Below are positions 1 through 33,377 of a DNA stretch of 33,377 bases, one piece after another. Below the pieces are notes generated by a model that was not told the origin of the DNA, ran no database searches, and worked only from the letters and a program-made list of their open reading frames with translations. The stretch comes from Holospora curviuscula. GTDB lineage: Bacteria > Pseudomonadota > Alphaproteobacteria > Holosporales > Holosporaceae. The stretch is taken from NCBI RefSeq assembly GCF_002930195.1, contig NZ_PHHC01000105.1, positions 1-33,377 on the forward strand, in the 5' to 3' direction. The stretch's first letter is position 1. Each line of letters opens with the position of its first letter. The translations under genes and the position numbers were made by a program.

Positions 1-2
1 AA

Positions 3-701
3 CTGAATCAACAAAGCCATCGCACCAAACGTATCATAACCAAAACCGGCAAAGAATATGGCGCGCAGTTATTCACAAAAGCTAACCTTCGCAGAACATT
101 GATTAACCCGGTTTACAAAGGATTTGTCGCCCACAAAGAGGCTGTCTATGAGGGTGAGCATGAAGGCATTTTAGAGCCTGAATTTTTTCATGAAGTGCAG
201 CGCGTCTTTGAAAAATGCCCGCACATCAGAGGCAGAGAATCTTGGGCTAAAGATCAAGCGCTGTTAAAAAACCTCATTCGCTGTTAGGTCTGTGATGTAG
301 CCATGACACCGACCTACACAAAAAAGAAGGACAAGCGCTATCGATATTATGCCTGCAGCAATCATTTGCGCGGAAAAAGCTGCACCTCCCACCACAAAAC
401 CATTGCATCCAATGAAGTTGAGCGCTTTGTGGTACAGCAAGTACGCAAGCTTCTCAAATGCCCTGAAATTACCGCTAAAACCCTAAAATCTCTGGAGGGA
501 AAGATTTCCACGGATGAGGCCTTTGCAATGCTACAGCAAATTGATGTGATTTGGGATTCGCTTTTTCCGGTTGAGCAATACCGCATTATTTGCTTGCTGA
601 TCAAAGCGGTGTTGGTACGACAGGATGGCATTGATGTGCGCATCCATACAGATGGACTGCAAAGTTTATTGCTCCATGCCGGCATGGAGGCATGCCTATG
701 A
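3..701 (+). pseudogene. Large serine recombinase, C-terminal half, interrupted by an amber codon
   Basis: The reading frame is open from the left edge, so the catalytic N-terminal domain lies outside the window. What remains is the end of the recombinase DNA-binding domain (segment NPVYKGFVAHKE), the zinc-ribbon region (residues RYRYYACSNHLRGKSC) and a C-terminal helical tail ending at 701. A TAG at 285-287 falls inside the first zinc-ribbon CxxC, between Cys at 282-284 and Cys at 291-293; the same frame then continues without further damage for about 137 codons. In this family the position holds an ordinary residue, so this is a point nonsense mutation or, less likely, a read-through codon. 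These enzymes integrate and excise phages and genomic islands. The tail overlaps the next gene by ATGA, the usual arrangement for this pair. Confidence 0.8.
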
Positions 702-1090
702 GCAAGGGTGAGTTATCGGTATTCATGCCTATGCGCCTTAAAAAACGTGGTGGCAGAAAGATGGTGTTGGTACCGGAAGGCAAGGCACAATTAGCGACTC
801 AGAACGCATCTATAGATACCACATTAGTAAAAGCCTTGGTCCGTGCGCACCTATGGCAACGCCAGCTGAAATCAGCTAAATATCAAACTATGCAGGACTT
901 ATGTGACGCTAATAAAGTCACAGCCAAATATGTGCAGCTGATCCTTAGACTCAATTTTCTCGCTCCAAAACTTAAAGAAGCTATTCTTTTAGGACATCAA
1001 CCTCGTCATATGAAACTCGCCGATCTTATGCAAAACATCCCCAGCCTCTGGTATGAACAAGGCGAATTATTTGGCTGTGCGTTAATTTAA
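698..1090 (+). CDS. Small accessory protein that follows serine recombinases in alphaproteobacteria
   Basis: This protein of about 130 residues is read from the ATG at 698, which sits 7 nt after a GGAGG at 686-690 and overlaps the recombinase stop as ATGA; an ATG at 692 is too close to that ribosome site. The middle shows a helix-turn-helix-like stretch (LCDANKVTAKYVQLILRL) followed by LAPKLKEAILLG and ADLMQNIPSLW. From memory, alphaproteobacterial recombinases are followed by proteins with the same order: LVKALxRAxxW, a KxxxxYVxxxLRLxxLAP motif and a LADLM tail. The role is not established; a directionality or DNA-binding factor is a guess. Its presence is the best taxonomic hint in the window. 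Confidence 0.7.
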   Translation: MSKGELSVFMPMRLKKRGGRKMVLVPEGKAQLATQNASIDTTLVKALVRAHLWQRQLKSAKYQTMQDLCDANKVTAKYVQLILRLNFLAPKLKEAILLGHQPRHMKLADLMQNIPSLWYEQGELFGCALI

Positions 1091-1130
1091 ACAGAGCAGC
1101 CATCATTACGGCCTTTAAAAAATTATGTGC

Positions 1131-1159
1131 TTGACAGTGCATCCATATTAGTGTACATT
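1131..1159 (+). promoter_or_regulatory. Sigma70-type promoter of the salvage operon
   Basis: A perfect -35 hexamer TTGACA at 1131-1136 is followed after 17 nt by TACATT at 1154-1159, which matches the -10 consensus at four of six positions. Transcription would start near 1166, giving a leader of about 320 nt before the first structural gene. That leader contains the Trp-rich short ORF. Confidence 0.65.
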
Positions 1160-1169
1160 TGAGGTATGC

Positions 1170-1184
1170 GCTTTATTGTAAAGC
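1170..1184 (+). terminator. Hairpin GCTTTA-TTG-TAAAGC followed by T-rich sequence
   Basis: A perfect 6-bp stem (1170-1175 with 1179-1184) is followed by TTTATTTTTATTTT. It could be the terminator of the recombinase genes upstream. Because it lies just after the predicted start of the salvage transcript, it could also be a 5' stabilising hairpin of that leader. The stem is weak in GC. Confidence 0.4.
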
Positions 1185-1212
1185 TTTATTTTTATTTTAT
1201 GGAACAAAAATC

Positions 1213-1266
1213 ATGTTAAACCTAGTAATTAAAAATTTGACAATTCAAGGTTGGCGCTGGCCTTAA
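1213..1266 (+). CDS. trpL: Putative Trp leader peptide (attenuator peptide)
   Basis: This ORF encodes MLNLVIKNLTIQGWRWP and ends in TAA. It has two Trp codons (1252-1254 and 1258-1260) separated by one Arg codon, in a 17-codon peptide. A GGA at 1201-1203 lies 9 nt before the ATG. It sits 54 nt after the predicted promoter and 218 nt before an operon for tryptophan salvage whose ten proteins have only seven Trp between them. Leader peptides with tandem or near-tandem Trp codons are the sensor of transcription attenuation in many proteobacterial trp operons. Translation is inferred. It is too short for database-style detection, so position and Trp content are the evidence. Confidence 0.75.
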   Translation: MLNLVIKNLTIQGWRWP

Positions 1267-1299
1267 TTCGTTTGCGTGCGTTACTTTGTCAATTTTTTT
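1231..1299 (+). promoter_or_regulatory. Leader RNA helix enclosing the Trp codons, ending in T7
   Basis: TGACAA at 1238-1243 is complementary to TTGTCA at 1286-1291, and the helix extends with A/T pairs (1231-1235 against 1294-1298). It encloses the Trp codons and a smaller hairpin, AAGG 1247-1250 with CCTT 1261-1264, extended by AATT on each side. The 3' arm runs into seven T residues at 1293-1299. Ribosomes translating the leader peptide would open the 5' arm. Whether this is terminator or antiterminator cannot be decided by eye. Confidence 0.45.
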
Positions 1300-1365
1300 A
1301 ATCTATGGTTTATAACATGTTATCTCTTGTTTTAGAATATTCGTTTCAATCTTCCCCTATTTTCT

Positions 1366-1398
1366 CTATGTCGTGGCCGTCCGGCCAATAGTATTTTT
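1366..1398 (+). terminator. Candidate attenuator terminator in the operon leader
   Basis: TGGCC (1374-1378), a GTCC loop and GGCCA (1383-1387) form a tight GC hairpin. CTAT at 1366-1369 and ATAG at 1388-1391 can extend it. It is followed by TATTTTTAT with five T in a row at 1394-1398. It lies about 100 nt after the Trp leader peptide and before the first structural gene, the right place for an attenuator. A TGGCC inside the leader ORF (1258-1262) could pair with the 3' arm, but by only five bases. Confidence 0.5.
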
Positions 1399-1423
1399 AT
1401 AGTTAATTTTCTGTAATTGATCT

Positions 1424-1444
1424 GCATTAACGTTAACCTAATGC
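1424..1444 (+). promoter_or_regulatory. Inverted repeat upstream of the first operon gene
   Basis: GCATTA at 1424-1429 and TAATGC at 1439-1444 form a perfect 6-bp inverted repeat around a GTTAAC palindrome. The central GTTAAC resembles the core of a TrpR operator, but the flanking CTAG half-sites are absent, and the site is far downstream of the predicted promoter. An operator or RNA hairpin are both possible. Confidence 0.3.
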
Positions 1445-1484
1445 ACCTTTATCTATAAAACTCAACTTTTGACATGGAGTACAT

Positions 1485-2453
1485 ATGAAAAAGTTCTTCT
1501 ATTTTATCGCTGTATTTATTATTTCTATAACAGCATTCACTATTTATAACAATAAGACACACAATACGCTACCTGTTGTAGCAATAGCTAATTATGGGCC
1601 GCATGCTTCTCTTGAGACTGCCATAGCTGGGTTCAAAGAGCAGATGCGAGCGGAAGGTTTTACTGAAAATCAAAATATACACTACGAAACTGCAGATGTT
1701 GGATTCGATCCGAGCTTAATCCAGCAAATGCTTATCAGTCTTAAAGCGCATAACCCCAGAGCCATGTTGGTTATGACAACTCCGGTTGCACAAGCAGTCA
1801 AAGGTAAGATTCATGATATTCCTCTAATTTATACAGTCATTACAGACCCTGTAGAAGCTGGGTTGATCAAAGAGAAATATAAAGCTGGTACCAATATTAC
1901 AGGCAGCTCTGATATGCAAGACCTCAAGGCATTTCTGAAATTCGCTAAATCAATTTTACCAGAAGCAAAGAGGGTCGGACTATTATATGCAACATCAGAA
2001 GCCAATGATATTGCGTTAGTTAATATGATGAAGGCAAGTGCAGCAGAGCTTGATATGTCTGTTATCGCAATACCAGTGGAACAAGCGCGCGATGTACAAA
2101 TCAGAATGCAGGAATTCAAAAACAAAGTGGATTTAATCTATGTAGGTACGAGCGGACCAATCCAGCCAACGTTGCCAGTAATTAGTGCAGAGGCTCGCAA
2201 AATGCATATTCCTGTATTTAATGTGGAGGTGCAAGCAGTGAGGGATGGATTAGCGCTTGCAAGTTTTGGTGTGGATTATACGACTGTTGGTAGAAATGCA
2301 GCTAAACTTACAGCAGATGTTCTGCGGGGGCAAAAAATTAGTGACTTGACTCCGTTATATCCAGCACCTGAGGATCATCACGGTCTGATCAATAAAAAGC
2401 TCGCAACAGAATTAGGTATTACAATTCCTTCCAATATAGCAATTGTGGAGTGA
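1485..2453 (+). CDS. TrpX-type ABC transporter substrate-binding protein
   Basis: This 322-residue protein belongs to the ABC_sub_bind family (COG2984 type), the binding component of TrpXYZ-like importers tied to tryptophan in other bacteria. Residues 4-21 are a hydrophobic export or anchor segment; no lipobox cysteine follows, so it should be periplasmic or membrane-tethered. The body is typical: LPVVAIANYG start, MLVMTTPVAQA, TDPVEAGL, GLLYATSEAND and a VDYTTVGRNAA end. The ATG at 1485 has GGAG at 1476-1479, 5 nt away. It is the first structural gene after the Trp leader and is followed 3 nt later by its ATPase. It contains no tryptophan. Location in a kynureninase/trp operon suggests kynurenine, or tryptophan itself, as ligand; this is inference. 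Confidence 0.85.
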   Translation: MKKFFYFIAVFIISITAFTIYNNKTHNTLPVVAIANYGPHASLETAIAGFKEQMRAEGFTENQNIHYETADVGFDPSLIQQMLISLKAHNPRAMLVMTTPVAQAVKGKIHDIPLIYTVITDPVEAGLIKEKYKAGTNITGSSDMQDLKAFLKFAKSILPEAKRVGLLYATSEANDIALVNMMKASAAELDMSVIAIPVEQARDVQIRMQEFKNKVDLIYVGTSGPIQPTLPVISAEARKMHIPVFNVEVQAVRDGLALASFGVDYTTVGRNAAKLTADVLRGQKISDLTPLYPAPEDHHGLINKKLATELGITIPSNIAIVE

Positions 2454-2456
2454 TTT

Positions 2457-3191
2457 ATGATTAATATTACAAAAGTTATAAAATCATTCCAAGGTCTTTT
2501 TAGGCCTGTAATAAATGACGTAAGTCTATCTTTAGAACGTGGCGATTTCTGCGTGCTGATTGGAGCCAATGGCTGCGGCAAATCTACTTTGCTTAAGTTA
2601 ATAAGCGGGGAGCATAAAGCGGATTCCGGTGAGATAAAACTAAGCGGTGATGTGGCGCAAGTTGTACAAGATGTCAACTTGGGCACTGTGCCTGAAATGA
2701 CTCTGCTGGAGAACATTGCCTTAAGTGAAGTAAAAACGCCAAAATTGCTATTTTATAGAAGATATAAAGATCAAGTTATTCAAAAGCTAAAAGAATTGGG
2801 TATTGGCTTAGAGGAATATATTGATCAACCTTTGAAAATGCTATCTGGTGGGCAAAGGCAGATGATCGCAACCCTAATGGCAATTAATTCCGGCAGGCAA
2901 ATTTTGCTGCTAGATGAGCATACATCGGCACTTGATCCTAAAATGCAGACTGTGCTTATGGAATACACTCACAAGCAAGTCGTAAATCGTGGACTAACTA
3001 CCATAATGATTACGCATAAAATGGATGACGCTATCAAGTATGGCAATCGCTTAATTATGCTTCACCAGGGTAAAATAGTGCTAGATATACAAAGGACTCA
3101 AAAGAAGGCCTTGGCTGTGCAGGATTTGCTTGCAATGTTTCATCAGTATGAGGAGCAGCTTTTAGTATCTGGAGGTGAACATGACAATTGA
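2457..3191 (+). CDS. TrpZ-type ABC transporter ATPase
   Basis: A 244-residue cytoplasmic ATP-binding subunit. Walker A GANGCGKST is at residues 36-44, the Q-loop region near VAQVVQD (67-73), the ABC signature LSGGQRQ at 129-135, Walker B ILLLDEH at 149-155 with a following D-loop SALDP, and the H-loop histidine in MITHKMD near 187. It would energise import by the permease that follows. The gene starts 3 nt after the binding-protein stop and overlaps the permease start by 11 nt, so the three subunits are translationally linked. It contains no tryptophan. Family assignment to the COG1101 group rests on its two partners and overall pattern. Confidence 0.9.
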   Translation: MINITKVIKSFQGLFRPVINDVSLSLERGDFCVLIGANGCGKSTLLKLISGEHKADSGEIKLSGDVAQVVQDVNLGTVPEMTLLENIALSEVKTPKLLFYRRYKDQVIQKLKELGIGLEEYIDQPLKMLSGGQRQMIATLMAINSGRQILLLDEHTSALDPKMQTVLMEYTHKQVVNRGLTTIMITHKMDDAIKYGNRLIMLHQGKIVLDIQRTQKKALAVQDLLAMFHQYEEQLLVSGGEHDN

Positions 3192-4011
3192 ACTTCTCTA
3201 CACTGGGATATTACAAGGATTAATATTAGCAATTATTGCCTTTGGCATTATGATCCCATTCCGTTTTCTCGACTTCCCAGATTTAACAGCAGAAGGGGCA
3301 TACCCACTCGGAGGCGCAGTGTGTGCATGCTTAATGGTTGCAGGGATACCCAAAATATTAGCTATTATGGGTGCTATTATAGCCGGAGGATTGCTGGCAG
3401 TGGGCACATCACAAGTGGCTCTCAGGCTAAAGGTTAACAGCCTGCTTGCTGGAATTATACTCAGCACCATGGCCTATAGTGTTAACCTCAGGATTATGGG
3501 TAAGCCAAATATAGCATTGTTTGAGATGGGTGGCATAAACCTTGATCTGATATCGCTGATTATGGTTGTTATTCTTTGCATTATACCTTTTGCCTTGTTT
3601 TTACATACCGATTTTGGCCTACGCTTTCGCACAATAGGCAGCAATGCAAAATTTGCTATAAAGCATGGGATTAGTGTACACAAATATACAAGCTTAGGCT
3701 TATTCATTGCAGGGTCTATGTTTGGTCTTGCAGGCAGCTTAATAGTGCAAATGCAGCAATTCATGGATGTAGGCATGGGAGTTGGTATAGTGATTCATGG
3801 GTTGGCAAGCCTGATGATCGGAGAATCAATAGTAAGCAATAGAACGATATCAAAACAACTAGCAGCCCCCATCATTGGCGCTCTTATTTATCAACAAATC
3901 CAGGGGATCGCTTTATCTTTTGGTCTTGCACCTTCAGACTTAAAATTCTTTACAGGAAGTATAGTGTTGATTGTGCTTGCAATACAAAAAGGGGGTAAAG
4001 ATGTTAGTTGA
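3181..4011 (+). CDS. TrpY-type ABC transporter permease
   Basis: A 277-residue integral membrane protein with about seven to eight hydrophobic segments, of the branched-chain/COG4120 permease type. A recognisable family stretch is FRFLDFPDLTAEGAYPLGGA near residues 26-45, with GLRFRTIGSNAKFAIKHGIS as the cytoplasmic coupling loop near residues 145-165. I use ATG 3181 because GGAGG at 3171-3175 is 5 nt upstream; GTG 3175 overlaps that site. With the two genes before it, it forms a complete importer. A polytopic permease with no tryptophan residue is unusual, since membrane proteins tend to be Trp-rich, and fits an operon expressed during Trp starvation. The substrate is unproven. Confidence 0.88.
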   Translation: MTIELLYTGILQGLILAIIAFGIMIPFRFLDFPDLTAEGAYPLGGAVCACLMVAGIPKILAIMGAIIAGGLLAVGTSQVALRLKVNSLLAGIILSTMAYSVNLRIMGKPNIALFEMGGINLDLISLIMVVILCIIPFALFLHTDFGLRFRTIGSNAKFAIKHGISVHKYTSLGLFIAGSMFGLAGSLIVQMQQFMDVGMGVGIVIHGLASLMIGESIVSNRTISKQLAAPIIGALIYQQIQGIALSFGLAPSDLKFFTGSIVLIVLAIQKGGKDVS

Positions 4012-5146
4012 TAAGTTCATTTTACCTGAAGGCAAAGTTTACATGTGCGGCCATTCTTTAGGGCCTAGTCTTAAAACAATTTCAGATGCTATGTGTAACA
4101 CGCTACAAGATTTCGCTTCATATGGAGTTAGTAGTTGGAATAAAAGCGGTTGGATCGATTTGCCATATACTTTGGGTACAAAAATAGCTGCACTTGTAGG
4201 TGCCAATTCTGATGAGGTTATTGTCAGTGACTCTACAGTTGTCAATCTTTTTAAGGCGTTAAAAGCAGCGATGAGCCTACAAAAAGGACGTAATATTATT
4301 CTCACTACTGATGATAATTTTCCAGCCGATTTATACATTGCCCAAGGAATATCTGAAGTAAGGTATATAAAAGATACAAAAGCTGATGAAATATACGAAA
4401 ATATAGATGAGACAGTTGCGGTACTTATGTTGACTCACGTTAATTACAGAGACGCTTCTGTGTTAGAGATGAAAGCAATTAATGACTATGCGCACAAATA
4501 TGGCGTTCTAATCGTATGGGATTTGTCTCATAGCATAGGGATAGTACCGTTGGATTTAGAGGCGAGTGGCGTGGATTTTGCTGTAGGTTGCACGTATAAA
4601 TACCTAAGCGGAGGCCCTGGCAGTCCTGCATTTATATATGCAAATAGAAAGCATCACGAAGTCATGCAAAGTCCGATTCAAGGGTGGATGGGGCATAATC
4701 AGCCATTCGCTTTTGAAAAAGAATATGCCTCGTCTGGTGTACGAAAATTTATGAGCGGAACTCCTGCTATATTAAGTATGAAAGCCTTAGAAGATGCTTT
4801 GGAGGTATTTGACAGGAGCCTAATAGATAAAGCTTATTCTATAGCCAATGAATACAGTAGCCTCCTCATCGAATCATTAAAGAATTGCGATATAGAAGTC
4901 TATGCCCCACAAAACAGAGGGGGGCATGTTGCTCTCACGCATAAGCATGGATATGCATTCTCCCGCGCACTTATAGAAGCAAGTTTTATCTGCGATTACC
5001 GTGCGCCAGATCTAGTGCGGCTATGTGTGAACCCGCTGTATATTTCGCTCGACAATATTGAGTCTTGTATTGAGAAAATTCGTTTCATTATAGAAAAGGC
5101 TTTGTATTTAAAACCAGAATATAATCAGATGCAGAAGGTAACATGA
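4001..5146 (+). CDS. kynU: Kynureninase
   Basis: A PLP enzyme of 381 residues that cleaves L-kynurenine to anthranilate and L-alanine. Family signatures are clear: VYMCGHSLGPS near residues 13-23 (usual YLCGNSLGLQP), VWDLSHS at 172-178 with the Asp that contacts the PLP nitrogen, the Schiff-base lysine Lys200 in GCTYKYLSGGPGSPAF, and GWMGHNQPF followed by RKFMSGTPAILS. Length is slightly under the usual 400-420. ATG 4001 follows a GGGGG run at 3991-3995 and overlaps the permease end by 11 nt. The stop overlaps trpD as ATGA. Its product is the TrpD substrate, which explains the absence of anthranilate synthase. Its four Trp residues, in SSWNKSGW, VWD and GWMGH, lie in conserved motifs. Confidence 0.93.
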   Translation: MLVDKFILPEGKVYMCGHSLGPSLKTISDAMCNTLQDFASYGVSSWNKSGWIDLPYTLGTKIAALVGANSDEVIVSDSTVVNLFKALKAAMSLQKGRNIILTTDDNFPADLYIAQGISEVRYIKDTKADEIYENIDETVAVLMLTHVNYRDASVLEMKAINDYAHKYGVLIVWDLSHSIGIVPLDLEASGVDFAVGCTYKYLSGGPGSPAFIYANRKHHEVMQSPIQGWMGHNQPFAFEKEYASSGVRKFMSGTPAILSMKALEDALEVFDRSLIDKAYSIANEYSSLLIESLKNCDIEVYAPQNRGGHVALTHKHGYAFSRALIEASFICDYRAPDLVRLCVNPLYISLDNIESCIEKIRFIIEKALYLKPEYNQMQKVT

Positions 5147-6129
5147 TGAAAAAATTATTAAACTTAGAAAACTTAACTCAGCAAGAAGCTTATGAGTTAT
5201 TTAGTGAATTTGCTGAATACGAGCCAGAAAAACAGTCTGCTGTTTTAGCATTATTCAGAGCTAAAAAAGAAACAACTGACGAAATATTTGGCGCGCTGCA
5301 ATATTTTGGACAGCATTCAACAAATATAATACATAGTCTTGAAGTTGTAGATATTGTTGGTACCGGAGGCGATGGGATGGGCACATTCAATATCTCCACG
5401 GCCGCCAGCATTGTTATGGCAAGCTGCGGTGTTTTTGTTGCAAAGCATGGAGGCCGGGCTGCTTCCAGCATTGCTGGAAGTCATGACGTTGTGCAAGCTC
5501 TGGGCATACAGATACCCCAGACTGTGGAAGAAAGTCTAAAAAGCTTACAGCAGACGAACTATACATATTTATGTGCTCCGTTATTTAATGAGGAACTTAA
5601 AAAATATGGAGCATTGCGTCAAAAACTTGGGTTCCCAACTATTTTTAATATCATAGGTCCACTTCTCAATCCTATGCGACCAAAGAGATGCGTTATAGGT
5701 GTATATCGAAGGGATTTAATGCAAAAAGTAGCGGAAGTACTGGCAGTACAAAAGGTTAATCATGCGCTCGTTGTGCATTCTGATGATGGCCTGGATGAGC
5801 TCAGTATAAGCAGTAATACTCATGTAATTGAGGTTAAAGGTATATCTATAAAAGAATATGACCTGATCCCTCAGGATTTTGGCTTTTCTAAAGCGCAACT
5901 TTCTGATGTAAGAGGAGGAAGTGCTGCCGAAAACGCAACCCTTATTTGTGACATATTATCTGGCACAATTAATGGCCCTAAATTATATATAGTGCTTCTG
6001 AATGCTGCAGCAGGACTATATGTTACTGGAAAATCCACCAGTATTGCAGATGGTATATTGCTAGCTAAAGCGTCAATAGAACAAGGCAAAGCTACTACGT
6101 TATTAAATAAAATCAAGGGTTCAATATGA
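5143..6129 (+). CDS. trpD: Anthranilate phosphoribosyltransferase
   Basis: A 328-residue enzyme joining anthranilate and PRPP to give phosphoribosylanthranilate. The PRPP-binding glycine-rich loop GTGGDG is at residues 73-78 followed by TFNIST (81-86). The anthranilate-site motif KHGGRAASS is at 101-109, followed by GSHDVVQALG. NIIGPLLNPMRP further on is also family-typical. Length is normal. There are two adjacent ATGs: 5143 overlaps the kynU stop, and 5146 is 7 nt from AGAAGG at 5133-5138 and may be the real start. It contains no Trp. No TrpG domain is fused and no trpE or trpG is seen in the window, so anthranilate must come from KynU or uptake. Confidence 0.95.
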   Translation: MMKKLLNLENLTQQEAYELFSEFAEYEPEKQSAVLALFRAKKETTDEIFGALQYFGQHSTNIIHSLEVVDIVGTGGDGMGTFNISTAASIVMASCGVFVAKHGGRAASSIAGSHDVVQALGIQIPQTVEESLKSLQQTNYTYLCAPLFNEELKKYGALRQKLGFPTIFNIIGPLLNPMRPKRCVIGVYRRDLMQKVAEVLAVQKVNHALVVHSDDGLDELSISSNTHVIEVKGISIKEYDLIPQDFGFSKAQLSDVRGGSAAENATLICDILSGTINGPKLYIVLLNAAAGLYVTGKSTSIADGILLAKASIEQGKATTLLNKIKGSI

Positions 6130-6905
6130 GTGTAAATTTTTTAGAAAAAATTAGATCGTATGTCGAAAGAAGGGTTGAGTTAATGCCTGATAATCTCATA
6201 GAAACGCCAAATACACTGGATTTCTGCCAGATATTCACTACGCCTACAAAACCTATCATTATTAGCGAGGTAAAATTTGCAAGCCCTTCTCGCGGTCAAA
6301 TATATCCAGGCCAATTAAACCATGTTGATATTGCCTCAAGTTATATTAACGCAGGCGCTGCTGCTGTTTCAGTGTTAGCTGAGCCTAATTACTTCAAAGG
6401 CAGCATAGATTTCATTAAAGATATCAGAGCTGCGCATCCTGAATTGCATATATTACTTAAAGATTTTGTTTTAAGCAAAAAACAAATAGCACAAGGGCTT
6501 CTATGTGGTGCCAATGCAGTATTGCTTATTGCGACCTTCTTGAATAAAGATTTATTAAAAGAACTTTATGACTATTCTTTGCATTGCGGGCTTACACCGA
6601 TTATAGAAGTGCATAATGCTTTGGAATTGGAACAAGCTTTGCAGGTTTCTCCTCGTGTTATCGGGATTAATAATCGGAATCTGCAAACGTTAGAAATCAG
6701 TTTGGATACTTCTGGTAATTTAATAAAACACATTCCAGATGATTGCTATGTTATATGTGAAAGCGGCATAGATAACGCTGTGCAAATTCAAGAGATGAAG
6801 GATATTGGATTGGATGGATTTCTAATTGGCTCAATGTTGATGAGGCATGAAAATCCTGGAATGGAACTACAGAAATTGATATCTGAGGTACGTAATGAAA
6901 GCTAA
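6126..6905 (+). CDS. trpC: Indole-3-glycerol phosphate synthase
   Basis: A 259-residue TIM-barrel enzyme that closes the indole ring from carboxyphenylamino-deoxyribulose phosphate. Catalytic-site motifs are present: E48-x-K50 with SPSRG (53-57), the general acid lysine Lys112 in LLKDFVLS, GINNRNL, CESGI and the phosphate loop GFLIGSMLM. It is a stand-alone TrpC and not a TrpC-TrpF fusion; trpF is the next gene. The start overlaps trpD as ATGA and the end overlaps trpF by 11 nt. The N-terminal cap is short. No Trp is encoded. Confidence 0.95.
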   Translation: MSVNFLEKIRSYVERRVELMPDNLIETPNTLDFCQIFTTPTKPIIISEVKFASPSRGQIYPGQLNHVDIASSYINAGAAAVSVLAEPNYFKGSIDFIKDIRAAHPELHILLKDFVLSKKQIAQGLLCGANAVLLIATFLNKDLLKELYDYSLHCGLTPIIEVHNALELEQALQVSPRVIGINNRNLQTLEISLDTSGNLIKHIPDDCYVICESGIDNAVQIQEMKDIGLDGFLIGSMLMRHENPGMELQKLISEVRNES

Positions 6906-7503
6906 AATCTGTGGAATCACTACTCTAGAAGATGCATCATTTGCTGCGAATCATGGTGCATGGGCGATTGGATTTAATTTTTATAAAAATTCCCCACGTT
7001 ATGTTTCGCTTCAAAAAGCGAGAGAAATTACGTCACAATTACCAAAACATATTATAAAAGCGGGGATTTTGATCGATTATTCACAACATGAGATGTTGGA
7101 TGCTTTAGAGTTTCTTGATCTGGTTCAAATATATCAACAAAACCCATCATTATTTTTTGATAAAAAGCGAATTATATTAGCTTTGCAAGCCTCATCTAAA
7201 GATGAGCTGCCTGAAACTCCAATATTGCAAGAATATGGGTTTATATTACTCGATGCCCCGAAACAGCAGGATGGGTTGCTTGGTGGCACTGGTAGACTTG
7301 CTAATTGGGATTTGGCCAGAGAACTAGTCAAAGACTATAAGCTTATTTTAGCAGGTGGGTTAAATAACTCAAATGTTGCGACATCCATAAAGTATGTGCA
7401 GCCGTTTGCGGTTGATGTAGCGAGCGGGGTTGAAGAGCGGCCTGGAAGTAAAAACCCAGTAGCAGTAAAAGAATTTTTAATGAGGTGTGAAAATGTCAAA
7501 TAA
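6895..7503 (+). CDS. trpF: Phosphoribosylanthranilate isomerase
   Basis: A 202-residue TIM-barrel enzyme for the Amadori rearrangement between TrpD and TrpC. The N-terminal KICGIT motif supplies the catalytic cysteine (Cys6), the general acid aspartate is in FILLDAP, and GGTGR plus the [10 protein letters not shown] phosphate loop follow. [15 protein letters not shown] is the usual end. ATG 6895 has GAGG at 6885-6888. It overlaps trpC by 11 nt and trpB by 11 nt. It has only two Trp, one of them in the family-typical GAWAIGFNF segment. Confidence 0.95.
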
Positions 7504-8692
7504 AAAAGGATATTTTGGGGAATATGGTGGTGCTTATGCTCCTGAAACATTAATGGCACCACTTGCAGAATTAGAAGCTGCATATCTAAAGCTTCAATAT
7601 GAAGCAACTTTTAAGCAAGAGTTACAAGATTTGCTTACTCACTTTGTAGGGAGGCCAACCCCATTATACTTTGCAAAACGTCTAACCCAGCATCTTAATG
7701 GTGCGCAAATATATCTAAAGCGCGAAGATTTAACCCATACGGGTGCGCATAAAATCAACAATACGGTTGGCCAAGGACTACTTGCAAAACATATGGGTAG
7801 ACGCAGGCTGATAGCAGAGACAGGCGCAGGGCAGCATGGAGTTGCAACGGCAACTATAGCAAGCTTACTCGGCATGGAGTGTGTCGTTTATATGGGAGCC
7901 GTTGATATGGAGCGGCAGCACCTTAATGTAGTACGTATGCAAATATTAGGTGCAGAAGTTCGAGCAGTGCATAACGGGTCTAAAACCCTTAAGGACGCAA
8001 CATCTCAAGCCATGCGCGATTGGGTTAGTAATATTAAAGATAGCTACTATGTTCTGGGCTCAGCACTAGGGCCACACCCTTATCCTACCATTGTTCGAGA
8101 TTTTCAAAGAATTATCGGAATTGAAGCGAGGAAGCAAATATTGGAAATGATTGATAAGTTGCCAGATGAATTGGTTGCGTGTGTTGGTGGAGGTAGTAAT
8201 TCTATTGGCTTATTTCATCCCTTTTTACACGATTTACAAGTAAAAATGACTGGAATTGAAGGCGGTGGTATCAGCCTGCGTCTTGGTGAACATGCTGCCA
8301 GGTTTAATGGCGGAAAACCAGGTGTATTACAAGGAACTAAGAGCTATCTTTTGCAAGACGAGTATGGAAATGTTAGCAATACGCATAGCGTTTCGGCAGG
8401 GCTTGATTATCCAAGTGTAGGGCCAGAACATGCTTATTTGCATGATATAGAACGTGTTCAATATACTTATGCAACAGACCAAGAAGCTTTGCATGCCGCC
8501 TTTACGCTCGCAAAGCTAGAGGGAATTATTCCAGCATTAGAAAGCGCGCATGCTATAGCTTATGCTATTAAAGCAGCCCCACTTTTTCCGCAAAGTTACA
8601 TAATGCTCATAGGGCTTTCGGGTAGAGGAGATAAGGATGTAGAAACATTAGCAACCTATTTGGAGGATAAAAATGATAAAAGCGGCATTTGA
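7493..8692 (+). CDS. trpB: Tryptophan synthase beta chain
   Basis: A 399-residue PLP enzyme that condenses indole and serine to tryptophan in the alpha2beta2 complex. The Schiff-base lysine is Lys87 in HTGAHKINN and the catalytic glutamate is Glu109 in AETGAGQHG, both at the numbering of E. coli TrpB. The PLP phosphate loop [11 protein letters not shown] and the GIEGGG segment are intact. ATG 7493 is preceded by GAGG at 7482-7485; the GTG at 7487 overlaps that site and was set aside. It overlaps trpA by 20 nt, consistent with coupled synthesis of the two subunits. One Trp only. Confidence 0.97.
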
Positions 8693-9452
8693 CAAACATA
8701 AGTCCATATTCATCCCATTTATTATGGCTGGACATCCTAATTTAGCAGTATCAACAAAAGCTGTTATGGCCCTTGCACGAGCTGGGGCTGATATAATAGA
8801 GCTTGGTGTGCCTTTTTCAGATCCTATTGCTGATGGTCCTGTGAATCAAAGAGCTGCTGAACTCGCTATAGGAAATGGTATGAACCTTGGTGAAGTATTA
8901 ACACAAGTGCAAGCAATAAGGAGTATGGGTTGCAAAACACCGATCATACTTTTTACTTACCTTAATCCGATCTTGGCGTTCGGTTACGGTAAATTTTGTC
9001 ACCAAGCTAAAGCAGCTGGAATAGATGGAGTGCTAGTTGTAGATCTTCCACCGGAAGAAGGTGAGGATTTTTACGCTATACTTCAAGAAGCTGGACTAGA
9101 AATTGTGTTGCTTGTATCGCCCACAACAGATCCAGCAAGGCTGCCTATTTATATAAAGCGTAAGCCTTGCTTTATTTATTATATCTCTAGACTGTCTGTT
9201 ACTGGCATCCAGCAAGATTTATCGAATACTTTAGAGGAGGAGCTGCATGATTTACGTAAAACCATAACTAATACAAAAATAGCAGTAGGATTTGGCATAT
9301 CATCAATAGAACAAGCGAAATATGTGAGTCACATTGCCGATGGGGTGATTATAGGGAGTAAACTGGTTTCAACACTCGAAACCTCTGGGATAGGTGCGTT
9401 TGAAGATAAAGTAAAAGAATTTGCGGATATTATACATGGAGGTAATTTATGA
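8673..9452 (+). CDS. trpA: Tryptophan synthase alpha chain
   Basis: A 259-residue TIM-barrel subunit that cleaves indole-3-glycerol phosphate to indole. [14 protein letters not shown] carries the two catalytic acids, Glu43 and Asp54 (equivalent to E. coli Glu49 and Asp60). The mobile-loop region SRLSVTGIQ and the phosphate-binding end VGFGISS plus GVIIGSKLV are recognisable. GGAGG at 8662-8666 is 6 nt from the ATG and lies inside trpB. The stop overlaps prs as ATGA. No Trp residue. Together with TrpB it completes the route, so the operon's end product is tryptophan. Confidence 0.96.
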
Positions 9453-10336
9453 TAATCATTGGAGGAAGCAGTCATCCAATCCTTGCTCAGCAGATAGCAG
9501 GCAAACTTGGATGTGATTGCATTATTGCAAATACCAAGAAATTTGCGGATCAAGAGCTAAAAGTCCAAGTAAACAAGGATTTATACGGCGAGGACGTAAT
9601 TATATTACAATCTACAACGAGACCTGCAAATGACCACCTGATGGAGCTATTATTACTTGCAGATACCGCAAAAAGAGCTGGCTGCAACAGCATAACTGCA
9701 GTTATACCCTATTTCGGCTATGGTAGGCAAGACAGACCATCTTATGAGTATGGCCCGATATCAGCCAGTTTAGTAGCGAGGATAATTGAAATTAGCGGTA
9801 TTGATAAAGTGGTGACTGTAGATATGCACTCAAAACAATCAGAAGGGTTTTTTAAGATTGGAGTTAAAAACCTTGACTCGACAGATTGTTTTATTAATGC
9901 ATTGCAGAAAAATAGTAATTATATGGTTATCTCCCCTGATGTTGGCGGCTTGCCACGGGCCAGGATACTGGCTTCGAAGCTCGAAACTGTCCTTGCCATC
10001 ATTAACAAGACGCGCGATCTTCAGGGCAAGTGCATAATGTCCGATGTTATAGGCAATGTTACTGGAAAAGATTGTATTATTATAGATGATATAGTAGACA
10101 CTGGCGGCACTTTATGCGAAGCAGGGAAGCTTTTAATGCAAAGTGGCGCAAACTCAGTAAGTGCTTGCATTACCCATGCCGTCTTTTCTGAAAACTGCAT
10201 AGATAGAATAAGTCGAGCAGGATTTGCTGAATTCTTTATAACAGATACCGTACATCATCAAAACTTACCTTCTTTTATTAATGTAATTCAAACAAGTGAG
10301 CTTATAGTTAAGGCTTTGTTGAAATGTAATAAATGA
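9449..10336 (+). CDS. prs: Ribose-phosphate pyrophosphokinase (PRPP synthase)
   Basis: A 295-residue enzyme that makes PRPP from ribose 5-phosphate and ATP. Seen are the ATP/flexible-loop region YFGYGRQDRP, VTVDMHSKQSEGFF (usual DLHxxQIQGFF), SPDVGGLPRA, and the PRPP loop CIIIDDIVDTGGTL. It is shorter than the usual 310-320 residues of housekeeping class I enzymes, and the segment after RQDRP differs (SYEYGPISASLVA), so allosteric control may be altered. It is coupled to trpA by ATGA and contains no Trp. PRPP is the second substrate of TrpD, which explains its place here; the C. caviae trp operon also ends with a prs gene. This may be a dedicated paralogue of a housekeeping prs elsewhere. Confidence 0.93.
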   Translation: MIIIGGSSHPILAQQIAGKLGCDCIIANTKKFADQELKVQVNKDLYGEDVIILQSTTRPANDHLMELLLLADTAKRAGCNSITAVIPYFGYGRQDRPSYEYGPISASLVARIIEISGIDKVVTVDMHSKQSEGFFKIGVKNLDSTDCFINALQKNSNYMVISPDVGGLPRARILASKLETVLAIINKTRDLQGKCIMSDVIGNVTGKDCIIIDDIVDTGGTLCEAGKLLMQSGANSVSACITHAVFSENCIDRISRAGFAEFFITDTVHHQNLPSFINVIQTSELIVKALLKCNK

Positions 10337-11040
10337 TTGTTTCGAATCTCTATTGCTACTCTGGGTTTCGTTCTCTAAAAAATGCATGAGCAAAAAACCT
10401 CAATCCTCTAAACCCCAGGCGAATAGAGGGTTTGGGGACATGCGTACCTTCCCCGGAGTGTTCGCATGTATCGGAGATAGAGAGGGAAAAAAGGGAGATT
10501 TTGGGGGCAAAATGGCAAAATTGGAGAAAGTGAGGTACGGGTCTAACGCTAAACAAAAACGCTGGAAAGCCTGCAGATACTGGGGTTTTGAGACCTACTA
10601 ACGCTAGCACAAAAAGACGTGAGAAAAGTTCTCTGTAAAAAATCTGGCGGAGATCGGTTTACCGTAACCTAACCAACGCCAAACTGGAGTGGTATAGTCA
10701 TGTTTTCACTCTCTTTGGCGATTATATAGGCGTACTTGGCCCTGCCAGGCCGAAGCTTTAGCGAAGGCTGGAGAAGGTCAAATGAACCATTTTGGATTCT
10801 CTGTCAAGCCTTAACGTGTCTATAAAATCTCTATTTTCGTGATTTTAAGTACATGCAATATGTTTATAAAATTACACTATATGTAACTTTACGGACATGC
10901 CACCAACTATTTGTGATAAATTTCATCTTTTTTCAAAACAAGTCGCAATCTATTAAAGATAGTTATGGCAATCACTATGTCTAATAAGGACTATTATAAA
11001 CTGCTTTATATGTCGATTAGGTATCGAAATTTGAAACCTA
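10337..11040 (+). other. Gene-free stretch with stacked hairpins in its first half
   Basis: No reading frame here has a ribosome site, recognisable motif or family resemblance. Paired segments seen by eye: 10406-10415 with 10428-10437 (AAACCC/GGGTTT core); 10438-10444 with 10463-10469 (ACATGCG/CGCATGT), directly abutting the first; 10540-10544 with 10591-10595 (GGTCT/AGACC); 10621-10625 with 10629-10633; 10677-10683 with 10714-10720 (CGCCAAA/TTTGGCG) plus inner GAGTG/CACTC; and TTGGCC 10736-10741 with GGCCGA 10748-10753. This density suggests a structured RNA or a dispersed palindromic repeat. From about 10800 on it is AT-rich and featureless. Confidence 0.5.
10543..10606 (+). repeat. Direct repeat of CTAACGCTA, two copies 55 bp apart
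   Basis: CTAACGCTA occurs at 10543-10551 and 10598-10606, each followed shortly by a run of five A. The two copies flank most of the GGTCT/AGACC inverted repeat. It may be part of a dispersed element; other copies in the genome would be needed to say. Confidence 0.5.
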
Positions 11041-11046
11041 GATGGC

Positions 11047-11096
11047 ATGATGTATAGCATCATCAAGTCTCAAGAAGCTAAAATCATCATCTTGAG
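11047..11096 (+). other. Two inverted repeats upstream of the ATPase promoter
   Basis: ATGATG-TATAG-CATCAT (11047-11063) and CTCAAG (11069-11074) with CTTGAG (11091-11096) lie just upstream of an extended -10 element. Neither is followed by a T tract, so they are not terminators of the usual kind. They may be operator sites. Confidence 0.35.
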
Positions 11097-11130
11097 CATT
11101 TATTATTGACTTAATGCTGTGCTCGAGATG

Positions 11131-11139
11131 TGATATAAT
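11131..11139 (+). promoter_or_regulatory. Extended -10 promoter for the DUF234-type ATPase
   Basis: A perfect TATAAT at 11134-11139 is preceded by TGA at 11131-11133, the TGn extension that can replace a -35 box. TTGACT at 11106-11111 is 22 nt upstream, too far to be a normal -35. The start codon follows 27 nt after the hexamer, giving a short leader. Confidence 0.6.
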
Positions 11140-11166
11140 GTATTTTAAGCATAAGCAGAGGTCAGC

Positions 11167-12609
11167 ATGTCCAATCCAGTATTTATTGGCCGGAAAGCCG
11201 AACTAGAGCGGCTAAAAGCTCTGTATAAGAAGAAAGCATCTAGCCTTGTCGTCGTAAAAGGACGAAGAAGAATTGGAAAAAGTAGGCTTATAGGAGAATT
11301 TTCTAAAATATCGGGTAGTCAAACATTTTGGAGTTTTGCAGGACTCGCTCCGAAAGATGGTATCTCCGCTCAACAACAAAGGGATAATTTTGCACGGCAA
11401 CTCGCGCTAATGCTAAAAATACCGCCCATGACTTTCTTGAATTGGAGCGATGCATTTGAGCATTTGAGCCTACATATCAAGCCAGGGGACATCATCCTGC
11501 TTGATGAGATTTCATGGATGGGATCAAAAGACCCTAGCTTCATTCCTAAACTCAAGGCTTGGTGGGACAAGCAAACGATGCATGTTTTGCTTGTGTTTTG
11601 TGGATCAGTATCAACCTGGATTGAAGAAAATATCCTAAAGAGCACGGCATTCTTTGGGCGCATCAATTTAACTATCAGCTTAGAACCATTATCGATTCCT
11701 GAAAGCGCAGAGTTCTTAAGGACGCTCGGCATGCAGCTTTCTCATTATGATACGTACAAGTTGCTCAGCATTGTTGGCGGTGTCCCATGGTATTTGGAGC
11801 AATTTAGCCCTGGTATGACGGCTGATGATAACATAAAACAGCTCGCCTTTGAAAAGAATGGATTGCTCGTTACTGAATTCGATCGTATTTTTCACGACCT
11901 ATTTAATGGTAAGGGTGCCACATATAAGAAGATCTTGGATAGCCTTAAAGATGGCGCAAGAACTCTATCAGAAATAAGGCAGAGCATAGAATTTGCTCAC
12001 AGTGGTACTTTAAGCCAACTGATGGATCATCTCATTGTGGCAGGATTTGTTATCAAACAATCCTTGTGGTCATTTAAAACGGCAGAACCCCTAAAGCAAA
12101 GCTTATATAGAATTTCAGACCCCTATATGAGGTTTTATCTTAAAGTAATTGAACCAAATCTGGGTGCTATTGCTGATGGTGGATTCGATCAAGCGCCGCT
12201 ATCTACCATGTTCGGATTTGAAACGCATATGGGATTGCGGCTCGAGGCATTGCTTTTACAAAACCGTCCACTGTTGCTTCAAAAATTAGGTATTTCACCT
12301 GTTGATATTGTACGTAGTGGCCCTTATAGGCAGACGAAAACCACGACTCAACAAGGCTGCCAAATTGATTATCTGGTGCAGACCAAAACAAACAGCTTGT
12401 TTATTTGTGAATTCAAATTCAAAAGGCGTGAAATAAGTAGCGACATCATTACCGAAATGCAGGAAAAGTTATCAAGATTAAAGACACCCAAGGGATGTGC
12501 AAAGGTGGCTGTATTGTTTCATTTGAGCGGCGTTGCGTCTTCTATTGCCACAAATCCTTACTTTTATCGTATCGTCGATATTGTAGATTTTTTGGAAACT
12601 GAGAAATAA
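11167..12609 (+). CDS. ATP-binding protein of the ATPase_2/DUF234 family
   Basis: A 480-residue STAND-like P-loop ATPase. Walker A GRRRIGKS is at residues 32-39 and Walker B LLDEISW at 111-117, with a Ser/Trp sensor stretch FCGSVSTWIEEN. After a winged-helix segment (ILDSLKDGARTLSEIRQSI) the C-terminal DUF234 part has QIDYLVQTKTNSLFICEFKFK, an Asp-(x)n-Glu-x-Lys pattern like a PD-(D/E)xK nuclease core. The family is common in archaea and scattered in bacteria, usually of unknown function. GAGG at 11158-11161 precedes the ATG. It stands alone between the repeat region and a GNAT gene, which starts 18 nt after its stop. Eight Trp residues in 480 contrast with the trp operon next door. Confidence 0.85.
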   Translation: MSNPVFIGRKAELERLKALYKKKASSLVVVKGRRRIGKSRLIGEFSKISGSQTFWSFAGLAPKDGISAQQQRDNFARQLALMLKIPPMTFLNWSDAFEHLSLHIKPGDIILLDEISWMGSKDPSFIPKLKAWWDKQTMHVLLVFCGSVSTWIEENILKSTAFFGRINLTISLEPLSIPESAEFLRTLGMQLSHYDTYKLLSIVGGVPWYLEQFSPGMTADDNIKQLAFEKNGLLVTEFDRIFHDLFNGKGATYKKILDSLKDGARTLSEIRQSIEFAHSGTLSQLMDHLIVAGFVIKQSLWSFKTAEPLKQSLYRISDPYMRFYLKVIEPNLGAIADGGFDQAPLSTMFGFETHMGLRLEALLLQNRPLLLQKLGISPVDIVRSGPYRQTKTTTQQGCQIDYLVQTKTNSLFICEFKFKRREISSDIITEMQEKLSRLKTPKGCAKVAVLFHLSGVASSIATNPYFYRIVDIVDFLETEK

Positions 12610-12627
12610 ATTTAATTGAGGAAAAAT

Positions 12628-13179
12628 ATGACAACCATTATTGAAACAGAAAGGCTTATTTTAAGAACTTTGAGGAAAGAGGATGCAGATCCCTATTTTC
12701 AAATCAACCAAGATCCAAAAGTCATTGAGTTCTTGCCCAGGGCCTTAACGATGGAACAAGTGAATGATTTCATCCCTTCTGTTAATAATCATCAAGATAA
12801 ACACGGTTATACATTATGGGCAGCTTACCTGAAAGAAACCAAGGAATTGATGGGCTTTACTGGACTTAACTATACCGATTGGGAATTCAATTTTACCCCC
12901 GCGGTTGAAGTGGGTTGGAGACTTGGCTCTCAGTACTGGGGCAAAGGATATGCAACAGAAGGTTCCAAAGCTTCCTTGGAGTATGGGTTTAAGCAGTGTG
13001 GTCTTAAAGAAATCGTTTCTTTTACAGTTCCTGCAAATGTTAGGTCTTTAAGAGTCATGGAAAAGATAGGCTTAAAACGAGATTTAAACGGTGATTTTGC
13101 TCATCCAAAATTTCCTGCTGATCACAAACTTTCTCATCATGTTCTGTATAGATTAAGCGCTGATGAGTATATCAAATGA
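12628..13179 (+). CDS. GNAT N-acetyltransferase, RimJ/RimL type
   Basis: A 183-residue acetyltransferase. It opens with IIETERLILRTLRKEDA and has the acetyl-CoA loop GSQYWGKGYATEGSKA and the end SLRVMEKIGLKRD, the standard marks of the Acetyltransf_3 group that acetylates protein N-termini or small amines. ATG 12628 follows GAGG at 12618-12621; the TTG at 12616 overlaps that site. The stop is shared with the next gene as ATGA, so the two enzymes are coupled. The substrate is unknown; pairing with an aminoglycoside-kinase-like gene suggests drug or metabolite modification. Confidence 0.88.
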   Translation: MTTIIETERLILRTLRKEDADPYFQINQDPKVIEFLPRALTMEQVNDFIPSVNNHQDKHGYTLWAAYLKETKELMGFTGLNYTDWEFNFTPAVEVGWRLGSQYWGKGYATEGSKASLEYGFKQCGLKEIVSFTVPANVRSLRVMEKIGLKRDLNGDFAHPKFPADHKLSHHVLYRLSADEYIK

Positions 13180-14087
13180 ACACCTTCCATTCCAACATCA
13201 TCAGCATTTACGGAGAAAAAGGCAAAGCATGGCTAGATGCACTACCTGAGCTTGTTGCTGCAATAGCTTCAAGGTTAGATTTGCGTGATTTAAAAGAAGT
13301 CACTAATCTTACCTACAATTATGTGCTATCAGGATTCCAGGGCGATAATCCCATTATCCTAAAAGCTAGCCTTGATAGTGAAGGTTTAGCTCGAGAAGCG
13401 TTTGCGCTCAAGTGCTTTGCAGGATATGGTGCAGTGAAGGTGCTTGTCGAAGATAATGGAATGTTACTTTTGGAAAGAGCCATTCCTGGGGTATCTCTTA
13501 AAAGTTATTTTCCAAACCAAGAACATGAATCTATCGAAATTGCCTGTGGGGTCATGAAAAAACTGCACCAAGAAAATATTCCTAAAGATCACCCATTCCC
13601 TCACATCAAAGACCCAGGCTACGCCGGAGGCTTCGCCGAGGCGAGTTGGCTTGCGGCTTTGGATAAGGACTGCCTCATTCCTGATGGATATCTGCAAAAA
13701 GCAAGAAAGCTCCGAGGCGAGCTGTTACAAACTTCTAAACCAGACGTTTTTCTCCATGGCGACCTGCATCATGACAATATTTTGCAAAATGGTGACGACT
13801 GGATGGTGATCGATCCTAAAGGCGTGATTGGTGAGCCAGCCTACGAAGTGGCGGCTTTTATCCGAAATCCAATCCCAGAATTACTGCATCACGCTGATGC
13901 TACCACTATTATTCATAATCGCATCACTCAATTTTCTGAGCTCCTTGGTATACCAGCTAAACGAATTCTTGATTGGTGTTTTGTTCAGGCAGTGCTTGCA
14001 TGGGCTTGGGCGTTAGAGGATGGTTGTGATATAAGCTATTTTGAGCTAACAAAGATTTTTGATGTTCTGCGGCCATTTAATGATTGA
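13176..14087 (+). CDS. Aminoglycoside phosphotransferase, APH(6)/hydroxyurea-kinase type
   Basis: A 303-residue kinase-fold protein. ILKASL near residue 61-66 supplies the ATP-binding lysine, LLLERAIPG the hinge, HGDLHHDN at 194-201 the catalytic Asp196, and VIDPKGVIGEPAYEVA the metal-binding Asp213. The VIDPKGVIG wording and the FxRNP that follows are typical of the APH_6_hur family (streptomycin 6-kinases and hydroxyurea kinases), as opposed to APH(3'). It is coupled by ATGA to the GNAT gene upstream and converges with an AraC-type gene 28 nt downstream. Real drug substrates cannot be told from sequence. Confidence 0.85.
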   Translation: MNTFHSNIISIYGEKGKAWLDALPELVAAIASRLDLRDLKEVTNLTYNYVLSGFQGDNPIILKASLDSEGLAREAFALKCFAGYGAVKVLVEDNGMLLLERAIPGVSLKSYFPNQEHESIEIACGVMKKLHQENIPKDHPFPHIKDPGYAGGFAEASWLAALDKDCLIPDGYLQKARKLRGELLQTSKPDVFLHGDLHHDNILQNGDDWMVIDPKGVIGEPAYEVAAFIRNPIPELLHHADATTIIHNRITQFSELLGIPAKRILDWCFVQAVLAWAWALEDGCDISYFELTKIFDVLRPFND

Positions 14088-14115
14088 GGTACAAGATTAT
14101 CCCCCAATACTCATA

Positions 14116-14964
14116 CTACTTAAGAAGCAACCACACTTCCGTGATCAATTCTGTTTCAGCCACTTCATGATCAAAATTGTAGTAACAGAATATGCAAGGT
14201 AAATCACCAAGTTCTTCTTTAGATTCGGGTAACCAATTTCGATATAGCCAGTAAATTTTTTCGCTAATGGATTCACGCGACCCTTTGTGGGAAATAACAG
14301 CATACCTACCTGCAGGAAGATATTTTTCTATAACTTCACCATCAAGCTTTAATGTTTGCGGAACGGTAATCGCAAGGTCAAAGCGAAATTCTTCTGCTGG
14401 AACTTCCTTTGGATCACCATACCCAAAACCAAAAGCTTCACCTGGTTTAGGCTTTAAATTTACAGGTTGTGCTTTAGACCACGCTATTAACTTAGACGCA
14501 GTCTCACCTACTTTTCTAGGATCTCCATAGTGTTCTATCACCGCCAGCCGTCTAGCAGGTAATTCTTTAATACTTACATTTATCATTTTCGTGTCTCCTT
14601 TAGGCACTGAATAAGGCGGAGCTTCCCATGTATGCCAACTTGATTTAAGCCTAAAATCAGTGGGATTTTCTCCACAGATTTGTTTAAAGGCTCTCGTAAA
14701 TGACTCATAGGATTCAAACCCCGCATCCAAAGCAATGTTAATAATTTTTTCCTCTTTATGAACAATCAGTTGATGAGCAGCTCGTTTAAGCCGCAGCCAC
14801 TTGATATAGCCCATGAGAGGAAGTCCAGTGTAAGCCGTAAACAACCGATGAAAATGATATTTTGAAAAACAAGCGATGCGGCAAAGCTCATCCAACTCAA
14901 GCTCTTCATCAAGATGCTTGCCTATGAAATCAATCACTCTGTCGACTCGTTCTTTGTAACTCAT
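14116..14964 (-). CDS. AraC-family regulator with GyrI-like effector domain
   Basis: A 282-residue protein in two parts. Residues 1-105 are a double helix-turn-helix AraC domain (LCRIACFSKYHFHRLF, IALDAGFESYESFTRAFK with the usual NPTDFR end). Residues 125-282 are a GyrI-like small-molecule-binding domain (VSIKELPARRLAVIEHYG, YLPAGRYAVISHKGS). This layout is that of Rob/SoxS-related multidrug sensors, where the effector domain binds hydrophobic compounds. It lies 89 nt downstream of tspO on the same strand and may be read from the same transcript or its own promoter. Confidence 0.9.
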   Translation of the reverse strand: MSYKERVDRVIDFIGKHLDEELELDELCRIACFSKYHFHRLFTAYTGLPLMGYIKWLRLKRAAHQLIVHKEEKIINIALDAGFESYESFTRAFKQICGENPTDFRLKSSWHTWEAPPYSVPKGDTKMINVSIKELPARRLAVIEHYGDPRKVGETASKLIAWSKAQPVNLKPKPGEAFGFGYGDPKEVPAEEFRFDLAITVPQTLKLDGEVIEKYLPAGRYAVISHKGSRESISEKIYWLYRNWLPESKEELGDLPCIFCYYNFDHEVAETELITEVWLLLK

Positions 14965-15053
14965 AATATCCCGTACTTCAGTTGTAACCGTCTACATGGA
15001 TAAAAATACGACGTTTATGTTTTTTATGCTTGACCACCATTGCTAATCTTCAT

Positions 15054-15533
15054 TCAGTTACACCACCATATGTAAAAGTTTAAGTAGCTGGCAAATAGAA
15101 TCCATGACAGATAAGGAATCATAAGCAGCGATACGGCTCTCATTTTTCGGTAAGCTAGGAAAATGAGCGTGACTACCAGAATATCCATAGCGACCAAAAC
15201 TACGAGGGAAAATCCGGTTAAGTGATAGCTGAAGAAGAAGGGAGTCCAGCTCCAGTTTAAGATGAGCTGGGTCACGTATAAAGTTTTGATAACACTTAGC
15301 TTGGGCAATGCTTGAGGGCGCCAAATGAGCCAGCCACAAGCGCCAATAATGCCGTATAAAATAGTCCAGGCTATTGGAAATACATAATTTGGTGGTGTTA
15401 GGCTGGAGCGATGTAAGATGCTATACCAAGTACTAATCTCTGGCTTGGTTAAAGAGCCAATTACCCCACCAATCGCAATCAGAGCTGCAATCCAGATGAT
15501 TAAAGAGAGGTGGCTTTTATTTTCTGCATTCAT
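15054..15533 (-). CDS. tspO: TspO/MBR family tryptophan-rich sensory protein
   Basis: A 159-residue membrane protein with five hydrophobic segments. Family marks are LTPPNYVFPIAWTILYGIIG, LNWSWTPFFF and the terminal SYLNFYIWW. Bacterial TspO proteins bind tetrapyrroles and take part in stress responses. The start at 15533 gives the normal family length; upstream codons in frame would extend into the methyltransferase gene. It overlaps that gene by 17 nt. It is visibly Trp-rich, in contrast with the salvage operon. Confidence 0.9.
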   Translation of the reverse strand: MNAENKSHLSLIIWIAALIAIGGVIGSLTKPEISTWYSILHRSSLTPPNYVFPIAWTILYGIIGACGWLIWRPQALPKLSVIKTLYVTQLILNWSWTPFFFSYHLTGFSLVVLVAMDILVVTLIFLAYRKMRAVSLLMIPYLSWILFASYLNFYIWWCN

Positions 15534-16269
15534 AAACAATAGACTCATCTTGGCTAGCAGGCCCTGAAGATTGATCAAAAGCTTTGAGCGTTCTGATGTG
15601 TTTAAAGCCTGCGGATTTTAGGATTTCCATCAGCTGATCCTGGTCATAAATTTTCACTCTCAGCTCTTCAATTTCTGTATGGGTAATCTTTCCCGCTTCC
15701 ATCAGTTCATATTTGCAAAGGCTGGTACAGATATCGTCTTGGCGATTGGCAAGCTGGCTTAGGATAATTTTTTGGCCATTAGATTTAGGCCATACCGAAC
15801 CGCGCCATATACCTGTTTGAGGCACTGCGTGCAGAGTTTCCGCTTCAAACAAGAAAACACCACCGTCAGTTAAGTACTCATAAATGGCTTTAAGTGACTT
15901 CTCTACCTGCACAGGGTCGATGATTAAACAGAAAGACCCACTGGGAATAAAAATCAAATTGTATTTTTCTGGACGTTTTAAATCTTCAACAAAGCCTTTC
16001 CATACCGTAGCGTCAAGATTTTTAGTTTTGGCTTTAGCATTTAAGACGTCAAGCATATGACTGCTTCCATCAAAGCCATGCACATTGAAACCTTCTTCAA
16101 GTAAGGGAAGTAAAAATCGGCCTGTACCACACATCGGCTCTAAAATATGATCATTTGCTTTCATGGCATAATCACGATAAAAAGCATAGGCATCTTCAGG
16201 TGAGTTTGGCTTGCTTAATTCGTAAACCTCTGTACAAAGGCTGAGATAGGTGTCTAAAGTTTTATCCAT
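15517..16269 (-). CDS. SAM-dependent methyltransferase (class I)
   Basis: A 250-residue protein with the Rossmann SAM-binding motif I ILEPMCGTGRFLLPL near residues 42-56, an acidic residue after the second strand (VHGFDGSSHML), and FIPSGSFCLI as motif IV. The C-terminal half (EELRVKIYDQDQLMEILKSAGF) is usual for small-molecule methyltransferases. It overlaps the phosphotransferase upstream by 8 nt and tspO downstream by 17 nt, so it sits mid-operon. Substrate unknown. Confidence 0.87.
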   Translation of the reverse strand: MDKTLDTYLSLCTEVYELSKPNSPEDAYAFYRDYAMKANDHILEPMCGTGRFLLPLLEEGFNVHGFDGSSHMLDVLNAKAKTKNLDATVWKGFVEDLKRPEKYNLIFIPSGSFCLIIDPVQVEKSLKAIYEYLTDGGVFLFEAETLHAVPQTGIWRGSVWPKSNGQKIILSQLANRQDDICTSLCKYELMEAGKITHTEIEELRVKIYDQDQLMEILKSAGFKHIRTLKAFDQSSGPASQDESIVYECRK

Positions 16270-17140
16270 TCATAACCTCATCAATAATTCGTTTTTGTAA
16301 ACCAGCCTCAGGGCTGTTTTTATCTGCAATTTGGCATAGCTCAAATGTTGCTTTCCAAAGTGTCCAGGCACGTGCACGAAGCCATGTATCAGTATCCATA
16401 TCCATTTCAGAAATAAAAATCTCACGCGCTTTGCCGAATAAATAGGTCCATGCAATTACAAGATCGCAGGCAGGATCACCAACGGCAGCACCACCAAAAT
16501 CAATGACTGCAGATAGTTTGCCGCTATCCATCAGTATATTGCCAATCGCAAAATCCCCATGAATCCATACAGGCTTTTTATCCCATTTTGTCTCACAAGC
16601 ACGGCCCCATAAAGCTAGTGCTTTGCTTGCATCTATGATCTCAACCAGCTCTGCTATTTGTTCTCGAGCTCCTTTGCCATAAACACTGACGTGGTCGCCT
16701 CGCCACCAATTATGCTGACCAGGATCAGGGCCTTCAACATCTGTAATTACTTGCAGTTTTTTTAAAAATTTTGCGAGATCAAAAGCAAGTTGCTCTTTGT
16801 CTTGAGCTGTTAACGTCAGCAAATTGATACTTTTGCCAGGCAACCATTTGTATATAGAAAATGGATAAGGATAATCTGTCGATGGCTTTCCCATTTTAAT
16901 TGGAGCTGGAATGCTAACGCTAAAACGTTTTGCTAATTGCGGCAGCAGCTCTTGCTCTTTTGGAACTTTTAAAGCGTAATCTTCGGCTGTTGGCATACGA
17001 ATGAGCATATGGTTTCCGAGCCTATAGGTGCGGTTATCATGCCCTTGTTTCTCAACATCAACGATAGGTAAACTAGGGTATTCTGGAAATTGCTCCGCTA
17101 TAAGTTTGCGTGCAAGATCTGGTGTAATATCTATATTCAT
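16262..17140 (-). CDS. Aminoglycoside phosphotransferase family protein
   Basis: A 292-residue kinase-fold enzyme. It has GHDNRTYRLGNHMLIRMP at the N-lobe, WIHGDFAIGNIL as the catalytic loop, and AVIDFGGAAVGDPACDL as the metal-binding motif, all as in APH (PF01636) proteins of the macrolide/aminoglycoside kinase group. I start at 17140, right after the racemase stop; ATG 17158 would add six residues and overlap it. It overlaps the methyltransferase by 8 nt. It differs from the APH at 13176, which belongs to the APH(6) branch, so the two are not recent duplicates. Confidence 0.87.
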   Translation of the reverse strand: MNIDITPDLARKLIAEQFPEYPSLPIVDVEKQGHDNRTYRLGNHMLIRMPTAEDYALKVPKEQELLPQLAKRFSVSIPAPIKMGKPSTDYPYPFSIYKWLPGKSINLLTLTAQDKEQLAFDLAKFLKKLQVITDVEGPDPGQHNWWRGDHVSVYGKGAREQIAELVEIIDASKALALWGRACETKWDKKPVWIHGDFAIGNILMDSGKLSAVIDFGGAAVGDPACDLVIAWTYLFGKAREIFISEMDMDTDTWLRARAWTLWKATFELCQIADKNSPEAGLQKRIIDEVMNG

Positions 17141-17141
17141 A

Positions 17142-17828
17142 CTATAAATCCAATGCATAATTTACAGCAGTCACGGCCTGCAAATAGACAGGATCTACAA
17201 TTGGCAATATTGAATTGTTATGATCTACAACCAAGGGGTATTCTGTGCAACCTAATATTACAGCATCCAAACCTTTGTGATTCGTAATTAAATCTGAGAA
17301 ATAATCTCGAGATGCCTGAGTGACGACGTTATGCATTAACTCTGCATGAATCTCTTGCATTTTATTTCTCTCATTGGCATTTGGTATTTCAACTTGAATG
17401 CCATTATCTTCAAGTATTTTAGCAAAGAAACCATCTTCCATTGTAAACTTGGTAGCAAGTAACAGAACTTTCTTTAGACCATTCGCATTTAAGTGATCTG
17501 CAACTAATTGAATTGCATGCATAACTGGAATGTCTGATTCTAATTTTGACTTGATCATGTCGTAATATTTATGCAGACTATTGCAGCAAATGATTATGCA
17601 ATCTGGTTTTAGTGCTATTAATTCCAGCAGTTCTTTTTCCAGAACTGGGCTAACTGCATCATGATTTATGCCATAATTTACCATGATATCATGATAATCA
17701 ATGCTTTTTAGCAATATCTTTGCGCTGTGATAACCACCTAAGCGCTCTGCAACTAATTCATTTAGCAGTTTGTAATATCCAATTGTAGAAGACCACCCAG
17801 TGCCTCCCAACAAACCTATTGTTTTCAT
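17142..17828 (-). CDS. Aspartate/glutamate racemase family protein
   Basis: A 228-residue enzyme of the cofactor-independent amino-acid racemase family. LLGGTGWSST is the N-terminal phosphate-loop-like turn. The two catalytic cysteines are in IICCNSLHKY (normally CNT/SxH) and GCTEYPLVV. A good site, GGAGA on the minus strand at 17835-17839, is 6 nt from the start. It ends in TAG, one of few amber stops in the window, showing that amber is used for termination here. D-amino-acid production, for example for cell wall, is the usual role; the substrate is not determinable. Confidence 0.87.
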   Translation of the reverse strand: MKTIGLLGGTGWSSTIGYYKLLNELVAERLGGYHSAKILLKSIDYHDIMVNYGINHDAVSPVLEKELLELIALKPDCIIICCNSLHKYYDMIKSKLESDIPVMHAIQLVADHLNANGLKKVLLLATKFTMEDGFFAKILEDNGIQVEIPNANERNKMQEIHAELMHNVVTQASRDYFSDLITNHKGLDAVILGCTEYPLVVDHNNSILPIVDPVYLQAVTAVNYALDL

Positions 17829-17856
17829 AAAATTTCTCCAATTAATAAAAGTTGTT

Positions 17857-18324
17857 TCATAAATCCACCTCCATAACGGTTACAGGATGGGATTTAAATT
17901 CATTCATACATATTGGGCTCCATCCAAGACGTTCGTAGTATTCTGGTATGGTGGGATCAAAAGCAAACAAGTACAGCTTTTCAAAACCAAGCTCTTTTGC
18001 TTTCAGTACAGTCACATCAATCAGCATATTACCAATGCCTTGTCTCTGATATTTTGGATCGACAACAAGTGAACCAAGCCAAGGCGTTAGATCTGGACGA
18101 ATACCATCATTTTCGCGCAAAGAACACATGTCAACCGGTAAATCGCCATCTAATGCAATAAAGGTGATTGGTAAATTTGAATCATTCAAGTGATCTGCAA
18201 ATCTTGTGATAACACGTTCAACGGGCACATCAGGGACCCAGATTTTGCCTAAGACTTCATGCCAAATATGTGCAAGTTCCGATATGGCGCTGGGATGATT
18301 TTTTAAAAGTTCGATCTTTATCAT
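17857..18324 (-). CDS. GNAT N-acetyltransferase
   Basis: A 155-residue single-domain acetyltransferase. The acetyl-CoA motif is SLVVDPKYQRQGIGNMLIDVT, followed by KLYLFAFDPTIPEYYERLGW, the usual end of the fold. I use the ATG at 18324: a full GGAGG on the minus strand (18331-18335) is 6 nt upstream, and it overlaps the stop of the gene before it as ATGA. Longer forms starting at 18345 would put that ribosome site inside the gene. Substrate unknown. Confidence 0.88.
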   Translation of the reverse strand: MIKIELLKNHPSAISELAHIWHEVLGKIWVPDVPVERVITRFADHLNDSNLPITFIALDGDLPVDMCSLRENDGIRPDLTPWLGSLVVDPKYQRQGIGNMLIDVTVLKAKELGFEKLYLFAFDPTIPEYYERLGWSPICMNEFKSHPVTVMEVDL

Positions 18325-19894
18325 ACAATGCCTCCTACAAACCACTCAGATGCAATGGATAAATTCTGTTCGCTCAAGAATTTGCGTTTTGGATTGTCAT
18401 GCGAGCCGCATACAACAAGGATTTGCGTGGCGCCTTTACTTTGAGTTGGAATTTTGATCTCTTCAATTAACCTTGCGCCAACAGATTGCCAAAGGTTCTC
18501 GGATTGCACGCAGAAATCATCTATTATCACTGTTAGGCCGCCGGGATTATAAACTTCTGGAGCAGGCATGAGCTTGCCAATCACAAAGCCAAGGATTTCT
18601 GGGGTGTCGTTTTCCGCAGTAAACATCAAATAATTTTTGTCTTCCAGAAGTTCTGTAAACCACTGTCTTTGTGTATTATCGCCGTCTTCTCCAGCATATC
18701 GCCAAAATGTGGCCTGGCTCTCTCATAAGCTAACCGCTTGGCTTTTGAGAGTGAAACCATAGCATCGATATCAGGAAGCTGAGACGTGCGTACAACAAAC
18801 CGGGGGACTGTATTTTGATTGATGATATTTTGCGTATCAAATTCAAAAATGATTCTTCGAGGGCAATGCTCATCATATGCAACTTCTTTGATTTGCTTAT
18901 TAAAAGTACCAGAGGTAAATTCACTGATAGACTTTCCCCAAAACTTTAAGGCTGACTTATTATTAGGGATAACGGAAACTTCCCACATGCCTGGATGCAT
19001 ATTCCATATCTGTTTAGCAACACGAGTAGCAATGCCCACACCTTGGAATTTAGCGATAATAAAAAACTCACCCATGTTCCAGGTGTTTGTGGCATCTTCA
19101 GTTGCTTGATTAAGTAGGACAAAGCCGGCTATCTCATCATAAACTTTAACTAAATAAGCTTTTCTGGATGGCTCTTCAAAATAATTTTTAAAATCAAAGC
19201 TTTCGTATAGTCCATCTTCCGGCATTGCCCAATCAGATGAGATCGACCCACATTCTCGAGATAAATCATAAACGTAGAAACGTGCCATATTTTGAATGCA
19301 GGGATAATCATCCATCGTTTCTTGAATAATCGAAACCGTCGGTTCAAATTTTCTAAGTAGTAGATGATGAACTTTGCCTGCGCCACTTACATCACCTTCC
19401 ATCATGAAATCGCAGACATGTTTAAATCCTGCCTTCATATAAACATGCTTTGCTTTAGGGGTATCGCTAGCGGGGTCGATTATGAATGTATCTGCTCTGG
19501 TATCAAAAAATTCCTGGAAATAATCGATAAAATCAGAAAGCGTTTTCGATCCATAGCCTTTCCCGAAAAACTTAGGGTTACCGATCATGTAATCGAGGCC
19601 GTAGGTATGACCTGTTTTTGAAAGTCTTTTAAGTTTTTCTTCGCCTATATCCTCTTTATGGGTTTCTTGGATAGTCATCAGCATTACAAAAGGTTCATCT
19701 TCAAGGGAGGCAATCCAATAAACGTAATGGCCATTTGCATAAGACGATGGTGTTTTTTGCCCATCAGCAAAATTTACGATGTCATCTTTATGTTCCTGAC
19801 TGTTATCCCAGAACTCCATCATATGAGGCTCGGAAAGCCAACTAAAGATGGTGTCTAAATGAGCTCCTGTTACTTTTTCAAAACGAATCTTCAT
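18321..19894 (-). pseudogene. Triple-GNAT acetyltransferase broken by a one-base frameshift
   Basis: Three acetyltransferase domains lie in tandem. Domain 1 (residues 1 to about 170) is of the AAC(6')/Acetyltransf_8 kind (FWDNSQEH, FFGKGYGSKTLSDF). Domain 2 (about 175-345) contains KFQGVGIATRVAKQIW. Domain 3 starts near VPRFVVRTSQLPDIDAMV and ends in LSIASEWFVGGIV. The frame is lost at AAAA 18704-18707 (TTTT on the coding strand): one extra T restores RPHFWRYAGEDGDN and reads without a stop to 18321. The upstream frame alone ends at 18626. The lesion could be a true mutation, an assembly error in a homopolymer, or a -1 slip site, since a Phe tRNA could re-pair after slipping back one base. 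ATGA overlaps exist at both ends. Confidence 0.8.
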
Positions 19895-20421
19895 AATTCT
19901 TTGCTCAAATAAGTTTTTTGTATCATCCCATCCGTTAAAGCTCTTTCTGCTGTTAAATCAAACTTTTCAAAAGTTAAACCAAGCGGTATACCTTCTCCTA
20001 AAGTTTGAGGGACAATTGTAAGAATAACTTCGTCAATTAAGCCTTCTTGTGCAAAGCTTTTGGCAAGCTCTGCACCGCCCAGAAGCCAGATGTCTTTAGC
20101 TGATGTGCGGTCTTTGAACTTGGCCATAAACTCAAATGGGTTATCGTACGTAATGCTGACATAGGGTTTATCTGCTTCAAGTTTTTTGGAGGTAAAAACA
20201 TAGGTGTGTTTATCCGGCCAGCCCCAATCACCAAAGCTTAAAATTTGTTTATAGCTTCGGCTGCCCATTAGAATTGTATCGATACTGGACATTAAACTTT
20301 TATAACCGACAGCCTCTAGTTCAGCATCATCTTTTGGATGCGGAAGCCAATCAACGCCGCCGTTTAATCTTGCGATAAAGCCATCAAGCGAAGTTGCAAT
20401 GTAGAGGATTATTTTGTTCAT
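19891..20421 (-). CDS. RibD C-terminal/dihydrofolate-reductase-like oxidoreductase
   Basis: A 176-residue protein of the RibD_C family. It begins IILYIATSLDGFIA, has the substrate-loop DTILMGSRSYKQI, YVFTSKK, the NADPH-binding LLGGAEL near residues 118-124, and LTIVPQTLGEGIPL at the end. Such stand-alone proteins reduce pterin- or pyrimidine-like compounds; some confer antifolate resistance. It is coupled by ATGA on both sides (20418-20421 and 19891-19894), so it is co-translated with the CutA-GNAT and triple-GNAT genes. Confidence 0.88.
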   Translation of the reverse strand: MNKIILYIATSLDGFIARLNGGVDWLPHPKDDAELEAVGYKSLMSSIDTILMGSRSYKQILSFGDWGWPDKHTYVFTSKKLEADKPYVSITYDNPFEFMAKFKDRTSAKDIWLLGGAELAKSFAQEGLIDEVILTIVPQTLGEGIPLGLTFEKFDLTAERALTDGMIQKTYLSKEL

Positions 20422-21188
20422 AATTCTAATCTTTTAACAAGAAAAATTTCATCTTGATCACAGAACCATTTTGGTATTATTCCAACTATTTCATAGCCCA
20501 TCTTTTCATAAAAAGCTTGACCTTGCCATTTTCCAGTACTCACCTGTATTTCTTTGCAATGTTTTGCTATGGCATACTGTTCAATATATTCAAATAGCTT
20601 TGAGCCCAATCCCTTTTTTCTATGCGCTTCATCTACCCAAACTAACTCAAGCCTCATAGTTTGGTGAGGTATAATTATGAAGCCGGATATTCCTGCAATT
20701 AGAGCACAATTGTGATCTGGTATATAAGCAGCAAAATTTTTACGTTCATATTTTCCCAAAAATGGACGATTATATTCGCGCAGCTCAAATTGCAATTTTG
20801 TTTTGATATCTTCTGCACCATCTTCTTTTAATACTATTTCTCCTGAATTGCGCTCTGATTTCACATTATTATGCCAAACAGATTTAGAGATATAATTTGC
20901 AAATTTTTCAGAAGATTCTGGAGCAAGCTTTAGAATTGCAGGCACATCATATGGATGGTTTTGAATAATAAATTGTTCTAATTCCTGCATGGCCTCTATG
21001 GTCGTTTTGAATAACATATAGCATTCAGCACTTTGTTCTATTTTACCGTCCCAAAGATATATTGACTGGCCCCCAGGTATGATATTAATGCAAGCTGCTA
21101 GTTTCTGAGAGATCATAATGTTTGCTAGCTGTTCTGCTTCTTGCTGTGTTCCAATAGTAGTATATAAAACTGCAATGTTGTTAGTCAT
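20418..21188 (-). CDS. CutA1-GNAT fusion protein
   Basis: A 256-residue fusion. Residues 1 to about 105 are a CutA1 domain: LYTTIGTQQEAEQLA, KLAACINIIPGGQSIYLWDGKI, then a KTT motif and NHPYDVPAIL, the complete signature of this trimeric ferredoxin-like fold. After a linker (about 106-130) residues 131-256 are a GNAT domain: FELREYNRPFLGKYE, LELVWVDEAHRKKGLGSKLFEYI as the acetyl-CoA motif and FYEKMGYEIVGIIP. I know of no standard pairing of these two domains. Start and stop both overlap neighbours as ATGA. CutA proteins are linked to divalent-metal tolerance; the joint role is unknown. Confidence 0.88.
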   Translation of the reverse strand: MTNNIAVLYTTIGTQQEAEQLANIMISQKLAACINIIPGGQSIYLWDGKIEQSAECYMLFKTTIEAMQELEQFIIQNHPYDVPAILKLAPESSEKFANYISKSVWHNNVKSERNSGEIVLKEDGAEDIKTKLQFELREYNRPFLGKYERKNFAAYIPDHNCALIAGISGFIIIPHQTMRLELVWVDEAHRKKGLGSKLFEYIEQYAIAKHCKEIQVSTGKWQGQAFYEKMGYEIVGIIPKWFCDQDEIFLVKRLEL

Positions 21189-21752
21189 GATTCTAAACCT
21201 TTAACGTGTTTCATAATGGCCTCTGCTGCATCTTCTGGGCTTAAATTGTTAACATTTAGCGAAAATAAGCGAAAATAAATTAGGGTGGGATATGGAAAGA
21301 AGTGGGGTTTGATCGTGCACATCTTGCGGATCAATTGATTTCCATCGATCTCGCCTGTTTGGATTCACAACCCGTCGCAAATGTTCATCTTGATCAATCA
21401 AAAGCCTGACAGGCACAAATATTGAGCCTCTTGCTTCTGCCATATTTTGCACTTGCTCATAACAGTCTCTATCACCCTCATCTTCATAAAGGTTATTTGT
21501 AAGCACGTAACTATTGCTTGTTTCTTTTGTTAAAAATTTAAAAATCCACGTTCTTATATTCCCGATGGCTTCCCAAGAAAAATCAGATATCTTGGCATAT
21601 CCGTCATATTGCAATAACTCAAAAATAGGATTATTGATCAGCTGATTATCGCATACGATAAAACCATACTTTGCAGCTAATTCCTTGGCAATGGTGTATT
21701 TACCGACCCCGGGCTTGCCTGTTAAATAGATGATGGTTGTTGGTTGTATCAT
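21185..21752 (-). pseudogene. P-loop kinase-like protein with C-terminal frameshift
   Basis: A small NTPase of the AAA_33/shikimate-kinase-like type. TIIYLTGKPGVGKYTIAKELA gives Walker A at residues 12-20; VVNPNRRDRWKSIDP provides the basic lid. The frame as written stops at 21249 after SHPNLFSLIFAKC. A 10-bp tandem duplication at 21259-21278 causes this: removing one copy restores HPNLFSLNVNNLSPEDAAEA and a stop at 21185, overlapping the CutA-GNAT start as ATGA. The core is intact, so the shortened protein of 167 residues may still fold and act. Confidence 0.78.
21259..21278 (+). repeat. Tandem 10-bp duplication
   Basis: GCGAAAATAA is present twice in a row (21259-21268 and 21269-21278). 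The duplication adds ten bases, shifts the frame of the minus-strand kinase gene and removes about 18 C-terminal residues from it. Two exact adjacent copies suggest recent replication slippage. Confidence 0.9.
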
Positions 21753-23383
21753 ATGCCACCTCCTTCAATCAAAGTTCCTTGATGATAGAGTATCTTCCAA
21801 TCACCATTCTTTTTGCTCCAAAGGGTTGATCTTCTGGTGACTCTTGTTTTGTCTTGGATAAGGGTGTATGTCAGTAAATAATTATCCGGCGCAATTGTGG
21901 TTAGCTCAAAGTCTTTTGCTTCCCAAATATCTTGATAATCTGGGTCGTTATAGCGCTCGAGTAGAGTTTCTATGACATCTTTTTTGGTGTAGACATTACC
22001 TGATGCACCGACTTCCCAAAATTCATCACACATTTGGTTTTCAATATCTTGTTTTGTTTTCCCAAACTTTTCAGGATGATGGAAGATCGGTTCCCTTGAT
22101 TTAAGTTCATCAAGGATTTTGCCTTCATCGAATTCTTTCCACTCCTCTGGTGCATCAGACCTAAAGCCATCCCACAAGTAGCCACCATAGGGCTCCAATA
22201 TCTTTGTCACAACAGTCTCAACTGCTTTAGAATCACCTGTTTTAACCAAGCTTTCAAAAGCAGTAGTCCATTCTTCAGCAAGCTCTGGATTTTCTTGTTT
22301 AAAAAGGCGTATCAATGATTTGCCGCTAGCGGTCCATTTTCTCGCGGCTCTAAAATAAAACTGCAACAGAGGTTCAAACAAATGAACGACAGAGATTATT
22401 TGCTCTTCTTTGTTTTTAGGAGATTTAATATCATCCAGGATATCTGTGATGAGAAAACGCTCTTTATCGATTTGAGCCGGATTCCATGGATTTGGGCCAT
22501 TTGCTAAAGCTTCAGCTGCGATTACCTTAGCTTCCATGCTCACAGAGTTTTGCGCTAATATTTCCTGACCATGCAGGATCATATTAATGAGAGCCGGTTT
22601 GCCATCACTAGCCTCAAGCCTTCTGCAGAAATACTTTAAGGTATCAAGATCATGAATAAATGCGTCAATAGGCCAACCATCGTAAATAAAGGCTTCTCGA
22701 TAAGCGTGAGCTACTTCTTCAAAAACAATCACAAGATATAGATCGGATGCACTTGTTCCATGATTAACTGAAACTGATCCTGCCCAGAATACTGCTTGAG
22801 CATCTTCGTAGCGTTCTTTAATCAGTTTTTGGATAGTTGGTAACGGGTCATTTCTTGAGGATAAATCCTTTAACATCCAAGCGGTAGATTCTGTTTGAAA
22901 TTGCTCAAATATTTTAAACCCAGCTTTTGTAAAAGCTTTAATTGCGGTTAGATTGTCTTTTGATGGATGAATTAGGCACCAATCAAAATGTGGAGTTAAT
23001 ATCTGTTCTTCAAATTCATTTAAAATTCTTGTTCCCCATCCTTTGTGTAAGAACGGTTGCTCTCCGATAAATAAATCTATACCGCATACAGAACCAGAAA
23101 TAGCGCTTAAATTTAGGCCATTCTCTTGCGCAAAATCACGGGCATTATAAGCCTGTATATAACCTATCATTTCTTTGTTCACACAGATGATGTAAGCATA
23201 TGTTTTGTGGTTTGAATTTTTTGAAAGAGTAAGGCTACGGATGTGTTTACCAAATTTTTCTTTCACCAACTCCAGCATATATGTCACATCCTGATCCCAC
23301 CATTTTTTGACATGGGGCGACTCTAACCACTTTAACAGGAGCGGAAAATGTGATTCATGTAGTGGTTTGAAAGTGATTGTCAT
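21749..23383 (-). CDS. GNAT-nucleotidyltransferase-NTF2-like three-domain fusion
   Basis: A 544-residue protein with three recognisable parts. Residues 1 to about 175 form an AAC(6')-like acetyltransferase (LLLKWLESPHVKKWWDQD, FLHKGWGTRILNEFEEQI, KAFTKAGFKIF). Residues about 180-415 look like a minimal nucleotidyltransferase: WAGSVSVNHGTSASDLYLVIV is the GSx(8-10)S-D-x-D/Y pattern, although the second acidic residue appears as Tyr, so activity is uncertain. Residues about 430-544 resemble a DUF4440/NTF2-like domain (FWEVGASGNVYTKKDVIETL, RRSTLWSKKNGDWKILYHQG). Both ends are ATGA-coupled. The make-up recalls bifunctional antibiotic-modifying enzymes, but the substrate is unknown. Confidence 0.82.
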   Translation of the reverse strand: MTITFKPLHESHFPLLLKWLESPHVKKWWDQDVTYMLELVKEKFGKHIRSLTLSKNSNHKTYAYIICVNKEMIGYIQAYNARDFAQENGLNLSAISGSVCGIDLFIGEQPFLHKGWGTRILNEFEEQILTPHFDWCLIHPSKDNLTAIKAFTKAGFKIFEQFQTESTAWMLKDLSSRNDPLPTIQKLIKERYEDAQAVFWAGSVSVNHGTSASDLYLVIVFEEVAHAYREAFIYDGWPIDAFIHDLDTLKYFCRRLEASDGKPALINMILHGQEILAQNSVSMEAKVIAAEALANGPNPWNPAQIDKERFLITDILDDIKSPKNKEEQIISVVHLFEPLLQFYFRAARKWTASGKSLIRLFKQENPELAEEWTTAFESLVKTGDSKAVETVVTKILEPYGGYLWDGFRSDAPEEWKEFDEGKILDELKSREPIFHHPEKFGKTKQDIENQMCDEFWEVGASGNVYTKKDVIETLLERYNDPDYQDIWEAKDFELTTIAPDNYLLTYTLIQDKTRVTRRSTLWSKKNGDWKILYHQGTLIEGGGI

Positions 23384-24030
23384 ACTTGATCTTTTCTCAA
23401 TTTATTCCACAATTCATAGACGTTTTTGGACCGTATCAAGTGCAAATTGGCTTTGATTTCCTCTATGCTGAAGTCCCACCATTTGATTTCTAGTAGCTTC
23501 TCGATTTCTTCATCAGAAAAGCGCTTTTTAATTAACTGCGCAGGATTCCCGCCCCATATCTCATAAGGGCCTACGTTTTTTGTAACTAAACTGCGTGCCC
23601 CAATAACAGCACCATCTGCTATTTGTAAACCCGGCATAATCATTGCCTCTGCCCCAATCCAAACGTCATTGCCAATAACAGTATCCCCTTTTAGTTTTTG
23701 GGCCTTTGGTGGAACTTTGTTGTAACCATCGAAATCTTCTTCCAAAAAATCTAATGGCTAACTGGCTATCCATTCATAAGTATGACCTTGAGTGCCACCC
23801 ATCATAAATTTGACACCAGTTGCAATAGAGCAAAATTTACCAATAATCAGGCGATCAGTTTCATGTGGTAGCCTATGGTCGTCTGCTTCATCTAAATACA
23901 TAACGCAGTCTTCAAAAGGTTTAGCGTGGTAATATCCTGAATAATAAGAATAATCACCAACAATAATGTGCTTTGCTTTAACGTGATCTTTAATAATAAT
24001 TGATTCGCGATAACTTTTAAAAATACTCAT
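23380..24030 (-). pseudogene. Xenobiotic acetyltransferase (CatB/Vat type), amber-interrupted
   Basis: A left-handed beta-helix acetyltransferase. The first part has the usual FKSYRESIIIKDHVKAKHI and LIIGKFCSIATGVKFMMGG; the second has DTVIGNDVWIGAEAMIMPGLQI and WGGNPAQLIKKRF, the hexapeptide coils and trimer contacts. A TAG at 23758-23760 (minus strand) stands between IAS and PLDFLEEDF; the two halves are in one frame with no other damage, and family members have a residue there. A single base change from a Tyr codon would explain it. Total length of about 216 codons matches CatB proteins. ATGA overlaps join it to marR and to the fusion gene. Confidence 0.85.
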
Positions 24031-24494
24031 GCTGCATCCGCTATTTGTTGTTGTAAAATGCCGCGCAAATGCTCATCAAACCCTTGTTTATTTTCCCCTA
24101 AACTTACAAAAAATGATTCTTCGGCCTTGAGCAAATCTTTTGCTGCTCCCTGTATTTTAGCGGCACCAGCATCTGTTAATTCTGAAAACTTAGACCGTTC
24201 GTCACCTTCCTTTTGGGAGCGCTTCAAAAGTCCTCTTTTTTCCAGGGCCCGCAACACCTGAGACGTCATTGTCACATCAAAACTCAAAAACTTGGCGAGG
24301 TCATTTTGCGATACATCCGCTCCATCTTTCTTCAAAAACCCAAGCGTCATCAAAAGCATAAACTGAACGTGAGTAAGATCATGAGGTAAAAGCGTACTTT
24401 CAATCTTGCGCTTCCACGCAAAATAAGCAGAATAGAGCAAGAAGCCTGACACTTCGTTCATGTTGATCCAGTTCGTTTTTGATGACTTTTTCAT
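24027..24494 (-). CDS. MarR-family transcriptional regulator
   Basis: A 155-residue winged-helix regulator. The DNA-binding segment is VSQNDLAKFLSFDVTMTSQVLRALEKRGLLKR, followed by the wing EGDERSKFSELTDAGAAKI. MarR proteins usually repress nearby genes and release DNA when a phenolic or similar ligand binds. It is the first gene of the minus-strand array and overlaps the acetyltransferase after it by ATGA, so it probably controls that array and perhaps the divergent SDR genes. Confidence 0.9.
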   Translation of the reverse strand: MKKSSKTNWINMNEVSGFLLYSAYFAWKRKIESTLLPHDLTHVQFMLLMTLGFLKKDGADVSQNDLAKFLSFDVTMTSQVLRALEKRGLLKRSQKEGDERSKFSELTDAGAAKIQGAAKDLLKAEESFFVSLGENKQGFDEHLRGILQQQIADAA

Positions 24495-24758
24495 TGTATG
24501 ACTCTCCGATTAATTGCTTGGTGCATATTGTGGGTTGATAGTGACTCTGTGCTGATACATGTAAACGAGCTCCTTTTAAACAATTATTTTACGCGTTACA
24601 TACTGTCTACGCACAGAATATATTTGCATAAAACAGCAAAGTATGTCAAGATAAAGCTGCGCATGAGGGGCAATAAAACAATTTTGGATTTGATGAATAT
24701 GAGGACCTTCTTAAAATGCTTTTTACTTATTATATTTATTTGGAGCGGCAATACGACT
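24495..24758. promoter_or_regulatory. Divergent intergenic region between marR and the first SDR gene
   Basis: The minus strand has TTGACA (complement of 24644-24649) with weak AT-rich -10 candidates about 18 nt on. CATACT near 24599 and AGTATG near 24638 are complementary. A MarR site is expected here but no clear palindrome stands out. The plus frame is open through the region, including a signal-peptide-like stretch from 24699, so the start of the SDR gene could be further upstream. Confidence 0.3.
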
Positions 24759-25549
24759 ATGGCATCTGATAAGACAATTAATTCACTGGCAATGCTTTTT
24801 AATTTGAATGGTAAAACGGCTATCATCACAGGAGCATCCCAAGGCTTAGGTAAACAATTCGCTATTATTTTAAACAAAGCTGGTGCGCGAGTAATTTTAG
24901 CTAGTCGCGATATTGATAAACTTAATACTTTTAGTAAGGAACTTAAGAACAGCAAAGCCATACAGATGGATGTCGCTAACTCAGCATCAGTAAAAGCAGC
25001 GTTTGCTGCACTGGAAGAAGCCGGTGAAAAGATTGATATCTGCATAAACAACGCAGCGACTGGGGCCTTGACTCCTGTTTTTTCAGAGGATGATAATGGC
25101 GATTTTGAGCGAGTTATGCAAACCAACGTAATGGGCGTGTGGTATGTCACCAAAGCAGTCGCAAATCATATGAAGAGCCATAAAATCAATGGATCGATTA
25201 TCAATATCAGCAGTGTAAAGGTGATAGCTTCCCTTACAAAGAGCTAACGGCTTATGCCGCAAGCAAAGCTGCAGCCATACATATGACAAAATCTTTGGTG
25301 ACTGAACTATCGCAGTACAAAATCAGAATTAATACAATCAATCCGGGGCCAGTTCAGTCAGATTTACTGGGTTCTCCAAACAAACATGACCCTAATTTCT
25401 GGAAAGATAAAATACCTGAAGGATTTATAGCCGAGCCAAGTGATCTTGATGGATTGATACTATACCTTGCTTCAAATAGCGCCTCTAAATATGTCACCGG
25501 TGCTACCTTCGCCATAGATGGCGGAATTTCTTGGGGTGGTAAATCGTGA
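24759..25549 (+). pseudogene. Short-chain dehydrogenase/reductase with one-base frameshift
   Basis: The NAD(P)-binding TGASQGLG follows GKTAII, NNAA and INISS are present, and in the second half AYAASKAAAIHM gives the Tyr-x3-Lys catalytic pair, followed by INPGPVQSDL and GATFAIDGGISWGG. The halves are in different frames: after INISSV the frame shifts at AAA 25217-25219, where one extra base would read GDSFPYKELTAYAASK. So it is a recent frameshift or a sequencing error. Start is uncertain: ATG 24792 begins the usual SDR length, ATG 24759 is used here, and ATG 24699 would add a hydrophobic stretch MRTFLKCFLLIIFIW that looks like a signal peptide. Confidence 0.8.
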
Positions 25550-25566
25550 TAGAGAAGGAAAATAAT

Positions 25567-26310
25567 ATGAATAAACAGAATATTGCTCTCGTTACAGGTG
25601 CATCTTCTGGAATCGGCGAAGCATTGACTCGGGAGTTGATATCCAAAGATTGGGTTGTCGTTGGAATAGCTCGCAGGGTAGAGAAACTGAATTCAATAAA
25701 AAATGAAATGGGGCCTTCATTCATCCCTATACCATGTGATATTTCAGACAAGTCTGATATTCGTAGAGCTTGCCAAAATATTCTTGATCAAGGTCTTTGT
25801 CCCAATCTTTTCTTCTTGAATGCAGGTATAGCCGGTGAAAAAGTTATTGAAAATCATGAAGCGTTTACAGTTGAAATACATGAACGCATTATGGCAGTCA
25901 ATTATTTTGGCGTTTTAGCCTTTGTTGAATTTTTTGAAAAACCATGCCTGCACAACGGCGGGGCTCACTTTATTGTTACAAGTTCGGTAAATGCAATTTT
26001 TGCACCACCTACAGGGAGTGCTTATTGTGCATCAAAAGCAGCTATTTCAAAAGTTTTTGAGAGTTTATCGCTCACTTATTGCGAAAGAAACTTGATCTTC
26101 TCGTCCATTTATACGGGGCCCGTGGCAACAGATGGTCTTAAAGGCAACTTTCCCTTTACATGGAGTGCTGAAAAAATGGCGAAGTATATGTGTAAGTTCT
26201 CTAAGCTCAAAAAATCACGAGGTTACCCATCTCTTTTCTATTTTGTCATTAGCCATCTATTAGGCATTTTGCCTGATGGTGTAGTGATGCGTATTTTAAA
26301 AAAGATGTAA
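25567..26310 (+). CDS. Short-chain dehydrogenase/reductase (SDR)
   Basis: A 247-residue classical SDR. TGASSGIGEAL is the cofactor loop, LNAGIAG the NxAG motif, TSSVNAIF the catalytic Ser region and YCASKAAISK the Tyr-x3-Lys pair; YTGPVATDG follows. ATG 25567 has AAGGA at 25555-25559, 7 nt upstream; GTG 25546 was set aside because it overlaps the previous gene and lacks a site. It lies 17 nt after the first SDR gene and differs clearly from it, so they are not a recent duplication. The hydrophobic C-terminal part (LFYFVISHLLGILPDG) may associate with membrane. Substrate unknown. Confidence 0.88.
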   Translation: MNKQNIALVTGASSGIGEALTRELISKDWVVVGIARRVEKLNSIKNEMGPSFIPIPCDISDKSDIRRACQNILDQGLCPNLFFLNAGIAGEKVIENHEAFTVEIHERIMAVNYFGVLAFVEFFEKPCLHNGGAHFIVTSSVNAIFAPPTGSAYCASKAAISKVFESLSLTYCERNLIFSSIYTGPVATDGLKGNFPFTWSAEKMAKYMCKFSKLKKSRGYPSLFYFVISHLLGILPDGVVMRILKKM

Positions 26311-26312
26311 GA

Positions 26313-26337
26313 ATTTTATGAGGAAAGAGTTATGAAT
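26313..26337 (+). repeat. 25-bp gene-junction repeat, copy 1
   Basis: This sequence, containing TTTTATGAGGAAAGAG and the start codon of the GyrI-like gene, is identical to 28044-28068. It includes a GAGGA ribosome site. In the other copy the same bases encode the C-terminus of a GNAT gene (FMRKEL and stop), so this copy may be the tail of a deleted gene. Confidence 0.85.
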
Positions 26338-26829
26338 AAAACTATTACAACATTACCTACTACTATTAAGCTTGTCGGCATTACGGCCCGTAACTTCAAA
26401 CACACTAGAGATGAATCCAGAAACCTCTAAGATAGGCGCTACCATGCAAAAATTCTTTACTAGTGGTATGCAGGCACAAATTCTTTGGACGGAAAAATCC
26501 TGGAACAACCTTTTGTGTTTATACCAATTATGAAAGCGATGTGAACGGTGACTCTACGTATTTTATCGGTGAAGAAGTAACTTCTTTTGAAGAGATAGAT
26601 AAAGAATTTGAGACGCTTACAATACCTGTCCAAAATTATGCAAAATTCACGAATCAGCCAGGGCCAATGCCCACCGTGTGCATCGATATGGGGCAAAATA
26701 TATGGAAAATGAATGCATCTGATTTAGGCGGACAAAGGGCTTATATTGCAGACTTTGAAGTTTATGATCAGCGGAGCGAAAATCCGGAGCAAGCTGTTCT
26801 TGATATTCTATATCGGTATTCGAAAATGA
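26332..26829 (+). pseudogene. GyrI-like/AraC effector-binding domain protein, multiply frameshifted
   Basis: Pieces of one small effector-binding protein are found in successive frames: MNKTITTLPTTIKLVGITAR from 26332, MNPETSKIGATMQKFFTSGM from about 26412, then GRKNPGTTFCVYTNYESDV through FEVYDQRSENPEQAVLDI, with a restored end IYIGIRK and stop at 26827-26829. At least three indels are needed, near 26395, 26485 and 26814. Apart from these breaks the sequence follows the SbmC/GyrI-like family well. The original stop overlapped the next gene as ATGA. The last indel joins its remains to the GNAT gene in one open frame. Confidence 0.78.
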
Positions 26830-27710
26830 ACATAAGCTTGCTAAAAAGCCAAGATACACAGGTGCTAGAAGAATATTTGGCTCCTCACAAAGCGGAATGT
26901 ATGTTTATTTGCAGCAATCTTAAAGCTACAGGAATTGAATATGGTGGTTCAGATTTTGAGGGTGAATATTTTGGTTATTTTGATAAACATGATGGTCATT
27001 TAGAGCGGCTACTTGGTGTTATTATTCATTATTGGAATGGCAATGTCATGATGCACGCAGAAGACCATGATGTATTGGAAAAGCTTATATTACATCTCAA
27101 AAAGAATATTAGCCGGTCAGTAGCAGGGATTTTAGGTCCCAACATTCAAGCAGAACATGTCATCAAGAAGCTTGGTCTATTAGGGCTTAGTTTTGGAATT
27201 AATAGTAATGAAGGGCTATATGAAATCAATCTCGAAGCTTTAAATGAGCTTAGCATGCCGAGTAATGTGCAGGTTGTATCCGCACAAAATGTACCCAAAA
27301 ATATATTAATTGAGTGGATGAAAAGCTATGATATTGAAGCGTTAGGAGCCTTGAATGATGAAACCGTAGAAAAACAAGTTCAAGAACATTGGAATTTACG
27401 TCTTCAGAAAAATGATAGCTTGGTTTTATTATTAGATGAAACCCCGGTAGCTTTAAGTCCTTTTAATGCCCGTTTTGCAGATATGGTTCAAGTGGGCCCT
27501 GTTTGGACTCCTCCGGAATATCGTAATAAGGGGTTTGCAAGGCTACTTCTTGCCTATACTTTGTACCAGGAAAAACTTAAGGGAAAAAAAGCAATATTAT
27601 TTACCGATAATCCAGCGGAAATAAAAGTATATCTTGCACTTGGCTTTAAAAAAATCGGTAATTATCGCCTAACGCTATTAGAAAAGCCGGTCCAGTTCCA
27701 AGAGATATAA
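26826..27710 (+). CDS. GNAT N-acetyltransferase (two-domain)
   Basis: A 294-residue protein read from ATG 26826, the restored ATGA junction with the GyrI-like pseudogene. The N-terminal half (SLLKSQDTQVLEEYLAPHKAECMFICSNL) is a degenerate GNAT fold. The C-terminal half has the acetyl-CoA site VGPVWTPPEYRNKGFARLLLAYTL and the end VYLALGFKKIGNYRL. As the sequence stands the frame is open further upstream to 26463, but that extension encodes part of the GyrI-like protein and is explained by a one-base insertion near 26814, so I do not treat it as a real fusion. Confidence 0.8.
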   Translation: MNISLLKSQDTQVLEEYLAPHKAECMFICSNLKATGIEYGGSDFEGEYFGYFDKHDGHLERLLGVIIHYWNGNVMMHAEDHDVLEKLILHLKKNISRSVAGILGPNIQAEHVIKKLGLLGLSFGINSNEGLYEINLEALNELSMPSNVQVVSAQNVPKNILIEWMKSYDIEALGALNDETVEKQVQEHWNLRLQKNDSLVLLLDETPVALSPFNARFADMVQVGPVWTPPEYRNKGFARLLLAYTLYQEKLKGKKAILFTDNPAEIKVYLALGFKKIGNYRLTLLEKPVQFQEI

Positions 27711-27740
27711 TTTACGACATTTCAATGACGTAAAAGATCC

Positions 27741-28066
27741 ATCAAGAGACGCCTGAATTTGGTACAGCTCATCCATTTTATCCGACATAAGAAGAACCAG
27801 ATCGTTTCAGTCTGCAACGGGGGTGTGATTGTCGGAAACATGTAAACGGATCAAGTATAGGCGCATCCTGATTCTCCCAAGAAAGGTTTGGGCCACCAAT
27901 TGATTGAGGTGGTTCATGATTATGGCTGTAAATCAGAATATTCTATAGAAACCACCTGCACAATGAATTTTAGTTTTCTACGAAAATGGTGGGATACGGG
28001 ATGGATTTTAAAAGGTCAGAGTATGCGCAAAATTCTAGCTTCTATTTTATGAGGAAAGAGTTATGA
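27741..28066 (+). pseudogene. Degraded GNAT N-acetyltransferase
   Basis: One frame reads KKNQIVSVCNGGVIVGNM, stop, TDQV, stop, AHPDSPKKGLGHQLIEVVHDYGC; the last part is a typical GNAT acetyl-CoA motif. The stops are TAA 27843-27845 and TAG 27858-27860. A later frame change gives FKRSEYAQNSSFYFMRKEL with a stop at 28064-28066, resembling the tail of the intact GNAT at 29867 (YAAGTSFYYLKKVL). So this is a dead relative of that gene. Its stop overlaps the next start as ATGA. Confidence 0.75.
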
Positions 28067-28068
28067 AT
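28044..28068 (+). repeat. 25-bp gene-junction repeat, copy 2
   Basis: Identical to 26313-26337. Here it covers the last codons of the GNAT pseudogene, the ATGA overlap and the first codons of the membrane-protein pseudogene. The shared junction suggests recombination or deletion between array members. Confidence 0.85.
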
Positions 28069-28462
28069 GAATTTGTACACATCATCAAAGGTACGCCATT
28101 CAGGTTCTGGCTAATATTGGTGGAGATATTATTCATTGGTAAGTATAGACTTAAGGCCAAGAAATTTGCGTTTTTTTAATATTAAACGCTTTTTTAAGAG
28201 GGTGCTTTGGTATTTTCTCTTGTAATGATGGTAAGTAGTATAGCAACCTTCTTTATAAATACAGGTAAAAAAAGAAGGGTTAATTGAAGTTCCTGGGAGT
28301 TATAGAAAACTTGTAAGTATTACTTTCCTTTTTTATTATTAAATATTATTTTAGCTAATTAAATTCTACAGATCTTGAATTGTTCTTTAAATACTCTATT
28401 ATTAAAAGTATGATAGGTGGATTATTCTCTGTATATTTTACAGAGCAGGTACTGCATTATAC
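28063..28462 (+). pseudogene. Degraded small membrane protein
   Basis: MNEFVHIIKGTPFRFWLILV starts from 28063 but ends at TAA 28177-28179. Other frames then give hydrophobic or family-like pieces: LVFSLVMMVSSIATFFINTGKK, IEVPGSYRKLVSITFLF, and FKYSIIKSMIGGLFSVYF. Together they look like a small hypothetical membrane protein of about 150 residues (DUF6622-like by memory, not certain), with at least two frameshifts and internal stops. Confidence 0.6.
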
Positions 28463-28492
28463 GTGTCAATATTTGAAATTTTTAAAATCATT

Positions 28493-28933
28493 ATGATGAT
28501 AATACTACGTTTAATTCTAAAGAAAGATAAAAAAATTTTATTAATAACAAGAAGTCCCACTAACAAAATTTGGGCTTCCCATTGGCATTGCGTGACAAGG
28601 AATATTGAGGCAGGCGAATCACTAAAAGAAGCCATTATTCGTGAAGCTGCAGAAGAGGTTGGGCTCAAGCTTAAGGGTTTGGCTTTAGAAAACACAGTTT
28701 TTTGTATAGAAAAAGATTATTGTTTCCCTATGAAAAAATTTTATGCATTAGAACTGTTTTTTGTTAGTGATTTGGGCGACCATCAAGAACCCACAAATTT
28801 AGAGCCTTCAAAGCAGGATTCTCTAGGGTGGTTTGATCCATATAAGTTACCAGAGCCCATGATTCCCGGAGTGGCTTTTGGCATCAAAAGTTATTTTAAC
28901 AACCAACGTTATGTAGAATTTCGCAATGTCTAA
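28493..28933 (+). CDS. Nudix hydrolase-like protein
   Basis: About 146 residues with a Nudix box, EAGESLKEAIIREAAEEVGL. The REAAEEVG metal-binding core is complete, but the first Gly of the GX5EX7REUXEEXGU pattern is Arg (WHCVTRNIEAGE, where family members have PGG or TGK). A G-to-A change in one codon explains it. Activity is therefore uncertain. The start is not clear: GTG 28463 gives 156 residues, ATG 28493 fits the usual beginning better, and neither has a strong ribosome site. It overlaps the next gene by 8 nt. Nudix proteins cleave nucleoside-diphosphate-linked substrates or oxidised nucleotides. Confidence 0.75.
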   Translation: MMIILRLILKKDKKILLITRSPTNKIWASHWHCVTRNIEAGESLKEAIIREAAEEVGLKLKGLALENTVFCIEKDYCFPMKKFYALELFFVSDLGDHQEPTNLEPSKQDSLGWFDPYKLPEPMIPGVAFGIKSYFNNQRYVEFRNV

Positions 28934-29870
28934 AGAAATCCAAGTCCTTCCCTATGACCCAAATTGGCCTCATATTTATGAAAAAGAGGCGGCCCTTATC
29001 GGGCAAGCTTTGAGTGGTAATTGTTTAGCAATTCACCATATTGGCTCAACGTCAGTGCCAGGTTTGGCGGCTAAGCCTACCGTTGACATGATCACTGTGG
29101 TAGGTAGTGGAGATCTGTCTATTGCGCAGCTTGAAAAAGTCGGATTTTCTTATAAAGGTGAGTGGAATATTCCATTTAAATTTGGATTTACCAAGCGCGG
29201 CCAAGATGAAATTAACCTCCACGTTTTTGAAGAAGGCCACCCAGAAATAGAGCTTAATATTCTATTTAGAGATCATTTGCGCTCAAATCCTCAAAGCCTT
29301 AAGGAGTATGCCCACATTAAAGAAACGCTGATTGAGGACGAGACTTCATTTCAAAAGCAAAAAGGCAACATGTTTTCAGGTTATAATTTAGGAAAAGATC
29401 GCTTTATTCGTCAGATTTTAAAAACGAGCGGATACAACGGACACAGATTCTTGAAAGTAACTCATATACAAGAATGGGAAGATTATCATCGTATTCGAAA
29501 GACAGAAATATTCGATGCCATTGGGGTGGTTTATGATGCGCATCATCCAAGCATCACGGCGAACAGCGCCTATCACTTTATAGTGTGTCATGGAATAGAA
29601 GTCCGGACGGTTGCTCATATTGAACTTCTCAATGAATCAGATGCAGCGCTCCGCTCTCTTGCAACAGATTCCGGATTTCAGCGCCAAGGCTATGGGGCAG
29701 AAATGATGGCTCTACTTGAAAAATGGCTCAAAAGACAAAATATAAAAGTACTCAAAATGCATAGTCGTCTTAGTGCGGAGCCTTTTTACAGAAAATTAGG
29801 CTTTCTGGAAATGCCATTTGATGATCCTTCTATTCAAGAACAATACATAGATCTCGGGAAAGCGTTATGA
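28926..29870 (+). CDS. GrpB (UPF0157)-GNAT fusion protein
   Basis: A 314-residue fusion. Residues 1 to about 168 form a GrpB-like nucleotidyltransferase-fold domain: VLPYDPNWPHIYEKE, HHIGSTSVPGLAAKPTVDMI and ELNILFRDHLRSNP are diagnostic. Residues about 175-314 are a GNAT domain with SLATDSGFQRQGYGAEMMALLEKWL as the acetyl-CoA motif and AEPFYRKLGFLEM. GrpB proteins are often found in this pairing or near CoaE. The gene overlaps the Nudix gene by 8 nt and the following GNAT as ATGA. Function of the GrpB domain is not settled. Confidence 0.88.
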   Translation: MSKEIQVLPYDPNWPHIYEKEAALIGQALSGNCLAIHHIGSTSVPGLAAKPTVDMITVVGSGDLSIAQLEKVGFSYKGEWNIPFKFGFTKRGQDEINLHVFEEGHPEIELNILFRDHLRSNPQSLKEYAHIKETLIEDETSFQKQKGNMFSGYNLGKDRFIRQILKTSGYNGHRFLKVTHIQEWEDYHRIRKTEIFDAIGVVYDAHHPSITANSAYHFIVCHGIEVRTVAHIELLNESDAALRSLATDSGFQRQGYGAEMMALLEKWLKRQNIKVLKMHSRLSAEPFYRKLGFLEMPFDDPSIQEQYIDLGKAL

Positions 29871-30286
29871 AAAATCAAATTACACAAACAACTCTTACTC
29901 CAGAATTAAAGGCGTCGATCTTTGAGGCTTTTGCAAAACATGCGATTGAGTCTGTCGGCTTTGATGGTTTAGCCGGGGAGCCAGTAGCATTCGAGAGCAT
30001 GGAAAACGACGTATCTCTTGGAGTAGTGGTTTGTCAATTATTTTGGGGCAATTTGCATATCAAGTATCTACTCACAAATAAAGAGTATCGTGGGCGCGGT
30101 ATAGCAAGCGCTTTAATGGAACACGCCTTTAATTTTGGCAAAGAGAAAGGATGTCGTTTTGCATTTGTGGAAACTATGAGTTTCCAAGCTCCAGAATTTT
30201 ATCAAAAACTTGGCTTTGAAATCGAACTCAAGAGAGATGGTTATGCAGCAGGCACTTCATTTTACTATTTAAAGAAGGTGTTATGA
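29867..30286 (+). CDS. GNAT N-acetyltransferase
   Basis: A 139-residue single-domain acetyltransferase. KYLLTNKEYRGRGIASALMEHAFNFG is the acetyl-CoA motif and APEFYQKLGFEIELKRDGYAAG the C-terminal part. ATGA overlaps link it to the fusion gene upstream and the double GNAT downstream. The degraded gene at 27741 is a relative judging by its tail. Length is that of compact GNATs acting on small amines. Substrate unknown. Confidence 0.88.
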   Translation: MKNQITQTTLTPELKASIFEAFAKHAIESVGFDGLAGEPVAFESMENDVSLGVVVCQLFWGNLHIKYLLTNKEYRGRGIASALMEHAFNFGKEKGCRFAFVETMSFQAPEFYQKLGFEIELKRDGYAAGTSFYYLKKVL

Positions 30287-31281
30287 TAAAGATTGAAACA
30301 ATTACACCGGATTTGGCTGAAGGACTCTGCCGCAAAATTACGGGTGATTTACCGGAGTACTTTGGTTTGCCTGAAGTGAACGAGCATTATGCTGTTGGAG
30401 TTCGCTCTCGGTTCAATCTGGCGGCATGCATAGGTGAAGAATATGTTGGTCTTATTTCAATAGATTTTCCTTATCCTGAAAATGCCAATATTTATTGGAT
30501 GGGTATTTTACGAGATTACCACCGAACAGGTATAGGAAAAATCTTATCTTACGAAGCTTTTAAGCAGGCCAAAAATTCAGGTGCCAAAACAATTTCTGTC
30601 GAAACTTTATCGCCTGAGGAAGCGGATGAAAATTATCTGAAAACATACCAGTTCTACAAATCCTTAGGTTTTGCTCCATTATTCAATTTAAAACCTCAAG
30701 GCTATGAGTGGAATATGGTTTATATGCTCAAAAGCCTGGATGATCTTTTTGAAAACAGAACAAAAGACGTATTCATACGTCCCCTTATAAGAGAAGATAT
30801 TATAGCTATATCTACGGCTTTTGATCAAATCGGTTGGAATAAACCGCCATCATCTTTCGAAGAATATTTGAAGGAACAAGAAGAAGGAGAGCGAATCGTT
30901 TGGGTGGCTCACTTCAAGGGCGAATTTGCCGGTTACGTAACCTTAAAATGGCAATCTGGGTATCCGTCATTTAAAGCGGAAAATATCGCGGAGATTATGG
31001 ATTTAAACGTACTGCCACACTACCGAAAAATGGGTGTTGGTTCTTTGCTACTTGATTGCGCTGAAAAAGAAGCGCTAACAAAAAGCCAAATTATTGGCAT
31101 CGGTGTTGGCCTATATGCAGGCGCAGATGGTGGCTATGGAGCTGCTCAAAGGCTTTACATAAAGCGTGGATATATCCCTGACGGAAAAGGCGTTACTTAT
31201 AATTATGAACCCACGATTCCAGGTAATAGCTATCCGCTTGATGATGACCTGGTGCTATGGTTTACCAAGAAATTGAGTTGA
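30283..31281 (+). CDS. Tandem double GNAT N-acetyltransferase
   Basis: A 332-residue protein with two complete acetyltransferase domains. Domain 1 (to about 155) has IYWMGILRDYHRTGIGKILSYEAF and YQFYKSLGFAPLF. Domain 2 (about 160-332) opens with FIRPLIREDIIAISTAFDQIGWNKPPSSF and has LNVLPHYRKMGVGSLLLDCAE plus AQRLYIKRGYIPD. Both acetyl-CoA loops look functional, unlike the tandem GNAT at 26826. Domain 2 is like the stand-alone GNATs near resistance genes in other genomes. Coupled to the upstream gene by ATGA. Confidence 0.87.
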   Translation: MIKIETITPDLAEGLCRKITGDLPEYFGLPEVNEHYAVGVRSRFNLAACIGEEYVGLISIDFPYPENANIYWMGILRDYHRTGIGKILSYEAFKQAKNSGAKTISVETLSPEEADENYLKTYQFYKSLGFAPLFNLKPQGYEWNMVYMLKSLDDLFENRTKDVFIRPLIREDIIAISTAFDQIGWNKPPSSFEEYLKEQEEGERIVWVAHFKGEFAGYVTLKWQSGYPSFKAENIAEIMDLNVLPHYRKMGVGSLLLDCAEKEALTKSQIIGIGVGLYAGADGGYGAAQRLYIKRGYIPDGKGVTYNYEPTIPGNSYPLDDDLVLWFTKKLS

Positions 31282-31288
31282 GGACGAG

Positions 31289-31795
31289 ATGTTAGAAGTA
31301 TTAGAGATAGTAAAGAATGTACAAAGCAATATGTACGCTAAATATGGCCTAAAAATTGAGAATTTTTTTCCTGAAGAAGAAAGTTCAGAATATCATGCTC
31401 ATACTTTTACTCTGAAAAATAAGAATGGTTTATTTAGAATAGCCAAAAAAACTCCAACAAAAACAGGTTGGTTTGTAACGATATGGAAAAGGGGTGCTGA
31501 TAATATTATCGCCCCCTATGACAGAACTGACGCAATTGATTTCGTTGTAATTGCAGTTTCTGATAATAACAATGTGGGGGAATTTATATTCCCTAAAACC
31601 ATTTTATTAAAGAAAAACATATTTAGCGAAAACGGTAAAGAAGGCAAACGAGCGATAAGGGTTTATACACCATGGGATAAAACCACAAGCGCACAAGCTG
31701 CTAAAACTCAAAAGTGGCAAAGTCAATTTTTTGTTGACCTGGGGTCATCTAACTCTGAGCCTACTCTTACAATAAAGAATTTGTATTCTATGTGA
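31289..31795 (+). CDS. MepB family protein
   Basis: A 168-residue protein. SSEYHAHTFTLKNKNGLFRIAKKTPTK, GWFVTIWKR, FIFPKTILLKKNIFSENGKEGKRAIRVY and KTQKWQSQFFVDL match the MepB family, named after a gene next to the MepA multidrug pump of Staphylococcus. No catalytic activity is established for it. GAGGA at 31280-31284 precedes the ATG; the gap from the previous stop is 7 nt. Base composition and spacing suggest it belongs to the same transcript. Confidence 0.85.
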   Translation: MLEVLEIVKNVQSNMYAKYGLKIENFFPEEESSEYHAHTFTLKNKNGLFRIAKKTPTKTGWFVTIWKRGADNIIAPYDRTDAIDFVVIAVSDNNNVGEFIFPKTILLKKNIFSENGKEGKRAIRVYTPWDKTTSAQAAKTQKWQSQFFVDLGSSNSEPTLTIKNLYSM

Positions 31796-31801
31796 GATTC
31801 T

Positions 31802-32503
31802 ATGAACAAAAAATTCCCCTACAAACTCATCGATCTAACCCACGCGCTGGATAGCACTATCCCTACCTGGAATGGTGGGTGCGGGTTTAATCATGATGTG
31901 CATATCGATTATTCTGATTGCACGAGCGAAGATAAATTCCGCGTGATGAAAGTTAAAATGCATGCGGGGATCGGAACGCACATGGATGCGCCAAGCCACT
32001 GTATCCCTGGCGGGAGATTTATTCATGATTTTGATGTCAATGATTTGATCATGCCTTGTGTGGTCATTGATGTATCTGATAAATGCTTTGAGCGCTATTC
32101 CTTGAGCGTGCAAGATATAGCGGACTTTGAAAGCAAGTATGGGCTCATTCCAAAAAGCTCATGTGTGTTTGTGAAAACCGGCTGGGGCAAATTTTGGAAC
32201 GAACCTTTGAAATACCATAACAACCATGTATTTCCATCCTTATCAGCTGAAGCTGCAGAGCTTTTGCTTGAAAGAGGCGTGAGTGCCATTGGTATTGATA
32301 CACTTTCTCCTGATCGACCTGAGGATGGATTTAAGGTTCATAAAACCTTTTTGGGCCCGGATAAGATAATCATAGAAAATGTAGCAAATCTCGATAGTAT
32401 GCCGCCAACCGGAAGCTTCTGTTTAGTCCTGCCCATCAAAATCAAGGATGGCACAGAATCACCGGTAAGGCTCGTTGGATTGATTGAAAGAGAGGTGAAA
32501 TGA
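31802..32503 (+). CDS. Cyclase-family metal-dependent hydrolase (kynurenine formamidase superfamily)
   Basis: A 233-residue protein of the Cyclase family (PF04199). It begins LIDLTHALDSTIPTW, and its metal-binding motif is GIGTHMDAPSHCIPGG, matching the HxGTHxDxPxH pattern of bacterial kynurenine formamidase KynB and related enzymes; IGIDTLSPDRPED follows. Members hydrolyse N-formylkynurenine, isatin or other amides and lactones, so the substrate is open. Because KynU is encoded 27 kb upstream, a KynB role is worth noting but this protein is more like general cyclase-family members in length and N-terminus. Its stop overlaps the next gene as ATGA. Confidence 0.83.
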   Translation: MNKKFPYKLIDLTHALDSTIPTWNGGCGFNHDVHIDYSDCTSEDKFRVMKVKMHAGIGTHMDAPSHCIPGGRFIHDFDVNDLIMPCVVIDVSDKCFERYSLSVQDIADFESKYGLIPKSSCVFVKTGWGKFWNEPLKYHNNHVFPSLSAEAAELLLERGVSAIGIDTLSPDRPEDGFKVHKTFLGPDKIIIENVANLDSMPPTGSFCLVLPIKIKDGTESPVRLVGLIEREVK

Positions 32504-33243
32504 AATCTAAATTTAACTTATTGATTGCCATCATATTCTCTTGCATAGCTTTTAGTAATGCTTATGCTCTAGAAAGCAAAAAGCTTGATATGTTTGATCG
32601 TGGCCGAGGCAGAAATGTCCCCGTGGTTATTTATCAAGGGAAAACGATAAATAAACCAGTGGTGATCATCAGCCACGGTTATGGCGCCAAAAATACAGAA
32701 TATTCGTTTATCGCAAATGCTCTTGCTGAAACTGGATATTTTGTGGTGAGCATCCAGCATGATCTGGAGACAGATAAGCCTCTTCCTACGACAGGAAATC
32801 TATTTGAAAGAAGAAAACCCCTTTGGGAACGTGGTGTTCAAAACATTTTGTTTGTGATGAATGAACTGCAAAAGATAGAAGCACAGTTGGATCTGAACAA
32901 AGTGATTTTAATAGGTCATTCTAACGGCGGCGATATGTCTATGATGATGGCTCAGCTTTATCCAGATAGGCTATCAAAGATTATTTCCCTTGATAGCAGA
33001 AGGTATCCTTTCCCAAGCAATCCGAAATTAGAGATTTTACGCTTTGGAGCAATAGATGATGAACCAGATGAAGGTGTCGTTCCTGAGTCTGGTGTTCAAG
33101 TTATTTATGTGAAAGGAGCTCGGCATATAGATTTGTGTGATCGAGGGAGTCCTGAAATCAAGGATGAAATTCAAAAATCAATTAGAGCTTGTCCGCAAAT
33201 GAGAGATATGTTAGTGTATCTGGATGATGTTGGATGCAATTGA
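32500..33243 (+). CDS. Secreted alpha/beta hydrolase
   Basis: A 247-residue protein with a signal peptide (MKSKFNLLIAIIFSCIAFSNAYA, cleavage after residue 23). The mature part has PVVIISHGYGAKN for the oxyanion hole, the nucleophile Ser141 in IGHSNGGDMS, and a likely catalytic His in KGARHIDLCD. It should be a periplasmic or exported esterase/peptidase-like hydrolase. AGAGGTG lies just before the ATG. The end is only 9 nt from a transposase start, so the C-terminus may have been altered by insertion of the element. Confidence 0.83.
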   Translation: MKSKFNLLIAIIFSCIAFSNAYALESKKLDMFDRGRGRNVPVVIYQGKTINKPVVIISHGYGAKNTEYSFIANALAETGYFVVSIQHDLETDKPLPTTGNLFERRKPLWERGVQNILFVMNELQKIEAQLDLNKVILIGHSNGGDMSMMMAQLYPDRLSKIISLDSRRYPFPSNPKLEILRFGAIDDEPDEGVVPESGVQVIYVKGARHIDLCDRGSPEIKDEIQKSIRACPQMRDMLVYLDDVGCN

Positions 33244-33252
33244 GGAATATAA

Positions 33253-33377
33253 ATGAATAGAAGAGCGTATGAGACAGATTTAAAAGACAAAGAATGGGAA
33301 TTAATATCGGAATATTTTATACCAAATATTAAGAAGGCTGGCAGGCCTGTGAAACACAGCAGAAGAGAGATATTAGA
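33253..33377 (+). mobile_element. IS5-family transposase, N-terminal part, cut by the window edge
   Basis: The first 41 codons read DLKDKEWELISEYFIPN and GRPVKHSRREIL, the start of the DUF4096 domain that opens many IS5-type transposases. GAGGA precedes the ATG. Only 9 nt separate it from the hydrolase stop, so the left terminal repeat of the IS, if intact, must lie within the hydrolase gene; I could not identify it. The rest is outside the window. Confidence 0.85.

Follow-up and report, generated by a model that had tools for sequence, protein, structure and literature searches.

In translational attenuators such as cat86 and the Bacillus subtilis rtpLP, which lies before rtpA and uses Trp codons, a ribosome stalled on a leader ORF is thought to free the downstream Shine-Dalgarno sequence. 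Other regulators carry two successive leader ORFs. In one published model for ermA, a stall on ermAL1 opens ermAL2 and a stall on ermAL2 opens the gene; in ermB, stalling on the first leader (ermBL) did not induce the second (ermBL2) (PMC8274638). For Trp genes, trpE(G) of Sinorhizobium meliloti is controlled by a classical trpL attenuator (PMC7298713), and trpXYZ of Streptococcus suis is under a Trp T-box and is induced at Trp shortage (PMC9382623). Chlamydia caviae and its relatives have a trp operon with kynU and prsA, without anthranilate synthase, that recycles host kynurenine (PMC3937554). We found no description of leader peptides of alphaproteobacterial trpXYZ operons, or of a Trp relay with two uORFs, in the freely accessible literature searched.

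The locus described here lies in a stretch of 33,377 nucleotides of Holospora curviuscula DNA (the window). Like the erm regulators ermAL1/ermAL2 and ermBL/ermBL2, it has two successive leader ORFs (uORF1 and uORF2) before the controlled gene; the erm inducer is a macrolide, whereas the sensor in the window would be the charging of tRNA-Trp at Trp codons, and the second step in the window, unlike that of the erm regulators, includes a terminator-like hairpin. Two features of cat/erm/rtpA-type translational attenuators are found in the leader, namely conserved stall codons and a next ribosome-binding site that is paired with the leader ORF upstream of them, and one-step relatives of the locus (L012-L014, L017, L018) look like cat86 and rtpLP. 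There is, however, no sequence relation to these two systems, the window interposes a second uORF and a terminator-like hairpin, and its target is an importer operon. The S. meliloti trpL is likewise an alphaproteobacterial Trp-codon leader peptide, but it works by terminator and antiterminator before a biosynthesis gene, whereas no antiterminator was found in the window and the target begins with an importer. Streptococcus trpXYZ is the same kind of transporter operon, but its T-box binds tRNA directly without a leader ORF, and the window gave no T-box match. The C. caviae salvage operon resembles the window cluster in that kynU and a gene for PRPP synthase accompany trp genes from which anthranilate synthase is missing, but is led by trpR and has no importer, whereas the window cluster sits behind an importer with a Trp-codon leader. 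We propose, with a probability of about 60%, that this leader is a Trp-responsive, ribosome-mediated relay of two sequestered ribosome-binding sites (Table 1).

Table 1. Features of the leader and of the genes behind it (window positions)
Feature	Positions	Strand	Remarks
Sigma-70-type promoter	1131..1159	+	TTGACA-N17-TACATT
Helix A, 5' arm	1212..1250	+	uORF1 start codon to just short of the Trp codons
uORF1, leader peptide MLNLVIKNLTIQGWRWP-stop	1213..1266	+	17 codons; UGG at 1252 and 1258; conserved ...WWRWR-type peptides in relatives
Helix A, 3' arm	1281..1319	+	T7 tract, ribosome-binding region and AUG of uORF2
uORF2, MLSLVLEYSFQSSPIFSMSWPSGQ-stop	1317..1391	+	ends in GGCC hairpin; coding constraint in the comparison with L002 (p 0.007)
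Helix B, 5' arm CUCUAUGUC	1364..1372	+	uORF2 segment just before its UGG
Hairpin UGGCC-GUCC-GGCCA, then TATTTTT	1374..1398	+	possible intrinsic terminator
Helix B, 3' arm GACAUGGAG	1471..1479	+	Shine-Dalgarno region of trpX
trpX-type ABC transporter substrate-binding protein	1485..2453	+	PF04392; best NCBIfam TrpX, below its cut-off
ABC transporter ATPase	2457..3191	+	follows trpX in relatives
ABC transporter permease	3175..4011	+	PF02653; follows in relatives
kynU, kynureninase-like	3971..5146	+	TIGR01814, below its cut-off
trpD, trpC, trpF, trpB, trpA	5143..9452	+	
prs, ribose-phosphate diphosphokinase	9449..10336	+	

A preliminary description of this DNA had pointed to a perfect -35 element, a 17-nt spacer and a fair -10 element. 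All are present (TTGACA at 1131-1136 and TACATT at 1154-1159, 10 of 12 matches), although promoter-like sites are as such not rarer than chance in that region (4 found against 8.1 expected). One close relative of the locus was available for comparison, L002 from Holosporales bacterium RE-23may17-753, the nearest relative with the locus, whose transporter protein is 84% identical. Its promoter reads TTGACA-N17-TATAAA, with the -35 element and the spacing kept, and it also retains uORF1, the T tract and the hairpin of the window leader. Similarity between the two is 0.70 over the promoter as against 0.42 with 16 gaps directly upstream of the -35 element, and identity runs at 0.70-0.87 from the promoter to the trpX start codon. 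The 5' end of the transcript (1168-1212) is also conserved in L002; it has a small GCUUUA/UAAAGC hairpin and the sequence TTATTTTATGGAACAAAAAT, in which there is a further AUG (1199) whose very short frame overlaps the start of uORF1. Directly upstream of the promoter, positions 303-1090 hold a fragment that contains the recombinase zinc-ribbon domain PF13408, then an ORF without a Pfam match, perhaps the remains of a serine recombinase and the mark of an insertion.

The 17-codon ORF with Trp codons that had been reported is confirmed as uORF1, and L002 keeps it, Trp codons included, as MLTVVMKNFAIHWWRWR-stop. By searching other alphaproteobacterial genomes with the transporter protein, we found leader peptides of the ...WWRWR-stop kind before a trpX-type transporter gene in seven families (f58, f169, f176, f136, f8, f9 and f114) besides the window's own (f1). 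They include MLEVFGIIKSLAWWRR-stop (L010), MLEIFTMVGNLAWWRWRH-stop (L029), MLEIFKIVKNVWWRWRY-stop (L030), MLEISEGRKNLIGWRWRR-stop (L031), MSGMIESLPWWRWRR-stop (L043), MFGIFKIIKNLPWWRWHS-stop (L028 and L056), MHDIRGRNLIKGWRWQF-stop (L012), MYGNRDRSLIKGWRWQK-stop (L053), VISHICLKNVFRWWRWRA-stop (L013), MFALFVKNLISNRWRWRL-stop (L014) and, with the frame continuing, MNLTLIKLLNTNRWWRW (L017 and L018). Three members of the Trp clade, L025, L026 and L070, have no such leader ORF, and a further search in the orders of genomes G149, G117, G120, G142 and G015 added few relatives. Between the window and L002, the placement of substitutions in uORF1 gives no coding signal beyond the Trp codons. Conservation of the leader ORF and its Trp codons in the window's own family and seven others strongly supports control of the importer operon by a Trp-codon leader.

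Two leader hairpins followed by T tracts, ending at 1299 and 1398, had been noted earlier, and both are there; the leader as a whole (1166-1500) folds with a z score of -3.69, and none of the shuffled sequences folds as well. In the first, an inner helix of UUGACAA (1237-1243) and UUGUCAA (1286-1292) encloses the Trp codons and is followed by the T7 tract (1293-1299). The preliminary description had missed the far longer enclosing helix, helix A, in which the uORF1 start codon is paired with that of uORF2; it had also missed uORF2 itself and the pairing with the trpX ribosome-binding site that we call helix B. The fold of 1199-1325 has a free energy of -29.9 kcal/mol (z -3.36; no shuffle as good).

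Helix A was scored in 15 loci under one rule, in which uORF1, from 10 nt before its start to the first Trp codon, faces the sequence between its stop codon and the following start codon, with z scores relative to dinucleotide shuffles. In all 15, the pairing beat the shuffle mean and extended over the next ORF's start codon and ribosome-binding site; z was -4.2 for the window, -6.2 for L010, -4.5 for L031, -4.2 for L014 and, at the weakest, -1.3 for L004, and one locus from each of six families gave a combined p of 1.5e-7. In a six-sequence alignment, the paired share of helix A cells is 88%, and sliding the partner gives 55% at most. Covariation in the homologous leaders, which had been suggested as a check, takes the form of six helix A pairs changed on both sides, with shuffle controls that are milder, since 9 of 500 shuffles do as well in percentage paired and 24 of 500 in the number of double-changed pairs. 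RNAalifold independently proposes the same helix. The ORF whose start is covered is a second uORF in the window, in L002/L004 and in the order of genome G185; in L012, L053, L013, L014, L017 and L018 it is trpX itself, and the space left there for a terminator is small.

The inner helix with its T7 tract could also act as a terminator, the 5' arm of which would be covered by the Trp-stalled ribosome with no antiterminator involved. The window stem is directly followed by T7, and a stalled footprint at about 1237-1264 would cover exactly the 5' arm, but we consider this reading unlikely: it leaves unexplained both why the pairing always extends over the next start codon and why uORF2 is constrained (see below), the inner stem is weakened in L002, and L031 has lost the U tract while retaining helix A. 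The enclosing helix makes best sense as a lid that covers the following ORF at its ribosome-binding site and start codon. Of the attenuator that had been proposed before the importer operon, the Trp-codon leader thus stands, whereas the T7 helix is better understood as part of this lid than as a terminator.

The start of uORF2 sits inside helix A. Against its L002 counterpart (MLYIVLKYSFQSYPLFSMSWPSGQ-stop), uORF2 shows zero indels and 12 substitutions, split 3/2/7 over the codon positions, and only 0.7% of random placements of these substitutions gave no stop and so few amino-acid changes. The order of genome G185 has an equivalent ORF, in most cases behind a Shine-Dalgarno-like motif, which ends within the same hairpin or just past it (..FFWPLGR-stop, ..FSWPFGL-stop, ..LWPWGQF-stop); the Shine-Dalgarno sequence of the window uORF2 is poor.

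The GGCC hairpin in which uORF2 ends (1374-1387) is followed by T5 at 1394-1398, seven bases behind the stem, and hairpin and T tract together lie in the loop of helix B. The fold of 1355-1490, which contains helix B, has a z score of -3.21. The local z score of the helix B duplex is -3.7 for the window and -4.0 for L002, with segment limits picked after the pairing had been seen; wider segments give only -0.8 to -1.3 for the window. Relatives support its location, with scores of -5.7 in L024, -4.9 in L075 (16 unbroken pairs), -4.2 in L043, -3.3 in L033, -3.1 in L082, -2.9 in L029 and -2.2 in L010; the Phe-type loci described below give no helix B signal (z near 0). Control might be exerted at one level, with translation of uORF2 switching a single output, either the GGCC terminator or the trpX ribosome-binding site. 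The T tract behind the hairpin is indeed weak in several Trp-type relatives (at most two T in L043) and good in most other types, and helix B is strong in many relatives, but the window has the hairpin with T5 as well as helix B, and we regard a single output as rather improbable, somewhat more so than the T7 terminator.

From these ORFs, their conservation and their pairing partners, we infer stalling, opening, the direction of control and the shares of transcription and translation in the two-step relay as follows. When Trp is plentiful, ribosomes would complete uORF1 and depart, helix A would form and uORF2 would stay silent, so that the GGCC hairpin and its T tract could terminate transcription; in transcripts that read through, helix B would hide the trpX ribosome-binding site. 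When Trp is scarce, ribosomes would stall at the two UGG codons of uORF1 and queue back to its start codon, so that the 5' arm of helix A would be masked and uORF2 translated. The uORF2 ribosome would then cross the helix B arm and the hairpin, or stall at UGG 1374, and termination would be prevented and trpX exposed. The importer genes, and kynU-trpDCFBA-prs downstream of them, would thereby be switched on. The opening of helix A would free trpX directly in the one-step relatives.

Ribosome-masked folding, another check that had been suggested, shows a weakness of the model at its first opening step. In equilibrium folding with one stalled footprint masked, the outer half of helix A stays paired and the uORF2 start region is not exposed (unpaired probability 0.18); with two queued footprints masked it opens partially, to about 0.46-0.63. 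Since a single footprint fails to open helix A, the model needs either a queue of ribosomes or co-transcriptional kinetics. Taken together, these data are best read as ribosome-mediated attenuation in a new form.

Two further explanations appear very improbable. The uORF1 peptide ends in W-R-W-P-stop, somewhat like TnaC, which ends in Pro-stop, and might therefore sense free Trp by nascent-peptide arrest. We consider such arrest unlikely, since the Pro before the stop is not conserved: relatives end in WWRWR-stop, WWRWRA-stop, WRWQF-stop or WWRWHS-stop. In L017 and L018, moreover, the frame continues past the Trp codons. A classical trp attenuator with 1:2, 2:3 and 3:4 hairpins would likewise begin with a Trp-codon leader peptide and have a GC-rich hairpin and a T tract after it, but 1267-1365 pairs with the terminator arm (1370-1382) no better than chance (z +0.9), which leaves the 2:3 antiterminator that was looked for absent, and the 1:2 pairing reaches z -1.2 only. 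The suspicion in the preliminary description that the mechanism departs from the textbook scheme was therefore correct. A search against Rfam families, T-boxes and trp leaders included, gave no match at the gathering score or at E 1, and a Trp T-box riboswitch was rejected for want of a match to the T-box covariance models.

Downstream of the leader, the gene set is as had been claimed, an importer followed by kynU-trpDCFBA-prs. In relatives, where contigs reach far enough, the ATPase and permease genes usually come next after trpX, and kynU or trp genes do not follow. Among ten genomes of its order, the window genome is the only one with trpB, and among 16 genomes searched it is the only one with a full-strength kynU match. 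The salvage cluster (3971-10336) thus looks acquired, and was apparently added behind an importer switch that is older. The window genome and its genus also have a second PF04392 transporter gene (L009, at G000:C71:52941-53831, L006 and L007), which is preceded by a gene for a protein of the Trp-repressor family (PF01371, E 4e-22 for L009); a repressor, and not a leader peptide, seems to control this paralogue. Further along the window, between 12616 and 31281, many ORFs resemble acetyltransferases and phosphotransferases by eye.

Paralogous transporter genes in the order of genome G185 are each preceded by one leader ORF, which ends at the same GGCC/GGCU hairpin. Some carry runs of Tyr codons (L081, ending in ..LYSYSYYYWLPSQL-stop, L052, L024, L082, L032 and L075), others runs of His codons (L042, ending in ..PHHHHHWLSSQL-stop, L076 and L078), and others are rich in Phe (a second L043 locus, with ..FFLFLFFLFFWPLGQYIFF, L034, L047 and L037). 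When the leader types (Trp, Phe, Tyr and a nested His type) are placed on the transporter protein tree, they are clustered much more strongly than shuffled labels are, and this agreement between leader types and transporter clades suggests that specificity has been re-coded. Part of the Tyr pattern may come from pairing and not from sensing, because helix B overlaps some of the Tyr codons, and for the Phe type, whose loci give no helix B signal, an attenuator is suggested by codon content and clade alone. We tentatively propose, at a little less than even odds, that TrpX-type importers of alphaproteobacteria are under a common family of amino-acid-starvation leaders, in which a helix covers the next start site and the regulatory codons lie in its loop. 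The family would include a one-step switch and a two-step relay whose second step contains a terminator. In paralogues the leaders would have been re-coded, for Tyr, for His and possibly for Phe, so that the specificity of a transporter could be predicted from its leader codons.

A two-step relay of this kind would be, for amino-acid starvation, what the proposed two-leader relays are for antibiotic resistance genes, in a class for which the literature that we found describes the classical trpL scheme only. One-step and two-step forms occur in related genomes, so that the evolution of the switch could be followed. Should the versions for Tyr, His and Phe prove real, the cargo of uncharacterised importers could be read directly from leader codons. 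In H. curviuscula itself, a cluster for the salvage of kynurenine to tryptophan would have been placed under a pre-existing importer switch.
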